The notes beneath the pieces are model-generated. The model worked only from the letters and a program-made list of their open reading frames with translations, made no database searches and had not been told where the DNA came from. 64,000 nt of DNA from Vreelandella halophila (GTDB lineage: Bacteria > Pseudomonadota > Gammaproteobacteria > Pseudomonadales > Oleiphilaceae), in assembly GCF_009856365.1 (NCBI RefSeq), contig NZ_WMEX01000004.1:186001-250000 (forward strand). The letters are read 5' to 3'. How positions within the stretch are numbered: position 1 is the first letter of the stretch; each line of letters begins with the position of its first letter. Of the stretch, positions 1 through 64,000 are shown in pieces. A program made the translations under genes and the position numbers.

Positions 1-852
1 TTCAAGTTGGGTGGTTTTCTGGTCCAGGACGTTGGCGACCGTGGTGAACTCGAAGTGATTGACGAGTTTTTCCAGGCGGGCCTCGCACTTGTCCAGGTTG
101 TTGTAGTGGCGGAACTTGGAGAACCATTTGACGTCGAACCGGGGCTGGCCGGGGTCGATCTCCCAGGGGTGCAGGTAGAAGATGAAGGGCTCGCCCTGGC
201 GGTTCGCCTGGTTCAGGCCCCACTGGCTGAACGGGTACGGGTAGAGCCGGAAGTAGCCGCCGCCGGCGATGGGCAGCGTGAAACCGCCGAGCTTGAGCGT
301 TGTCAGCGGGAACTCGATCAGCTCATGGCCCTTGTCCGTGGTCAGGCGGTGGGGCCAGCGGGGGCTGCCCGGCATGCCGTAGCGGTCGTGGCGGACCGGG
401 AATATGGAGGAATCCCAGGTAAAGCCGGCCTCGGCCAGGATGTCCAGGGCCCAGCGGGACTCGTTGGTGATGGAATAGCTCGCGGCGCGGTAGCCGTTCA
501 CGGGCTGCTGCACCTGGTCTTCCAGCAGGGCCTTGGACTTGATGGTTTCCTCGCGGAAAACCTCCGGGGTCTGGTTGTAGACGAGTTGGTGGCTGTAGCC
601 GTGGCTGGCGATCTCGTGGCCGGCTTCGGCGATGCGTCGCACCAGCGCGGGGGATTTCTCCGCCACCCAGCCCAGTACGAAAAAGGTTCCCTTGACGCCC
701 GCATTGTCGAAGATCTCCAGCAGACGGTCGGTGTTGGCCTCACAGCGGTATTCCATGGACGACCAGTCCTCGGGGCTGATCACCTCGGAAAGGGCCGCCA
801 CGTGGAAGTAGTCTTCCACATCGATGGTCAGTGCATTGGATATGCTGTTCAT
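1..852 (-). CDS. XrtA-system polysaccharide deacetylase (partial, 3' end outside window)
   Basis: NodB-type carbohydrate esterase of the XrtA/PEP-CTERM exopolysaccharide clusters; it should remove N- or O-acetyl groups from the exported polymer. The 284 visible residues start MNSISNALTIDVEDYFHV. They contain the metal-binding SHGYSH pattern, GYRAASYSI, and the family-typical DSSIFPVRHDRYGMP and FYLHPWEID segments. No signal peptide is evident. No stop codon is reached before the window edge, but the length is already close to that usual for the family, so only a few residues should be missing. The gene begins 3 bases after the upstream beta-barrel gene, so it is in the same operon. Family assignment is from remembered motifs. 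Confidence 0.9.
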   Translation of the reverse strand, partial: MNSISNALTIDVEDYFHVAALSEVISPEDWSSMEYRCEANTDRLLEIFDNAGVKGTFFVLGWVAEKSPALVRRIAEAGHEIASHGYSHQLVYNQTPEVFREETIKSKALLEDQVQQPVNGYRAASYSITNESRWALDILAEAGFTWDSSIFPVRHDRYGMPGSPRWPHRLTTDKGHELIEFPLTTLKLGGFTLPIAGGGYFRLYPYPFSQWGLNQANRQGEPFIFYLHPWEIDPGQPRFDVKWFSKFRHYNNLDKCEARLEKLVNHFEFTTVANVLDQKTTQLE

Positions 853-855
853 GGG

Positions 856-2169
856 TTACCTGAGGTTGTAACGAACGCCGATCTGGATCCAGTTCTCGTC
901 GTAGTCACGAGCACCCTGACTGTCGGCGGATTGGGTCTCGTGGCCAATGCTGGCGTTCAGGGTGAGATCCCGCGTCCGGCGGTAATCCAGGCCCAGTTGC
1001 CCGCGCACGGTATCCCGCTGGTCATCGCCGCTCTCGCCAAACTCCTCCCGCGCGTATCCCACACTGCCCCGCCCTGTGAGATTCGGGGTGAGCTTGTGGC
1101 TCAGGGCCAACTCACTGCTGAGCCGGTCCTCGGTCGTGCCTGAGGCTTCATAGTCGGATCGGGTGGCGGAAATGCTGAGGTCCGTCCGGGTTCGCCCTGT
1201 CCACTGCTGACCGGCGCCTACGTTTAACGCTGTAATCACAACGGCCGAGGTCTCGGTCAGATTCAGGTCCAGTCCGGGTATTCTGAGATCCACTTCTGAA
1301 GAGACATCTGTGATGGAGCGGCGGAACTGCGCGAATGCGCTCGTCCCCTGCCCCCACTGGTGGCTGTAGCCCAGCTCGCCCGTCATGCCTTCCGAGTCGT
1401 TCACCAGTGGGCCCTGCTCACTCTCGAGCCAGGAGTAGCCCAGCTCCCCATTCCAGGCGCCATTGCCCCGCTGCCAGCTGAAGAACCCGTTGGCGCTCCG
1501 GCGCGTCAGTTCTTCCTCGGTGCGCCGGTACTCGATATTGCTCTGGCTGAGCGCCAGCCCCCCGTTCAGGTTGCGGGTGAACAGGCGCTGCCAGCGACCG
1601 GTAGTCACGAGCCGATCACTGTCGTCATCCGAGGACTCCTGAAAGCGGGTCATCTGGTATTCCACATCCAGCGTCAAGGTATCCAGGCGGCTCGGGTAGG
1701 CAATAAAGCTGGGGCCGGTTGCCAGGAAACTGCGCCGTTCACGGTTAGCCGGGGAATCCGGCACCTGGGTGGTGGTTCGCACGTCGCGCACGCTGCCCCG
1801 GGCACTCCACCGGACGTTGCGGTTGGGCTGGCAGTTGCCGGAGGCATCCAGATCGGCGCTGACCTCGTCGCTGTTGGTGTCGCGCTGGTAGGTCACGAAG
1901 GCGACGTCGCCACCGATGGCCGTTTCACAGGTGCCCGGGTCCGAGGTCTTGTTGATGCCCAGGCCGACCCGGTGCTGGAAGTCGCCTTCCTCGTTGCCAG
2001 AGGCGCGCTTGTCGATGTTATCCGAGTAACGGGTGTTCGCGAACACATCCACGGTGGGGGGATTCGCCCACGCTACCGCCATGGGCCACAGTGTCAGGAC
2101 TGCACCGAAAATCGCTTGTTTTGTTCCGTTCGTCCTTGAACCGGGACCTTGAAGGGTCCGTTCAGGCAT
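856..2169 (-). CDS. XrtA/PEP-CTERM system outer-membrane beta-barrel protein
   Basis: 437-residue protein with a signal peptide (hydrophobic stretch around residues 19–35, ending AWAN). The rest alternates short polar and aromatic strands rich in Gly, Arg, Thr and Ser, and ends in GVRYNLR, as outer-membrane beta barrels do. Its place between the kinase-like gene and the deacetylase matches the TIGR03016-type outer-membrane protein of XrtA exopolysaccharide clusters. It is probably a porin-like component or scaffold for polymer export. The start overlaps the kinase-like gene by 8 bases (ATGCCTGA), which implies translational coupling. Its biochemical role is not established; the assignment rests on context and barrel-like character. 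Confidence 0.8.
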   Translation of the reverse strand: MPERTLQGPGSRTNGTKQAIFGAVLTLWPMAVAWANPPTVDVFANTRYSDNIDKRASGNEEGDFQHRVGLGINKTSDPGTCETAIGGDVAFVTYQRDTNSDEVSADLDASGNCQPNRNVRWSARGSVRDVRTTTQVPDSPANRERRSFLATGPSFIAYPSRLDTLTLDVEYQMTRFQESSDDDSDRLVTTGRWQRLFTRNLNGGLALSQSNIEYRRTEEELTRRSANGFFSWQRGNGAWNGELGYSWLESEQGPLVNDSEGMTGELGYSHQWGQGTSAFAQFRRSITDVSSEVDLRIPGLDLNLTETSAVVITALNVGAGQQWTGRTRTDLSISATRSDYEASGTTEDRLSSELALSHKLTPNLTGRGSVGYAREEFGESGDDQRDTVRGQLGLDYRRTRDLTLNASIGHETQSADSQGARDYDENWIQIGVRYNLR

Positions 2170-3058
2170 TCAGTATGGCTCCGACGAATTTGTTGGGGTC
2201 GATGCCCCCAACGGCGTTTTCCACCTGGGTGGTGGTGACCTTGCCGTGGGGAACCACGAGCATGGTGTAATCACAGAGTTCGGTCAGGATCCGGGCATCC
2301 GGTGAATCCGCGATGCTGGAGGTATCCAGGATGATGAATCGGTCCGGGTAACGCTCGCGGATAGCGCTTATGAATTCCTCCATCCGCCAGCTGGTAAAGA
2401 ATTCCGAGGGCGACTCCCGCCGGCTGCCCGCAGGGATCAGGCGAAGGCGCGGAATCCCTGTCGGATAGATGATCCGGCCAATGTCGTACTCAGGATCCTC
2501 AATGAAATCGGTCAGTCCCGCGTCCGGCATGATGTCCAACAGCGAATGAAGGCTCGGATAGCGAAGATTACAGTCCACCAACAGGGCCGTCTTGGACTGG
2601 TCGAACGCGAATGCAGCCGCAAGGTTCACTGACATGAAAGACGCGCCAGCGCCTTCCACGGCACCTGTTACCACCAGTGAGAAATTGGTGTTGTTACTGA
2701 CTTCCAGCAACTGGGTCCGCAACTGGCGGAAACGGTTGACCAGGTTCCGGTCCGGCGATTCCGGGTAGATGATGCGTCGCTCATCCAGATCATCCCGATT
2801 CAGACGCCGGGGCTCCTGCATGTTGGCGATCTGCTTGCTGGCCTGGATTTTCTCGCTCAGATCCCCCCGCTTACTGACCAACTCGTGGCCGTCACTGCTC
2901 GCCCCCTGGGTCTGGCGCTTCGCGTGGGGCCCGCCATCGCTTTTTTCGGTTGCGTCCGGCGGGACCCGATCAAAACTGGCATCACCACCCCACTCGTTCC
3001 CGGTGCTCGGCGATACTTCCCGATCCTGGTCGTCACGCCCCCGCCCTGAATCACTCAT
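2162..3058 (-). CDS. XrtA-associated tyrosine autokinase homologue, ATP site degenerate
   Basis: 298-residue member of the BY-kinase (CpsD/EpsG-like) family, cytoplasmic partner of the Wzz-like protein encoded just upstream. Residues 1–95 are polar and probably disordered. The nucleotide-binding fold starts near residue 125. The Walker A loop reads GAVEGAGAS (132–140), with Ala139 where the GK[S/T] lysine should be. Walker A' reads VDCNLR (161–166) instead of the usual DADLR. Walker B-like RFIILDTSS is present. The protein ends KFVGAILNA, without the tyrosine-rich tail of active BY-kinases. I infer a non-catalytic or weakly catalytic scaffold. Some XrtA-cluster relatives may share this loop. 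The start overlaps the Wzz-like stop by 4 bases (ATGA). Confidence 0.85.
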   Translation of the reverse strand: MSDSGRGRDDQDREVSPSTGNEWGGDASFDRVPPDATEKSDGGPHAKRQTQGASSDGHELVSKRGDLSEKIQASKQIANMQEPRRLNRDDLDERRIIYPESPDRNLVNRFRQLRTQLLEVSNNTNFSLVVTGAVEGAGASFMSVNLAAAFAFDQSKTALLVDCNLRYPSLHSLLDIMPDAGLTDFIEDPEYDIGRIIYPTGIPRLRLIPAGSRRESPSEFFTSWRMEEFISAIRERYPDRFIILDTSSIADSPDARILTELCDYTMLVVPHGKVTTTQVENAVGGIDPNKFVGAILNA

Positions 3059-4587
3059 CCAAGTACTCCCGTCATTCTCAGGAACACCACGGCACCGTAA
3101 GCACCGCCTACCGCGGCAACGCAGACCACCATAAGCACGTAGCCCCGCTTTTCCCGCCGTCGCTCGTAGGGTGTCCGCACCCTTGGAATACTTCCCAGCA
3201 AGGGGATATCCAGCGCGTCACGCATCTGTTCCGTGGTCCTCACTCTGGGATCGATCTGCAAGATACCGACCAGCAGGCCAAACGGCGCCATCAGCCCCAG
3301 GAGCCACCCCACCGAGGCGAAGGTCTCGAACTGGAGACCTGACGGATTGAGGGGATACCGTGCCTGCTCATGGACCTGGAAGGACATGCCCTGCCCTTCA
3401 ACATCCAGGTGCATTGAGACTCTGGCCCGCTCGCGACGCTTGAGCAGATCATTGAAGATCTCCCGGTTCACCTCGAGATCCCGGGTCAGTTCCGACCTTT
3501 CCGCTTTGTTCTCCTGGATCGTTTCCATCCGGTTTTTCTGCTCGGCAAGGCGCCTTTGGAGAGCACTGATGCGGGTTCGGAGGGACTCCTCGCGAGCGGT
3601 AACACGTGACAGCTCTGTCTTGAGTTCCTGATAAAACGGGTTGAACATCAGGTTGCTACTGTCATTCTCGGGCCCGGCAGGCTGGCCACTGGACTGGCGT
3701 TCCTTCAGTTCCCGGATCTGCCGCTCAAGGCTTGCCACATCTGGGTAGGAGTCCTCGTAGCGGAGCCTGAGTTCATCCAGGCGTTCTTCCATACGACTGA
3801 TACGTTCGGCCAGTGGGCCCGCAGCGGCATTGCTTGAGCTGCTCACCCCTTCACCGCTGGAAACCTGTTCCAGCTGTTCTTCCAGCGAGCGCTTCTGGGC
3901 CTGAACCTCTTCCAGCTCCAGTTCAGCGCCATCGATGTCGCTGCGGATGCGCGCCATCCTGGAGTTGGCTTCCTGCTCCGTGCCCTCAACGTTGCGCGAC
4001 AGGAACTCCTTCAGTTTCTGTTCGGTGTTGCTGATCTGCTGCTCGTAGGACTTCACCTGCTTGTCGATGAACTCGTAAGCACTGCGGCTTTCTTCACGCT
4101 TGCGCCGATTGGTTTCGGCAAGAAACAGCTGCCCCAGCCGCTGGGCGATCAGGTAGACCTGCCTGGGGTCCGTATCCTGGTAGCGGATCGTGAAGTAGCT
4201 CTCGCCCTGGGCGCTGACACCGATATTACGCCTCAAACGTGAATAGAGCCCTTCCAGGCGCTCCGTGGACATCTGGGAAATGTTCTCGTTGAAAATCCGT
4301 TCGGACTCCAGAAGCCGTTCCAGAACCCGACGGGAGTAGAGCAGTTCGCGCGCGGATGAAGTCTGGTCCGAGATCCCTGTCATCTCCGCGGATCCCTCCA
4401 TAAGGGGCCGGATGATATTGCTGTCATCCACGAATATGACCACTTCCGAGCGGTACTGATAGGGGTAGATGAACCCAACCGCAAGCACCGCAAAGCTGAC
4501 CAGGGCGAACAGCCCGACAGCCGCCCATCGGTAGTGGCGGAGCTCACGCAACAGCTCAAAGGGAAGGCGTGACAGTGGCAATGCCAT
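3055..4587 (-). CDS. XrtA-system polysaccharide chain-length determinant (Wzz/GNVR)
   Basis: 510-residue inner-membrane polysaccharide co-polymerase. A first membrane segment lies around residues 20–42. A long periplasmic region with heptad-rich coiled coils (about 170–390) follows. A GNVR-type stretch (EIFNDLLKRRERARVSMHL) precedes the second membrane segment near 420–445, and a third hydrophobic segment lies at 482–503. This matches the TIGR03007-type Wzz-like proteins of PEP-CTERM clusters, which set polymer length and contact the Wza-like channel and the cytoplasmic kinase homologue. It sits between the genes for both of those partners. The start ATG (ATGGCATTGCCACTG) lies 23 bases after the Wza-like stop. 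Confidence 0.92.
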   Translation of the reverse strand: MALPLSRLPFELLRELRHYRWAAVGLFALVSFAVLAVGFIYPYQYRSEVVIFVDDSNIIRPLMEGSAEMTGISDQTSSARELLYSRRVLERLLESERIFNENISQMSTERLEGLYSRLRRNIGVSAQGESYFTIRYQDTDPRQVYLIAQRLGQLFLAETNRRKREESRSAYEFIDKQVKSYEQQISNTEQKLKEFLSRNVEGTEQEANSRMARIRSDIDGAELELEEVQAQKRSLEEQLEQVSSGEGVSSSSNAAAGPLAERISRMEERLDELRLRYEDSYPDVASLERQIRELKERQSSGQPAGPENDSSNLMFNPFYQELKTELSRVTAREESLRTRISALQRRLAEQKNRMETIQENKAERSELTRDLEVNREIFNDLLKRRERARVSMHLDVEGQGMSFQVHEQARYPLNPSGLQFETFASVGWLLGLMAPFGLLVGILQIDPRVRTTEQMRDALDIPLLGSIPRVRTPYERRREKRGYVLMVVCVAAVGGAYGAVVFLRMTGVLG

Positions 4588-4610
4588 CGGTATTTACCTC
4601 CAGGGGCCCG

Positions 4611-5243
4611 TCAGAAGCGACGTTCCGGAATTGTTATGATATCGCCGGGAACCAGGCGATGGTTCGTACTGATGTCCCCGTCATTCAGGATGGCCTCGAG
4701 ATCCAGGGGAATCGCCACCACCTCACCATCCATCTGGCGATACAGTGTTGCCGCATCCCCGTTCGCAAACTCATTCAATCCTCCGGCGCCCAGGACCACA
4801 TCCATGACGGTCATGCCCTGACGGTAGGGCTGGGAAGCTGGCTGGCGCACGGCACCGGTGACCCGGACCCGGTGACTGAATTCGTGGCTGCCCATCTGGG
4901 TCACGATAACGCTGACTTCAGGCTGGCGAATGTAGGGATCCAACCCCTTCTCGATCTCCCCGGCCAGGTCTTCAGGGGTCTCGCCGCTTGCGGGAACGTC
5001 CCCAACGAGCGGTACCGAGATCCGGCCATCCGGTCGTACCGGCACCTGGACGCTGAGGTCCTCGTTGCGCCAGACGACAACGCGGAGGACATCCGATGGG
5101 CCAATCCGGTATTCCTCAACCGGCTCAGACTCACGCTCCAGGGCCTTCTGGATACGGTTCTCAGAAGAATAGGGGCTCCCTGAACAACCCGCTATAAGCA
5201 TGAATACCAGCAGGAGCAGGCTTACGCCCTGAATCCGCCTCAT
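4611..5243 (-). CDS. XrtA-system polysaccharide export lipoprotein (Wza-like)
   Basis: Poly_export/SLBB family lipoprotein of about 210 residues that forms the periplasmic and outer-membrane export channel. The chosen ATG (MRRIQGVSLLLLVFM) has GGAG 8 bases upstream and gives a clean lipoprotein signal with lipobox LIAGC. The reading frame is open further upstream to 5348, but the extra residues would precede a normal signal peptide. The Poly_export domain begins YRIGPSDVLRVVVWR and includes PDGRISVPLVGDV. An SLBB-like segment (RVRVTGAVRQPASQPYRQG) follows. It is shorter than E. coli Wza, as is usual for the TIGR03027-type protein of these clusters. Confidence 0.9.
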   Translation of the reverse strand: MRRIQGVSLLLLVFMLIAGCSGSPYSSENRIQKALERESEPVEEYRIGPSDVLRVVVWRNEDLSVQVPVRPDGRISVPLVGDVPASGETPEDLAGEIEKGLDPYIRQPEVSVIVTQMGSHEFSHRVRVTGAVRQPASQPYRQGMTVMDVVLGAGGLNEFANGDAATLYRQMDGEVVAIPLDLEAILNDGDISTNHRLVPGDIITIPERRF

Positions 5244-5344
5244 TGTCAATCTCCATGGCCGCTTCGGATCCCTTTGACCCTTGTATGATTCTGTCAGACC
5301 TTGCCGGGATCTTTCGGTGAAATGCATTACAGATTGCGCACCCA

Positions 5345-6766
5345 TCATTGCGCTCCTTTCTTGAACAGCACCACTTCCACTGTCTGTACCATGGTCAGAA
5401 TATCGAGAAGCAGGCTCTGGTTCTTGATGTAATAGAGGTCATACCGGAGTTTCTCCCGTGTGTCCTCCTCGCTGTCCGCATAGGCGAAGCACAGCTGCGC
5501 CCAGCCTGTGAGCCCCGGCTTGACCCGGTGGCGTTCACTGTAGAACGGAATACTTTCGGAAAGCTGATCAACAAATACAGGGCGTTCCGGACGCGGCCCA
5601 ACAAAGGCCATCTCGCCCTTGAGCACATTGAAGATCTGCGGCAGTTCGTCGATACGGACCTTGCGGATGACATGCCCAACCCGCGTGATCCGATCATCGT
5701 CCTTCTGGGCCCAGACAGCACCGCCCTTCTCCGCGTCAGTGCGCATGGAGCGGAATTTGTGGACCCGGAAGATCCGGCCGTTCAGACCAACACGCTCCTG
5801 GCTGTAGAGCACCGGTGCTTTCAGGCCATCCTCAAACTTGATCGCAATCACGGTCAGAAGCATGAGCGGCAAGGTAACGGCCAGCAGAACCAGAGAGGCA
5901 GAGAGATCAATCAGCCGTTTACTCAATCGCGAAATGGCGGATAGTGAGAATCCTTCCGAGAACACCAGCCAGCCGGAGGTGATCATCTCCAGCGCCACCT
6001 TGCGGGTCTCCCGCTCATAGAAGCTGGCGCCCTCAATGATCCTCACACCACGCATGCGGCACTCCAGCAGCCCCTCCATCGGGAGCCCGCCGTGACGCCG
6101 GTCATCCACCGCAATCACGATCTCATCAATCCGCAGCCGGTCAATCAGGCCAGGCAGATCCTCGTCTTTCTTTTGATGGCACAGGCGCTGCTCATCCACC
6201 TGCACTGAGTCCTCATTCGCGGGCAGGAATCCAACCAGCACGAACCCCTTGCGATTCATGGGGGACTGCAGCTCCTGCTCCATCTGGTAAGCCCGACGCC
6301 CCGCCCCCAGCATCAGAACCCGGCGGCGGAAACGGTTCGCACCGATCAGTCGGAAGAACAGACTGCGGACGATACCCAGCATCAGGAAGCCGAAAACAGA
6401 GGCGGACGTCACAACGCCTTCGCCCCCCAGATACCAGAAGTAGTCCGGCAGCAGGAACGCCAGGACGTAGGAAAGTGGCAGGCTGAGGATCAGGGTCATG
6501 ATGGTCCGGAGCATCATGCCGGTGAGGCCCTCCTCGAGCTTTGCCTGGTGAACCGCCAGCGCGACCATGACAACCAGGTTTACAAGCCCGAAGGCAACGG
6601 CCGAGGGCAGGACATAGGTCCAGTACTCGGCCAGCATGGCGGGATCACCGAAATAGCGGAAAAACACCGCCAGATACAGCGCGAGCACCAGGGCCAGAAA
6701 ATCAAGCAGCCCCAGAATCAGAAATGGGACATGAAGATAATGTCGAAACAAACGGACGTGCGCCAC
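5345..6766 (-). CDS. Undecaprenyl-phosphate sugar phosphotransferase, XrtA cluster
   Basis: 473-residue polyisoprenyl-phosphate hexose-1-phosphate transferase that starts polymer synthesis by loading the first sugar phosphate onto undecaprenyl phosphate. Several N-terminal membrane segments (residues 12–125) precede a Rossmann-like middle domain. A further membrane hairpin (SLVLLAVTLPLMLLTVIAI) and the catalytic sugar-transferase domain follow, with KFRSMRTDAEK, RKVRIDELPQIFNVLKGEM and FVGPRPERP. Architecture and context match TIGR03013/03025 enzymes of PEP-CTERM clusters. The start is GTG, 5 bases after AAGGAG. It is the first gene of the operon, behind a sigma-54 promoter and a possible sigma-70 promoter. 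Confidence 0.92.
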   Translation of the reverse strand: MAHVRLFRHYLHVPFLILGLLDFLALVLALYLAVFFRYFGDPAMLAEYWTYVLPSAVAFGLVNLVVMVALAVHQAKLEEGLTGMMLRTIMTLILSLPLSYVLAFLLPDYFWYLGGEGVVTSASVFGFLMLGIVRSLFFRLIGANRFRRRVLMLGAGRRAYQMEQELQSPMNRKGFVLVGFLPANEDSVQVDEQRLCHQKKDEDLPGLIDRLRIDEIVIAVDDRRHGGLPMEGLLECRMRGVRIIEGASFYERETRKVALEMITSGWLVFSEGFSLSAISRLSKRLIDLSASLVLLAVTLPLMLLTVIAIKFEDGLKAPVLYSQERVGLNGRIFRVHKFRSMRTDAEKGGAVWAQKDDDRITRVGHVIRKVRIDELPQIFNVLKGEMAFVGPRPERPVFVDQLSESIPFYSERHRVKPGLTGWAQLCFAYADSEEDTREKLRYDLYYIKNQSLLLDILTMVQTVEVVLFKKGAQ

Positions 6767-6808
6767 AGCATCTCCTTCCTTGCGCCGTCACAGAGCGGGA
6801 CAGCTGGC

Positions 6809-6824
6809 AGCACACCCTGTGCCA
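6809..6824 (-). promoter_or_regulatory. Sigma-54 (-24/-12) promoter of the exopolysaccharide operon
   Basis: Reading the minus strand from 6824 to 6809 gives TGGCACAGGGTGTGCT. The -24 element TGGCAC is perfect. GG and GC are separated by exactly 10 bases, and the -12 half is GTGCT where TTGCW is the consensus. Predicted initiation near 6798 leaves a leader of about 32 bases containing AAGGAG and the GTG start at 6766. XrtA clusters are known to work with the PrsK–PrsR two-component system and RpoN, which fits. PrsR and RpoN genes are not in this window. Confidence 0.72.
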
Positions 6825-6851
6825 CCGGGCCTGAAGCCCTGCTCAACTGAC

Positions 6852-6867
6852 TCCAGTCTACACTGGA
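6852..6867. promoter_or_regulatory. Perfect dyad, possible operator upstream of sigma-54 promoter
   Basis: TCCAGT (6852–6857), spacer CTAC, ACTGGA (6862–6867): a 6+4+6 perfect palindrome. It is centred about 62 bases upstream of the predicted sigma-54 start and covers the -10 of the possible sigma-70 promoter. A protein bound here could block the housekeeping promoter. The binding protein is unknown. Confidence 0.35.
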
Positions 6868-6882
6868 TTAAATCAATTTCAA
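6855..6882 (-). promoter_or_regulatory. Possible sigma-70 promoter of the exopolysaccharide operon
   Basis: On the minus strand TTGAAA (6882–6877) and TAGACT (6860–6855) are spaced by 16 bases, an acceptable -35/-10 pair. It would start transcription near 6848, about 80 bases before the GTG start and upstream of the sigma-54 promoter. The -10 hexamer lies inside a perfect dyad, TCCAGT-CTAC-ACTGGA (6852–6867). Confidence 0.4.
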
Positions 6883-6982
6883 TTTGTAACGCTGCTGGTT
6901 TTGAGGTTTTTCTCACTGTCTCGTCAACCCAGTCACCATGAGGCACAATATCCGCTCTTCATCAACGAGGGACAGCAGCAAC

Positions 6983-8263
6983 ATGGCAACCGTTCAGGAC
7001 GTTCGGATCGGAATCATCGGGCTTGGTTACGTAGGGCTGCCTCTGGCAGTGGAATTCGGCAGGCTGTATCACACCACCGGTTTTGACATCGACAGCCAGA
7101 GAATTGGCCAGCTCCAGGATGGGTTCGATGACACACGTGAGGTGGAACCCGATGAGCTGGCGGCCTCAGAGCGGCTCCGGTTCTCCTCTGAACTGGAAAG
7201 CATCCGTGACTGCAACGTCTACATCGTAACCGTCCCCACACCAATCGACGCCTTCAAAACACCCGATTTCGGACCTCTGAGGGCTGCTTCCCGATCTGTC
7301 GCCCAGGTGCTCAGTAAGGGGGACACCGTGATCTACGAGTCCACGGTCTACCCCGGGGCTACCGAGGAAATCTGCATTCCTATCCTGGAAGCCGAATCCG
7401 GCCTGACCTTCAACCAGGATTTCTTTGCCGGCTACAGCCCGGAACGGATCAACCCGGGCGACAAGGAACACAGGGTCACCAGCATTCTCAAGGTGACGTC
7501 CGGCTCCACGCCGGAAACAGCGCGCTTTGTCGATGACCTGTACGCCTCTGTTATTACGGCGGGCACCCATCTGGCCAGCTCAATCCGGGTCGCGGAAGCC
7601 GCCAAGGTCATTGAGAACACCCAGCGGGACGTGAATATTGCTCTGGTCAACGAACTGTCCCTGATTTTTGAACGCCTGGGGATCGATACCGAGGAAGTGC
7701 TGCAGGCCGCCGGGACCAAGTGGAACTTCCTGCCCTTCCGCCCCGGGCTGGTGGGTGGCCACTGCATTGGCGTGGACCCCTACTACCTGACCCACAAGGC
7801 CCAGGCTGTCGGCTACCACCCGGAGATGATCCTATCCGGGCGACGTCTCAATGACCGTATGGGCGCCGAGGTCGCGGAACGCGTGATCAAGATGATGACC
7901 CGCAGCCGCATCCAGGTGGTGGACTCCAACGTCCTGATCATGGGGCTGACGTTTAAGGAGAACTGCCCGGACATCCGCAACACCCGCGCCATCGACCTGG
8001 TCCACGAATTCCAGGACTACCATGCCAACGTTGACGTGTGGGACCCCTGGGCGGACGCGGATGAAGTCCGGGAGGAATACGGTATCGAGCTGGTTAAGAG
8101 CCCTGCCGAGGGGCATTACGACGCGATGATCCTCGCGGTGGGTCATCGGGACTTTGTGGCGCTCGGTGCGGAGAAGCTGCGGGCCCTGGGTAAGCCCGCC
8201 GGCTCCATACTGTTTGATGTGAAGTACGCACTGCCCAAGCAGGCTGTCGACGGACGACTGTGA
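6983..8263 (+). CDS. tviB: UDP-N-acetylglucosamine 6-dehydrogenase (TviB-like)
   Basis: 426-residue nucleotide-sugar dehydrogenase that oxidises UDP-GlcNAc (or a related sugar) at C6 to the uronic acid with two NAD+. The NAD-binding loop GLGYVGLP is at residues 13–20. The catalytic cysteine is Cys261 in [16 protein letters not shown]. The C-terminal domain contains [30 protein letters not shown] resembles the Vi-antigen TviB branch more than UDP-glucose dehydrogenase. The ATG at 6983 ([10 protein letters not shown]) is preferred to 6938 because it places the Rossmann fold at the N terminus, although the upstream GAGG is 12 bases away. It probably supplies an acidic sugar to the divergent exopolysaccharide operon. 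No TviC-like epimerase gene is adjacent. Confidence 0.88.
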
Positions 8264-8314
8264 GGCCTCGGTGATCGCTCTCGCGAGTGTCAGTTTACTT
8301 TACAGGCAAAGGAC

Positions 8315-8335
8315 AAGTGGTCCTCCGAACCACTT
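8315..8335. promoter_or_regulatory. Perfect dyad upstream of PEP-CTERM gene, candidate activator site
   Basis: AAGTGGT (8315–8321) and ACCACTT (8329–8335) form a 7-base perfect dyad around a 7-base spacer. It is centred about 69 bases upstream of the start predicted from the sigma-54 element at 8368. No T-run follows, so it is a poor terminator. An enhancer-type site for a sigma-54 activator such as PrsR is possible; the half-site differs from the TCCAGT dyad before the exopolysaccharide operon. Confidence 0.35.
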
Positions 8336-8367
8336 ATAACTAACTGTATTTTAAGGCTATAAATTTA

Positions 8368-8383
8368 TGGCCTGCTCCTTGCA
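8368..8383 (+). promoter_or_regulatory. Sigma-54 (-24/-12) promoter of the PEP-CTERM gene
   Basis: TGGCCTGCTCCTTGCA: GG (8369–8370) and GC (8381–8382) are separated by exactly 10 bases. The -12 half CTTGCA matches consensus and the -24 half is TGGC. Initiation would be near 8394, 34 bases before the ATG at 8428. PEP-CTERM genes are known targets of PrsR and RpoN, which supports the call. Confidence 0.78.
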
Positions 8384-8420
8384 TAAGCTTTCATGCGTTC
8401 CACATCATATGCAAGGAGCA
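8373..8420 (+). promoter_or_regulatory. 13-base inverted repeat that can sequester the PEP-CTERM gene RBS
   Basis: TGCTCCTTGCATA (8373–8385) is perfectly complementary to TATGCAAGGAGCA (8408–8420), with a 22-base loop. The right arm contains the Shine-Dalgarno AAGGAG (8413–8418), 9 bases before the ATG. The left arm overlaps the -12 element. RNA reading through from tviB would contain both arms and could fold the RBS away. RNA from the sigma-54 promoter (start about 8394) would lack the left arm. The repeat is seen directly; the function is inferred. Confidence 0.6.
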
Positions 8421-8427
8421 TAGTGCG

Positions 8428-9153
8428 ATGAAAACCTATACAAAATTGTTTAGCGTCGGTCTGCTGGCGGTAGGGGTAGCTACAGCGAATGCAGCGCCTG
8501 TATTGAAAATCAGCGGTGAGGGCGCAGCCAACGCCAATGCGGCCCAGGCCTCGTTCCTCAGCACGCTGCAACCCGGCTATGCGCCGCCCGAGGATTTTGA
8601 AAGCTACGACGTAGCCACCGACTTTAACGGTCAGATGACGTCCTTTGCCACCAGTGTCGGGACCTTTGACGTGACTCAGCCGGCTTTTAATTCACCGACT
8701 GATAGCTGTAATGATGAAGGTTTCCAGTGTGGTGCTGGCATTGCGGTCCTTAACGCTGATGAGACACCGTTCAACGGCCGGTTTGCCACGTCCCCCAGCC
8801 AGTGGCTGGACAGCATGGATGCGCAGAGCGTGAAGTTCACACCGGATGCTGATAACAACGCGGTCGGTTTTTTCATGACTGACCCGAATGACGCGGGCGG
8901 CCGCTTCAGCATCGATGGGTTCGATTTCGCGTTCAGCGACGTTTTCGGGAAATCCCTGGGTAGTGGCGGCCTGTTCTACATCTCACTGTATGATGGCGAG
9001 GGGCTCGACAACTTCGAGATCCACTCCAACGATCCGAACGATGGTTATGGCATCGACGACGTCACCGTCGGCCGTGTGCCGGAGCCTGGCACCCTTGCGC
9101 TGCTTGGCCTGGGTCTGGCGGGTCTTGGCTTCAGCTACCGCCGCCGTGCCTGA
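8428..9153 (+). CDS. PEP-CTERM sorting-domain exported protein
   Basis: 241-residue secreted protein. An N-terminal signal peptide (about residues 1–23, ending ATANA) directs Sec export. Residues 217–241 carry the PEP-CTERM sorting signal: VPEPGT, a hydrophobic stretch LALLGLGLAGLGF, and the basic end YRRRA. XrtA cleaves such signals, so this is a likely client of the exopolysaccharide/XrtA system encoded across the tviB gene. The middle is acidic, with no catalytic motif I recognise, and has a possible disulfide pair (DSCNDEGFQC). RBS AAGGAG lies 9 bases before the ATG. Its specific function is unknown; relatives act in floc or biofilm matrix. Confidence 0.92.
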   Translation: MKTYTKLFSVGLLAVGVATANAAPVLKISGEGAANANAAQASFLSTLQPGYAPPEDFESYDVATDFNGQMTSFATSVGTFDVTQPAFNSPTDSCNDEGFQCGAGIAVLNADETPFNGRFATSPSQWLDSMDAQSVKFTPDADNNAVGFFMTDPNDAGGRFSIDGFDFAFSDVFGKSLGSGGLFYISLYDGEGLDNFEIHSNDPNDGYGIDDVTVGRVPEPGTLALLGLGLAGLGFSYRRRA

Positions 9154-9178
9154 TTGCCCTGTAGGGCTTAGAACTGGA

Positions 9179-9208
9179 ACGGCACCCTTATGGGTGCCGT
9201 TTTTCTTT
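9179..9208 (+). terminator. Rho-independent terminator after the PEP-CTERM gene
   Basis: ACGGCACCC (9179–9187), loop TTAT, GGGTGCCGT (9192–9200), then TTTTCTTT. A perfect 9-base stem with a T-rich tail, 25 bases after the stop codon. Confidence 0.92.
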
Positions 9209-9242
9209 CTGGATACTTAACAGAAAATAAACGTCAGTTCAT

Positions 9243-10730
9243 TTAACACCCTTCAAACAGGTCCATGAACTCGTTGACCGGGGTATTCTCGAGCGTCTTC
9301 TGATCCTTGCACAGGCTGAAGATCTGCTCGGAGCGCTTCTGGGTGAAGCGGGTCGCCAGGTTGTTGCGGAACTTCTGCTCCAGCAGCGGAATACCGTCTT
9401 TCCGGCGGCGGCGATGCCCGATCGGGTACTCAACGGCCACATTCTCGGTGCTGGATCCGTCCTTGAAGAACACCTGGATGGCGTTGGCAATGGAACGCTT
9501 GTCCTCTTCCAGGTACTCCCGTGTATAGCGCTCGTCCTCCTGAACCTCCATCTTGCCCCGGATCTCGTCGATGATGGGGTTGTTGGCGTGGAAGTCGTCC
9601 TCGTAATGCTCAGCCGTCAGGTTGCCGAAGATCAACGGCACGGCGGTCATGTACTGCAGGCAGTGGTCACGGTCGGCGGCGTTGGCGAGGTTGCCTTCCT
9701 TGGAGATGATGCGGATCGCGGATTCGTGGGTCGTGATAACGATTCTATCGATCTCGTCCAGCCGGTCCTTCACCTGGGGATGCAGTGTCACGGCGGCTTC
9801 AGCGGCGGTCTGGGCGTGGAATTCGGCCGGGAAGGAGATCTTGAACAGGACGTTCTCCATCACGTAGCTGCCGAAATCCTGGGGCAGCTTGAACTGGCGC
9901 TCCCCTTCCGGTTTGACCTGCTGGTCACGGTTGGTCTTGCTGAACAGCACGTCGTAAAAACCCCACTGCGGCGCGCTCAGGGCACCCGGAATGCCCATTT
10001 CCCCACGCTTGGCAATGTCGGCCAGACGCACGGCGCGGGAGGTGGCATCGCCGGCGGCCCAGGACTTGCGCGAGCCGGCGTTGGGCGCGTGACGGTAGGT
10101 GCGCAGGGACTGGCCGTCGACCCAGGCGTGGGAGAGCGCGGCCATGATTTCCTCGCGGCCGCAACCCATGAGCTTGGCGGTCACCGCGGTGGAGGCCACC
10201 TTCACCAGAACCACGTGGTCCAGGCCAACGCGGTTGAACGAGTTCTCCAGTGCCAGCACGCCCTGGATCTCGTGGGCCATGATCATGCCCTCGATCACGT
10301 CGCGCATGGTCAGCGGGTCCTTGCCTTCAGAAACACGCTTCTGTGAGAGGTGATCGGCAATGGCGAGGATGCCGCCAAGGTTGTCTGATGGGTGACCCCA
10401 TTCGGCGGCGAGCCAGGTGTCGTTGTAGTCGAGCCAGCGGATGATGCAGCCGATGTCCCAAGCGGCCTTGACCGGATCCAGGCGGAAGGGGGTTCCGGGC
10501 ACGCGCGCGCCGTTGGGAACCTGGGTGCCTTCAACGATGGGGCCGAGGTGCTTGGTGCACTCGGGGAAACGCAGGGCCAGCAGACCACAGCCGAGGGTGT
10601 CCATCAGGCAGTTACGGGCGGTGTCCAGGGCTTCCTTGCTTTTGATGTTGTAGTCGAGGACGTAGTCCGCGATTTTCTGGATGATGTCGTCGTAGTCCGG
10701 GCGGACGTTGGATTCTACGTTGGCGCTCAT
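9243..10730 (-). CDS. prpD: 2-methylcitrate dehydratase PrpD
   Basis: 495-residue MmgE/PrpD-family enzyme that dehydrates 2-methylcitrate to cis-2-methylaconitate in the methylcitrate cycle of propionate catabolism; cytoplasmic. Recognisable stretches are [38 protein letters not shown] and [20 protein letters not shown]. The length is normal for PrpD of the prpBCD type. It is the last gene of prpB–prpC–prpD on the minus strand. No acnD/prpF pair is present, so this is the PrpD-type pathway. A 155-base gap holding a REP-like palindrome separates it from prpC. Confidence 0.95.
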
Positions 10731-10802
10731 GATGTTTCCTTAATGGATTTTCCTGATAAAACCAGCTTGTTGATACTCCAGCCTACTCGCTACCGCTTCA
10801 CT

Positions 10803-10878
10803 TGTAGGAGCGGGCATGCCCGCGACAAGGGCGGCCTGGCGCTGACATGGCGGCATCGCGCGCATGCGTGCTCCTACA
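10803..10878. repeat. REP-like palindromic element between prpC and prpD
   Basis: TGTAGGAGC (10803–10811) is matched by its reverse complement GCTCCTACA (10870–10878). The left side continues into GGGCATGCCCGC, an inner palindrome. The GTAGGAGCGGGC signature is like REP elements of pseudomonads and related bacteria. I see no second copy in this window. It may act as an mRNA-stabilising or partial-termination hairpin inside the prp operon. Confidence 0.7.
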
Positions 10879-10885
10879 GGGGGCT

Positions 10886-12010
10886 TCAGCGCTCGTCGAT
10901 CGGCAGCCAGTCCTGGTGCTCCGGGCCGGTATAGTCGGCGCTCGGGCGGATGATGCGGTTGTTGGCACGCTGCTCCTTCACGTGGGCCGTCCAGCCGGAG
11001 ACGCGCGACATCAGGAAGATGGGCGTGAACAGCTTGGTCGGGATGTTCATGAAGAAGTACGCGGAGGCGTGGAAGAAGTCCGCATTCGGGAACAGTTTCT
11101 TCTCGCGCCACATGACCTCCTCGCACCGCTCGGAGATGTCGTAGAGGCTGGTGTCGCCGTAATCCTCGGCCAGTGCGTGGGACCATTTCTTGATGATGGC
11201 GTTACGCGGGTCGGCGTCGCGGTACACGGCGTGGCCGAAGCCCATGATCTTGTCCTTGCGCTCCAGCATCCCGAGGAGTTTCTCCTCGGCGTCGTCCGGA
11301 TCGTTGAAGCCTTCGATCATTTCCATTGCGGCTTCGTTGGCGCCGCCGTGGAGCGGGCCGCGCAGGCTGCCGATGGCGCCGGTGACGCAGGAGTGGATGT
11401 CCGAAAGCGTGGAGGCGCACACCCTTGCGGTGAAGGTGGAGGCGTTGAACTCGTGCTCAGCGTAAAGGATGAGCGAGACGTTCATGACATCGGCGTGCAG
11501 CTGGCTCGGCTTGCGACCATGCAGCATGTGCAGGAAGTGGGAGCCGATGGTGTCGTCGTCCAGATCGGTGTCGATGCGCACACCGTCGTGGCTGTAGCGG
11601 TACCAGTAACAGATAACGGCCGGGAGTGCCGCGAGCATACGGTCGATGTGGTCATCCTGCTCGTCAAAGCTCTGTTCGGTCTCGAGGTTGCCCAGCATGG
11701 AGCAGCCAGTGCGCATCACGTCCATGGGGTGGGCATCCGCTGGGATCCGCTCCAGCACCTCTTTAAGGGCATCCGGCAGGTGACGTTTGGCTGCCAGGCG
11801 TTTTCTGTAGGCTTCAAGTTCCCGCTGGTTGGGCAGATGGCCGTGGATCAGAAGGTGCGCCACTTCCTCGAACTGGGCATTGTTGGCCAGATCGGTGATG
11901 TCGTAGCCGCGGTACGTAAGGCCGGTCCCGGTCTTGCCAACGGTGCAGAGTGCGGTCTCCCCTGCTACCTGGCCACGCAGGCCAGCGCCGCCTTGTGGTT
12001 TATCGCTCAT
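10886..12010 (-). CDS. prpC: 2-methylcitrate synthase PrpC
   Basis: 374-residue citrate-synthase-family enzyme that condenses propionyl-CoA with oxaloacetate to 2-methylcitrate. Family landmarks are visible: GKTGTGLTYRGYDI near the N terminus, GPLHGGANEAAMEMI with a catalytic histidine, and MGFGHAVYRDADPRNA with a second catalytic histidine. The short N terminus and length are those of PrpC/type-II-like short synthases rather than the longer GltA. The position between prpB (37 bases upstream) and prpD supports the methylcitrate role. Confidence 0.94.
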   Translation of the reverse strand: MSDKPQGGAGLRGQVAGETALCTVGKTGTGLTYRGYDITDLANNAQFEEVAHLLIHGHLPNQRELEAYRKRLAAKRHLPDALKEVLERIPADAHPMDVMRTGCSMLGNLETEQSFDEQDDHIDRMLAALPAVICYWYRYSHDGVRIDTDLDDDTIGSHFLHMLHGRKPSQLHADVMNVSLILYAEHEFNASTFTARVCASTLSDIHSCVTGAIGSLRGPLHGGANEAAMEMIEGFNDPDDAEEKLLGMLERKDKIMGFGHAVYRDADPRNAIIKKWSHALAEDYGDTSLYDISERCEEVMWREKKLFPNADFFHASAYFFMNIPTKLFTPIFLMSRVSGWTAHVKEQRANNRIIRPSADYTGPEHQDWLPIDER

Positions 12011-12047
12011 GGTTCTTTCCTCTCACCTGTCATGCTTTTTGTTGCTG

Positions 12048-12929
12048 CTAGTTTTTCTGCGCAAAAAGTTCGTCGAGCTTGGCCTCGAATTCGTGATAGT
12101 CGAGGAAGTCATAGAGCTCGTCACGGGTCTGCATCTGGTCCACAACGGCCTTCTGGTCGCCGTCGTTGAGAATGTGCTGGTACACGTTGAGCGCGGCTTG
12201 GTTCATGGCCCGGAAGGCACTGAGCGGGTACAGCACCATGCCTACGCCCACATCCGCCAGTTCCTGCCGATTGAACAGCGGCGTCTTGCCGAACTCAGTG
12301 ATGTTGGCCAGCACGGGTACGTCCAGCGCCTCCACAAAGGCCCGATAGTCCTCCAGGTCCGCCACCGCTTCCGCGAAGATGGCGTCCGCTCCGGCGTCCA
12401 CGCAGGCTTGGGCGCGGTCAATCGCGGCATCGCGACCTTCCTGGGCGAACGCGTCAGTGCGCGCAATGATGAAGAAATCCGGGTCCTGCCGGGCATCGGC
12501 CGCGGCCTTTACCCGGTCAACCATCTCGTCCTTTGAGACGATCTCCTTGTTCGGCCGGTGACCGCAGCGCTTCTGGGCCACCTGATCCTCAATGTGCACA
12601 GCGGCCACACCGGCGCGCTCCATCTCGCGGATGGTGCGGGCGATGTTGAGTGCCCCGCCCCAGCCCGTGTCGATATCCACAAGCAGCGGGATGTTCGATG
12701 CGGCGGTGATCCGGCGTGCATCCTCGACCACATCGTTCATGGTGGTCATGCCCAGATCCGGCAGGCCGAAGGAGGCGTTGGCGACGCCACCGCCGGAAAG
12801 ATAGATCGCCCTGTGGCCGCTCTTCTCAGCCATGATGGCGGTATAGGCATTGATAGTGCCGACGATCTGGAGCGGCTGGTCTGTCAGCGCATCGCGGAAA
12901 CGCTTACCGGGGGAACGGGAATCTGTCAT
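12048..12929 (-). CDS. prpB: 2-methylisocitrate lyase PrpB
   Basis: 293-residue ICL/PEPM-superfamily lyase that cleaves 2-methylisocitrate into pyruvate and succinate, the last step of the methylcitrate cycle. The active-site loop reads [10 protein letters not shown], with the conserved catalytic cysteine. Metal and substrate contacts are suggested by [11 protein letters not shown] and [12 protein letters not shown]. It is the first gene of prpBCD. No prpR regulator gene is adjacent in this window. Its leader and promoter must lie in the 78 bases before murB's end, or inside the 3' end of murB. Confidence 0.95.
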
Positions 12930-12977
12930 GAGAGCACCTGTCGTGTCGGATCTCTATAAATGGGGCTGTCAGCACGG

Positions 12978-13007
12978 AATACTCGTGACTCAGCGCACAA
13001 CTGTCAA
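12978..13007 (-). promoter_or_regulatory. Weak candidate promoter of prpBCD
   Basis: On the minus strand a perfect TTGACA (13007–13002) is followed after 17 bases by GAGTAT, a poor -10. A TATAGA (minus strand, around 12950) lies further down without a good -35. The region between murB and prpB must hold the promoter because the genes differ in role, but the exact element is uncertain. Confidence 0.25.
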
Positions 13008-14045
13008 TCACCCTGCGTTGCCGATCAGCCTTGGCTCAATTTCCAGCGCCACGCCAAAACGGGCCCGTACATCCTCCCGGATGCGCTCGGCCAGCGCCAG
13101 CAGTTCCGCCCCGGACCCATTGCCGTGATGGATCAGGACCAGGGCCTGTTTCGAATGCACCCCGACATGCGCCTCCCGGTGTCCTTTCCAGCCGCACTGC
13201 TCAATCAGCCATCCGGCCGCCAGTTTGACCCCGCCGGGATCCGGATGGGCCACCAGTTCCGGAAACCGTTGCCTCAGCGCATCGCCGGTAGTCTGATCCA
13301 CCACCGGGTTCTTGAAGAAACTGCCGGCATTGGGCAGTACAGCAGGATCCGGCAGTTTCGCCAGACGGATACGGCTGACCAGGTCGGCGATGGCCTCCGG
13401 TGTCAGTTCCTGTTGCGGGTCGTCATAACCGGCAACTTCCCGCGCAAGCTCGCCGTAATCCAACCGGAACGCCGCCGAGCGCGACAGGCGCACCCGTACG
13501 CGCACAATGATGAAGCGTTCGGGGTCACGCTTGAACAGGCTGTCCCGGTAGCCGAAGCCGCACGCTTCCGGTCCCAGGGTCCGCAAGCGCCCTTCCTGCC
13601 GGTCCCAGGCGTCGAGGCTTTCGAACACATCACTCAGTTCCCGGCCATAGGCCCCGATATTCTGGATGGGCGCCGCTCCCACGGTCCCTGGGATCAGGGC
13701 CAGGTTCTCCAGCCCACGATACCCGATGGAGGCGGCGTAACGGACCACCGAGTCCCAGTTCTCCCCGGCTCCCAGACTCAGGATGGCCCGGTCATCATCA
13801 AGAACCTGCCACTGGCGTTCATGGATGGCCATGCCCAGCACCAGGCCATTGATATCCGAGCGCAGCACCACGTTGCTGCCGCCGCCCAGAACCTGAACCG
13901 GCAGCTTCTGGTCATCCGCCCATTCCAGCAGCTCCGGAAGCGCCTCCGGGTTCACGATGTGGGCGAACCACTGGGCGTGACCCGGCAACCGCAGGGTATT
14001 GAACGGCTGCAGGTCGACCCCCTGTTCAAGAACCCCCTGGTTCAT
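13008..14045 (-). CDS. murB: UDP-N-acetylenolpyruvoylglucosamine reductase MurB
   Basis: 345-residue FAD enzyme that reduces UDP-GlcNAc-enolpyruvate to UDP-MurNAc in peptidoglycan precursor synthesis. It is the type I (E. coli-like) form: FAD-binding LGGGSNVVLRSDINGLVL, LALIPGTVGAAPIQNIGAYG, and the GYRDSLFK insert. The proton-donor serine is in AGSFFKNPVV, and a glutamate lies in the C-terminal EIEPRLIG. The start ATG overlaps the upstream phosphatase stop by 4 bases (ATGA), so the two are translationally coupled. It is the promoter-distal end of the kdsB block. Confidence 0.95.
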   Translation of the reverse strand: MNQGVLEQGVDLQPFNTLRLPGHAQWFAHIVNPEALPELLEWADDQKLPVQVLGGGSNVVLRSDINGLVLGMAIHERQWQVLDDDRAILSLGAGENWDSVVRYAASIGYRGLENLALIPGTVGAAPIQNIGAYGRELSDVFESLDAWDRQEGRLRTLGPEACGFGYRDSLFKRDPERFIIVRVRVRLSRSAAFRLDYGELAREVAGYDDPQQELTPEAIADLVSRIRLAKLPDPAVLPNAGSFFKNPVVDQTTGDALRQRFPELVAHPDPGGVKLAAGWLIEQCGWKGHREAHVGVHSKQALVLIHHGNGSGAELLALAERIREDVRARFGVALEIEPRLIGNAG

Positions 14046-14527
14046 AGGCCATGCCGCGTACGCAACTCGGCAAGCAGACCTTCGCCCGCATCCGTGATCA
14101 GGTCCAGAACCCGCGCAAAGCCGGACTCTCCGCCATAGTAGGGATCCGGCACCTCCTGCGTATCCGCATGGCGGGCGTAGCTGAGAAACAGTTCCACAGA
14201 GGCATCCGCATTGGGCGGCGCCATGGCTCGCAGATCCCCGTGGTTGGCAAGGTCCATCGCCAGGATGTGGTCAAAGGTGTAGAAATCCTCCAGCGAGACC
14301 TGGCGCGCCCGCTGGTCCGTCAGGTCAATGCCGCGCTGGCGGGCGGCGTCGGTGGCCCGGGGATCCGGGGATTTCCCCACATGCCAGTGCCCTGTGCCCG
14401 CGGAATCGATCCGGATACGGTCCTGCAGCCCGGCATCCTGCAGCTGCTTTGCAAACACGCCCTGGGCCGTGGGTGAGCGGCATATGTTGCCGAGGCACAC
14501 AAACAGAATGGAGACCGGTTGTGTCAT
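14042..14527 (-). CDS. Low-molecular-weight protein-tyrosine phosphatase
   Basis: 161-residue LMW-PTP. The P-loop CLGNICRS (residues 11–18) has the C-x5-R-S pattern, and the general-acid aspartate is in VPDPYYGG near residue 127. It dephosphorylates phosphotyrosine proteins in the cytoplasm. It lies between kdsB and murB, as in Pseudomonas, and not beside the exopolysaccharide kinase homologue, so linkage to capsule control cannot be assumed. The kdsB stop is 6 bases upstream of the start. Confidence 0.92.
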   Translation of the reverse strand: MTQPVSILFVCLGNICRSPTAQGVFAKQLQDAGLQDRIRIDSAGTGHWHVGKSPDPRATDAARQRGIDLTDQRARQVSLEDFYTFDHILAMDLANHGDLRAMAPPNADASVELFLSYARHADTQEVPDPYYGGESGFARVLDLITDAGEGLLAELRTRHGL

Positions 14528-14533
14528 AGTGCG

Positions 14534-15316
14534 TCACTCCTGATGGGGTGATGGGCCGGCAAGGCGTGCACGGACCCGTTCCAGGTCCACTTCCGTATCC
14601 ACCCCTGCCGGCGGGGTCTGTTCAGCAATGCCCACCTGGATCCGCGCGCCGTGCCAGAGCGCCCGCAGCTGCTCCAGGGATTCCGCGCGTTCCAGCGGCG
14701 CCGGCTGCCAGCCCACAAACTGGTGCAGCAGGCTGACCCGGTAGGCATAGAGGCCAATGTGGCGGTACCAGCCGGCTGTCTCCGGCACCCGTTCCAGCCG
14801 GCGCCGGTCCTCGAAGGTCTCCCGGTCCCAGGGAATGGGCGCACGGGAGAAATAGAGCGCCCGCCCGGCTTCATCCATGACCACTTTCACGGCATTGGGA
14901 TTGAAGAGTTCCTCCGGGTCCCTGATGGGCTCACAGAGGGTGGCGATGGCGGCATCCGGCGCGCCCTCGAGCAGCCCGGCCACCTGGTTGATCAGCCCGG
15001 CGGGCAGCAGCGGCTCATCCCCCTGGACATTAACGACGATCGCATCGTCCTCCAGTCCCAGTGTGGTGGCCACCTCCTGAAGGCGATCCGTACCCGAGGG
15101 ATGATCATCCCGGGTCATGACGGCCTCGCCCCCAAACCCGCGTACAGCCTCACCAATGCGCTCGGAGTCGGTAGCAATGATCACCCTGCCCGCCCCGCTT
15201 TCCGCGGCCCGGTCCCAGACGTGCTGGATCATGGGCCGGCCACCGATGTCCGCCAGGGGCTTGCCCGGCAGGCGGCTGGAGGCATAACGGGCGGGGATGA
15301 CGACAGTAAAGGCCAT
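14534..15316 (-). CDS. kdsB: 3-deoxy-manno-octulosonate cytidylyltransferase KdsB
   Basis: 260-residue CMP-KDO synthetase that activates KDO with CTP for lipopolysaccharide inner-core synthesis. The N terminus [17 protein letters not shown] is the nucleotide-binding signature. [16 protein letters not shown] and [12 protein letters not shown] carry substrate- and metal-binding residues, and HIGLYAYR is typical of the dimer region. It works upstream of the KDO transferase and alongside lpxK and msbA encoded in the same block. The length matches E. coli KdsB (about 250). Confidence 0.95.
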
Positions 15317-15327
15317 GGGGAATCCGC

Positions 15328-15519
15328 TCAGCGTACCGGCGTAAGCCGTTCGTCAGTGGTCAGGGAGCGGCCTTCCTCGGGCAGCATCACGGGGATGCCC
15401 TCGCGGATGGGGAACGCCATGGCATCATTGCGGCAGATGAGTTCCTGCGCCTCAGCGTCGTAGATGAGCTTGCCGTGGCACACGGGGCAGGCAAGCAGTG
15501 CGATCTGGCGTTTATCCAT
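15328..15519 (-). CDS. Trm112-family small zinc-ribbon-like protein
   Basis: 63-residue protein, [18 protein letters not shown]. One CPVC pair is kept and a second cysteine sits at [20 protein letters not shown], the hallmark of the Trm112/YcaR family. Trm112 relatives activate methyltransferases; the bacterial partner here is unknown. The frame is open 27 bases further upstream, but ATG 15519 gives the standard N terminus. The start overlaps the end of lpxK by 8 bases, and kdsB follows 11 bases later, the same order as in Pseudomonas and E. coli. Confidence 0.88.
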
Positions 15520-16537
15520 GGGTTCTGTCCTTCCCCGGCAGTTCAAGCTTTTGATCCAGTTCGGTAACCAGTGCGGCGTCCGGCCTGGCGATCACGTCCA
15601 GGACCCAGACATCGTCCCTGGCGATTGTGCGGCATTTTACGCCATCCTTGGCGGTCATCACGACCGGTCCATGTGGAAAGTCCAGATCATCCGAACGGAA
15701 ACGATGGTGGTCGTCGAACGGATGGGGAATGACCCGGGCACCGAGGTCGTTAAGCGTATCAAAGAAACGCGCGGGGTTCCCTATCCCAGCGACCGCGTTC
15801 ACCACGCGCCCGCTGAGCCATTCCAGGTCCCGGGTCTCACCGCTGCTCAGGTTGCGCAGCACGGTTGGCACCAGGGTCACTGCGTAGCACTGCTTAGCGC
15901 CCGGCAACCCGCCCCGGAACGTAGCGTGCTCAGGTTGGCCCGTGGTCAGGCAGAAATCCACCGATCGTACCCGTTCCAGCGGTTCACGCAGCGGGCCCAC
16001 CGGCATCAGTGCCCCGTTGCCGACACCCCGGGCGCCATCGAAAATGCAGAACTCCAGGGTCCTTGCCAGGGCGTAGTGCTGCAGGCCGTCATCACAGACC
16101 AGCACATCCCCCAGCTTTTCATGTTCCGCATACGCTGCGGAGCGGGCGCGTCTGGGATCCACGAGAACCGGCACACCGGTCTGCTGCGCCAGCATCACCG
16201 GCTCATCACCACAGGCCGCGGGGTCCGAGTCGGGGGCCACGGCACAGGGATAGTGATCCGGCCTGGCGCCGTAGCCCCGGCTGAGGATGACCGGTCGCCA
16301 CCCCTGCGCTTTCAGATGGCTTACCAGCCAGGCCGTGAAGGGGGATTTGCCGGTACCGCCAACCGTGATGTTGCCAACAACCAATACCGGCAAGGGGGAA
16401 TGATGGACGGGGCGCCGCCCATTCCGGTAAGTCCTGCGGCGCCGATTCACCAGCCAGCCGTAAAGCCACGCCAACGGTGCGAGCCATCCCAGGGGGCGTC
16501 TATCCGTATACCAGAGGCGTTCCAGCGTATCCCCCAT
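15512..16537 (-). CDS. lpxK: Tetraacyldisaccharide 4'-kinase LpxK
   Basis: 341-residue inner-membrane-associated kinase that phosphorylates the 4' position of the lipid A disaccharide. The P-loop is [45 protein letters not shown] carries the family's conserved DDGxQ and later residues, and the C-terminal [12 protein letters not shown] is typical. The N-terminal hydrophobic stretch ([16 protein letters not shown]) anchors it to the membrane. It is 17 bases downstream of msbA, so kinase and flippase for the same lipid are co-transcribed. Confidence 0.94.
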
Positions 16538-16554
16538 AGTCCGCGGCCCTGTGC

Positions 16555-18315
16555 TCAGGCGTCGTCTGAGAACTGGAGGCGGTGCAGCGCCGCGTAGGCC
16601 CCGTCATGCTCAATCAGCTCACGGTGGCTACCGATCTCCACAAGGCGCCCGCCATCCATGACCGCGATTCGATCGGCGGATTCAATGGTCGAAAGACGGT
16701 GGGCAATCACCAGCGTGGTCCGCCCGGCCATGACCTCTTCCAGGGCCTCCTGGATATGACGCTCTGACTCGGTATCCAGCGCGGAGGTGGCCTCGTCCAG
16801 GATCAGGATCGGGGCATCCTTGATCAGGGCCCGAGCGATCGCCAGGCGCTGGCGCTGACCACCGGACAGCAGCACACCATTATCCCCGACCATGGTGTCA
16901 AAACCCTGGGGCAGATCCTCGATGAACGACAGCGCATGGGCCTTGCGTGCCGCCTCCCGCACGACCTCCCGGCTGGCGCTGCTCATCTCGCCATAGGCGA
17001 TGTTATTGGCCACGGTGTCGTTGAACAGGACCACGCTCTGGGTCACCAGCGCGATCTGGCGCCGCAGTGCTTCGAGCTTGAAGTCCCTTACGGAGACATC
17101 GTCGATCCGGATATCCCCATCCGTCAGTTCGTAGAACCTCGGGATCAGGCTCACCAGGGTGGACTTGCCGCTGCCGGAGCGCCCCACCAGCGCCAGGGTC
17201 TCCCCGGCCGCCACGTTCAGGTTGATGCCCTTGAGCACGTATTCGTACTGCTCCTGGTAATGGAACCACAGATCCTGGAAATCGATGCGGCCATCCACGC
17301 GGCCCGGATCCCGGGTCCCGGTATCTTCTTCCTCGGGATAGTCGATGCTTTCGAAAATACTCTGGGACGCCGCGATCCCCTTCTGGATCTTGGCGTGGAC
17401 CGAAGTCAGCTGGCGCACGGGCTTGGCCATGGTGGAGGCGGCGGTGATGAAGGCAACGAACTGGCCTGTGGTCATGGCGTCCCGGAATTCCGGAGACAGG
17501 GCCACCCAGATCAGGAAGCCGATGGCCAGCGAGACCAGGACCTGGACCACAGGGGTGCTGATGGCCTGGGTCTTGGCCATTTTCAGGCTCTGGCGCAGGT
17601 TGTCCCAGCTGACCTTGCGGAAGCGCCCGGATTCACGCTCTGCGCCCCCGAAGGTGCGCACCACCCGGTAGCCGGTGATGGCCTCCGAGGAGACATGGGT
17701 CACATCTCCCATGGAGTACTGGATACGGCGGCTGATACGACGGAAACGACGGCTCACATAGCTGATGATCCAGCCGATGATCGGCCCCACCGCCAGGAAC
17801 AGTAAAGTCAGCTTCCAGTTGGTGTAGAACATGAACCCGAGCAGGCCGACCACGGTCAGCCCCTCCCGCAGGATGATGGTCACGGCCTCGGTGGCGGCGT
17901 CCGTCACCTGCTCGATGTTGAAGGTGATCTTGGAGACCAGGTGCCCTGAGGATGTCTGGTCGTAGAACCTTGAGGGCACCCGCATGAGATGGTCGAACAC
18001 CTGCACGCGCATCACATTGACGATGTTACGCCCGACATAGTTCATGTAGTACTTGCTCAGGAAGAAACCGACGCCGCGGATCGTGAACACACCGATGATC
18101 AGCATCGGCAGGAAGCGCCGGTTTTCGGGCGTGGGGTTCTGCAGCGCCTCGATCACGAACTCCATGGACCAGGCCATGGCCGTGGAGGCACCGGCATACA
18201 CCGCATTGCCCAGGGTCGCGACGGCAAACGCCACCCAGAACGGGATCGCGTACCGCAGGAGTCGTTTATAGACCTGCCAGTTGGTCAGGTCTGAGATATC
18301 GGAATCATTCGCCAT
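16555..18315 (-). CDS. msbA: Lipid A export ATP-binding/permease protein MsbA
   Basis: 586-residue homodimeric ABC exporter that flips lipid A–core across the inner membrane. Six membrane helices fill about residues 20–310. The nucleotide-binding domain has Walker A GRSGSGKSTL, signature LLSGGQRQRLAIARAL, Walker B ILILDEATSALD and the switch histidine in VIAHRLSTIE. It sits directly before lpxK, which supports the lipid A role over other ABC exporters. In the Pseudomonas version of this block, as I recall it, msbA is elsewhere. The start overlaps the exbD stop by 11 bases. Confidence 0.93.
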   Translation of the reverse strand: MANDSDISDLTNWQVYKRLLRYAIPFWVAFAVATLGNAVYAGASTAMAWSMEFVIEALQNPTPENRRFLPMLIIGVFTIRGVGFFLSKYYMNYVGRNIVNVMRVQVFDHLMRVPSRFYDQTSSGHLVSKITFNIEQVTDAATEAVTIILREGLTVVGLLGFMFYTNWKLTLLFLAVGPIIGWIISYVSRRFRRISRRIQYSMGDVTHVSSEAITGYRVVRTFGGAERESGRFRKVSWDNLRQSLKMAKTQAISTPVVQVLVSLAIGFLIWVALSPEFRDAMTTGQFVAFITAASTMAKPVRQLTSVHAKIQKGIAASQSIFESIDYPEEEDTGTRDPGRVDGRIDFQDLWFHYQEQYEYVLKGINLNVAAGETLALVGRSGSGKSTLVSLIPRFYELTDGDIRIDDVSVRDFKLEALRRQIALVTQSVVLFNDTVANNIAYGEMSSASREVVREAARKAHALSFIEDLPQGFDTMVGDNGVLLSGGQRQRLAIARALIKDAPILILDEATSALDTESERHIQEALEEVMAGRTTLVIAHRLSTIESADRIAVMDGGRLVEIGSHRELIEHDGAYAALHRLQFSDDA

Positions 18316-18733
18316 TGGCGTCGGGGCTGTTCTGGGTGCTGATGCTCAGGCCGGTAAACCCGAGGCTGCCGGCCACGTCCATTGCACGTACCACCAGCTC
18401 GTGGCGGGCATCGGCGTCGGCGGTAATGATGAACGGAAGCTCGGTATTGCCTTCGGCCACGCTCTGGATGCGTTCATTCAGAGCCTGGCGTTCAACGCCC
18501 TCAAGGCGTTCGCCGTTGATGGAATAGACACCATCGGCACTGATCTCCACTTCAATGCGCTTGTTTTCCTGCTCCGCCTCGGTTCCCTCGGCCTCGGGCA
18601 GGTCGATCTGGAGCTCAGTCTCACGCGTGAAGGTGGTCGAGACCATGAAGAAGATCAGCAGCAGGAACACCACGTCGATCAGTGGCGTGAGGTTAACCGA
18701 AACCTCCTGTTGCGACTGACGCCGGAACTTCAC
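18305..18733 (-). CDS. ExbD/TolR-family energy-transduction protein
   Basis: 142-residue inner-membrane protein. A single N-terminal membrane helix, NLTPLIDVVFLLLIFFMV, contains the conserved proton-path aspartate. A periplasmic domain follows (IDLPEAEGTEAEQENKRIEVEIS). Together with the ExbB-like protein it forms a proton-driven stator complex, energising TonB-dependent import or a related process. No tonB gene is adjacent. The neighbours lpxK, msbA and comEC are conserved synteny and do not reveal the partner. The start overlaps the exbB-like stop by 4 bases. Confidence 0.9.
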   Translation of the reverse strand: MKFRRQSQQEVSVNLTPLIDVVFLLLIFFMVSTTFTRETELQIDLPEAEGTEAEQENKRIEVEISADGVYSINGERLEGVERQALNERIQSVAEGNTELPFIITADADARHELVVRAMDVAGSLGFTGLSISTQNSPDANGE

Positions 18734-19365
18734 TGCTCACCGCCCTCGTCGACAATGATGTCACGGTCACCGTGGACCACTTCCACCAGCTTGATGGCTT
18801 CCTGTTCCATATTCACGACCATCTCGTCCACACGACGGATGAAGAAGCGGTGGAAGACAAGAGCCGGGATGGCCACGGTCAGGCCCGACGCAGTCGTGAT
18901 CAGGGCCTCGGAAATGCCGCCCGCCAGAACGCCGGGGTCACCCACGCCAGCCAGCTGGATCTGGGAGAACACCTTGATCATACCGATGACCGTACCCAGG
19001 AGACCCAGCAGCGGCGTGATGACCGCGATCGTTCCCAGCGGGTTGAGGAAGCGCTCAAGCTCATGCACCACCTGGGAGGCTTCGTGTTCGATGCTCTCCT
19101 TCATGATGTCACGGCCATGCTTGGCGTTACTGAGCCCGGCCGCCATGATCCGGCCAATGGGCGAGGATTCCTGGATCGCCTTGAGGCGGCGTGAGTTCAG
19201 CTCCTTTTTCTTGATCAGCCGCCAGAGCTCATTGGTGGTCGCCGCCGGCGCCACACGACTGATCCGAAGCGCATAGAACCGCTCAATGATGATGGCCAGC
19301 GCCAGGATGGAACAGATCAGCAGCGGAATCATGATGAATCCGCCGGGCCTCAGAAGCTCGAGCAC
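18730..19365 (-). CDS. MotA/TolQ/ExbB-family proton channel
   Basis: 211-residue inner-membrane protein with three helices: FIMIPLLICSILALAIIIERFYAL near the N terminus, then TIAVITPLLGLLGTVIGMIKVF and LTVAIPALVFHRFFI. The LLGLLGTVIGMI stretch is the family's proton-pathway signature. It forms the pentameric channel around the ExbD-like protein encoded next. Context does not decide between ExbB, TolQ or a dedicated paralogue. TolQ is less likely because no tolA/tolB/pal genes follow. Confidence 0.9.
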   Translation of the reverse strand: MLELLRPGGFIMIPLLICSILALAIIIERFYALRISRVAPAATTNELWRLIKKKELNSRRLKAIQESSPIGRIMAAGLSNAKHGRDIMKESIEHEASQVVHELERFLNPLGTIAVITPLLGLLGTVIGMIKVFSQIQLAGVGDPGVLAGGISEALITTASGLTVAIPALVFHRFFIRRVDEMVVNMEQEAIKLVEVVHGDRDIIVDEGGEQ

Positions 19366-19401
19366 ACGCCTTCTCCATGCTGTTGAACAAGCGCCGACAC
19401 T

Positions 19402-21519
19402 TTAGCACAGGCGCACCTTCTGGCCACAATCCCGCGCGGGTTCCACGCGCCACCCGCCCTCTTCCGGCAGCAATCGCAGTTCCCCGGTGCGCGGAGTGAA
19501 CAGCACCCGCGTCGCCGCGTTCTCATATCGCTCAAGGGCCGGCGCCCCGGCCTCTCCCTGATACCAATCGGGCGGTGCCAGCACCGAAACCGACGGCGAC
19601 AACGCCTCAATGAAGCCGAGTTGCGAGGACCGCCCCTGACCACCCCGTGGCGCCATAAGCAGATCGACCTCCCGGCCCTTGCCGAGTTCCCTGAGAATAC
19701 GCCTCTCCCCACGACGGTCCACGGGCCCGGCAAGCAACGCCGTGCGTTCTCCACTGCGCAGCAGCAGACTGCACTGTCCGCCCGCAGCCATCCCACTCAG
19801 GGTAATACGCCCCCTGCCGGTGTGTTGCTCCAGCGTACATGCGGGCGCTTGAATAACACGGCGGACATCCGGAAGCCTGGGGGACACCCAGTATTGCTGC
19901 GGGTCCATATCCGGATCCCCCAGCACCAGTTGATCGATCACGCTGATCCCCAGCGTATCCAGCCAGGCACCTATTCGGTCACGGGTAATCGCCCGAGTCC
20001 GCGAACCGGGCTCACGCCCATCAAACAGCACCGTCCACGCCCCATCCCGGATCACAACCACCGGCCCACCCACGCCATCCGCCACCCTCACCTCATGGGC
20101 ACTCCCAACGGGTGCCACCGGCTGATGCCCAGCCAGGGGAACCAGGCCCAGCACAGCGCCGGCAAGCAGGCGGTAGGGCCAGCCAACTGGCAACATCGCA
20201 CACAGGACAAGAGCAGCACCCACCAATGCGGTGCCGGGGGCGGGCACGGGCAGTTCAAAAGCCCACTGCTGGGCCCAGCCCAGGGATGACCAGAGCACGG
20301 TGACCGCCATATCCACCCCAGGAAGGACCCAACTGGCGGACGCTGGATGGAGCAGCAATAAGGGTGCGGCAACCAGAATCACCGGCATCACCACAACGGA
20401 AAGCCAGGGAATGGCAACCAGATTCACAGCAAAGGCAACGCCGGACGGGGCCATTCCATGCCACAGCAACAGCGGTGCTAGACCAGCCACAACGGCAAAC
20501 TGGGCCAGCACCAGACCACTCACGGCACCGGGGGAACGGAGGCGGGCGCCCAGCCCCAGTATGAGGCAGGCCACGGCGCCGAAGGACAGCCAGAAACCCG
20601 GCCCCCACAGGGCCCGTGGCTCCAGCACCACCACCATCATCAGGGCCATCAGCCAACCGTCCCAGAGCCGCCATTGGCGTCCGGAGGCGAGCATCCAGCC
20701 CGCCACGGCCACCATCACCAGCGCGCGCTGGGTCGGCACGGTCAACCCAGCAAGCAGCGCGTATCCCGTCGCCACCAGCCCGACCAGGACAAAAGCGATC
20801 ATCCGACCCGGGGCAGGTCGCCTGTGGGCCGCGCGGGTAATGGGCGCCCCCAGGACCGCGCCGGCAATGGCGGCCACCAGTCCCACGTGCAGGCCGGAAA
20901 TGGCCACCAGATGCTGGGTCCCCGTGGCATCAAGCCGACCCCAGTGCTCTTGCTTGAGGCCCGCGCGGCTGCCAAAGAGCAGCGCCTCCACCAGCTCAGG
21001 ATTTCGAAGGCGCTGTCCGTGACGATTGAGGCGGTGGATCAGCCCAACGCGGGCTGCATGGTAGTGGCAGGCGAGGCCACAGAATTCGGGGGCGGGCTCC
21101 ATGCTGCGGACCCTGGCAATGGCGCCGATGCGCTCGCGCCAGAGCCACTTCTCAAATCCGCCACCGCCGGCGTTGAGCGGGGCACGCGGCGGATTCAGGC
21201 GAGCTTCAAGCACCACGCCGCCACTGATCCGGTGGCGGGAAGCCTCGCCGTCCAGCGTGGCCCTGATCCGGGCAGGCAGTTGTCCATCCCCACCGCTGGT
21301 ACAGACCACAAAAGCCAGGTGACCGCCGCTGGTGGGCCGGGCGGGGTCACAGACATAGCCCTTAACAGTAACCGGCTCCGTCCATGCCTTTGGCTCTGTG
21401 GGTGGCTGTACCCCCGGCCATTCCAGTAGGATAAGCACAACTGTCAGCGCCAGCATCCCTGCGCGCATAGCACCCTTCCCTGTCATACCGTGTTTTCGTT
21501 CGGATGAGGTGAGCTTCAC
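19402..21519 (-). CDS. comEC: ComEC/Rec2-type DNA uptake channel protein
   Basis: Up to 705 residues. It has an N-terminal OB-like DUF4131 region, then the Competence domain with many membrane helices and the hallmark HLVAISGLHVGLVAA. A C-terminal metallo-beta-lactamase-like domain follows. ComEC carries transforming single-stranded DNA through the inner membrane. In the last domain, the place of the HxHxDH metal motif reads VLGDPDMDPQQYW (about 19889–19930), so the usual metal ligands are missing. The listed start is GTG; an in-frame ATG at 21486 (MTGKGAMRAGM) is an equally good choice, and neither has a strong RBS. The gene is divergent from DUF2062, with 2 bases between starts. Confidence 0.88.
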   Translation of the reverse strand: MKLTSSERKHGMTGKGAMRAGMLALTVVLILLEWPGVQPPTEPKAWTEPVTVKGYVCDPARPTSGGHLAFVVCTSGGDGQLPARIRATLDGEASRHRISGGVVLEARLNPPRAPLNAGGGGFEKWLWRERIGAIARVRSMEPAPEFCGLACHYHAARVGLIHRLNRHGQRLRNPELVEALLFGSRAGLKQEHWGRLDATGTQHLVAISGLHVGLVAAIAGAVLGAPITRAAHRRPAPGRMIAFVLVGLVATGYALLAGLTVPTQRALVMVAVAGWMLASGRQWRLWDGWLMALMMVVVLEPRALWGPGFWLSFGAVACLILGLGARLRSPGAVSGLVLAQFAVVAGLAPLLLWHGMAPSGVAFAVNLVAIPWLSVVVMPVILVAAPLLLLHPASASWVLPGVDMAVTVLWSSLGWAQQWAFELPVPAPGTALVGAALVLCAMLPVGWPYRLLAGAVLGLVPLAGHQPVAPVGSAHEVRVADGVGGPVVVIRDGAWTVLFDGREPGSRTRAITRDRIGAWLDTLGISVIDQLVLGDPDMDPQQYWVSPRLPDVRRVIQAPACTLEQHTGRGRITLSGMAAGGQCSLLLRSGERTALLAGPVDRRGERRILRELGKGREVDLLMAPRGGQGRSSQLGFIEALSPSVSVLAPPDWYQGEAGAPALERYENAATRVLFTPRTGELRLLPEEGGWRVEPARDCGQKVRLC

Positions 21520-21521
21520 TC

Positions 21522-22055
21522 ATGGACAGACGTTTCTTCAGGCGCCTCATCCCTCACCCGGATCAGCTCCGCCGGTTCCGTGCCCTGAAGCTGCTCGGCG
21601 ACGTCCTGCATGAACCCAACCTGTGGCACATCAACCGCCACTCGGTGTCCAGGGCCATCCTGCTCGGCGTGTTCTGGTGCATGGTGCCCATGCCGTTCCA
21701 GAGCCTGCCGGCTGCCATGACGGCCATCTGGTTCAATGCCAACCTGCCGCTGACACTGATCACCCTCTGGATCAGCAACCCACTGACAATGGGACCACTG
21801 CTCTACGCCGGTTACGCCGTCGGTGTCCTGGTGCTCGGGCGCCCCGGGGAGGCCGAGCAGTTCCAGCTCAGCTGGGAGTGGATCAGCAGCCGCCTGATCG
21901 AGGTGGGTGTGCCGCTGTACATCGGGTCCCTGATCCTGGGCGTGGTCTTTTCCCTGAGCGCCTATCTCGCCATCCAGCAGTTATGGCGCCGGCGTGTGCG
22001 CCAGCGCTGGCATCAGCGCCAGTACGAACGCCGCCTCAGGAATCGGTCTCACTGA
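21522..22055 (+). CDS. DUF2062 domain membrane protein
   Basis: 177-residue integral membrane protein of the DUF2062 family. The conserved N terminus (LHEPNLWHINRHSVSRA) precedes hydrophobic segments ILLGVFWCMVPMPFQSLPA, TLITLWISNPLTMGPLLYAGYAVGVLVLG and VPLYIGSLILGVVFSLSAYLAI. The tail is strongly basic ([23 protein letters not shown]). Function is unknown. The same family lies between comEC and the lol genes in Pseudomonas. Its 3' end overlaps the convergent lolD end by 20 bases. Confidence 0.88.
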   Translation: MDRRFFRRLIPHPDQLRRFRALKLLGDVLHEPNLWHINRHSVSRAILLGVFWCMVPMPFQSLPAAMTAIWFNANLPLTLITLWISNPLTMGPLLYAGYAVGVLVLGRPGEAEQFQLSWEWISSRLIEVGVPLYIGSLILGVVFSLSAYLAIQQLWRRRVRQRWHQRQYERRLRNRSH

Positions 22056-22725
22056 GCCCACCGTGGTCCAGGCGCAGCACGCGTCCCATCCCCTGAGCCA
22101 GCTCCAGGTCATGGGTGACCACCACGAAGGCGGAATCCAGCTGCTCGTTCAGTTCGCGCATCAACCCCTGGATCCGCTCGCCGGTATCGTCATCCAGATT
22201 GCCCGTGGGCTCGTCCATCAGCACACAGCGCGGATCGTTGACCAGTGCCCGCGCAATCGCCACCCGCTGGCGCTCACCGCCGGACAGCTCCGATGGCTTG
22301 TGCCTGAGGCGCTCACCCAGGCCAACACGCTCCAGCAGATCCCGGGCCTTCGCCCTCGCCTGGCGGGGACTGTAACGCCCCAGCGCCGCCGGCAGCGCCA
22401 CGTTGTCGAGCGCACTGAACTCCGCCAGCAGGTGGTGGAACTGGTAGACGAACCCCAGGGTGCGGTTGCGGAAGCGGCAGCGCTCACGCTCGCGCATACC
22501 ATGGATGGCCTCGCCGTCGATCCAGACATCCCCCTCGCTGGGCCGGTCCAGCCCACCCAGCATGTTGAGCAGTGTGGTCTTGCCGGAGCCGGAACTGCCC
22601 ACAATGGCCAGGGTTTCCCCGGGCGCAACGCTCAGGTTCACGTCCGAGAACACGCGCAGGGTTTCGCGCCCTTCGCGGTACGTCTTGGCCAGGGTACGGC
22701 ACTGGATGATCGGTGTCTCACTCAT
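22036..22725 (-). CDS. lolD: Lipoprotein-releasing ABC transporter ATPase LolD
   Basis: 229-residue ATPase that powers extraction of outer-membrane lipoproteins from the inner membrane. It shows Walker [11 protein letters not shown], signature [15 protein letters not shown], Walker [13 protein letters not shown] and the Q-loop [18 protein letters not shown] typical of LolD. ATG 22725 ([19 protein letters not shown]) gives the usual N terminus; the frame is open a further 60 bases upstream. The start overlaps the permease stop by 8 bases (ATGAGTGA region), so the two are coupled. Confidence 0.94.
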
Positions 22726-23959
22726 AGCGCAGGGCCTCCGCCGGCTGCACCCGGGAGGCGCGCCACGCCGGGTAGATGGTTGCAAGCAGGCTCATGGCAA
22801 GGCCGGCGCCACCGACAATGAGCACGTCGTTGAGCTGCAGTTCCGACGGCAGGTAACTGATGAAATACACATCCGCACTCAGGAACTGCATGCTGAGCAC
22901 GCTCTCGATCCACTCGATCACGCTGCTGATGTTGAGCGCCAGCAGTACGCCCAGGCCGGTGCCGATGAGGGTGCCGCCCACGCCGATCACGCCCCCCTGG
23001 ATGATGAACACGGCCATGATGCCGGCCGGGGTCATCCCCATGGTCCGGAGAATGGCGATATCCGCCTTCTTGTCCGTCACCACCATGACCAGCGCCGAGA
23101 CAATGTTGAATGCGGCCACGGCCACGATGAACATCAGCAGCAGACCGATCATGGTCTTTTCCATCTGGATCGCCTGAAAGAGGTTGCCGTGGGTCTGGGT
23201 CCAGTTCATGGTCCGATAGGCGCCCGGCAGCGACTGCGCGATCTGATTGGCCACCCGCGGAGCCTGGAAAAGCTCCTCCACCTGGATCCGCACGCCCTGA
23301 GCCTTATCCCCGAGACGGAGCAGTTTGCCGGCATCCCTGTAGTGGATCAGGGTGTAGCTGCTGTCGAGTTCCGCCCCGACACTGAAGGTGCCCACCAGCG
23401 TGAACCGTTTCATTCGGGGCAGCACACCCGCCGGGGAAACGGACGCTTCCGGCAGCACCACGGTCACCCTGTCCCCCATGCGGATCCCCAGGCGCCGTGC
23501 CAGTGCTTCACCCAGGATGATGCCGAACTCGTTCGCCTTGAGGTTCGACAGACTGCCATGGGTCATGTGTTTCTGGATGATCGAGACATCGGGTTCGTAT
23601 TCCGGGTCCACGCCGTTGATCAGCGCACCCTGAACCTGGCCCCTGCCCGTGAGCATGCCCTGGGCCCGTGAGAATGGCGCCACGCCCGTCACCCTGGGGT
23701 TGGATTCGGCGACCCGGGCCACATCGCGCCAGTCCTCCATGCCGTCCGGGCTCTCGACCACTGCGTGCGGCACCATGCCGAGAATGCGTTCACGCAGTTC
23801 CCGGTCAAAGCCGTTCATCACTGACAGCACGGTGATCAGCACCATGACCCCGAGGATCAGGCCCAGCATTGAGACCAGGGAGATGAAGGAAATGAAGTGG
23901 TTGCGTCGTTTGGCGGCGGTGTAGCGCAGGCCGATGAATACGGAAAGGGGTCTGAACAT
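22718..23959 (-). CDS. lolC: Lipoprotein-releasing permease LolC/LolE (LolF-type)
   Basis: 413-residue inner-membrane permease with the LolC/E layout. TM1 (FISFISLVSMLGLILGVMVLI) is followed by a large periplasmic MacB-like domain of about 240 residues. A C-terminal FtsX domain with three helices follows (IGLLLMFIVAVAAFNIVSAL, AVFIIQGGVIGVGGTLIGTGLG, VLIVGGAGLAMSLLATIYPAW). It feeds lipoproteins to LolA. Only one permease gene lies beside lolD, whereas many relatives have lolC–lolD–lolE. Either it works as a homodimer (LolF-type) or the second permease is encoded elsewhere. Confidence 0.92.
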   Translation of the reverse strand: MFRPLSVFIGLRYTAAKRRNHFISFISLVSMLGLILGVMVLITVLSVMNGFDRELRERILGMVPHAVVESPDGMEDWRDVARVAESNPRVTGVAPFSRAQGMLTGRGQVQGALINGVDPEYEPDVSIIQKHMTHGSLSNLKANEFGIILGEALARRLGIRMGDRVTVVLPEASVSPAGVLPRMKRFTLVGTFSVGAELDSSYTLIHYRDAGKLLRLGDKAQGVRIQVEELFQAPRVANQIAQSLPGAYRTMNWTQTHGNLFQAIQMEKTMIGLLLMFIVAVAAFNIVSALVMVVTDKKADIAILRTMGMTPAGIMAVFIIQGGVIGVGGTLIGTGLGVLLALNISSVIEWIESVLSMQFLSADVYFISYLPSELQLNDVLIVGGAGLAMSLLATIYPAWRASRVQPAEALRYE

Positions 23960-24051
23960 AGATGGTTACCGGAATCCTTGGGCAGGTCGGCCGCGCCTGC
24001 ACTGTCATGAATCACTGTTACACTCAGGAGGATCGGGTCCAGGAGAACGTC

Positions 24052-24648
24052 ATGCCATCAGAACACGATCCCGAGCGTCGCCAGTTCTACCGGATCGAGG
24101 ACCGCGTGGGCCTCGAATGCCGTCAACTCGAGGGGGAGCCAACCGGTCCCCCGGAAACCCTCTTCGAGGGCGGTGAAACGCTTCCGCTGGAGGAGGAGCT
24201 GCGCCGGCATGATGCGGAGATCCGCCATCAGCTCGGGCTGCTTTCGGAAAGCGACCGGGTCCTCTCCCAGCTCGCCCGTGCTCTCAACGAGAAGCTCGAC
24301 ACGGTGGCGCGGATTATGACCTTTCAGCAGAATCCCTTGCAAGACAGTGAGTGGGTTCATGTCACCCTCAGCGAGGGAGGCCTTTCCTTCATCACCACGG
24401 ACCCGGTGCCTGAGCTCGATTCACTGATGGCCGTGCGCCTGACCCTGATGCCCGAACTCAGCCAGGTTGCCGCCTATACCCGCGTGGTGTCCGTGGATGC
24501 CACGGACGACGGCACCCGCCTGCACCTGCAGTTCCACAACATGGAGGATGCCGAGCGCCAGCAGATCGCCCGGCATGTGCTCCGGCTGCAGGCCCGGGAA
24601 CGCCAGCAGGCGCGACAGCGCCGTGAGCAGCACGGCGACACCCCCTGA
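24052..24648 (+). CDS. PilZ-domain protein (probable c-di-GMP effector)
   Basis: 198-residue protein. The RxxxR half of the PilZ motif is present (RRQFYRIEDR). The second half is VTLSEGGLSF, where D/N-x-S-x-x-G is expected; serine and glycine are kept but the first residue is Thr. An unusual 90-residue mostly helical insert (LEEELRRHDAEIRHQL...VLSQLARALNEKL) separates the halves, so this is not a minimal PilZ domain. The tail is basic and helical. ATG 24052 has AGGAG 6 bases upstream and is preferred to earlier in-frame starts. The neighbouring gene after lolC in Pseudomonas is, as I recall, of the same type. Binding of c-di-GMP is not certain. Confidence 0.82.
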   Translation: MPSEHDPERRQFYRIEDRVGLECRQLEGEPTGPPETLFEGGETLPLEEELRRHDAEIRHQLGLLSESDRVLSQLARALNEKLDTVARIMTFQQNPLQDSEWVHVTLSEGGLSFITTDPVPELDSLMAVRLTLMPELSQVAAYTRVVSVDATDDGTRLHLQFHNMEDAERQQIARHVLRLQARERQQARQRREQHGDTP

Positions 24649-24722
24649 CTCGACGCAGCCGGCTCGTGCGCTATAGTTAGGGAAACACTCATGGATCACC
24701 GAGTCTGACCGGAACCACAATC

Positions 24723-25100
24723 ATGCGAACACTGACTCCCCGGACACTTTGTTGCCGGATCGCCACGCTCACACTGCTGCCGCTGGCGGCCTCCATGGCT
24801 TCTGCCCAGCAGATGGCCAACCCCGAATCCGACGCGGCCAGCGCCCGCGCCCAGCAGCAACAGCAGGCCGAACGCACGACCCGTCCCCTCAGCCTTAAGA
24901 TCCAGCAGGAAGGCAATATACGCACTCCGCGCCGGGGTGAGAGCATGGGCTCCGTCCAGGACCGCTTCGGCGATCCGGAGGCGCGTCAGGGCCCCGTGGG
25001 GGAGCCGCCCATCACGCGCTGGCAGTACCCGCGCTTTGTCGTGGTCTTCGAGGATGAATGGGTCATCGACACCGTTGTGGAGCCTGACAGCGCGGACTGA
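24723..25100 (+). CDS. Exported conserved hypothetical protein
   Basis: 125-residue protein with a signal peptide (hydrophobic core CCRIATLTLLPLAASMASA, cleavage likely near residue 29). A Gln/Ala-rich linker follows. The compact C-terminal motif GESMGSVQDRFGDPEARQGPVGEPPITRW continues into alternating strands (YPRFVVVFEDEWVIDTVV). This tail resembles a fold with a GxxxxxV..RFG-P pattern as in small OmlA/BamE-like lipoproteins, but there is no lipobox. I do not know its function. A TATAGT hexamer (24672–24677) could be the -10 of its promoter. Confidence 0.75.
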   Translation: MRTLTPRTLCCRIATLTLLPLAASMASAQQMANPESDAASARAQQQQQAERTTRPLSLKIQQEGNIRTPRRGESMGSVQDRFGDPEARQGPVGEPPITRWQYPRFVVVFEDEWVIDTVVEPDSAD

Positions 25101-25149
25101 ACCCGGTATTGTTGCGCGCCCAGAATCGACACCGGAGGTTCCCGGAACC

Positions 25150-26193
25150 GTGAGCCGTTTCCGTCTTGCCGCTGAATGGGCGAAGCAGGGCTCTGTCCTG
25201 ATGGCATGGCCCCAGCCCGATTCCGACTGGGCCGCGCTGGCCGATCGCGCCGAGCCCACATTCACCGCCATAGCCCGGGCGATACTGGCCGAGCAGGATC
25301 TTACCCTGTGCGTCAGCAGTGAGCGCCAGGCCGTTGATCTTGAACGGCTTCTTGTTTGCGAATATGACCTGGGCCGGCTACATACCGTGGTCGTGCCCAC
25401 GAACGACACCTGGGCCCGCGACTTCGGTCCCCTGGCGCTCAGCAATGGCGCCGAGTGGCGACTTCTGGACGCCACCTTCAATGGCTGGGGCAACAAGTTC
25501 CCCGCTGATCGGGACAACGCGGTCAACCGCGCCCTGCACGCCCAGGGCGCACTCGGCAGTCTGCCCCTGGAGAGCGATCCACTGGTGGTGGAAGGCGGCG
25601 CACTCGAGACCGACGGGGTGGGCACGCTGCTGATCAACCGCCCCTGCGTTCTCAATCCCAACCGCGGCAACCCGGAACCGGCCGCCGAGCGGATGACGCA
25701 ATGGTTCCATGAACGGCTGGGCGCGGAGCGCATCCTGTGGCTCGATCACGGCCACCTTGAAGGCGACGATACCGATGGCCACATTGACACACTGGCCCGC
25801 TTCGCCGGGCCGGGGCACATTGTCTACCAGGGCTGCGATACCCCCGGGGACAGCCACTACACGGAACTCCAGGCAATGGCCCGGGAACTGGCGGCGCACA
25901 CCGATGGCAACGGCCAGCCTTACCGCCTGACGGCCCTGCCCTGGCCGGATCCGGTCCACGACGAAGAGGGCAACCGGCTGCCGGCCACCTACGCGAACTT
26001 CCTGATTACCAACCATTCCGTGCTCGTGCCATGCTACGGCGTCGCCCAGGATGACGAGGCCTGCCGGGTGATTGCAGGCTGTTTCCCGCAGCGCCGGGTC
26101 CAAGGCATCCAGTGCCGGCCCCTCATCCACCAGGGCGGAAGCCTTCACTGCCTGACCATGCAGCTGCCACCAGGAGCCGTGCCCGATGGCTGA
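25150..26193 (+). CDS. aguA: Agmatine deiminase
   Basis: 347-residue guanidino-modifying enzyme (PPC-PAD family) that hydrolyses agmatine to N-carbamoylputrescine and ammonia. Core motifs are MAWPQPDSDW, NDTWARDFGPL, EGDDTDGHIDTLARF and the catalytic Cys334 in QGGSLHCLTMQLP. The start is GTG at 25150, with GGAGG (25134–25138) 11 bases upstream. An in-frame ATG at 24937 is rejected because it lies inside the preceding gene and adds a non-family N terminus. The end overlaps aguB by 8 bases; together the two make putrescine from agmatine. Confidence 0.93.
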   Translation: MSRFRLAAEWAKQGSVLMAWPQPDSDWAALADRAEPTFTAIARAILAEQDLTLCVSSERQAVDLERLLVCEYDLGRLHTVVVPTNDTWARDFGPLALSNGAEWRLLDATFNGWGNKFPADRDNAVNRALHAQGALGSLPLESDPLVVEGGALETDGVGTLLINRPCVLNPNRGNPEPAAERMTQWFHERLGAERILWLDHGHLEGDDTDGHIDTLARFAGPGHIVYQGCDTPGDSHYTELQAMARELAAHTDGNGQPYRLTALPWPDPVHDEEGNRLPATYANFLITNHSVLVPCYGVAQDDEACRVIAGCFPQRRVQGIQCRPLIHQGGSLHCLTMQLPPGAVPDG

Positions 26194-27088
26194 TCAACAC
26201 GCCTTCACCGCCGCCGCCATACAGCAGAGCTGCGGCGCGGACCGCGAAGCCAACCTGGCCCATTCCGCAGGCCTGATCGAAAGCGCCGCCGACCAGGGCG
26301 CTCAGCTGGTGGTGCTGCAGGAACTCCACACCGGCCCCTACTTCTGCCAGGAAGAGGCCACGGACGTCTTCGACCGGGCCGAAACCATTCCCGGCCCCAC
26401 CACCCGTTTCCTGGGCGAGCTGGCCGCGGAGCTGGGTGTGGTCATCGTGGGCTCCGTCTTCGAGAAGCGCATGGCGGGGGTTCACCACAATACGGCGGTA
26501 GTGCTGGACAGCGACGGCAGCCTGGCCGGCCGTTACCGCAAGATGCACATCCCTGACGATCCCGGATTCTACGAGAAATTCTATTTCACGCCGGGCGACG
26601 CTTCCGCGGATGCCTTCCGGCCCATCCAGACCTCACTGGGGCGGCTCGGCGTTCTCGTGTGCTGGGATCAGTGGTACCCGGAGGCCGCCCGGCTCATGGC
26701 CCTGGCCGGCGCCGAAGTGCTCATCTACCCCACTGCCATTGGATGGGACCCGGCAGACGACGCCGACGAACAGGCTCGCCAGCTGGATGCCTGGATCACC
26801 GTCCAGCGCGGTCACGCCATTGCCAACAACCTGCCCGTCATCGCGCCCAACCGGCACGGTTTCGAGGAGGCGCCGGACGGCTCCGGCAACGGCATCCAGT
26901 TCTGGGGCAACAGCTTCATCTGCGGTGGCCAGGGCGAACTCCTGGCCCGCAGCAGTGCCGAGGGTGATGACATCCTTCTGGCCACCATCGACCCTGATCG
27001 GACCGATACCCTGCGGCGTATCTGGCCCTACCTGCGGGATCGCCGCGTGGACGCTTACGATCACCTGACCCGACGCGTGAGGGACTGA
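26186..27088 (+). CDS. aguB: N-carbamoylputrescine amidase
   Basis: 300-residue nitrilase-superfamily amidase that hydrolyses N-carbamoylputrescine to putrescine, CO2 and ammonia. The Glu–Lys–Cys triad is visible: ELHTGPYFC near residue 46 for the glutamate, YRKMHIPDDPGFYEKFYF for the lysine, and Cys159 in LVCWDQWYPEAARL. AIGWDPADDADEQ and HGFEEAPDGSGNGIQFWGNSF are typical of AguB. Translation is coupled to aguA by an 8-base overlap, and the stop shares one base with the next start (moxR). Confidence 0.95.
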   Translation: MADQHAFTAAAIQQSCGADREANLAHSAGLIESAADQGAQLVVLQELHTGPYFCQEEATDVFDRAETIPGPTTRFLGELAAELGVVIVGSVFEKRMAGVHHNTAVVLDSDGSLAGRYRKMHIPDDPGFYEKFYFTPGDASADAFRPIQTSLGRLGVLVCWDQWYPEAARLMALAGAEVLIYPTAIGWDPADDADEQARQLDAWITVQRGHAIANNLPVIAPNRHGFEEAPDGSGNGIQFWGNSFICGGQGELLARSSAEGDDILLATIDPDRTDTLRRIWPYLRDRRVDAYDHLTRRVRD

Positions 27089-28005
27089 TGAAGAATGCCG
27101 ACCTGCTCCAGCAGACCACCGACCAGCTCAACCGGGTCCTGTTGGGCAAGCGTGACCAGGTGCGCCTTGCGCTGTGCTGTGTGCTCGCCGGAGGGCACCT
27201 GCTGATCGAGGACATTCCGGGCATGGGCAAGACCACCCTGTCCCACGCGCTCTCCGGCACCCTGGGGCTCAGCTACAACCGCATCCAGTTCACCAGCGAC
27301 CTGATGCCGGCGGACCTGCTGGGGTTCTCCATGTACGACAAGGAAGCCGGCGACCTGGTATTCCACCCCGGCCCGATCTTCGCCCAGGTGATCCTGGCGG
27401 ACGAGATCAACCGTGCCTCGCCCCGCACCCAGAGCGCCCTGCTGGAGGCCATGGAGGAACGCCAGGTCTCCATTGAAGGGGAAACCCGTTCCCTGGAAGA
27501 GCCCTTCTTCGTCATCGCCACCCAGAACCCTCTGGATCAGCGCGGCACCTTTCCCCTGCCGGAAAGCCAGCTGGACCGTTTCCTGATGCGCCTGACCCTG
27601 GGCTACCCGGACGAACGCGCCGAGCGTGAGCTTCTCATGGGTCGGGATCGGCGCCACATGACCGCGGAGCTGACACCACTGCTGTCACCGGAATCCCTCC
27701 AGCGGATGCAGGCGCTACTGCCCGAGATCAGCGTCTCCGACGCCCTTCTGGATTACATCCAGCGCATCCTCGCCTACAGCCGGGACATCCCCGGCGTTCT
27801 TTACGGGCTTTCCCCCAGGGCGGGTCTGGGCCTGCTGCGGGCCGCCCGCGCCTGGGCGCTTCTGGAGGGCCGTGGTCATGTGCTGCCCGACGACGTCCAG
27901 GCGGTCCTGCCCAGTGTGGTTGAACACCGCCTGGTGGATGACCACCACAACCGCCAGGAGATGCTCTCCCAGCGGATCCTGCGTGACGTGCCCGTGATCG
28001 TGTAG
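27088..28005 (+). CDS. MoxR-family AAA+ ATPase (orphan)
   Basis: 305-residue MoxR ATPase. Walker A reads EDIPGMGKTTL, Walker B ILADEINRASPRTQSALLEAMEE, sensor ATQNPLDQRGTFPLPESQLDRF. MoxR proteins usually act as chaperones with DUF58/VWA partner proteins encoded right after them. Here the next gene is trxB, so no partner is present, and the gene is fused by one overlapping base (TGATG) to aguB. The arrangement suggests co-expression with polyamine synthesis, but no functional link is proven. Confidence 0.9.
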   Translation: MKNADLLQQTTDQLNRVLLGKRDQVRLALCCVLAGGHLLIEDIPGMGKTTLSHALSGTLGLSYNRIQFTSDLMPADLLGFSMYDKEAGDLVFHPGPIFAQVILADEINRASPRTQSALLEAMEERQVSIEGETRSLEEPFFVIATQNPLDQRGTFPLPESQLDRFLMRLTLGYPDERAERELLMGRDRRHMTAELTPLLSPESLQRMQALLPEISVSDALLDYIQRILAYSRDIPGVLYGLSPRAGLGLLRAARAWALLEGRGHVLPDDVQAVLPSVVEHRLVDDHHNRQEMLSQRILRDVPVIV

Positions 28006-28065
28006 CGCCCGCCCCTGCGCCGGCGTTACCATGACTACCATTGATTGACACCGTTTTCCCGATAG

Positions 28066-29019
<954 letters not shown>

Positions 29020-29028
29020 TCCCTGCTC

Positions 29029-29742
29029 ATGTCCGCGCTCCCCTGGCTGGACACACGCTCCCACTGGTTCCCGGATCCGGAAAGCGCTCTGGATGAACCG
29101 GACGGGCTTCTGGCCATCGGGGGCGATCTGCACCCCGATCGCCTTCTGAACGCCTACAGCCAGGGGATCTTCCCCTGGTTCTCCGACGACCAGCCCATTC
29201 TCTGGTGGTCTCCCAACCCGCGCTGTGTCCTCTTTCCGCCACACGTACACATCGCCCGCAGCCTGCGCCGCCGGCTCAACCGGGATGAACTGCGCATCAC
29301 GGTGGACTGCGCCTTCGAGGACGTCATCCGTGACTGCGGCCGACTGCGCGAGGAAGGCACCTGGATCACCGGCGACATGGAAGCGGCCTACTGCCACCTC
29401 CATGAACTCGGCCATGCCCATTCCTTTGAGGCCTGGAACGCCGACGGCCAGCTTGTGGGCGGCCTCTACGGTGTTGCCGTCGGCCGCTGCTTCTTCGGGG
29501 AATCCATGTTCAGCCGGCAGCGTGATGCCTCCAAGATCGTGTTCGTGCACGTGGCCCGTCAGCTTGAACGCTGGGGCTATGCTCTGCTGGACTGTCAGGT
29601 GGAAAACAGCCACCTGTTGAGTCTGGGCGCCGAACGGATTTCACGCCGGCGCTTTTTGACTATACTCAGAGAGAATGTGGATCATCCCGCCGGACACGAC
29701 TGGCGGATGGACTGGTTCTGGGGCCGGGAGTCCGATACATGA
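29029..29742 (+). CDS. aat: Leucyl/phenylalanyl-tRNA–protein transferase
   Basis: 237-residue GNAT-fold enzyme that adds Leu or Phe to N-terminal Arg/Lys of proteins, making them ClpS/ClpAP substrates. Family stretches are PDPESALDEPDGLLAIGGDL, AYSQGIFPWFSDDQPILWWSP, SFEAWNADGQLVGGLYGVAVG and FFGESMFSRQRDASKIVFVHVA. The start is 10 bases after the trxB stop, and the end overlaps bpt by 4 bases (ATGA). Confidence 0.96.
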   Translation: MSALPWLDTRSHWFPDPESALDEPDGLLAIGGDLHPDRLLNAYSQGIFPWFSDDQPILWWSPNPRCVLFPPHVHIARSLRRRLNRDELRITVDCAFEDVIRDCGRLREEGTWITGDMEAAYCHLHELGHAHSFEAWNADGQLVGGLYGVAVGRCFFGESMFSRQRDASKIVFVHVARQLERWGYALLDCQVENSHLLSLGAERISRRRFLTILRENVDHPAGHDWRMDWFWGRESDT

Positions 29743-30479
29743 GCAGTCTCAAGACGCTGATCTTCTTCGCTACCCCCGAGCATCCGTGCAGCTACCTGAC
29801 CGACCGTCAGGCAACGACCATGTTCGTCGATCCCCGGGCCCAGGTGGACCGCAACCTCTATACCCAGCTCACGGAACTGGGCTTCCGGCGCAGCGGCTCG
29901 CATTATTACCGCCCGCACTGCCGTGGCTGTAACGCCTGCATTCCGGTGCGGATTCCGGTCGAACGCTTCCAGCCGGATCGCTCCCAGCGCCGTGTGCGGC
30001 GCGACAACCGCGACCTGACCCTGATCCAGACGCCGGTGCGCTTCGACGAGGAAATCTACGACCTCTACGAGCGCTACGTTATTGAGCGCCACCACGACGG
30101 CGACATGTACCCACCCAGCCGGGAACAGTTCACCTCCTTCCTCATCGAAGGCAGCATCGACGGCTTCTTCCTGGAGATGCGGCGCGAGGGGCGGCTGATC
30201 GCGGTCGCCGTGGTGGACGTGCTCGATACCGGCCTGTCGGCCATCTACACCTTCTTCGAGCCCGGCGAGGAAAAGCGCAGCCTGGGCACCTTCGCCATTC
30301 TGTGGCAGGTCCAGGAGGCCCACAGGCGCGGCCTGCCGCACCTGTATCTGGGGTACTGGATCCGCCAGTGCCGCAAGATGAACTATAAGACCCGCTTCCG
30401 CCCGCTGGAGCAGCTGATGAATGGACGCTGGACCGAGCTGGTCACCAGCGACGGTATGCTGCACAATTCGCCCGCCTGA
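29739..30479 (+). CDS. bpt: Aspartate/glutamate leucyltransferase
   Basis: 246-residue bacterial homologue of arginyl-tRNA transferase (Ate/Bpt) that attaches Leu to N-terminal Asp or Glu, a second entry to the N-degron pathway. Typical stretches are CSYLTDRQATTMFVDP, HYYRPHCRGCNACIPVRIPV with the CxxC pair, and HLYLGYWIRQCRKMNYKTRF. It is translationally coupled to aat. With ClpS and ClpA encoded 3 kb away, a full N-end-rule set is present. Older annotations call it arginyltransferase. Confidence 0.95.
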   Translation: MSSLKTLIFFATPEHPCSYLTDRQATTMFVDPRAQVDRNLYTQLTELGFRRSGSHYYRPHCRGCNACIPVRIPVERFQPDRSQRRVRRDNRDLTLIQTPVRFDEEIYDLYERYVIERHHDGDMYPPSREQFTSFLIEGSIDGFFLEMRREGRLIAVAVVDVLDTGLSAIYTFFEPGEEKRSLGTFAILWQVQEAHRRGLPHLYLGYWIRQCRKMNYKTRFRPLEQLMNGRWTELVTSDGMLHNSPA

Positions 30480-30480
30480 T

Positions 30481-30509
30481 TTGGCAATGAACGCAAATTA
30501 AGGCAGAAT
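30481..30509 (+). promoter_or_regulatory. Candidate sigma-70 promoter of infA
   Basis: TTGGCA (30481–30486), 17-base spacer, CAGAAT (30504–30509). Five of six and four of six bases match consensus, with ideal spacing. The leader of about 85 bases before infA is otherwise unexplained. Confidence 0.5.
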
Positions 30510-30599
30510 TGCGCCACTCTGCCCCGGCATACGCCGTGTTCTGTTCAATCCCTGCCGGGCGCATACCAGCGTTTCATCAAAGTACGGAGTAGCAACTGA

Positions 30600-30818
30600 A
30601 TGGCAAAGTCCGATGCCGTTGAAATGGAAGGCGTGATCGTCGATACCCTTCCCAACACCATGTTCCGTGTGGAGCTGGAGAACGGGCACACCGTTACCGC
30701 TCACATCTCGGGCAAGATGCGCAAGAACTACATCCGCATCCTGACTGGCGACAAGGTCAAGGTGGAGCTCACGCCCTATGACCTGAGCAAGGGCCGGATC
30801 ACCTACCGCTACCGTTAA
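30600..30818 (+). CDS. infA: Translation initiation factor IF-1
   Basis: 72-residue OB-fold protein that binds the ribosomal A site during initiation. The sequence is almost the family standard: [19 protein letters not shown], then [19 protein letters not shown], and the end [16 protein letters not shown] lies 10 bases before the ATG. It stands alone between bpt and the convergent clpA and has its own promoter and terminator. Confidence 0.98.
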
Positions 30819-30832
30819 CGGCTCCTTCCATT

Positions 30833-30869
30833 AAAAAACCCCGGGATCCGAATGGATGCCGGGGTTTTT
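30833..30869. terminator. Bidirectional terminator between infA and clpA
   Basis: AAAAAACCCCGG (30833–30844) pairs with CCGGGGTTTTT (30859–30869). The A-run on one side and the T-run on the other make it work in both directions, ending infA on the plus strand and clpA on the minus strand. Confidence 0.93.
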
Positions 30870-30885
30870 CTGTTACGGGTCAACT

Positions 30886-33171
30886 CTATTCGACGGGTTC
30901 GGCTGGCTCTTCCGTTTCGAACTCGAACGCCAGGTCGTCGTCCTTCACATGGATGGAGACGTCGCCGCCGTTCTTCGACAGCCGCCCGAACAGGATCTCT
31001 TCCGCCAGGCCCTTCTTGATCTTCTCCTGGATCAGGCGGCCCATGGGACGTGCGCCCATGTTCTCGTCGTAGCCGTGCTGGGCCAGCCAGAGCTTGGCCT
31101 CGTCGTCCACGTGCAGCACCACCTGTTTCTCGTCCAGCTGGGCCTGGAGCTCCGTAAGGAACTTGTCGACCACGTGCGAGATGATTTCCGGACTGAGCGA
31201 ACGGAACTGAATGATCCCATCCAGGCGGTTCCGGAACTCCGGCGTGAAGGTCTTGTTGATGATCTCCATGCCGTCGGTGCTGTGGTCCTGGTTAGCGAAG
31301 CCGATGGAACGCTTGGTCAGCACCTCCGCGCCCGCGTTGGTGGTCATCACCAGGATCACGTGGCGGAAGTCCGCCTTGCGCCCGTTGTTGTCCGTGAGCG
31401 TGCCGTGGTCCATAACCTGCAGCAGCAGGTTGAACACTTCCGGGTGCGCCTTCTCGATCTCATCAAGCAGCAACACACAGTGCGGATGCTTGTTCACGTT
31501 CTCGGTCAGCAGCCCGCCCTGGTCGTAGCCCACGTAGCCCGGCGGTGCCCCGATCAGGCGTGATACCGTGTGGCGCTCCATGTACTCGGACATATCGAAG
31601 CGCACCAGCTCGATCCCCAGCAGGTTCGCCAGCTGGCGAGTAACCTCGGTCTTGCCCACGCCGGTGGGGCCGGCAAACATGAAGGCCCCCTCGGGTTTCT
31701 CCGGCGCTTTGAGCCCGGCCCGTGCCAGCTTGATGGCGGTGGAAAGGGACTCGATGGCCTCATCCTGGCCGAAGACGGTCATTTTCAGGTCACGCTCGAT
31801 GTTGCGCAGCACGTCCTTGTCCGAGGAGGACACATTCTTCGGGGGGATCCGTGCGATCGCCGCCACGATGTCCTCAATGGCCCCTTCGTTGATCACCTTG
31901 CGGCGCTTGGACACGGGCAGCAGTTGCTGCCGCGCCCCGGCCTCGTCAATCACGTCGATGGCCTTGTCCGGCAGGTGACGGTCGGTAATGTACCGGCCCG
32001 CCAGCTCTGCGGCGCTGCGCAGCGCCTTATCGGTGTACTTGAGCTCATGATGCTTCTCGAAGTGGCTCTTGAGCCCCTTGAGGATCCGGTAGGTGTCCTC
32101 AACGCTCGGCTCGTTCACATCAATCTTCTGGAAGCGCCGCGCCAGGGCACTGTCCTTCTCGAAGATCCCGCGGAACTCGGAGAAGGTGGTTGAGCCGATG
32201 CAGCGTATCTCGCCGGAGCCCAGCATGGGCTTGAGCAGGTTCGAAGCGTCCATGACACCACCCGAAGCCGAGCCGGCACCGATGATGGTGTGGATCTCGT
32301 CAATGAACAGGATGGCGTGCTCGCGCTTCTTCAGTTCCGCCAGCAGCGCCTTGAGCCGCTTCTCGAAATCACCCCGGTACTTGGTGCCGGCCAGCAGCGC
32401 GCCCAGATCCAGCGAGAACACTTCCGCATTCTTGATGACATCCGGCACATCACCATCCACGATCTTCTTGGCAAGCCCCTCGGCAATGGCGGTCTTGCCC
32501 ACGCCGGCCTCACCCACCAGCAGCGGGTTGTTCTTGCGCCGGCGGACCAGGATCTGGATGGTGCGCTCCACCTCATGCTCGCGCCCGATCAGCGGGTCGA
32601 TGTGACCCTGGGTGGCACGCTCATTGAGGTTCTGGGCATAGGCTTCCAACGGATTGGAGCTCGTGCCTTCCTCCGCGCTCTCTTCCTGCTGCATCGATTC
32701 CGACTCCGAGCCGCCTTCTTTCTCATCCGGGCCTGACACCTTGGAGATGCCGTGGGAGATGAAGTTCACAACGTCGATGCGCGCGATGTTCTGTTTCTTG
32801 AGCACGAACACCGCCTGGCTCTCCTGTTCGCTGAAGATGGCCACCAGCACGTTGGCGCCGGTCACCTCCTTCTTGCCGGAGGACTGCACATGGAAAACGG
32901 CGCGCTGCAGCACACGCTGGAACCCGAGCGTCGGCTGGGTCTCGCGCTCACTGTCATTGGAGGGAATCAGCGGCGTCGTGGAATCCACGAAGTCGTTGAG
33001 CTCCTCGCGCAGTCGCGGCAGGTCGGCCCCGCAGGCTTTAAGCACGCGTACGGCGGATTCGTTGTCGAGCAGTGCCAGCAGCAGATGCTCCACCGTCATG
33101 AACTCATGACGCTTGTCCCGCGCGTTACGGAATGCCTCGTTGAGGGTCAGTTCGAGGTCTTTACTGAGCAT
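30886..33171 (-). CDS. clpA: ATP-dependent Clp protease ATP-binding subunit ClpA
   Basis: 761-residue Hsp100 unfoldase that feeds substrates to ClpP. It has an N-terminal Clp_N double repeat ([16 protein letters not shown]). AAA-1 has Walker [18 protein letters not shown]-2 has [14 protein letters not shown], and [19 protein letters not shown] is typical. It partners with ClpS, encoded 15 bases upstream, for N-degron degradation, and the gene ends before the bidirectional terminator. The acidic linker around residue 160 ([21 protein letters not shown]) is longer than in E. coli ClpA. Confidence 0.97.
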
Positions 33172-33185
33172 GGGCCACCCCGGTT

Positions 33186-33563
33186 TCAGTCAGCTCGTTC
33201 AATCTCACACAGCAGCGGATGATCGTGCTCGGAAGCATATTGATTCACCTGGGCCGCTTTCGTTTCCGCTATATCCCGAGTATAGACGCCACAGACCGCT
33301 TTGCCCTGAGTGTGTACCGCCAGCATGATCTGTGTCGCCTTTTCCTCCGGCATGGCGAAGAAGGTCATCAGAACCTCCACGACGAAGTCCATCGGCGTGT
33401 AGTCGTCGTTCATCAGCACCACCCGGTACAGCGAGGGGTGCTTGACCTCGGGTTTTTCCGTTTCAACGGCGGTGCCGTCGTCCTGGCCCGGGTCCTCTTC
33501 TCCACCATCCTGATTCCATACTAGTAGAGCCTGATCCATCTTTACGAACCTGTCTTCAGTCAT
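33186..33563 (-). CDS. clpS: ATP-dependent Clp protease adaptor ClpS
   Basis: Up to 125 residues. The conserved core [26 protein letters not shown], followed by [19 protein letters not shown], is the N-degron receptor that hands substrates to ClpA. An acidic, poorly conserved N-terminal tail comes first. ATG 33563 has no clear SD. An alternative ATG nine codons in (33539) has AGG 9 bases before it and gives a tail more like other ClpS proteins. clpA follows after 15 bases. Confidence 0.95.
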
Positions 33564-33614
33564 AATGTGTCGCCATGTACGGATTCCAGGCCATGCTCAC
33601 CATCGCCCGGCTTG

Positions 33615-33623
33615 ATTTTATCA
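33615..33623 (-). promoter_or_regulatory. Candidate extended -10 promoter of clpS–clpA
   Basis: The minus strand reads TGATAAAAT from 33623 to 33615, a TGn extended -10. No convincing -35 is visible, as is common for extended -10 promoters. The predicted start leaves a leader of roughly 45 bases. Confidence 0.4.
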
Positions 33624-33688
33624 CGTTCATCCCGCGCGACACCCGCCCCGGTCACCCGCGACCAGTCCTCAAATCGGTTATACGCCAC

Positions 33689-33713
33689 TTGACTCTGGTG
33701 GATTTTTAGTCAA
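33689..33713. other. Dyad in the clpS–cspD divergent region
   Basis: TTGACT (33689–33694) and AGTCAA (33708–33713) form a perfect 6-base dyad with a 13-base spacer. The surrounding 285-base gap between clpS and the cold-shock gene contains no other gene I can support. It turns AT-rich at 33700–33760, as cold-shock promoter and leader regions do. Role unknown. Confidence 0.3.
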
Positions 33714-33848
33714 CAGTTTCCATAATGATTTTACAAAGCGTTACATTCATTCACCCGCTGTGACCAGGAGCTGTTTCCGGGGGAACCGGCTCCGGACGCC
33801 AACCAGGCAGTCGGCAGGCAGGGATTCTCTGAGAGCAAGGAGGAAGTG

Positions 33849-34166
33849 ATGCATCAGGGCAAGGTCAAGTGGTTCAACAACGCCAAGGGGTACGGCTTCA
33901 TCATCGAGGAGGGAGAAAGCGAGGATCTGTTCGTCCATTTTTCGTCCATCCAGATGGAAGGCTACAAGACGCTCAAGGCGGGCCAGCGTGTTGAATTCGA
34001 GAAACAGCCCAGCGCCAAGGGCATCCACGCGGTCAACATCATCCCCCATGAAGCACCGTCGCGGCGCAGGGAAAGCAGTGAGTCCGCGTCCCAGGAGGAA
34101 AGCAACGCTGGTACCGGCAGCGAGTCGCGTGCCCGACAGCCGGAGTCCCAGCAACAGACAGCCTGA
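33849..34166 (+). CDS. cspD: CspD-like cold-shock domain protein with long tail
   Basis: 105-residue nucleic-acid-binding protein. The cold-shock domain fills residues 1–68: [15 protein letters not shown] (RNP-1), then DLFVHFSS (RNP-2). [18 protein letters not shown] is characteristic of CspD. The remaining 37 residues are a polar Ser/Glu/Gln/Arg tail without defined fold. ATG 33849 lies 5 bases after AAGGAGG and is preferred over the adjacent GTG at 33846. It is divergent from clpS, as in Pseudomonas and E. coli. Confidence 0.9.
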
Positions 34167-34287
34167 ACTCCCCACCCCGGTACCGGGGCATCCATGGTGC
34201 CCCGGCGGGCGCACTGCGTCCGCTCTTCCCTTCCGCCGCCGAGCGTTCTAGAGTCTGCACCCATTATGTCAGACCGGAGTTTGCCCG

Positions 34288-34737
34288 ATGCAGTGGAAGC
34301 CCAATGCCACCGTGGCCGTTGTTGTCCCCGATGCGGATCGGTTCCTGATGGTTGAGGAGCACAGCGAGGGCGCCGTGGTCCTCAACCAGCCTGCGGGCCA
34401 CATCGAGGAAGGCGAATCCATACTGGAAGCCGCACGGCGTGAGGCCCTGGAGGAGACCGGCTATCCGGTAACGCTCACAGCCTTTCTCGGCATCTATGTG
34501 TTCCGTTCGCCCCATAACGGACTCACCTATCACCGCTATGCCTTTATTGGAGAAGCGGGCCCGCGGGAAACCGACGCGCTTGATGATGGCATTATCGCAG
34601 CACACTGGCTTACCCCCGGTGAGCTGGATGCCCGCAGTGATCAGCTGCGCAGCCCTCTGGTCGCCAACTGCATCAGCGACTACCGCAGCGGACGGCGTTT
34701 CCCGCTGGACCTGATCCGGGAGGCCACCCCGCAGTGA
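34288..34737 (+). CDS. NUDIX hydrolase (NudJ-like)
   Basis: 149-residue NUDIX protein. The box [24 protein letters not shown] fits G-x5-E-x7-REU-x-EE-x-GU exactly. The N terminus [25 protein letters not shown] and the QPAGHIE context resemble NudJ, which hydrolyses HMP-PP and nucleoside diphosphates. The real substrate is unknown. GGAG lies 9 bases before the ATG. The gene precedes mnmA, as it does in Pseudomonas and E. coli. In Pseudomonas, as I recall it, icd and idh lie between cspD and this gene; they are absent here. Confidence 0.92.
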
Positions 34738-34756
34738 CGCACCCGCGCCAATCCCC

Positions 34757-34762
34757 TACAAT
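34757..34762 (+). promoter_or_regulatory. -10 element close to mnmA start; possible leaderless mRNA
   Basis: TACAAT lies only 9 bases before the mnmA ATG (34772). Usual initiation 6–8 bases after the -10 would leave a leader of two to four bases. No SD sequence precedes the ATG (GGCGCCCT). The -35 is poor. Confidence 0.4.
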
Positions 34763-34771
34763 AGGCGCCCT

Positions 34772-35938
34772 ATGACCGAAGTCCAGAATCCCGGCAACGC
34801 AAACGCCCCCCACGTCATCGTCGGTATGTCCGGCGGTGTTGACTCCTCCGTGGCCGCCCTGCTGCTCAAACAGCAGGGCTACCGCGTGGAGGGTCTGTTC
34901 ATGAAGAACTGGGACGAGGCGGACGGCACCGAGCACTGCACCATCATGGAGGATCTGGCGGATGCCCAGGCTGTGGCAGGGCGCATCGGGATTCCGCTGT
35001 ATACCGCCAGCTTCTCCGGTGAATACTGGGACCGCGTTTTTGAGCACTTCCTGGCCGAATACAGCGCTGGCCGCACCCCCAACCCGGACATCCTGTGCAA
35101 CAAGGAGATCAAGTTCCGGGCCTTTCTCGATCATGCGGTTACGCTCGGCGCTGATTACATTGCGACCGGCCATTACGCCCGCCGGCGCGTGATCGGCGAC
35201 GGCAGCCAGGCCCAGCTTCTGCGGGGGCTGGACGGCAATAAGGACCAGAGCTACTTCCTGCACGCGGTGGCTGGTGAACGGCTGGCCCGCACCCTCTTCC
35301 CGCTGGGCGACATGGACAAGACCGAGGTCCGCCGGATCGCGGAGGACGCTGGCCTGGTCACCCACGACAAGAAGGACAGCACAGGGATCTGCTTTATTGG
35401 TGAACGCCGCTTCAGCGATTTCCTCAAGACCTATCTGCCGGCCCAGCCCGGGAACATCGAAACCCCGGACGGTGATGTGATCGGGCGCCACCAGGGCCTG
35501 ATGTACCACACCATCGGTCAGCGCCAGGGTCTTGGAATCGGGGGGCTTTCCGGTTACAGCACCGAGCCCTGGTACGTGGCGGACAAGGACCTGGACCGCA
35601 ACGTCCTGGTCGCCGTCCAGGGGGGCCAGCATCCCCTGCTGTACCGGCAGGGTCTGTACACCTGGCACATCGACTGGGTTACCGGGGCGCCGGAACTGCC
35701 CCTGCGCTGCGTTGCCAAGAACCGTTATCGCCAGCCGGACCAGAGCTGCACCCTGGAGGCCGCCGGTGACGGCTATCGCGTCCTTTTCGATGAACCCCAG
35801 CGCGCGGTTACACCCGGCCAGTCGGTAGTCTTCTATCAGGGCGAGGTCTGCCTGGGTGGCGGCGTCATCGAACGCACCTTCATGGACGAGGCGGGCTCGC
35901 CCGGCGAATCCATTCCCATGCAGGGGCAGTCCGCGTGA
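34772..35938 (+). CDS. mnmA: tRNA-specific 2-thiouridylase MnmA
   Basis: 388-residue enzyme that thiolates U34 of tRNA-Lys, Glu and Gln using ATP and sulfur relayed by the Tus proteins. The PP-loop is [15 protein letters not shown]. One catalytic cysteine is in [13 protein letters not shown], and the persulfide cysteine is in [13 protein letters not shown]. TusA, a member of the relay, is encoded at 53767. No SD precedes the ATG, and a -10-like TACAAT lies 9 bases upstream. The stop overlaps hflD by 4 bases (GTGA). Confidence 0.96.
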
Positions 35939-36561
35939 GCGCCAGTCTGCGCGACCAGACCCTGGCGCTGGCCGGCATCTTCCAGGCTGCCAGCCTGGTA
36001 CACCAGACGGCCACCAAGGGCCAGTGTCTGCAGGACCCACTGGAAACCACCATCCGCTCCCTGTTCGAAACGGATCCGGGCAACACCCTGGATGTCTACG
36101 GCGACCTTTATGGCCTGCGTGAAGGCCTGAAAACACTGAGCCGGGCCATGGGCCAGCAGCCCGCCAGCCAGGACGCGCAGATCCTGCGCTACAGCCTGAG
36201 CCTGGTCCAGCTGGAGGCGCGTCTGCACAAACAGCCGGACATGATGGACACCATTGGTGAGCGCATCGAACAGGCACGGCGGACCGTTGAGCATTTCGGC
36301 CCGACCCACCCGAACGTGCAGCGCAACCTGGCCAGCATCTACCAGGACACGCTCAGCACGTTCCGGATCAAAATCAACGTCAACGGTCACCGCCAGTACC
36401 TTGAAATTGAAGAGAACGCGGCCCGCATCCGTGCCTGCCTTCTGGCCGGCATCCGCTCGGCCGTGCTCTGGCGCCAGCTGGGTGGCCGGCGCTGGCAGCT
36501 GCTCTTCCGCCGCAAGCGCCACGTCGCCATCGCCGACGGCATTCTCCACGACCTCGACTGA
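35935..36561 (+). CDS. hflD: HflD family protein
   Basis: 208-residue mostly helical protein. [22 protein letters not shown] and [16 protein letters not shown]-like ends match HflD (YcfC), which in E. coli is membrane-associated and affects phage lambda lysogeny through CII. Its housekeeping role is unclear. The start is GTG, overlapping the mnmA stop by 4 bases, an order (mnmA–hflD–purB) conserved with E. coli. Confidence 0.93.
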
Positions 36562-36589
36562 GCGCCTGCCTGCAGCCCGTCCGCTCGTG

Positions 36590-36595
36590 TATAAT
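36590..36595 (+). promoter_or_regulatory. -10 element of a purB promoter
   Basis: Perfect TATAAT (36590–36595) between hflD and purB, 35 bases before the purB ATG. The -35 region is weak. Confidence 0.5.
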
Positions 36596-36597
36596 AG

Positions 36598-38028
<1,431 letters not shown>

Positions 38029-38056
38029 CCCCTGAGACCGAAGGCCCGAAAACCCC

Positions 38057-39250
38057 ATGTCCGTACTCGGCGAAACCAGCATCGAGCGCTTCCTCAGCGA
38101 CTACTGGCAGAAGAAGCCACTGATCATCCGCAACGCCTTTCCGGGTATTGAATCACCGGTCTCGGTGGACGAGCTCGCCGGACTCGCCTGTGAGGAGGCG
38201 GTGGAATCCCGCCTTGTGTTTGAAACGGAGAACGACAAGCCCTGGCAGCTCCACAACGGGCCCTTCGAGGAGACCTACCTGCAGTCGCTTCCGGACCGGG
38301 ACTGGACCCTGCTGGTCCAGGGCCTGGATCACTGGGTGCCGGAGGCGGCGGAGCTGCTGGAACACTTCCGGTTCGTGCCCAACTGGCGCCTGGACGACAT
38401 CATGGCCAGCTTCGCGCCTGTCGGCGGCAGCGTCGGTCCCCACTTCGACCGCTACGATGTGTTCCTGCTCCAGACCATTGGCCAGCGGCGCTGGAAGATC
38501 GGGGGCGTTCACGACAACACCTCACCCCGGGTCGAGGGTACGCCACTGCACATTCTCGCGGATTTTGAGACTCAGGAAGAAGCCGTACTCAATCCCGGTG
38601 ACATGCTCTATCTGCCCCCCGGCGTGGCCCACTGGGGTATTGCCGAGGACGACTGCATGACCCTGTCCATCGGATTCCGCACGCCCAGCCATGCGGATGT
38701 GGTAACCGGTGTCGCGGACTCTGTGGCCGACAGCCCCGCGCTGGATCGCCAGCTGGAGGATCCGGCGCCCGCGCTTCAGGATAACCCGGGGCGCATCAGT
38801 GACAGCCAGATCAAGGAACTGCAATCGATCCTTGAGAAAGCACTTCAGAATCCGGACACCATCGCCAGCTGGTTCGGCCAGGCCATGACCGAACCGAGTC
38901 ACGAAGGCATTGTCGAGCCACCGGAAGACCCGATGGATGCCACAACCCTCCAGGAACTGGTCGCCGAAGGCAATCCCCTTGTCTGGAACGAGGGCAGCCG
39001 CTTCAGCTTTTACGACCTCCCTGACGACGGCGGCCGCCTGCTGTTCGTGGACGGCCAGCGCTTCCGCCTGACCGGCAACGCCACCGGCATTGCCGCCGTC
39101 CTCTGCGCCGGCCGGCATCCGGACATGGGCGCCCTCACCGACTATATGCGGGAATCCGCGCTCGCGGATCTGGTGGTCTCGCTGGTCAACCAGGGCAGCC
39201 TCTACCCCGAGGATGATGAGGGGGAGGGGGAGGAGGACGACGAGGCATGA
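38057..39250 (+). CDS. roxA: Ribosomal protein L16 arginine 3-hydroxylase RoxA (YcfD-like)
   Basis: 397-residue JmjC-type cupin oxygenase (2-oxoglutarate/Fe2+). The iron ligands are H and D in GPHFDRYDVFLLQ and a histidine in PPGVAHWGIAEDD. The N terminus ERFLSDYWQKKPLIIRNAFPG is typical of YcfD, which hydroxylates an arginine of ribosomal protein L16. The C terminus ends in an acidic run (YPEDDEGEGEEDDEA). It follows purB, as in Pseudomonas, and overlaps the next gene by 4 bases. Confidence 0.92.
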   Translation: MSVLGETSIERFLSDYWQKKPLIIRNAFPGIESPVSVDELAGLACEEAVESRLVFETENDKPWQLHNGPFEETYLQSLPDRDWTLLVQGLDHWVPEAAELLEHFRFVPNWRLDDIMASFAPVGGSVGPHFDRYDVFLLQTIGQRRWKIGGVHDNTSPRVEGTPLHILADFETQEEAVLNPGDMLYLPPGVAHWGIAEDDCMTLSIGFRTPSHADVVTGVADSVADSPALDRQLEDPAPALQDNPGRISDSQIKELQSILEKALQNPDTIASWFGQAMTEPSHEGIVEPPEDPMDATTLQELVAEGNPLVWNEGSRFSFYDLPDDGGRLLFVDGQRFRLTGNATGIAAVLCAGRHPDMGALTDYMRESALADLVVSLVNQGSLYPEDDEGEGEEDDEA

Positions 39251-40206
39251 GAATCGAGGCGCACCCCGCCGGCCAGCTGCCGGAAGCCGCCATAGCCCTG
39301 CGCCGCCAGGTGTTCACGGCTGAACAGCAGGTGCCCGAGGAACTGGAGTGGGATGATACCGACGCCAGCGCGGTGCATTACCTTGTCCATGACGACACCG
39401 GCGAGCCCATTGCGACGGCGCGTCTTTACGAGGCACAGACCGGATGGGGCGCCATAGGCCGTATGGCGGTCGCCGCCAGCGCACGCGGCCAGGACGTGGG
39501 AACACGCCTTCTGACCCGGATGCTCCAGGATGGGCTTGCGACCTGGAGCCGCTTCACACTTGGCGCCCAGGAGACAGCCGTCGATTTCTACCGGCGGCTG
39601 GGGTTCTATGTGGTCTCGGACAGGTACATGGATGCCGGCATCCCCCACAGGCGCATGAACTGCACCGCGCCCTCGCTGGTCACCCAGCAGGAGGCCGAAA
39701 CCCGGTGCCCCTTCCTGCTGGCCTCGGACACCACCAGCTGGCAGCTCGGCGCCAACGGCGATCAGCTGGAAGCGCTCCTCGCCATGGCGGAACAGGCAAC
39801 CCGGCGGCTCTGGATTCATGACAGCACCCTCAGCCATGCCCTCTATGACGACAGCGAGCTGGAACAGGCGGTGTCACAGCTGGCCCGGCGCAGCCGCCAC
39901 AGCGACATCCGGTTTCTCATCCATGACGACAGCCCACTGGTGAAGCGCCGGCACAGCCTGGTGGAGCTGATGCGCCGACTGCCCAGCCGCATGGGCCTCA
40001 GGCTGGTGAATACAAGCTACCCCCACCCCAGTCGCCCCGTGATTCTTGTGGACGACAGCGGCGTCATCAGTCGGCATGATTTCAATGCGGCCGAAGGCTT
40101 TGCCAACGCCTCGGCGCCGCGCCGGGTGCGCCCCTTTGCCGAGGAGTTCGAGCGTGCCTGGGAATACGGCCGCAGCTCCGTGGAACTGCGCGACCTGCCC
40201 CTCTGA
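39247..40206 (+). CDS. GNAT acetyltransferase fused to a C-terminal DUF7931-like domain
   Basis: 319-residue two-part protein. Residues 1–140 form a GNAT fold with the acetyl-CoA loop RMAVAASARGQDVGTRLL and the typical YRRLGFYVVSDRYMDAGIPHRRM end. Residues 155–319 form a separate domain (WIHDSTLSHALYDDSELEQ...LVDDSGVISRHDFNAAEG). I associate it with DUF7931, and it resembles a phospholipase-D-like fold without obvious HKD motifs. Substrate is unknown. It is coupled to roxA by ATGA, as in related genomes, which hints at a shared ribosome or protein-modification role. Confidence 0.85.
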   Translation: MRIEAHPAGQLPEAAIALRRQVFTAEQQVPEELEWDDTDASAVHYLVHDDTGEPIATARLYEAQTGWGAIGRMAVAASARGQDVGTRLLTRMLQDGLATWSRFTLGAQETAVDFYRRLGFYVVSDRYMDAGIPHRRMNCTAPSLVTQQEAETRCPFLLASDTTSWQLGANGDQLEALLAMAEQATRRLWIHDSTLSHALYDDSELEQAVSQLARRSRHSDIRFLIHDDSPLVKRRHSLVELMRRLPSRMGLRLVNTSYPHPSRPVILVDDSGVISRHDFNAAEGFANASAPRRVRPFAEEFERAWEYGRSSVELRDLPL

Positions 40207-40209
40207 GGC

Positions 40210-41220
40210 TCAGCGTTCCGAGGGATGGGCCGGTTCCGGACCGGCCGGGATGAAATCCGCCGCAAAGGGCTCGAAGGCCTGATTCAGCTCCTCCGCCCCC
40301 TCCACGATCCGCTGGCGCAGCCACTGATGATCCGGATTATGCTGCAGCAGGGGGCTCCAGGCCATCTTGAGGTCAATCGGCGGAATCGGGAACGGCGGCG
40401 CCTTGACCACCAACCCCGGATTGTCCTTCTGCAGCCAGGCCGCACGGCATGGCAGTGTCGCCATCACATCGTGCTGCTCCGCCAGCAGGGTCGCCACCTG
40501 ATAATGGCGGGTGAACACCGAGATCCGGCGCTTGCGGCCCAGCTTGCCCAGCGCCTCATCCACCCACCCCAGGCGCTGCACATCGCGCGGGTTCACGCCC
40601 ACGCCGACACCGAAACCGGTCTTGCTGACCCAGATGTGATTCGCCTGAAGGTAGGTGTCCAGAGTGAACGGCTCGCGCAGCACCGGGTTCTCATTGCTCA
40701 TCAGGCAGGCGAACCAGTCGGTCCAGAGGGTGCGCTGATGGAACGACTGCGGGATGGTGTCAAAGCGGTTGATGGCCATATCCACCCGCCCCTGCTCCAC
40801 ATCCAGAAAGCTCACGTCCGAGGGGGTCAGCACATCCAGGGTCACGTGCGGCGCCAGCCTGCGGATCAGGCGCAGAACCCGGGGCATGAGCGTGGATTCC
40901 GCGTAGTCGCTGGCCATGATGCGGAAAACCCGCTCACTGGCCCCGGCATCGAAGGACCCGGTCTTCTGGACTGTCTGCTCCACCTGGGCCAGGATCTCGC
41001 GTACCCGGGGCTGGAGCCCCAGGGCCCGCTCCGTGGGGCTCATGCCCTCGCTTGTGCGCACCAGCAGCGGATCATCAAACAGTTCCCGCAGCCGGCGCAG
41101 CCCATTGCTCATGGCGGGCTGTGTCAGGCCGAGGTAGCTGGCCGCTCGCGTGACGCTCTTCTCGCGCAGCAGCACATCCAGATACACCAGCAGGTTGAGG
41201 TCGATCCGGGACAGATCCAT
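40210..41220 (-). CDS. LysR-family transcriptional regulator
   Basis: 336-residue LysR protein. The N-terminal winged helix reads LNLLVYLDVLLREKSVTRAASYLGLTQPAMSNGLRRLRELF. The C-terminal effector-binding domain starts near residue 90. The style is that of the LeuO/NodD/SyrM-like branch. GGAG lies 6 bases before the ATG. Neither neighbour is an obvious target: it is convergent with the GNAT gene (3-base gap) and divergent from the 41367 gene, the most likely autoregulated region. Effector unknown. Confidence 0.88.
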   Translation of the reverse strand: MDLSRIDLNLLVYLDVLLREKSVTRAASYLGLTQPAMSNGLRRLRELFDDPLLVRTSEGMSPTERALGLQPRVREILAQVEQTVQKTGSFDAGASERVFRIMASDYAESTLMPRVLRLIRRLAPHVTLDVLTPSDVSFLDVEQGRVDMAINRFDTIPQSFHQRTLWTDWFACLMSNENPVLREPFTLDTYLQANHIWVSKTGFGVGVGVNPRDVQRLGWVDEALGKLGRKRRISVFTRHYQVATLLAEQHDVMATLPCRAAWLQKDNPGLVVKAPPFPIPPIDLKMAWSPLLQHNPDHQWLRQRIVEGAEELNQAFEPFAADFIPAGPEPAHPSER

Positions 41221-41366
41221 GCCATCTCCAGGGTCAGAAGAGCGGCCATTATGCCGTTACAGCGGCGTGCCAGACCAGTCTGGACCGCTTTGCTCGTCCA
41301 TTCATGCAGTTATCAGGCATCTCGTCTATACTGGAACCATTCCGGATACCACAGCGTGTACTGACT

Positions 41367-42155
41367 ATGACCACTATCGCCATCATCGGTGTTCTGGCGC
41401 TATTGCTGATCATCGGCCTTGTCCTGATCGTTGTCAGCCAGATGCGTGAAAAGGCGCGCGTGGAACGCATGCGCCGCGTCAAGGCCCTGGAGGATGGCCA
41501 CAGCCTCCTGCGCCGGTTCGTTGACGAACTGCCCAACTCCTTTCTGGACAAGGCTCTGCGCCGCCTCATACTGCAGCGGGCACTGGAACTGGCGGGCCAG
41601 CTGCGGGAACTCAATGCGCCGGGTAACCCGAAGGCGCTGGAGGAAGCCGACCAGGCCGCACTGTCGGCGCTGGAATCCGGCCAGGTCGAGGGCCCCGGCG
41701 AGTTCCCGATGAACGACCCACAACGGGTCAAGGAAATCCGCAGCCTGCTGCAGATGCTTTTCCGGTTCGTGGAACGCCAGAAGAAGGCGGGACGGGTGTC
41801 CGCCGAAGCCTCGCGCCAGCACCTCGTCAACATTCTTTTCCTGGTACACCGTGTCTATGCCGAACTGATGGTTTTCCAGGCACAGGACCATGAACAGGCC
41901 AAACGCTACCGCAAGGCCATCCACTGCTATCACCTGGCGGCAAGTGAGCTGGAGAAATCCAAGGATCACCCGGATGCGGCTGAGCTGGTAACGCGTTACC
42001 GTGAGCGCATCAAGGAACTCAACCGGCTGGCCGAGGGACAGGATCCCAATGCTGAGCGCACTGAAGCGGTCATGCCCAGCAGCGTGAACCGTGAATGGGA
42101 AGAGTTCATCCACGAGGAAGAGGCCTGGAAGAAGAAAGCGGATTACGACAGCTGA
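41367..42155 (+). CDS. Membrane-anchored conserved hypothetical protein
   Basis: 262-residue protein. One N-terminal helix (IAIIGVLALLLIIGLVLIVV) is followed by a long, charged, mainly helical cytoplasmic part with no motif I recognise. Segments such as LLQMLFRFVERQKKAGRVS and AIHCYHLAASELEKSKDHPDAAEL look TPR-like. ATG 41367 (MTTIAIIG) is chosen over an upstream frame extension to 41304. It precedes the hybrid kinase by 67 bases and could belong to its signalling unit. Function unknown. Confidence 0.8.
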   Translation: MTTIAIIGVLALLLIIGLVLIVVSQMREKARVERMRRVKALEDGHSLLRRFVDELPNSFLDKALRRLILQRALELAGQLRELNAPGNPKALEEADQAALSALESGQVEGPGEFPMNDPQRVKEIRSLLQMLFRFVERQKKAGRVSAEASRQHLVNILFLVHRVYAELMVFQAQDHEQAKRYRKAIHCYHLAASELEKSKDHPDAAELVTRYRERIKELNRLAEGQDPNAERTEAVMPSSVNREWEEFIHEEEAWKKKADYDS

Positions 42156-42222
42156 GGCCTCCTGAGGAGGTTCTGGAACGATCGCCGGAGGCAAGGCCTC
42201 CACTGAAAAGGGACAGACCGGC

Positions 42223-44568
42223 GTGGATTCAAGGCTTTCACAGCGTTTATCGTTCCGCCTGACCCGCAATGTGGTACTGGCAGCACTGACCCTCGGGGTC
42301 CTGCTGAACCTGGGCGTGGTCACGCTGGACTACTTCAACGCCCGCTCCAACATGAACAGCGAGATCCGGGCCCTGATGGAGATCAGCCACAGCCCGGCCT
42401 CCCAGATCGCCTACAACATCGATACCCGGCTTGCCGAAGAACTGCTGGACGGCCTGCTGCGCCACCCCGCCATCGTGAGCGCGCGCATTGAGGATCCCCA
42501 GGGGCGCATTCTCGCCCAGCGCCAACGCCCCACCTCCGATAGTCCCTACCGCTGGTTGAGCGACTCCCTTTTCCAACCACGCCGTGACTACAGTGAGCAA
42601 CTGCACGTCTCCCAGCTGCAGGAGATGGAACTGGGTCATCTCCATGTGACCATCGACACCTACCCGTTCGGCAGCACCTTCCTCCAGCGTGCCGGCTACA
42701 CCCTGCTCAGCGGCTTCATCATGAGCCTGGCCCTGGCGGGTCTGCTGCTGGTGATCTTCTACCTGATGATCACCAAACCACTGCTCCGGGTGGTCAGCGG
42801 GCTCCAGGACGTGGACTCGGACAACGCAGAGAAAGCGCGCCTGCCGACCCCGAGGCGCCATGAGCATGATGAGATCGGGCTGCTGGTGCACATCACCAAT
42901 GAGCACCTTGATACCATCGACAACAGCCTCCAGAAGCTGCGCGAGGCGGAAGGCCGGCTCAAGGAGTACAACGAGAAGCTGGCCCAGATCGTTGAGGCCC
43001 GGACCTCCGAGATCCGGGACAAGAATGAAGCCCTCCAGCGTTCCAACCGGGCGCTGATCGACGCCCGCGAGGAAGCCCTGGAAACGGCGCGCGCACGGGC
43101 GGATTTCCTCGCCAGCATGAGCCATGAGATCCGGACGCCGCTGAACGGGCTCCTTGGCATGCTGCGCCTGGCACTCGAGAACCGGCTCAGCGCCCCCCAG
43201 AGGGAGCGTATGGAGCTGGCACTGAGCGCCGGCGAGAACCTGGTGGCCCTGGTCAATGACATCCTGGACATTTCCAAGGTCGAGGCCGGCAAGCTCACCC
43301 TTGAACACATCGGCCTGGACCCCGGGGCACTCGCCGAGGAGTGCGCAACCCTGTTTGCCCAGCAGAGTGTGCGCACCGCGGATGTCGCCATCGTTACGCG
43401 CATTGCGCCGGACATTGAGCCGGTCTACCTGGGGGATCCCACCCGTCTGCGCCAGATCATCAACAACCTCATGGGCAATGCCATCAAGTTCACCTCCCGT
43501 GGGCAGATCACCCTCAGCCTTGACCCCCACCACGACGGCCTCGAGCTGGTCGTGACCGATACCGGTATCGGCATGTCCAGGGAGGCCCAGAAGATGGTTT
43601 TCTCGCCGTTCTCACAGGGACAGGCGGACACCGCACGACGCTTCGGCGGGACCGGGCTCGGCCTTACCCTGTGCCGGCAGCTGGTGGACCGGATGGGAGG
43701 CACCATCGAAGTCTCGTCACAGGAGCAGGAAGGTACCCGCGTCAGGGTCCACCTGCCGCTCGAGGTCGACCCGGAAGCAACGCCGCGCAGCGGTGAGAGC
43801 GACTTCGGAGGCATGCACACACTGCTGCTGACAGGGCGCGACAACCCCCATGCCCCGCCCCTTCAGGATCATCTGCGCTACTGGGGCGCACACGTGCGCC
43901 ACCAGACCACGTTACCGGAGACAGGTGCCGGACTGGATGTGAAGAACCAGGATCTGATCATCATCGACAGTCAGGACACTGGATGGCGCGCACTGCTGGA
44001 CCGGGCCCAGCGCTGCCCACCGGTTGTCCATCTCGGCACGGATGGCGACGGTGCCGACCGTTCCGAGACCATCCAGTTGCCCCTGGTGCGCCGTCAGCTG
44101 GTCAACACCCTGCGCATCGCCATTGGGCTCACTGCCGTGGGCTCCCCCTCACACGAGGGGGCACCACGTTCATCCGTCGCACTGGATGTGCTTCTGGTGG
44201 AGGACAACCAGGTCAACCAGATGGTGGCCAGCGGCATGCTGCGTAAACTCGGTCACCGGGTCGTGGTCCGGGAAAACGGCCAGCTGGCTCTTGAATACCT
44301 GCAGAGCAACCACTGTGACCTGGTTCTGATGGACTGCCAGATGCCGGTCATGGACGGTTTTGAGGCCACGCGGACAATACGCGCCACCGAAGGGCTCGCG
44401 CATTTGCCGGTGATCGCGGTCACCGCCAACGCCATGGAAGGCGACCGCGAACAGTGCCTCAGCGCCGGTATGAACGATTACCTCACCAAGCCCTACAGTA
44501 TCGAGGCCATGCGCGAGGTTCTGGAACGCTGGGGCGCGGGGGCGGAGGCTCAGTCGTCCCGGGGGTGA
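42223..44568 (+). CDS. Hybrid sensor histidine kinase/response regulator
   Basis: 781-residue inner-membrane kinase. TM1 is around residues 17–38, a periplasmic sensor of about 115 residues follows, and TM2 is around 153–184. Then come a HAMP linker and a coiled coil. HisKA has the phospho-acceptor His301 in [14 protein letters not shown]. The ATPase domain has N-box [20 protein letters not shown]1 DTGIGM and G2 [10 protein letters not shown]. The receiver has Asp704 in LVLMDCQMP and KPYS. There is no C-terminal HPt domain, so BarA-like relay would need a separate HPt protein. The start is GTG. The 3' end overlaps msrB (convergent) by 19 bases. Signal unknown. Confidence 0.93.
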
Positions 44569-44948
44569 AGCTCCAGCGCCGCCGAATTGATGCAGTATCG
44601 CAGCCCCGTGGGCTCAGGCCCGTCCGGGAACACATGCCCGAGATGGGCGTCACAATGGGCACAGAGCGCCTCGGTACGCACCATCCCGTGGCCGCGATCG
44701 ACCCGCTCGGTAACGGCCCCGTTGCTGGCCGGCTGCCAGTAACTCGGCCACCCGGATCCCGAATCGAACTTGTGCCGGGCATCAAAAAGCGGCTCACCAC
44801 AGCAGACGCAGCAATAGACCCCGTCCTGCTTGCAGTCATTGTATTCACCGCTGAACGGCCTCTCCGTGCCACCCTCGCGGGTGACCCGGTAACTTTCCGG
44901 GGACAGCCGCTCAAGCCATTCCTGATCGGACTGGTTTACTTTTGTCAT
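44550..44948 (-). CDS. msrB: Peptide-methionine (R)-S-oxide reductase MsrB
   Basis: 132-residue MsrB that reduces methionine-R-sulfoxide in proteins. Both zinc-binding CxxC pairs are present ([11 protein letters not shown] and [12 protein letters not shown]). The sulfoxide pocket [13 protein letters not shown] is intact, and the catalytic cysteine is in RYCINSAAL. It is divergent from alaA with 54 bases between starts, an arrangement also seen in related gammaproteobacteria. The end overlaps the kinase gene. Confidence 0.95.
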
Positions 44949-45002
44949 CTCGTGAGCCTCCGCTACAATACCGAGTGCGCCAACTCAGGGGTTTACAACA
45001 GA

Positions 45003-46220
45003 ATGCAGCAATTTGAGAAATCCGCCAAGCTTGAGAACGTCTGCTACGACATTCGCGGTCCCGTCCAGCAGGAAGCCCACCGGCTCGAGGAGGAAGGTCA
45101 CCGGATCCTCAAGCTCAACATCGGCAACCCCGGCGCATTCGGCCTGGATATCCCGGAGGAGATCCAGCAGGACGTGGTGCACAACCTGCCCACGGCCCAG
45201 GGCTACTGTGACTCCAAGGGGCTGTTCTCCGCGCGCAAGGCGGTGATGCAGTACAGCCAGCAGCTCGGTATCCCGGACGTGGACATTGACGATGTCTTCA
45301 TCGGCAACGGCGTCAGCGAGCTGATCGTCATGGCCACCCAGGCGCTGCTGAACACCGGCGATGAAGTCCTCATTCCCGCACCGGACTATCCGTTGTGGAC
45401 GGCCGCGACCACCCTCTCCAGCGGCCGGCCCGTGCACTACCGTTGCGACGAGAAGCAGGACTGGTACCCGGACATTGACGATATCCGCGCCAAGATCACC
45501 ACGCGCACCCGGGCCATTGTTCTGATCAACCCCAACAATCCCACGGGCGCGGTCTACTCTGCCGATCTGCTGGAACAGGTGATCCGGCTGGCGCGCGAGC
45601 ACGATCTGGTGGTACTGGCTGACGAGATCTACGACAAGATCCTGTACGACGGCAACAAACACATACCGGCCGCCTCCCTGGCGGATGACATCCTGTTCAT
45701 GACGTTCGGCGGCCTCTCCAAGAACTACCGAGCTGCCGGCTACCGCGCCGGATGGATGATCATCAGCGGCGCCAAGCACCGTGCCGAGGGCCTGATCGAG
45801 GGCATCAACATGCTGGCCTCGATGCGCCTGTGCGCCAATGTGCCGGCCCAGACCGCCATCCAGACCTCCCTGGGGGGCTACCAGTCCATCAATGACCTGG
45901 TGGTTTCCGGTGGCCGCCTCTGCGAACAGCGGGACCTGGCCTGGAAGATGCTGAACGACATCCCCGGCGTCAGCTGCGTGAAACCCTCGGGTGCACTGTA
46001 TCTCTTTCCGCACCTGGATCCGGAGGTCTACCCCATCCGCAGCGATGAACAGATGGTCTACGACCTGCTGCGACAGGAACAGATGCTGCTGGTACACGGC
46101 TCGGCCTTCAATCTGCCGGACACCCAGCACTTCCGGGTGGTCTTCCTGCCCAGGGTGGACATGCTGGAGGACGCCATTGGCCGTCTCGGCCGTTTCCTGG
46201 AGCATTACCGGCAGGACTGA
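45003..46220 (+). CDS. alaA: Alanine-synthesising aminotransferase (AlaA-like)
   Basis: 405-residue fold-type I PLP aminotransferase, AlaA/YfbQ type: glutamate plus pyruvate to alanine. The N terminus MQQFEKSAKLENVCYDIRGPV and LKLNIGNPGAFGLDIPEEI are diagnostic. The PLP lysine lies in FGGLSKNYRAAGYRAGWM, and INPNNPTGAVYS binds the cofactor. ATG 45003 is preferred; the open frame runs back to 44454, but that part overlaps msrB antisense. A TACAAT (44964–44969) is a possible -10. Confidence 0.93.
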   Translation: MQQFEKSAKLENVCYDIRGPVQQEAHRLEEEGHRILKLNIGNPGAFGLDIPEEIQQDVVHNLPTAQGYCDSKGLFSARKAVMQYSQQLGIPDVDIDDVFIGNGVSELIVMATQALLNTGDEVLIPAPDYPLWTAATTLSSGRPVHYRCDEKQDWYPDIDDIRAKITTRTRAIVLINPNNPTGAVYSADLLEQVIRLAREHDLVVLADEIYDKILYDGNKHIPAASLADDILFMTFGGLSKNYRAAGYRAGWMIISGAKHRAEGLIEGINMLASMRLCANVPAQTAIQTSLGGYQSINDLVVSGGRLCEQRDLAWKMLNDIPGVSCVKPSGALYLFPHLDPEVYPIRSDEQMVYDLLRQEQMLLVHGSAFNLPDTQHFRVVFLPRVDMLEDAIGRLGRFLEHYRQD

Positions 46221-46232
46221 GGGAGAGCGCCC

Positions 46233-46667
46233 ATGGCCGATCTCCACATTGAGGATTTCTACCGGGACACGGCTGCGATCCTGATCCACCTCTACAACCG
46301 CTTCCCGCGCAAGGGCGCGGTTTTTGTGGAGGACATCGCCGGCGACGACGAGCCCGACGAATTCGGTCTGCACAGCAACCGCCACATGGCCTGCTTCGGC
46401 ACCATGCTCTGGCTGGCCGACGAAGGGCTGCTGCGGTACGAGTCCGTGATCGGCCAGGATGCCGTGGACCAGGCCGTGCTCACCGCGGAGTGTTTCAACA
46501 GGCTCTCCACCCAGCACCCCGAGGGCGAAGCGGCCGGCGGCAGCGGGCTGATCCGGGAAGCCGCCCTCGCCGTGAACCGCATCCGTCAGTGCATGGCGAA
46601 CGGGACCTCGACGGAACTCTCGGAAACGGTCCACCGGTTTCTCTTCGATCCGCCCACACGTCTCTGA
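46233..46667 (+). CDS. Conserved hypothetical protein downstream of alaA
   Basis: 144-residue soluble acidic protein (MADLHIEDFYRDTAAILIHLYNRFPRKG). No motif I recognise. A helix-rich layout with HMACFGTMLWLADEGLLRYES suggests a winged-helix-like or structural helper fold. GGGAGAG lies 7 bases before the ATG. The gene follows alaA by 12 bases and is probably co-transcribed. Codon use looks like the neighbours, so it is likely a real gene. Function unknown. Confidence 0.75.
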   Translation: MADLHIEDFYRDTAAILIHLYNRFPRKGAVFVEDIAGDDEPDEFGLHSNRHMACFGTMLWLADEGLLRYESVIGQDAVDQAVLTAECFNRLSTQHPEGEAAGGSGLIREAALAVNRIRQCMANGTSTELSETVHRFLFDPPTRL

Positions 46668-46693
46668 ACCTTCTGTAATACACGTATTCCGCG

Positions 46694-46723
46694 CTTGAAT
46701 CCCGCCCTGGAACCCCCAATATA
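46694..46723 (+). promoter_or_regulatory. Sigma-32 heat-shock promoter of htpX
   Basis: CTTGAA (46694–46699), a 14-base spacer, and CCCCAATATA (46714–46723): a near-perfect RpoH promoter. Initiation is expected around 46731, about 34 bases before the htpX ATG. htpX is a known heat-shock gene in E. coli, which agrees. Confidence 0.85.
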
Positions 46724-46764
46724 AAGCGCTGGATAACAGGTCCTGATCCGGGAGAGGACGACCC

Positions 46765-47649
46765 ATGAGAATACTGCTTCTGCTCGCCACCAACCTGGCG
46801 GTGATCATTCTGGCCAGCGTCACGCTGCGCCTTCTGGGCTTTGACAGCTATTTCGAACAGCAGGGGCTGAACTTCACCGCCCTGCTGATCTTTGCCGCGG
46901 TAATCGGCTTCGGTGGCTCTTTCGTCTCGCTTCTGATGTCCAAGTGGATTGCCAAGAAGTCCACGCGGGCCCGGGTTATCGAGAATCCCTCAAACCCGGC
47001 GGAGCAGTGGCTGGTTGAAACCGTGCAGCAGATCGCCCGGGAAGCGGGCGTGAAGACGCCCGAAATCGCCATCTTCCCGGCCCATCAGTCCAATGCATTC
47101 GCCACGGGCTGGAACCGGAACGAGGCGCTCGTGGCGGTCAGCGAAGGCATGCTGCAGCGCTTCAACAAGGATGAGATCCGGGCTGTTCTGGCCCATGAGA
47201 TGGGGCATGTTGCCAGCGGCGATATGGTGACGCTGGCTCTGATTCAGGGCGTTGTGAACACCTTCGTGATCTTTCTCGCGCGAGTGGTGGGCTCATTCGT
47301 TGACCGCGCCGTGTTCAAGAATGAGGGCGGCCACGGTATCGGCTTCATCATGGTGACGATCGTTGCCGAGATCGTGCTGGGCATCCTGGCGAGCACCATC
47401 GTGTTCTGGTTCTCACGGCGCAGGGAGTTCCGGGCGGATGCCGCCGGCGCCCGCTGGGGCAGCAACGAGGGCATGATCTCGGCGCTGCAGAGACTCAAGC
47501 GGGAGGCGGGAATGCCGGATGAAATGCCGGACAGCATGCAGGCCTTCGGCATCACCAGTGGTGTGCGTTCCGGGCTCCAGAAGCTCTTCGCCAGCCACCC
47601 GCCGCTGGACGAGCGCATCGAGGCGCTGCGCAACCGCACCCATCAGTAG
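46765..47649 (+). CDS. htpX: Membrane protease HtpX
   Basis: 294-residue M48 zinc metalloprotease of the inner membrane for quality control of misfolded membrane proteins. Two N-terminal helices (residues 3–25 and 35–55) precede H144-E145-M-G-H148 in VLAHEMGHVASGD. Two more helices (about 155–215) and the third-ligand region FSRRREFRADAAGARW follow. GGGAGAGG lies 8 bases before the ATG. The end overlaps the convergent pdxB end by 7 bases. Confidence 0.96.
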   Translation: MRILLLLATNLAVIILASVTLRLLGFDSYFEQQGLNFTALLIFAAVIGFGGSFVSLLMSKWIAKKSTRARVIENPSNPAEQWLVETVQQIAREAGVKTPEIAIFPAHQSNAFATGWNRNEALVAVSEGMLQRFNKDEIRAVLAHEMGHVASGDMVTLALIQGVVNTFVIFLARVVGSFVDRAVFKNEGGHGIGFIMVTIVAEIVLGILASTIVFWFSRRREFRADAAGARWGSNEGMISALQRLKREAGMPDEMPDSMQAFGITSGVRSGLQKLFASHPPLDERIEALRNRTHQ

Positions 47650-48773
47650 ATGAGCGTGAAGCCGGCGGCTTCCAGCTGGCGGTTCAGGACCGGGTCACTG
47701 CCCGCTGACAGATGGTGGAAACCCAACTCCCGGCGGACCGGATAGTCCCTGCGCAGACGGTCAAACGCACTGGCCCTGCTGGACCGGGAACGGTCGAGGG
47801 TCGCACGGAGCTGGTGGGCGTCGCGGCGCGGATCATAGGTGGCCAGCAACACCTCCTCCAGGGTGGCGGGAAGCGCATCCAGTGTGGCCGGCTCGGGCAC
47901 CAGTGCTTCCAGGGCTGGCTCCGACTCCACAGCCAGCCAGCGATTCAGGGCCTGGGCCAGCATCACGGTTCCCCGCAGCTTGCCTTCCAGGCTGTAGCCG
48001 GCGATGTGGGGCGTGGCGATGCGGACCATGCGCGCAAGCTGCGGATCAACCAGCGGCTCTCCTTCCCAGACATCCAGTGCCGTCCAAGGGCCACCGTCAG
48101 CAGCCTCCAGGCGTTCACGCAGGGCGGCGTTGTCCACAACCGCGCCACGTCCCGCGCTGATCAGCACCTGATCCGGCCTCAGGGCCTGAATGCCCCCGGC
48201 ATCCAGCAGGTGTTCCGTGGGCCAGCATCCGCCCCGGACCAGTGGCGCATGCAGCGCGATCCGGTCACAGGCCAGAACCTCATCCAGTCCGACCAGGCCC
48301 GTGACACCGCTCCGGGCCAACGGTGGATCGGTTACCCGGGTTTCAATGCCGAGCGCCTGCAGTCGCCTGTGAACACGGCTGCCGACATTGCCGAAACCCA
48401 CAATCCCGACGGCACCATCCGTCAGGGCCTTCCCCTGTTCAACGGCGGCCAGTGCCAGCACGGCCAGCACGTAATCGGCAACCGCTTCGGCATTGCAGCC
48501 CGGTGCTGAGGCCCAGGCAATGCCCTGCTGCTCAAGCCAGTGGGTATCCAGATGATCCGTGCCGATGGTGGCCGTGCCCACCCAGCGCACGGGCGTTCCC
48601 TCCAGAAGGGCCGCGTCGACACGGGTAACGGAGCGCACCAGGAGAACGTCCACATCCTGCAGATCGGCCTGGCGGATGGAGCGCCCCGGCAGCGTCCGGA
48701 TCTCACCGGAACCACCGAAGCAGGCCGGCAGCGCGGGAATATTCTCGTCCGCCAGGATGCGCAGTCCGCTCAT
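47643..48773 (-). CDS. pdxB: Erythronate-4-phosphate dehydrogenase PdxB
   Basis: 376-residue D-2-hydroxyacid dehydrogenase of the DXP-dependent pyridoxal-phosphate pathway. The NAD-binding loop is VGIVGFGNVGSRVHRRL. The N terminus LRILADENIPALPACFG and the C-terminal domain starting EEVLLATYDPRRDAHQLR are PdxB-specific. Its start overlaps the rhlB stop by 4 bases (ATGA), so it is the last gene of epmC–rhlB–pdxB. Confidence 0.95.
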   Translation of the reverse strand: MSGLRILADENIPALPACFGGSGEIRTLPGRSIRQADLQDVDVLLVRSVTRVDAALLEGTPVRWVGTATIGTDHLDTHWLEQQGIAWASAPGCNAEAVADYVLAVLALAAVEQGKALTDGAVGIVGFGNVGSRVHRRLQALGIETRVTDPPLARSGVTGLVGLDEVLACDRIALHAPLVRGGCWPTEHLLDAGGIQALRPDQVLISAGRGAVVDNAALRERLEAADGGPWTALDVWEGEPLVDPQLARMVRIATPHIAGYSLEGKLRGTVMLAQALNRWLAVESEPALEALVPEPATLDALPATLEEVLLATYDPRRDAHQLRATLDRSRSSRASAFDRLRRDYPVRRELGFHHLSAGSDPVLNRQLEAAGFTLIY

Positions 48774-50143
48774 CCGGAGGCGTCTTCTTCCCGGCGCTGG
48801 CTGCGATTGCGATTACGCTGGCGCCCGGGCTTGCCGTCTCCGCCCTCCGAATGCTCAGGCTTAGGCTTTTTTGCCGGTTCCGGCAGCGGCACCATCAGCG
48901 GGTCCGGTGGGCGTACAAAACTCAGTGACTGGTTCAGGTAGTTCTCCAGATCCGGGAGCACAAAGCTGTCATCCTCACCGGCCAGGGTGACCGAGGTCCC
49001 GGAGGCGCCAGCCCTCCCGGTGCGCCCGATCCGGTGCACGTAATCCTCGGGATTGTCGGGCAGGTTGAAGTTGAACACGTGGGAGACGTCTTCCACATGG
49101 ATGCCGCGGGCCGCCACATCCGTGGCCACCAGCACCCGGATATCCCCCTCCTTGAAGCGGTTGAGGGTGCTGATGCGCTTGTTCTGGGGGATCTCGCCAG
49201 ACAGCAGCGCCGAATGCACCCCGTGAGCGCGCAGCTTCGCCTCCAGATCCCGGGTCTGGTCCCGCCGGTTGGCGAAAACAATGGCGCGGCTGACCTCGTC
49301 CCGCTGGAGGAAATTGATCAGCACCATCTCCTTGTCGGAATCGCTGACCGTGAAGAAGATCTGTTCGACCCGTTCAGCCGCCTTGCTTTCCGGCTCGATC
49401 TCGATGAATTCCGCGTTCTCACTCCACATGGCAGCCAGGTTGAGAACATCCTGGTTGAAGGTGGCACTGAACAGCACGGTCTGGCGTCCGGACTTCGGGG
49501 TGCAGTGTCGGATGATCTTCTTCACGTCCGGGATGAAGCCCATGTCGAGCATCCGGTCCGCCTCGTCCAGTATCAGAAGATCAAGCTGATCCAGGAAGAC
49601 GTCCTTGCTGCCAAGGAAATCCAGCAGCCTCCCCGGCGTCGCCACCAGGATATCGATGGCTTCATTGCGGATCTGCTTGCGCTGGCGGTCGTAGTTCATA
49701 CCGCCCACAGTGGTCACCACGTTATGGCCACTGTGACGGGTCAGCGCTTCCGCATCCCGGGCGATCTGCATCGCCAGCTCACGGGTCGGTGCCAGTGCCA
49801 GAACCCGGGGTTCACTGGCATAGCGCTGCTCAAAGGGAATGGGGTTCTCCAGCAGACGCTGGATGGCACTGATCAGGAAAGCGGCTGTCTTGCCGGTGCC
49901 GGTCTGGGCCTGGCCGATGAGATCCAGCCCCTTCAGGGTCTTCGGCAGCGCCTCGCCCTGAATGCCGGTGCAATGCTCAAAGCCAAGCTCATCAATAGCG
50001 CGCTGCAACCGCTCATCCAGATTGAAATCCCGGAATCGGGGCTGCGGCACCGCCTCCTGATTGTCCTGACTCTGGTTCTGCTCCTGGCCCTGCTCCACCT
50101 TCTCTGGCTCTGTTTCCGCAGGGGTTTCGGCCTGGTTGTTCAT
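48770..50143 (-). CDS. rhlB: DEAD-box RNA helicase RhlB
   Basis: 457-residue RNA helicase. An acidic Gln/Glu-rich N terminus is followed by the Q motif and motif I AQTGTGKTAAFL, motif II LDEADRMLDMGF, motif III SAT, and motif VI HRIGRTGRAG. A basic Arg-rich tail (RQRNRNRSQRREED) ends it. In E. coli RhlB works in the RNA degradosome. Translational overlaps on both sides join it to epmC and pdxB. The rhlB name is by overall layout; rhlE-type relatives are a possible alternative. Confidence 0.9.
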   Translation of the reverse strand: MNNQAETPAETEPEKVEQGQEQNQSQDNQEAVPQPRFRDFNLDERLQRAIDELGFEHCTGIQGEALPKTLKGLDLIGQAQTGTGKTAAFLISAIQRLLENPIPFEQRYASEPRVLALAPTRELAMQIARDAEALTRHSGHNVVTTVGGMNYDRQRKQIRNEAIDILVATPGRLLDFLGSKDVFLDQLDLLILDEADRMLDMGFIPDVKKIIRHCTPKSGRQTVLFSATFNQDVLNLAAMWSENAEFIEIEPESKAAERVEQIFFTVSDSDKEMVLINFLQRDEVSRAIVFANRRDQTRDLEAKLRAHGVHSALLSGEIPQNKRISTLNRFKEGDIRVLVATDVAARGIHVEDVSHVFNFNLPDNPEDYVHRIGRTGRAGASGTSVTLAGEDDSFVLPDLENYLNQSLSFVRPPDPLMVPLPEPAKKPKPEHSEGGDGKPGRQRNRNRSQRREEDASG

Positions 50144-50718
50144 TGAACCTCCTCTGATCCAATCAGTTGGGCCCGGGTGAAGGGGTAGCCCTGGAAATAA
50201 TGCCGGGTGCCGTAAAAGGCCTGCAATGCGTCCAGAAACCGGGCGGCCCTGGGGGGCATGGCCTCATCCAGGCAGCGCCGCACCTCGGCATGCACCCTTT
50301 CGGCAAAGCGCTCCCTCTGCCCGGGCACCTCACCGGCCAGGTTGTCCATGCTCAGATGGAAACGGCGACCCGCGGCCACCGTGAACAGCCACTCAAGGGC
50401 CTGGGGCCTGGCCTCGACCTGCTCAAACATGGCCTGGCTATCCCCATCACGACCATCGGGTTCATACCAGTAGCCGTAGTCGTAGAGCTGACGGCGACGA
50501 TGGCCGGCTATGCACCAGTGGCTGACCTCATGCAGGGCACTGGCGTAGAAACCATGGGCAAATACTATCCGATTCCACCGGCACTCGCCATCGGCCGGCA
50601 GGTACTCGGGTTCATCCCCACCGGGCACCAGAATGGTGGCGTGGCTGGGCTGGAAAAGGCCGTTGAACAGCCGTACTAGATCCGCGTAGGAATCCGGGAG
50701 AGGTTCAGCTGACATCAT
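50140..50718 (-). CDS. epmC: Elongation factor P hydroxylase EpmC
   Basis: 192-residue YfcM/EpmC-type protein. The metal-binding HEVSHWCIAGHRRRQL stretch and YDYGYWYEPDGRD are conserved. EpmC hydroxylates the beta-lysylated lysine of EF-P. No epmA or epmB is in this window. The two methionine codons at the start (MM) leave the exact start open by one residue; ATG 50718 is listed. The end overlaps rhlB by 4 bases. Confidence 0.92.
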   Translation of the reverse strand: MMSAEPLPDSYADLVRLFNGLFQPSHATILVPGGDEPEYLPADGECRWNRIVFAHGFYASALHEVSHWCIAGHRRRQLYDYGYWYEPDGRDGDSQAMFEQVEARPQALEWLFTVAAGRRFHLSMDNLAGEVPGQRERFAERVHAEVRRCLDEAMPPRAARFLDALQAFYGTRHYFQGYPFTRAQLIGSEEVQ

Positions 50719-50760
50719 GGCGCCAGTCTAGGGATTGTGCCGCAACCTTCAAGCATTCGT

Positions 50761-50766
50761 TATAAT
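50761..50766 (+). promoter_or_regulatory. -10 element upstream of dsbD
   Basis: Perfect TATAAT (50761–50766) between the divergent epmC and dsbD. It lies about 40 bases before the dsbD signal-peptide region. The -35 region is not clear. The same hexamer also supplies the upstream in-frame TAG stop of the dsbD frame. Confidence 0.5.
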
Positions 50767-50804
50767 AGGCGCGCTCAGCCCACTTCCGAGCCATAGGAGT
50801 CCCC

Positions 50805-52658
50805 ATCATCCTGACACGTCTGCTGATCCTGCTGTTCGCTCTTGTCGGCCCGGCTGCCGCCCAGTCACCGTTCTCCGACGGCAGCGGCGGTAACTTTCCA
50901 CCGGTCGAGGAAGCTTTTCCGTTCACGGCCTGGGCGGAAGACGGTGAGCTCGTCCTGAACTGGGACGTGACGCCAGAGTACTACCTCTACGAGAACCGCA
51001 TCAGCATCGAGACCGAACCGGCGGATGCCCTTGCCCTGCCCCCGCGGTTCAGCATTGACAGTAACATCAAGGATGATCCCTATTTCGGCAAAACCCCCGT
51101 CTTCTACGAGCCAGTCAGTGCCAGCCTGAGCCCCGCCGAGGGTCATGGTAGCAGTCCCATCCGTGTCACCGTGGAATGGCAGGGGTGTGCCGAGGCCGGC
51201 CTGTGCTACACGCCCCAGACGGAGACACTGCGCTACAACCCCGCCGACGGCAGCGTGATGTATCCGGCACCGGAGAAGGACACCGCCTCCAGTGCCTCAG
51301 CGGGCAGCGACAGTTCTCCCCCCTCCGGCGGCGATGACGGCCGCTGGCGTGGCGGCAGCCTGGAGACACTGCTGAGCAGCGACTCCCTGCTCTGGGCCAT
51401 GCTGGTGTTCTACGGCCTGGGGCTGGGGCTGACCTTCACACCCTGCGTGCTGCCCATGATCCCGATCGTCTCGGCGGTTGTCGCCGGCCAGCGCCAGCTC
51501 AACACTCTGCAGGCCTTCTACCTCTCCCTGGCCTATGTCCTGGGTATGGCGCTGACCTATGCCGCGGCGGGCGTGCTGGTGGGCCTGCTCGGTGCCTCCT
51601 TCAACATCCAGGCCCATCTCCAGGCCCCCTGGGTTCTGGCCCTCTTTGCCGGGCTGTTCACGCTGCTGGCACTGGCCATGTTCGGCGTTTTCGAGATCCG
51701 CCTTCCGGAGCGCGTCATGAACCGCCTCACGCGCCAGAGTGAGCGCCTCAGCGGTGGTAATGTCGCCGGCGTGGCGGGCATAGGCGCTCTCTCCGCCCTG
51801 ATTGTCTCCCCCTGCGTCACGGCACCGCTGGCCGCCGCCCTGGTCTATCTGAGTGCCACCCAGAATGCGGCCATGGGCGGACTTGCGCTCTTTGCCCTGG
51901 CGCTGGGCATGGGTACGCCACTGATCCTGGTGGGTACCGGGGGACGGCGCTTCATGCCGCAGCCCGGCCCCTGGATGAACCGCATCAAGGCGGCTTTCGG
52001 CATCCTCATGCTGGCCGTCGCCATCTGGCTGCTGGAACGGGTGATCCCCGGCCCGGCCACACTGGTGCTCTGGGCCCTCCTGCTGGCGGTCACCGGGGTC
52101 CAGCTGGGCGCTTTTGAACCCCTGGGCGAAGGCTGGCCACGCACCCGCAAGGGCATCGGCGTGGTACTGGTGCTGGTGGCCGCCATGCTTCTGGCCGGGG
52201 CCATGGCCGGGGCCGGTGACCCTCTGCGGCCCCTTGAGCCCTTCCGTGCCGGGTCCGGAAATGGCGCCTCCGGGCTACCGGAAGAACCCTTTGAGCGGAT
52301 CGTCGACGCTGATCGCATCGAAGCCCGTCTGGAACGGGCAGCCGAGGCCGGCAAGCCGGTGATCCTGGATTTCTACGCGGACTGGTGCATCAGCTGCAAG
52401 GTGATGGAACGTCAGGTATTCGACACCGAGCCGGTCCTGGAAGCCATGAAGGGCTTCGAGCGCCTCCAGGTGGATGTAACGGAGAACACGGCCGCCGACC
52501 AGGCCCTGCTCGACCGTTTCAACCTTTTCGGGCCGCCCACCCTGCTGTTCTTCAACGCCCAGGGAGAGGAGCTCAAGCAGGCGCGCATCCTTGGCGAAAT
52601 GGACCAGGACGAGTTCCTCGAGCACCTTGAGCGTGTCCGCGAGCGGACAGGCGTCTGA
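50805..52658 (+). CDS. dsbD: Thiol:disulfide interchange protein DsbD (non-canonical start)
   Basis: About 617 residues. DsbD passes electrons from cytoplasmic thioredoxin through the inner membrane to periplasmic DsbC/G and CcmG. A signal peptide (ILTRLLILLFALVGPAAAQ) is followed by the N-terminal domain with GCAEAGLCYTP, then an eight-helix core with FTPCVLPMIPIV and VSPCVTAPLAAALVYL, and a C-terminal thioredoxin domain with DWCISCKVMERQVF. No ATG, GTG or TTG lies in frame between the stop at 50766 and codon 50967, which is far past the signal peptide. AGGAG (50795–50799) sits 5 bases before ATC 50805, so I place the start at ATC (50805 or 50808). A point change from ATG is likely. Confidence 0.9.
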   Translation: MILTRLLILLFALVGPAAAQSPFSDGSGGNFPPVEEAFPFTAWAEDGELVLNWDVTPEYYLYENRISIETEPADALALPPRFSIDSNIKDDPYFGKTPVFYEPVSASLSPAEGHGSSPIRVTVEWQGCAEAGLCYTPQTETLRYNPADGSVMYPAPEKDTASSASAGSDSSPPSGGDDGRWRGGSLETLLSSDSLLWAMLVFYGLGLGLTFTPCVLPMIPIVSAVVAGQRQLNTLQAFYLSLAYVLGMALTYAAAGVLVGLLGASFNIQAHLQAPWVLALFAGLFTLLALAMFGVFEIRLPERVMNRLTRQSERLSGGNVAGVAGIGALSALIVSPCVTAPLAAALVYLSATQNAAMGGLALFALALGMGTPLILVGTGGRRFMPQPGPWMNRIKAAFGILMLAVAIWLLERVIPGPATLVLWALLLAVTGVQLGAFEPLGEGWPRTRKGIGVVLVLVAAMLLAGAMAGAGDPLRPLEPFRAGSGNGASGLPEEPFERIVDADRIEARLERAAEAGKPVILDFYADWCISCKVMERQVFDTEPVLEAMKGFERLQVDVTENTAADQALLDRFNLFGPPTLLFFNAQGEELKQARILGEMDQDEFLEHLERVRERTGV

Positions 52659-52660
52659 GC

Positions 52661-53524
52661 GTGGCCGGTTTCAGCCTGCGATCGCCCCTGCACCAGGGCG
52701 CCGCCTGTGTTCTTGCCGGCGAACTCCTGCTCGCCCTGATGGGAGCACAGGTCAAGGCACTGGCCCCGGAACTCGACAACACCATGCTGGTGTTTGCGCG
52801 CAACGCCCTGGGGCTCAGCATCATTCTGCCCATCATGCTGTGGCGCCAGGGGCCGGACTGCCTGCGCACAACCAACCTGCGCTTTCATGTGGTCCGGGGT
52901 GTGGTGGGCGTCTCAGCCATGTACTGCTACTTCTTCAGCCTGGGGGGACTGGCGCTGACCGAGGCGGTGCTGCTCAAGCTCACATCGCCCTTCTTCATCC
53001 CGCTGATCGCCTTCCTATGGCTGGGAGAACGCACCTCACTCTGGGCCCTGATGACCATTGTGCTGGGATTCTGCGGGGTGGTGGTCCTGCTGCAGCCCGG
53101 TCATGCCGGCATGCAGGACGTACTCTTCGTGACGGCGGGGGTCTCGGGGGCGGTTCTGGGTGGCACGGCCAAGGTCGCGATCCGCCGCATGGGCACGCGC
53201 GAGCCCAGTGCGCGCATCGTGGTCTACTTCGGCATCGTGGCAACCACGGTCTCGGCGCCGGCTGCCCTGCTGAACTGGACCTGGCCCACCCTGTGGCAGT
53301 GGCTCGGGCTGGTTTCCATCGCTGCCTGCGCCACGGCCGCGCAGATGCTGATCACGACCGCCTACCGCATTGCGCCGGCTGGCCGTATCGGCCAGTTCAC
53401 CTATTCGTCGGTGGTTTTTGCGGCGCTTCTGGGCTGGCTGATCTGGTCGGAACCGTTCACCCTCAACCAGGCCATCGGCTGCGTGTTCATCGTCGGGGCT
53501 GGGCTCCTGAACATGCGACGCTGA
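52661..53524 (+). CDS. DMT-family (EamA) transporter
   Basis: 287-residue inner-membrane carrier with ten predicted helices in two EamA repeats (residues 10–140 and 150–287). The N terminus LHQGAACVLAGELLLALMGAQ and the repeat TEAVLLKLTSPFFIPLIAFLWLGERTS followed by GFCGVVVLLQPG are typical. Substrate is unknown; such carriers often export amino acids or metabolites. The start is GTG, 2 bases after the dsbD stop, so it is probably co-transcribed with dsbD. Confidence 0.9.
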   Translation: MAGFSLRSPLHQGAACVLAGELLLALMGAQVKALAPELDNTMLVFARNALGLSIILPIMLWRQGPDCLRTTNLRFHVVRGVVGVSAMYCYFFSLGGLALTEAVLLKLTSPFFIPLIAFLWLGERTSLWALMTIVLGFCGVVVLLQPGHAGMQDVLFVTAGVSGAVLGGTAKVAIRRMGTREPSARIVVYFGIVATTVSAPAALLNWTWPTLWQWLGLVSIAACATAAQMLITTAYRIAPAGRIGQFTYSSVVFAALLGWLIWSEPFTLNQAIGCVFIVGAGLLNMRR

Positions 53525-53530
53525 CGCCGT

Positions 53531-53767
53531 TCAGACGGTGCGCTCGATCCAGTAGGTATACTGCTCGTCGCCAGCTTCCTCCTCGACCAGACGATGGCCG
53601 AGAAACTGGCAGAAACGCGGAATGTCACGCTGCGTGGACGGATCCGTGGCGATCACCCGCAGCACCCCGTTAACCGGCACATCCGCAATGCGGTTATGCA
53701 GCATCATGACCGGCTCCGGGCAGACCAGACCGGTGGCATCAAGGGTTGCATCGTACTCCCGGGTCAA
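53531..53767 (-). CDS. tusA: TusA-family sulfurtransferase (TTG start)
   Basis: 78-residue sulfur carrier. The persulfide cysteine lies in the CPxP motif [15 protein letters not shown], followed by [19 protein letters not shown]. TusA receives sulfur from IscS and relays it towards tRNA 2-thiolation by MnmA. The start is TTG at 53767, with GGAGG 8 bases upstream (ACGGAGGTTCCGCCATTG). The frame is open to 53878, but that N-terminal extension is unlike the family. The TTG start gives the expected 80-residue size. Confidence 0.9.
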
Positions 53768-53880
53768 TGGCGGAACCTCCGTACACGCGTTTTCCGAATT
53801 TTCTGCCAGAATTAGGGTAAGGATACCATATTCAAAGGTAACCGCATGAGTAACAGGGAGCTTTCGGGGAGAGAACAACC

Positions 53881-54183
53881 ATGATCCGTGTCATCATCGA
53901 GCGCTATATCGCTGAAGCCATGGAGAGCACCTATGATGCCCAGGCCCGCCAGGCCCTGCGCAACGCTGTTGAGATTCCCGGGTTCATTTCCGGCGAATCC
54001 CTCAAGGATGAGTACAATTCCCGTCACCGGGTGATCCTCTCAACCTGGCGCTCAACCGCGGACTGGTACCGCTGGTACGATTCCACGGAGCGCCGGGAGA
54101 AGATCAATCGTATCCGGCCGCTGCTGGAGTCCGATGAGCGCATCACGGTGCTGGAATACGCAGTCCCTACCGGGAACGTGTGA
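53881..54183 (+). CDS. Antibiotic biosynthesis monooxygenase (ABM)-domain protein
   Basis: 100-residue ABM-fold protein: [19 protein letters not shown]...[37 protein letters not shown]. Small members of this family act as monooxygenases, haem-degrading enzymes or ligand-binding dimers. There are no residues that show its substrate. GGGGAGAG lies 9 bases before the ATG. Its 3' end overlaps the convergent rlmM end by 17 bases. Confidence 0.87.
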
Positions 54184-55258
54184 GCGGCGCCACACAGCAG
54201 GTGATCTCCTCCCGGTCGTGATACAGGTGAGCGGCTCTGACCGTCAGGTCCGCGCCGCTGGCGGCGATGCTTTCCTCCAGGCGCGCCCTGTACTCCTGCC
54301 AGCACGCCCAGCGCTGCTTCATGGGCAGCTTCAGGTTGAACACCGCCAGCCGGCACAGCCGGTTCTCAAGCCACTCCGCCATCAGCTCCACGACCCGGGC
54401 AGGCCGATCCACAATATCGCAGACCAGCCAGTCCACCGGGTGCGACGGCCGCCAGCTGAAGGCATCCTCCGTCCTGTGGGTCACCAGCCCGGAGGCCATC
54501 AACGCCTCGTCCATGGGCCCGTTGTCCACCGCGGTCACGGCCAGCCCACGCTGCACCAGCTGCCACGTCCACCCACCCGGAGCGGCGCCCAGATCCACCG
54601 CCGTCATGCCATGCCGCAGCAGACGCTCGCGCTCATCCGTGGTGAAAAACCGGTGAAGGGCCTCCTCCAGTTTCAGCGTTGAGCGGCTGGGGGCCGTACC
54701 CGGCATCCGAAGGCGCGGGACGCCTTCATGAAAGGCCGATGACAGGGCTGGATCCCGGCGGGCGAGCAGGGCCCGACTGAAATCCGGGAGCAGGATTTCC
54801 AGACCCGGTGCACCCGCATCCCCATCGGGGTTCCCCTGCAGGATGCCCGCGCCGCGCAGCGCTTTCGCCAGTGGGCTGGTCCACTTGCGGGCAAAGCGCG
54901 GTAACGCCTCTTCAGTCTCCCCCAGGGGCACATGCACATCCACACGCCCGAAGGGCCCGCTCTCTCCGGCATCACGCAGCCCCTCGAGAACGGCACCAAC
55001 ACGGTCCTCGCCAGGCAGCGGATCCACTACACCGATGCCGGAATACCAGTCCCGCACGAAGACCAGGTTGCGCAACGACACCGCCCGCATGACCGGTTCC
55101 GCGGCCTGACCGGGCAGCTCAAAGCGTATCCAGCCGGCGGCTTCCGGGACAAAGAAACCATAACCGCCAACCTCTGCGGCGCGGCTGACCAGTTCCTGCC
55201 CCGCATCCGCCTCAAAGCCGGGCCGGCACAGCGCCCGGATCACACCTGTTTCAGTCAT
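54167..55258 (-). CDS. rlmM: 23S rRNA C2498 2'-O-methyltransferase RlmM
   Basis: 363-residue SAM-dependent methyltransferase. An N-terminal THUMP-like domain ([20 protein letters not shown]) precedes a Rossmann domain with SAM loop [20 protein letters not shown]. The KDKE catalytic set is represented by K in [12 protein letters not shown] in [15 protein letters not shown] in [11 protein letters not shown] and a later glutamate. The end overlaps the ABM gene. The start overlaps the hydrolase stop by one base. Confidence 0.94.
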
Positions 55259-55911
55259 TACCTGTCCGTCTCCGTTGCCTTCACGAAAGCCCGCGCACTC
55301 TCCGCGGCTGTCGCCAGAACCCGCTCCGGATCCAGGCCGCTGCGGCGTGTGGGCATAAGCTCATGGTCTCCATCGGCCACCCACTCCAGATGGACCGGTC
55401 CGGGAAATGGCATGCGTGGCTCCAGCTCGCTTCGCTTCCCGAAGGGATCGCGCTCCCCATGCGCGATCCAAAGGGGCCGCTCAAGTTCCGCGAAGTGATC
55501 CGTCCGCCACTGTTCGGGCCTGCGTGGCGGATGGAAGGGGTAGCCGAACACCAGGGCTCCGGACACGGGTTCCGGACGCTGCTCCGGCGTCAGCAGCATG
55601 GAGGCCGTACGGCCCCCCAGGGATCGCCCACCGATCCAGAGGTGGTCCGCATCCGGCTCGCGGCGCCCAACCTCTTCGATGACTTCTCTCCAGACCTGGA
55701 GCAGAACGGGAGGACGATCCGGTGGACGTCGCTTGCCGGTGGTACGACGCTGCGCCATGAACGGAAACTCGAATCGTCGGACACGGAAGCCTGCCGCCGC
55801 CAGCGCGGTGGCAAGCCGCTCCATGGGCACGGAATCAGCAGGTGCGCCGGATCCGTGGGCGAGAACCAGAACAGGCCCCTGTTCGCCATTAAAGAGTATA
55901 TCCAAAGGCAC
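55258..55911 (-). CDS. Alpha/beta hydrolase (KANL3/Tex30-like)
   Basis: 217-residue hydrolase of the KANL3/Tex30 type (COG3571). The nucleophile elbow is [15 protein letters not shown], the acid is in [12 protein letters not shown], and the histidine is in [11 protein letters not shown]-terminal [18 protein letters not shown] forms the oxyanion loop. Substrate is unknown. The start is GTG at 55911 without a clear SD; the frame is open much further upstream but overlaps ccoN and is not part of the family. It sits just before rlmM. Confidence 0.85.
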
Positions 55912-55926
55912 TACCGCATTAAGGTT

Positions 55927-55940
55927 TTGACATATATCAT
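55927..55940 (+). promoter_or_regulatory. FNR/ANR-type box upstream of ccoN
   Basis: TTGAC-ATAT-ATCAT (55927–55940) matches the FNR/ANR palindrome TTGAT-N4-ATCAA in eight of ten defined bases. Its centre is about 71 bases before the ccoN ATG. In most proteobacteria cbb3 oxidase operons are activated by FNR/ANR at low oxygen, which agrees. The box could also affect the divergent hydrolase. Confidence 0.6.
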
Positions 55941-56004
55941 TGAGCACCAGCGCTGCGTTGCCTACGCTGCGCATACCCTCCAAACAGTCCCGGAAGAGCC
56001 GAAC

Positions 56005-57447
56005 ATGGAAACACAGACGTCCGCGGAAACCTATAACTACCGGGTGGTCAGGCAGTTTGCCATAGCCGCCGTGGTATGGGGTATCGTCGGAATGGGTCTG
56101 GGCGTGTTCATCGCTGCCCAGATGTTCCTTCCCCAACTGAACTTTGACCTGCCCTGGACAAGCTTTGGGCGCCTGCGCCCACTGCACACCAATGCGGTCA
56201 TCTTTGCCTTTGCCGGCAGTGCCCTCTTTGCCACCTCCTACTATGTGGTGCAGCGCACTTCCCAGGCACGGGTGATCTCCGATCAGGCCGCCGCTTTCAC
56301 CTTCTGGGGCTGGCAAGTGGTGATCGTTCTGGTCGCTATCACGCTGCCACTGGGCTACACCACCACCAAGGAATATGCTGAGCCCGAGTGGCCCATCAAT
56401 ATCCTGATCGCGGTGGTCTGGCTGACTTACGCCTACGTGTTCTTCGGCACTATCGCACGGCGCCGGGTCAAGCACATCTATGTGGCCAACTGGTTCTACG
56501 GCGCCTTCATCATCACCATCGCTATCCTGCACGTGGTCAACAATCTGGCCATCCCGGTCGGCTGGTTCGAATCCTATTCGATCTACCCCGGAACCATTGA
56601 TGCCATGGTGCAGTGGTGGTACGGCCATAACGCGGTGGGTTTCTACCTGACGGCGGGTTTCCTGGGCCTGATGTACTACTTTGTGCCCAAGCAGGCCAAC
56701 CGGCCCATCTATTCCTACCGGCTCTCGATCGTGCACTTCTGGGCACTGATCGCGACCTACGTCTGGGCCGGTGGCCACCACCTGCATTACAGCCCGCTTC
56801 CGGAGTGGGCCCAGACCGCTTCCATGGTCATGTCCCTGATCCTGCTGGCTCCAAGCTGGGGTGGCATGATCAATGGCATCATGACCCTGTCCGGCGCCTG
56901 GTACAAGCTGCGCACTGACCCCATCCTGCGCTTCCTGATCGTGGCGGTTTCCTTCTACGGCATGGCCACCTTCGAGGGCCCGCTGATGTCGATCCGTACG
57001 GTCAACGCCCTGTCCCACAGCACGGACTGGACCGTGGGTCATGTGCACTCCGGAGCTCTGGGCTGGGTTGCCATGATCAGCTTTGGTGCGCTCTATCACC
57101 TGTTCCCGCGCCTGTACGGGCTCAAGAGCATGTTCAGCATCCCGCTGATCAACCTGCACTTCTGGCTCGCAACAATCGGCGTGGTGCTCTACACCGTCTC
57201 CATGTGGATCAACGGCCTGCTGCAGGGCTTGATGTGGCGTGCCGTGAACGATGATGGCACCCTCACCTACAGCTTCGTAGAAGCGGTTGAGGCCAGCTAT
57301 CCCGGTTATGTTGTGCGCTTCATCGGCGGCGCCTTCTTCCTGGCCGGCATGCTGGTAATGGCCTACAACGTCTGGCGGACTGTTGGCCAGAGTGAAACCG
57401 GCGCCCTTGATGATTCCACTGACGCAGTGCAGGGAGCGAACGCATGA
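56005..57447 (+). CDS. ccoN: cbb3-type cytochrome c oxidase subunit I (CcoN)
   Basis: 480-residue catalytic subunit of the high-affinity cbb3 oxidase, with about 12–14 helices. Haem and copper ligands are visible in [41 protein letters not shown] and [20 protein letters not shown], with [11 protein letters not shown] near the end. ATG 56005 ([18 protein letters not shown]) is the family start; the open frame upstream belongs to no family. An FNR-type box lies 65 bases upstream. The 3' end overlaps ccoO by 4 bases. Confidence 0.97.
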
Positions 57448-58052
57448 GCCACGAGAAAGTTGAGAAAAACCTTGGCCTGATGGTCGGGCTGATCATTGTG
57501 GTGGTCAGCCTCGGCGGGTTGGCGGAGATCGTTCCCCTGTTCTTCGACTCTCAGGTCAACGAACCCGTTGAGGGGCTTGAGCCCCTGAGCGCTGTTGAGC
57601 TTGAAGGCCGTGACATCTACATCCGTGAGGGCTGCCACGTGTGCCATACCCAGAAGGTACGGCCTTTCCGCGCGGAGACGGAGCGTTACGGCCACTACTC
57701 AGTGGCTGGTGAGCACGTCTACGACCATCCCTTCCTGTGGGGCTCCAAGCGCACAGGGCCGGATCTGGCCCGCGTGGGCGGTCGCTATTCGGATGCCTGG
57801 CACCGCCTCCACTTCTATGACCCGCGGATGGTGGTTCCGGAATCCAACATGCCGGCCTATCCCTGGCTTTTCGAACAGAAGGTGGACCCAACCCAGACCG
57901 CAACCAAGATGCGGGCCCTGCGCACACTGGGCGTTCCCTACACCGATGAGCAGATCGCAAACGCTGAGGAGAACGTCCGCGGGACTTTTGAGATCCAGGC
58001 GCTGATCGCGTATCTGCAGCAATTGGGCACCGCTATACCGGAGCAGAGGTAA
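57444..58052 (+). CDS. ccoO: cbb3 oxidase subunit II, cytochrome c (CcoO)
   Basis: 202-residue monohaem cytochrome anchored by one N-terminal helix ([20 protein letters not shown]). The haem motif is C-H-V-C-H in [15 protein letters not shown]. The axial methionine is likely in [13 protein letters not shown]. It passes electrons from CcoP to CcoN. The start overlaps the ccoN stop by 4 bases (ATGA). Confidence 0.97.
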
Positions 58053-58056
58053 CAAC

Positions 58057-58257
58057 ATGCCGTGGGAAACGTTGCTCAGTCAGTTCAAGGGCATTCATAC
58101 GCTGCTGATGATTGCTCTCTTTGTGGGGATCTGCATCTGGGCCTTCAGCCCTTCCCGGCAACGGGAAAACGAACAGGCCGCGCACCTGGTTTTCGAGGAC
58201 GAGGACATGGAAGCGCGCACCATCGAACAGCAACGGAGAGACAACCACGATGAGTAG
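58057..58257 (+). CDS. ccoQ: cbb3 oxidase subunit CcoQ
   Basis: 66-residue small membrane protein, one helix (GIHTLLMIALFVGICIWAFSPSRQRENEQAA) with a charged tail. It stabilises the CcoNOP complex. It lies 4 bases after ccoO and overlaps ccoP by 8 bases (ATGAGTAG). Confidence 0.93.
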   Translation: MPWETLLSQFKGIHTLLMIALFVGICIWAFSPSRQRENEQAAHLVFEDEDMEARTIEQQRRDNHDE

Positions 58258-59164
58258 TTTCTGGAGCATTTGGATCAGCGCGCTGATCCTGATTGTGGTC
58301 CTTGGGTGCTGGTGGCTGGTCTGGATCGTACGCCGGAACCAGCCTTCCGACCGCGTGGAGAACCGCAGCGTGGGCCATGAAGTCGATGGGATCGAAGAGC
58401 TGGACAACCCGCTGCCGAAATGGTGGTACTGGATGTTCATCGGGCTGATCCTGTTCTCCCTGCTCTATCTGGCGCTGTATCCAGGACTGGGCAACTACCA
58501 GGGTCTCCTTGGCTGGAGCCAGACCGAAGCATGGGAGCGTGAGATGGAAGCGGCACGCGAGAAATACGGACCGCTTTTCGCCCAGTACGCCGACACTCCC
58601 GCACCGGAGCTGGCGCACAATGGTGAGGCCATGCAGGCAGCCCAGCGTCTGTTCTCCAACAACTGCGCCACCTGTCACGGCTCCGCCGGGCGCGGCGGCT
58701 ATGGTTTCCCCAACCTCACCGACGATAACTGGATCTGGGGCGGCAGTGTGGATGCCATCAAGCACACCCTGACCAATGGCCGTCAGGCGAACATGCCAGC
58801 ACGCGGCATCAACCCGAACCTGAGCAATGATCAGCTCGGCGACATTACCGAATATGTGCTTTCGCTCAATGACCGCAGTGACGTGAATGAAGCAGCCGCG
58901 GAACGGGGCAAACCACTTTTCGCCCAGGCCTGCTCCACGTGCCACGGTCAGAATGCGAAGGGCAACCAGAACATGGGCGCCCCCAACCTGACCAACGACA
59001 CCTGGCTCTATGGCGGCGATCGTGGCACCATCATGGAGACCCTCCAGTATGGTCGTAACGGTCATATGCCGGCTCAGAAGCAGCTGTCCGAGGACCAGAT
59101 CCACCTCATGGCCGCCTATGTTTACCGGCTCTCCGGCCAGCATCGCGAGAAAGGAGCGGAATGA
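58250..59164 (+). CDS. ccoP: cbb3 oxidase subunit III, dihaem cytochrome c (CcoP)
   Basis: 304-residue membrane-anchored dihaem cytochrome. Two N-terminal helices (residues 3–25 and 60–85) precede two CxxCH sites, NNCATCHGSAGRGG and QACSTCHGQNAKGN. Axial methionines are in GRQANMPARG and RNGHMPAQKQL. ATG 58250 overlaps ccoQ by 8 bases. The frame is open further upstream, but the family start fits here. It accepts electrons from soluble cytochromes. The 3' end overlaps ccoG by 4 bases. Confidence 0.97.
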   Translation: MSSFWSIWISALILIVVLGCWWLVWIVRRNQPSDRVENRSVGHEVDGIEELDNPLPKWWYWMFIGLILFSLLYLALYPGLGNYQGLLGWSQTEAWEREMEAAREKYGPLFAQYADTPAPELAHNGEAMQAAQRLFSNNCATCHGSAGRGGYGFPNLTDDNWIWGGSVDAIKHTLTNGRQANMPARGINPNLSNDQLGDITEYVLSLNDRSDVNEAAAERGKPLFAQACSTCHGQNAKGNQNMGAPNLTNDTWLYGGDRGTIMETLQYGRNGHMPAQKQLSEDQIHLMAAYVYRLSGQHREKGAE

Positions 59165-60540
59165 GCGACATACCCGTACGCCAGGTTGACGCCGGGCCCA
59201 ACCCGGACCGGATCTACGTCCGCAGCACCACCGGTTTCTACCAGAAGCTGCGGACCGTCACTCTCTGGACGCTCATGGGTCTGTACTTCGCTGCTTGCTG
59301 GATCCAGATCAACGGGCGGCCATTGGTCCACTTTGATCTGCCGGAACGCCAGTTCCATCTCCTGGGGACCACCTTCTGGCCCCAGGACTTCTTCATCCTG
59401 ACGCTGCTCCTTATTATCGCCGCGTTCGGGCTGTTCTTCGTCACCACGCTTTTTGGCCGTATATGGTGCGGGTTCACCTGCCCCCAGACCGCCTGGACCT
59501 TTATCTTCATGTGGGTCGAAGAGAAGGTGGAAGGCAGCCGAAACCAGCGCATGAAGCTTGACCGAAAGGGGTCACTGAGCCAGTGGCTGCCACGTAAGGT
59601 CCTAAAGCACGCCCTCTGGCTGGGGATAGGGTTCTGGACGGGTGTTACTTTCGTCGGCTACTTCTACCCCATCCGCGAACTGGTGCCGGATCTGTTCACC
59701 TTCAGCGTCACCACTGGCTGGGCCGTTTTCTGGATTGGCTTCTTTTCGGTGGCCACCTACCTCAACGCAGGCTGGATGCGTGAGAAAGTCTGCCTCTACG
59801 TCTGCCCTTACGCCCGTTTCCAGAGCGTCATGTTCTCTCCGGACACGCGGACAGTCACCTATGATGCCAACCGGGGCGAGCCCCGAGGTCCCAGGCGCAA
59901 AGATACAGACCGCGCTGAGGCGGGTCTTGGTGACTGCATCGACTGCAGCATCTGCGTGCAGGTATGCCCCACCGGTATTGATATCCGCAATGGCATGCAG
60001 TACGAATGCCTCGACTGTGGCCTCTGCGTGGATGCCTGCAACCAGGTTATGGACCGTATGGGCTATGACCGTGGCCTGATCCGGTACGCGACGGAGCGGG
60101 AAGTTGAAGGCCAGCCCCGCCGCCGTTTCCAGCCCCGGACTCTTGGGTACGGAGTGGCCATGGCACTTCTGCTTGGAACCATGGCCGTCCTTCTGATGCA
60201 GCGTGACACGCTGGACATCGAGGTCTCCCGCGACCGGGGAGGGCTCTACCAAACCGGCCCCAACGCAACCATCGAGAACTCCTACAGCCTCAAGTTGAGC
60301 AACCGCACCAATCAGACACGCGAACTCAGCGTGCGGGTTGCCGGTCCCGAGGGCACCCATCTGCTCGAGCCCATCGCCATGGAGCTCGGGCCACTGGACA
60401 CGCGCTCTCTTCCGGCAGTGGTGAGAATCCCGCAGCGTGAGCTTGAGGGAATGAGTACGCCCGTCACCTTTGAAGTCATCGCCGAGGGCTCCGAAGCGCG
60501 CAACAGCGCTGAGACCCCCTTCATCGGCCCCAGACCCTGA
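59161..60540 (+). CDS. ccoG: cbb3 assembly iron–sulfur protein CcoG (RdxA/FixG)
   Basis: 459-residue membrane protein with polyferredoxin-like centres, needed for cbb3 copper assembly (it reduces copper for CcoI/SenC). Helices lie around residues 35–60, 85–105 and 160–215. The cluster ligands are CIDCSICVQVCPTG and CLDCGLCVDACNQ; an additional CGFTCP precedes them. The C-terminal periplasmic part has an Ig-like fold (YSLKLSNRTNQTRELSV). It is coupled to ccoP by ATGA. Confidence 0.94.
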   Translation: MSDIPVRQVDAGPNPDRIYVRSTTGFYQKLRTVTLWTLMGLYFAACWIQINGRPLVHFDLPERQFHLLGTTFWPQDFFILTLLLIIAAFGLFFVTTLFGRIWCGFTCPQTAWTFIFMWVEEKVEGSRNQRMKLDRKGSLSQWLPRKVLKHALWLGIGFWTGVTFVGYFYPIRELVPDLFTFSVTTGWAVFWIGFFSVATYLNAGWMREKVCLYVCPYARFQSVMFSPDTRTVTYDANRGEPRGPRRKDTDRAEAGLGDCIDCSICVQVCPTGIDIRNGMQYECLDCGLCVDACNQVMDRMGYDRGLIRYATEREVEGQPRRRFQPRTLGYGVAMALLLGTMAVLLMQRDTLDIEVSRDRGGLYQTGPNATIENSYSLKLSNRTNQTRELSVRVAGPEGTHLLEPIAMELGPLDTRSLPAVVRIPQRELEGMSTPVTFEVIAEGSEARNSAETPFIGPRP

Positions 60541-60557
60541 ACAACGCCGGAACCACC

Positions 60558-61076
60558 ATGACAGACGACGACACCAAGCGCCCCTGGTACCGCGAGCCCT
60601 GGCCGTGGGTCCTTATCGCGATCCCTGGGATCACCATCCTCTGGAGCATCTTTCTGATTCTGTTTTCCATGGAGCAGCATGTCTCGATGGTAGAGGATGA
60701 CTATTACGATGAGGGCATGGGTATCAACCGCGAGCTTTCGCGGGATATCAAGGCCGCCAATCTGGACCTGACGGGCAAAGTCAGCTTCACCGACGGTGAG
60801 CGCCTTAACATATTGCTTGAGTCCCCGGAGCAGCGGAACTGGGAACGGCTCCAGGTGGAACTGACTCATGCCACCCTGGGCGACCGCGATCAGACCACCA
60901 TCGCCCAGCGTGTCGGGGAAGGCCGCTACCGTGCCCGTGTGCAGCCCCTCAGCGACGGGCGCTGGTACATTGATATCCGCAACACCGGTAATGACTGGCG
61001 CCTCAGGGGGCCGCTTGTAACGCCTCTGGAACAGCCACTTACCCTGAAACCCATCCGGGAGGCGCGTCAGCAATGA
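60558..61076 (+). CDS. ccoH: cbb3 assembly protein CcoH (FixH family)
   Basis: 172-residue FixH-type protein: one helix (PWVLIAIPGITILWSIFLILFSM) and a periplasmic beta-rich domain beginning VSMVEDDYYDEGMGINRELSRD, which is the family's signature. It is needed for maturation of the cbb3 oxidase, probably with CcoI. The end overlaps ccoI by 4 bases. The ATG is 17 bases after ccoG's stop. Confidence 0.93.
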   Translation: MTDDDTKRPWYREPWPWVLIAIPGITILWSIFLILFSMEQHVSMVEDDYYDEGMGINRELSRDIKAANLDLTGKVSFTDGERLNILLESPEQRNWERLQVELTHATLGDRDQTTIAQRVGEGRYRARVQPLSDGRWYIDIRNTGNDWRLRGPLVTPLEQPLTLKPIREARQQ

Positions 61077-63583
61077 CGGCGGCTGCCGGCGCCTGCTTCC
61101 ACTGCCGGGAACCCCTGCCGGAAACACCCCCCGTCACCGGCGACATCGCCGGCCGGACCGAGGCGTTCTGCTGTGAGGGCTGTCTCGCGGTCTCGCGCAT
61201 CATCCGCAACGAGGGGCTCGACCGCTTCTACCAGCAGATTGACGGCCCCATCACCACGCCGGACCCGGTTGACGACCGTGTCCGTGCCGAGTGCCTGCAC
61301 TACAACGACCGTCAGCTCCTCGACGAGGTTGTCCATGCCCGGGATGATGGGCTCCACGAGACCTGGCTGATGATCGACGGTCTCAGCTGTGCCGCCTGCA
61401 TCTGGCTGATCGAGCATCACCTGGCCGGTTTTGAGGGGCTTGAGTCCATCCGCATCAATCACAGCACCCAACGCGCCCATCTGGTCTGGCACCCTCAGGT
61501 CACCGGGTTGGGCAACCTCCTGCTGGGGATCCGCGAACTGGGGTTCCAGGCATCTCCTTTCCGCCCCGGCGAATGGGAGGAGCGGATACGCAACCAGCAG
61601 AAACAGGCCATGATCCGGATCGGAATCGCGGGCATTGCAGCACTTCAGACCATGATGCTGGCCTACCCGCTCCAGTTCGGGCTCAGCACGGAATCCGACC
61701 CGGCCATGGTCCAGCTGTTCCGCTGGGCCAGTTTCGTCATCGCCACACCTGTGGTGCTCTACAGCGCCGTTCCCTTTTTCCAGGCAGCAGTCCGGGACCT
61801 CCGGCACCGTCATCCGGGCATGGATGTGCCCGTGTCCATCGCGATCCTTGCCGGCTACCTGGCGAGCGTCCATGTGACCCTCTTTGGCGGCGAACATGTC
61901 TATTTCGAATCCATCTCGATGTTCACCTTCTTCCTCGGCCTGGGGCGATTTCTCGAGGGCCGCGCCCGCTACCGGGCGGGCCTGGAAAACCTGTCGCTGA
62001 TCAATGCCATGCCCGGCACGGCACTGCGCATCGATGGGGACACCGAGACCGTGGTGCGTGCCCGTGACCTGAACCCCGGTGACCGTATCCGCATACGCCC
62101 TGGGGATACCCTGGCCGCGGATGGCCATGTGGCCTGTGGCCAATCCGCACTGGATGAATCCATGCTGACCGGTGAATCGCTGCCGGTCTCCCGGGGACCG
62201 GGCGAGCCAGTCTCGGCGGGCACGGTGAACACCGAGCACCCCCTGGAGGTGATCGTGGACCAGGCCGGGGACAACACCCGGCTTTCCGCCATCACCCGGC
62301 TTCTGGACCGGGCCCAGGCCGAGAAACCCCGGACCCAGCAGATCGCGGACCGCGTTGCCGGTATTTTTGTCACCGCGGTGCTGGCGGCTGCCACTGCCAC
62401 CTTTCTGGTCTGGTGGCTTCTGGACCCCCCACGGGCCTTTCCGATCACCCTGGCGGTTCTGGTTGCCACCTGCCCCTGCGCCCTGTCGCTGGCCACCCCG
62501 ACGGCGCTGACCGTGGCAACCAACCGGCTGCGCAGGGCCGGCTTCGTTCCCACGAGAGGTTCGACCCTGGAGACGCTCAATACAGTGGACACCCTGGTGT
62601 TCGACAAGACCGGCACCCTTACCCGGGGCCAGCTCAGTATTGCCTCTGTCACCCCGTCGTCCGGCATTTCCGAGGCGCACTGCCGGGCGCTGGCAGCCGG
62701 ACTGGAACGCGGCTCCGAGCATCCCATCGCACGGGCCTTCCGGGACGAACCGGCAGCAGTCATCAGCGAGCGGGAAAACCATCCCGGCGGCGGCGTCACC
62801 GGCTTCAACGAGGGTCTCAGGCTGGCCCTGGGCCGGGCGGATTTCGTCGCCGCTGAACTCAACCTGCCCTCTGCGCCGGAAACCGATGACGATGCCGCCC
62901 TGGCTGTTCACCTGGCGAGCGAGACCGGCTGGCTGGGGCGGATCACCCTGGATGATACGCTGCGCGAGGACGCGCAGCCGGTGCTGGCGACCCTGCGTGC
63001 CCGGGGCTGGCACTGTGTGCTCCTCAGTGGCGATCATTCCGGCCAGGTGGCAAGGGTCGCCGGAGCACTCGGCATCGACCGGTATGAAGGGCGTCTGTCA
63101 CCGGAGGCCAAACTGGAGCGCATCCGTGCCCTCGAGGCGGAGGGCAACCGGGTCATGATGGTGGGTGACGGACTCAACGACCTGCCCGGTCTGGCGGGAG
63201 CCCGCCTGTCCGTGGCCATGGCCGGCAGCAGTGATATCGCCCGCCTGCAGGCGGATGCCGTGGTTCTGGGTGAGCGGCTGTGGCCGCTGATGGAAGCGCT
63301 CAAGGTCGCTCCCATGGCACGCCGGGTCATCCGCCAGAACCTGACCCTGTCGCTGTTGTACAATGCGGCGATCCTGCCTCTGGCAATGGTGGGTCTGGTG
63401 ATCCCATGGATCGCGGCCGCGGGCATGTCCGCCAGCTCGGTGGCTGTGGTGATGAATGCGCTGCGTCTGGGAGGAATGAAGCCCGATGGCAATACTCTAC
63501 ATACTGATTCCGCTGTCACTGATCCTGCTGGCGATCGCCGTCCGGGTACTCATCTGGGCAGTGCGCAACGACCAGTTCGATGA
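61073..63583 (+). CDS. ccoI: Copper-exporting P-type ATPase for cbb3 assembly (CcoI/FixI)
   Basis: 836-residue P1B ATPase. A cysteine-rich N terminus (CFHCREPLPE, FCCEGCLAVSRI) precedes a heavy-metal domain with GLSCAACIWLIEHH. The transmembrane metal site is CPCALSLATP, the phosphorylation site DKTGTLTRG, and the hinge MMVGDGLNDLPGLAGA. It moves copper into the periplasm for the haem–copper centre. The last 30 residues, after NALRLGGMKP, are Asp/Arg-rich and overlap ccoS by 98 bases in another frame. Relatives normally end near NALRL, so this tail is an unusual read-on. Confidence 0.95.
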   Translation: MTAAAGACFHCREPLPETPPVTGDIAGRTEAFCCEGCLAVSRIIRNEGLDRFYQQIDGPITTPDPVDDRVRAECLHYNDRQLLDEVVHARDDGLHETWLMIDGLSCAACIWLIEHHLAGFEGLESIRINHSTQRAHLVWHPQVTGLGNLLLGIRELGFQASPFRPGEWEERIRNQQKQAMIRIGIAGIAALQTMMLAYPLQFGLSTESDPAMVQLFRWASFVIATPVVLYSAVPFFQAAVRDLRHRHPGMDVPVSIAILAGYLASVHVTLFGGEHVYFESISMFTFFLGLGRFLEGRARYRAGLENLSLINAMPGTALRIDGDTETVVRARDLNPGDRIRIRPGDTLAADGHVACGQSALDESMLTGESLPVSRGPGEPVSAGTVNTEHPLEVIVDQAGDNTRLSAITRLLDRAQAEKPRTQQIADRVAGIFVTAVLAAATATFLVWWLLDPPRAFPITLAVLVATCPCALSLATPTALTVATNRLRRAGFVPTRGSTLETLNTVDTLVFDKTGTLTRGQLSIASVTPSSGISEAHCRALAAGLERGSEHPIARAFRDEPAAVISERENHPGGGVTGFNEGLRLALGRADFVAAELNLPSAPETDDDAALAVHLASETGWLGRITLDDTLREDAQPVLATLRARGWHCVLLSGDHSGQVARVAGALGIDRYEGRLSPEAKLERIRALEAEGNRVMMVGDGLNDLPGLAGARLSVAMAGSSDIARLQADAVVLGERLWPLMEALKVAPMARRVIRQNLTLSLLYNAAILPLAMVGLVIPWIAAAGMSASSVAVVMNALRLGGMKPDGNTLHTDSAVTDPAGDRRPGTHLGSAQRPVR

Positions 63584-63701
63584 TCTGGAAGGGCCTGCTC
63601 ACCAGATCCTTTTCGATGACGACGAGGACCGGATTCCCCCGGAAGCCCGGCAGCATACCGAACAGACCAGTCGCCAGCGTGAAGGGAGCGATCCGGAATG
63701 A
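63486..63701 (+). CDS. ccoS: cbb3 oxidase maturation protein CcoS
   Basis: 71-residue small membrane protein: ILYILIPLSLILLAIAVRVLIWAVRNDQFDDLEGPAHQILFDDDE fits the CcoS family (one helix, then an acidic tail with FDDLEGP). It is needed for cofactor insertion into cbb3 oxidase. Its first 98 bases lie inside the 3' end of ccoI in a different frame. The stop overlaps the next start by 4 bases (ATGA). Confidence 0.93.
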   Translation: MAILYILIPLSLILLAIAVRVLIWAVRNDQFDDLEGPAHQILFDDDEDRIPPEARQHTEQTSRQREGSDPE

Positions 63702-64000
63702 CTGATGCCCTCATCACCACCCTGGGTTCAGCGTTCCTCATCGGGTTCCTGGGCAGCACCCACTGCCTGGGCATGTGCGGCGGCATCGCCAGCTCACTCA
63801 GCCTGGCCCTGCCTGTTGGCCCGGGTTACCGGCGCCGTCAGCTGTCACTGCTGGCGGGATACAATCTCGGGCGGATCCTGAGTTACAGCCTGATCGGGCT
63901 GATCGCGGGCCTCCCGGGCGCGCTCCTGACCGAAGGCGTCCCCGGCGCCGGCATGGTCCTGCGCACCCTTGCCGGTGTTGTGCTGATCCTGCTGGGCCTG
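63698..64000 (+). CDS. Sulfite-exporter TauE/SafE (DsbD-core-like) membrane protein, partial
   Basis: The first 101 residues of a multi-helix membrane protein run into the window edge. FLIGFLGSTHCLGMCGGIASSLSLAL, with a CxxxC (CLGMC) pair, followed by GYNLGRILSYSLIGLIAG, matches the COG2836 family often found right after ccoS, and thought to help copper or thiol handling during cbb3 assembly. In Pseudomonas the next genes are hemN and anr, so those may follow outside this window. The start overlaps ccoS by 4 bases. Confidence 0.9.
   Translation, partial: MTDALITTLGSAFLIGFLGSTHCLGMCGGIASSLSLALPVGPGYRRRQLSLLAGYNLGRILSYSLIGLIAGLPGALLTEGVPGAGMVLRTLAGVVLILLGL

Follow-up and report, generated by a model that had tools for sequence, protein, structure and literature searches.

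A candidate silencer of read-through RNA embedded in the sigma-54 promoter of a PEP-CTERM gene

Can the promoter at which a transcript begins decide whether that transcript is translated? The question is raised by the region upstream of a PEP-CTERM gene of Vreelandella halophila, which lies in a 64,000-nucleotide stretch of contig NZ_WMEX01000004.1 (the whole of this stretch is called the window here). An earlier note on this DNA had claimed that a 13-base inverted repeat can hide the Shine-Dalgarno (SD) sequence of the gene only in read-through RNA, so that translation would be set by promoter identity. We consider a silencer of read-through RNA of the T4 lysozyme type, placed on a chromosomal sigma-54 gene, to be the probable explanation of the repeat. 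The left arm would be an anti-SD embedded in the promoter. RNA entering from the upstream gene would carry both arms and fold into a 13-bp hairpin that hides the SD, and little PEP-CTERM protein would be made from such RNA. A transcript from the PrsR/sigma-54 promoter would start about 9 bases past the left arm, and the same SD nucleotides would then lie, readable, in the loop of a small hairpin. Promoter identity would set translation in this scheme because only the long RNA has the left arm. From what can be observed, namely the sequence, the predicted folds, their conservation and their recurrence, we infer the start site, the existence of the read-through RNA and its effect on translation.

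The principle is known from bacteriophage T4. In gene e, a structure at the SD cuts the synthesis of lysozyme 100-fold; late promoters lie just upstream of the gene, and the RNA they give is made without the 5' portion of the structure (PMC3014915). A similar hiding of the translation site in long RNA is described for I-TevI (PMC2988022). The T4 genes e, soc, 49, I-TevI and their relatives, as far as these accounts go, have the same layout and logic as that proposed here, the long RNA being translated poorly and the RNA from the proximal promoter well. They differ in being phage genes with late promoters and timing control that has been shown experimentally, whereas the window gene lies on a chromosome, encodes a surface protein and has a PrsR/sigma-54 promoter, with the arm over the -12 element and the hairpin a predicted one. 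The window hairpin would work like those of the gene e family, a likeness drawn from the predicted start and folds. A partial survey of the open-access literature found no cellular parallel of a T4-type silencer. In the transposase genes of IS10 and IS50, fold-back hides the SD or the start only in RNA from outside; those are mobile elements with terminal repeats, whereas the window gene is a resident gene. The earlier note knew of no described case in PEP-CTERM genes, and the open-access papers surveyed do not contradict this, but the mechanism as such has its precedents in phage T4.

The inverted repeat and its promoter

The features of the region are as follows.

6938..8263, + strand: tviB-type UDP-GlcNAc dehydrogenase gene (NF011729 TviB, 608.6 bits against a cut-off of 592)
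8288..8304, + strand: motif 1, predicted PrsR enhancer site, TGTCAGTTTACTTTACA, which fits the description of Haft et al. 2006
8368..8383, + strand: predicted sigma-54 -24/-12 promoter, TGGCCTGCTCCTTGCA, from pattern match and context
8373..8385, + strand: left arm, putative anti-SD, overlapping the -12 element (inverted-repeat listing, orthologue comparison)
8394, + strand: predicted sigma-54 transcription start, from promoter numbering
8408..8420, + strand: right arm, predicted partner of the left arm in read-through RNA (repeat listing, folding)
8408..8422, + strand: predicted local hairpin TATGC-AAGGA-GCATA of RNA that lacks the left arm, with the SD in the loop (minimum-energy fold of 8394-8450)
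8413..8418, + strand: SD, AAGGAG, nine bases before ATG 8428
8428..9153, + strand: PEP-CTERM protein gene, 241 aa (PF07589 and TIGR02595 over cut-off)
9243-10730, - strand: prpD, convergent neighbour of the PEP-CTERM gene (ORF list of the window)

The claimed repeat is real: TGCTCCTTGCATA (8373-8385) and TATGCAAGGAGCA (8408-8420) are complementary at 13 of 13 positions by Watson-Crick pairing and are separated by a 22-base loop. AAGGAG is present within the right arm and the -12 region within the left arm, as the earlier note had stated. Among the 15 inverted pairs listed for the whole window (arms of at least 13 nt, within 60 nt, seed 10), this repeat alone is 100% complementary. Two others have, like it, arms that are clear of each other; the remaining 12 are overlapping palindromes. 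No known RNA family was found in the window at gathering threshold. An AT-rich near-palindrome, AGGCTATAAATTTATGGCCT (8354-8373), overlaps the start of the -24 element.

The promoter assignment relies on context. TGGCCTGCTCCTTGCA is the sole match to TGGCNNGNNNNTTGCW in the window, and 0.53 matches are expected from shuffled sequence, so that the match by itself is weak. According to Haft et al. 2006 (PMC1569441), PEP-CTERM genes of proteobacteria are preceded by motif 1, which is 17 nt long with TTTACA at its end and is followed, after a spacer with a mean of 62.8 nt, by a sigma-54 motif with GG at -24 and GC at -12; PrsR was proposed as the activator. The spacer from the end of motif 1 at 8304 to TGGC is 63 bases, and this together with motif 1 is why the site is read as a promoter. 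The genome encodes PrsR (TIGR02915, 687.9 bits against an NCBIfam cut-off of 502.6), so that motif 1, the spacer of about 63 nt, GG/GC, a PEP-CTERM gene and PrsR are all present. Stretches resembling motif 1 are present in orthologues, and the best upstream site scores at least 15 of 18 (rounded raw score) in 144 of the 154 Halomonadaceae PEP-CTERM genes listed. For Aquincola pepA, a start was determined downstream of TGGCAC/CTGCTT (PMC9850573). These promoters have motif 1, the spacer of about 63 bases, the -24/-12 element and a long upstream region in common with the window promoter; an SD-complementary arm is not mentioned in the available text of PMC1569441 and PMC9850573, and is a feature of the window. 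Given motif 1 and its spacer, PrsR, the family-wide sites and the pepA start, a start at about 8394 is well founded, though predicted. The position itself is presumably 12 bases past the C of the -12 element, by sigma-54 promoter numbering, which leaves it 9 bases beyond the left arm.

Read-through RNA could come from tviB, which is codirectional with the PEP-CTERM gene and whose stop lies 164 bases before ATG 8428; it is a possible source, judged by position. No terminator-like or sigma-70-like site was found in 8150-8500.

Predicted folds of the long and short RNA

Folding of 8366-8450 gives -23.4 kcal/mol (z -2.44; 3 of 200 shuffles were as low) and places the SD within a stable helix, while the RNA from the predicted start (8394-8450) gives -8.1 kcal/mol (z -0.02). 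The predicted free fraction of the SD is 0.00 for 5' ends at 8264-8374, 0.09 at 8376, 0.40 at 8378 and 0.54 at 8382. It is 0.54-0.81 across 8382-8398, with 0.66 at 8394 and a nearly flat course (0.62-0.66) for 5' ends at 8388-8396. The switch in exposure thus falls inside the left arm, with about 12 bases to spare before the predicted start. The same switch is predicted for V. utahensis (0.01 free against 0.68), in which the hairpin TATGC-AAGGA-GCATA has identical letters. The AUG, by comparison, is mostly paired whichever RNA is folded: its free fraction is 0.02-0.13 when the 5' end lies at or before 8374 and 0.24 when it lies at 8394, which may weaken the contrast between long and short RNA.

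The hairpin might instead act on read-through RNA in another way, as an RNase target, as protection of the 3' end of the upstream mRNA or as a pause site, SD hiding being a side effect. A strong structure lies here between genes where no terminator-like site was found, and it could cap the 3' end of tviB mRNA after trimming. We nevertheless hold such a role to be very unlikely: the arms differ between groups of orthologues with different upstream genes, tviB and prpD, and the excess of complementarity described below peaks at the SD.

Arms in orthologous promoters

A profile built from nine orthologues matched 37 of 163 Halomonadaceae genomes; one match (G002) ends at a contig edge, which leaves 36 readable orthologues. 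All 36 have a -24/-12-like site scoring 15-18 of 18. The earlier note had named homologues that keep the promoter and lack the complementarity as the finding that would speak against its reading. With 23 of 36 this is close to what was found, and the longest complementary run among these 23 is 7 bases (G038, G098, G132); the other 13 have an arm, which in 11 of them is 8 or more bases long. The arm is therefore not a constant part of these promoters.

The arms fall into two groups. Group A consists of the window and V. utahensis DSM 3051 (G001), in which 11 of the 13 pairs are kept; its right arm is identical to that of the window, and the two outermost bases of its left arm differ and are unpaired, with no compensation. 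Group B comprises 11 genomes (G050, G151, G188, G159, G118, G145, G029, G052, G135, G189 and G104). Its left arm has the core TACTCC or ACTCC at -9..+6, is unrelated to the window arm and fits its own SD, with 6 Watson-Crick pairs in G135, 7 in G188 and 8-12 in the other nine; the arm of G029 reaches 16 pairs if G-U is counted. Three broken group B genes, with 123 (L074, in G029), 108 (L269, in G104) and 92 (L064, in G189) open codons, have promoter and arm intact.

Conservation in group B was scored by column over ten rows, with pairwise identity down to 0.61. It is 0.97 in the -24 box and 1.00 in the -12 box against 0.67 in the spacer between them, 0.96 in the left-arm core against 0.60 before and 0.59 just after it, 0.99 in the right arm, and 0.87 in a later stretch of the loop. 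The named structure pairs 86.2% of cells, against 21-58% when slid. Compensatory changes in both arms, proposed in the earlier note as evidence, were looked for within group B, and no two-sided change was counted, as the SD is invariant; lack of variation in the SD also makes the shuffle control uninformative. One outer position that faces T is G in 5 of 10 rows, A in 4 and neither in 1, so that 9 of 10 rows are able to pair there as RNA. In G151 the right arm has C in place of T and the left possibly G in place of A, which could be a matched double change only if a one-base gap is moved from its MAFFT placement. The SD is predicted to be 0.00-0.06 free in read-through RNA and 0.13-0.95 free from +1 in the nine rows scored, among which the G189 row is based on a wrong start; the lowest values from +1 are 0.13 and 0.14, in two of the nine rows. 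Since the group B arm extends over the predicted start, to +1..+6, part of it could sit in the sigma-54 RNA.

The near-invariance of the right arm and, almost to the same degree, of the left core in group B is operator-like, and the distance from the start of one arm to the start of the other is similar in both groups, at 35 bases in the window and 33-37 between the GTACTCC and GGAGTAC cores. The arms could accordingly be half-sites of a regulator on the DNA, placed across promoter and start, with SD complementarity incidental. We think this very unlikely. Groups A and B share no half-site beyond the SD complement, and the G or A opposite T is pairable in RNA while it breaks exact DNA symmetry. 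Of 124 genomes of the group B genus, 25 contain GTACTCC-N15-35-GGAGTAC, against 5 for a reversed-pattern control; in 9 of the 25 it lies at the PEP-CTERM locus. A general operator of this kind was considered and rejected: in the other 16 genomes the 16 loci are within open frames of 127-662 aa (a further match, in G193, is outside the set). As these loci lie across open frames, no second promoter was seen among the 16 checked, which counts against a regulator site.

The maximum-likelihood protein tree covers 26 of the 37 orthologues; it omits G029, G138, G002, G156, G104 and the six most distant (G185, G051, G023, G011, G028, G038), and includes G189 as a fragment from a wrong start. Arm groups A and B stand apart in it with arm-less rows between them, two changes are needed, and 0% of bootstrap trees unite the groups; the starred branches, taken alone, are compatible with a single origin of the arm. 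Either the arm was gained twice, or an old one was lost in some lineages and rewritten in others; it may thus have arisen more than once in Halomonadaceae, a family of salt-loving bacteria.

In the window and in V. utahensis, tviB is the codirectional gene upstream. In 21 of 28 loci searched, including all ten group B loci of the set, prpD lies upstream in the same direction, and in five of the 28 neither gene does. The two types of arm thus face different sources of read-through. In the window (8263-10730) the PEP-CTERM gene has tviB (+) on one side and prpD (-) on the other, and in those 21 loci it follows prpD in the same direction, so that the neighbourhood was rearranged. As prpD also precedes eleven arm-less orthologues, the neighbour alone does not predict an arm. 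Terminators upstream of arm-less orthologues were seen, by eye, in G035, G125 and G139 only. An upstream terminator as a trade-off for a missing arm was considered; three cases are too few to claim it.

Complementarity in other PEP-CTERM promoters

The longest Watson-Crick run between -26..+6 and the 18 bases before the start codon was compared with the expectation from swapped pairs. The first set was drawn from the 154 Halomonadaceae PEP-CTERM genes listed, of which 109 passed the score and leader filter; with 3 orthologues added it holds 112. Runs of 8 or more bases occur in 13 of these 112, against 1.4 expected. When groups A and B are removed, such runs are found in 4 of 101 listed genes (0.7 expected), and runs of 7 or more in 9 (2.8 expected). 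A larger set holds 171 listed Halomonadaceae units in 79 families (site score at least 15.2, leaders of 19-86 bases). Both counts are samples of the family, as the loci were drawn from those listed. Runs of 8 or more are found at -26..+6 in 12 of the 171 units (1.0 expected; family-weighted, 4.37 of 79 against 0.43) and at -118..-86 in none (0.8 expected). Inside the leaders downstream of +6, none was found in 3209 bases. A permutation by family gives 0.00025, or 0.00075 without the family of the window; group B, which was known before the test, is included.

The excess of complementarity to the promoter is strongest at the SD window. At 8 or more bases, 12 units match there (1.1 expected), 2 match in the start-codon window (0.9 expected), and 2, 1 and 0 match in windows further into the gene (0.7, 0.5 and 0.9 expected). 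With the threshold at 7 or more, an excess is also present after family weighting in the start-codon window (5.67 against 1.80), and 7 units match in one coding window (2.3 expected). The peak at the SD argues both against regulator half-sites and against another role of the hairpin. A second excess, at -86..-54 in the first set (6 against 0.6 at 8 or more), is nearly gone after family weighting (0.58 against 0.49 at -90..-58); the family-weighted values are 2.25 against 0.58 for -62..-30 and 8.20 against 1.45 for the whole of -86..+2. As a control, ordinary genes were taken from the window and from seven genomes, and 95 of the 410 called were kept; 0 of 95 have runs of 8 or more (0.2 expected) and 3 have runs of 7 or more (1.1 expected). 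Units from other families of the class (47 of 91 frames kept) have 0 of 47 (0.15 expected), which is weak evidence, since about 2.6 would be expected even at the Halomonadaceae rate.

The complementarity could also be a functionless by-product of a purine-rich SD facing a promoter spacer with CTCC beside TTGCA, produced by chance or local duplication. Most orthologues are without an arm, which would fit this. In two other PEP-CTERM families, recovered with the proteins of L096 and L081 as queries, the arm is sporadic, relatives of two other arm-bearing genes mostly having none and one close pair sharing it; and no arm was found in the units sampled from the rest of the class. Against a by-product, a model built from the promoter columns of 109 family promoters (window and relatives included) and real SDs gives a chance of 5e-5 per promoter for a match of 11 or more bases and, by extrapolation, about 2.5e-6 for 13. 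Eleven bases are kept in V. utahensis, group B retains a matched arm at identities down to 0.61, and the excess over swapped pairs persists without both arm groups. We judge a by-product unlikely.

For a silencer of read-through RNA, and hence for the claim that promoter identity sets translation, speak the geometry, the promoter class, the predicted exposure, the pairs kept in V. utahensis, the separate arm of group B, the codirectional tviB with no terminator-like site found after it and the SD-centred excess. The claim is held back by the outer pairs lost in V. utahensis, the lack of a counted two-sided change in group B and the many arm-less orthologues. Judging from these sequences, the feature is neither unique to the window gene nor a fixed part of PEP-CTERM promoters. 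A wider proposal, which we put forward tentatively and consider possible rather than probable, is that the PrsR/sigma-54 regulon of Halomonadaceae repeatedly evolves anti-SD arms in the DNA immediately before +1, which would confine the synthesis of exosortase substrates to PrsR-ordered RNA, and that the arm is reinvented when the promoter, the SD or the upstream neighbour changes. If true, this would be a regulon-level chromosomal use of the T4 lysozyme principle, with the promoter encoding a silencer of foreign transcription. Activator-dependent sigma-54 genes would have a second lock against leakage from their neighbours. Transcription of such a gene would be no guide to its translation, the same coding sequence having a different fate by promoter. 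An anti-SD just upstream of +1 would also be a prediction for which other alternative-sigma regulons can be scanned.

Other leader features were seen at PEP-CTERM loci. One close pair, L185 and L186, has an anti-SD arm of 10-11 bases far upstream, at -70 (GGTGACACTC(C) / GGAGTGTCACC), which was not found in more distant relatives among those listed. A PhrS sRNA match (Rfam, 41.5 bits, threshold 37) lies at the PEP-CTERM locus L129, at 455-681 (-). In 4 of the 10 Halomonadaceae PEP-CTERM loci scanned, matches over threshold to the c-di-GMP-I riboswitch lie at or near the leaders, where they are a possible second leader control in the PEP-CTERM regulon:

L112:748-822, - strand: c-di-GMP-I riboswitch match
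L113:768-842, - strand: c-di-GMP-I riboswitch match
L102:2265-2350, - strand: c-di-GMP-I riboswitch match
L129:910-987, + strand: c-di-GMP-I riboswitch match
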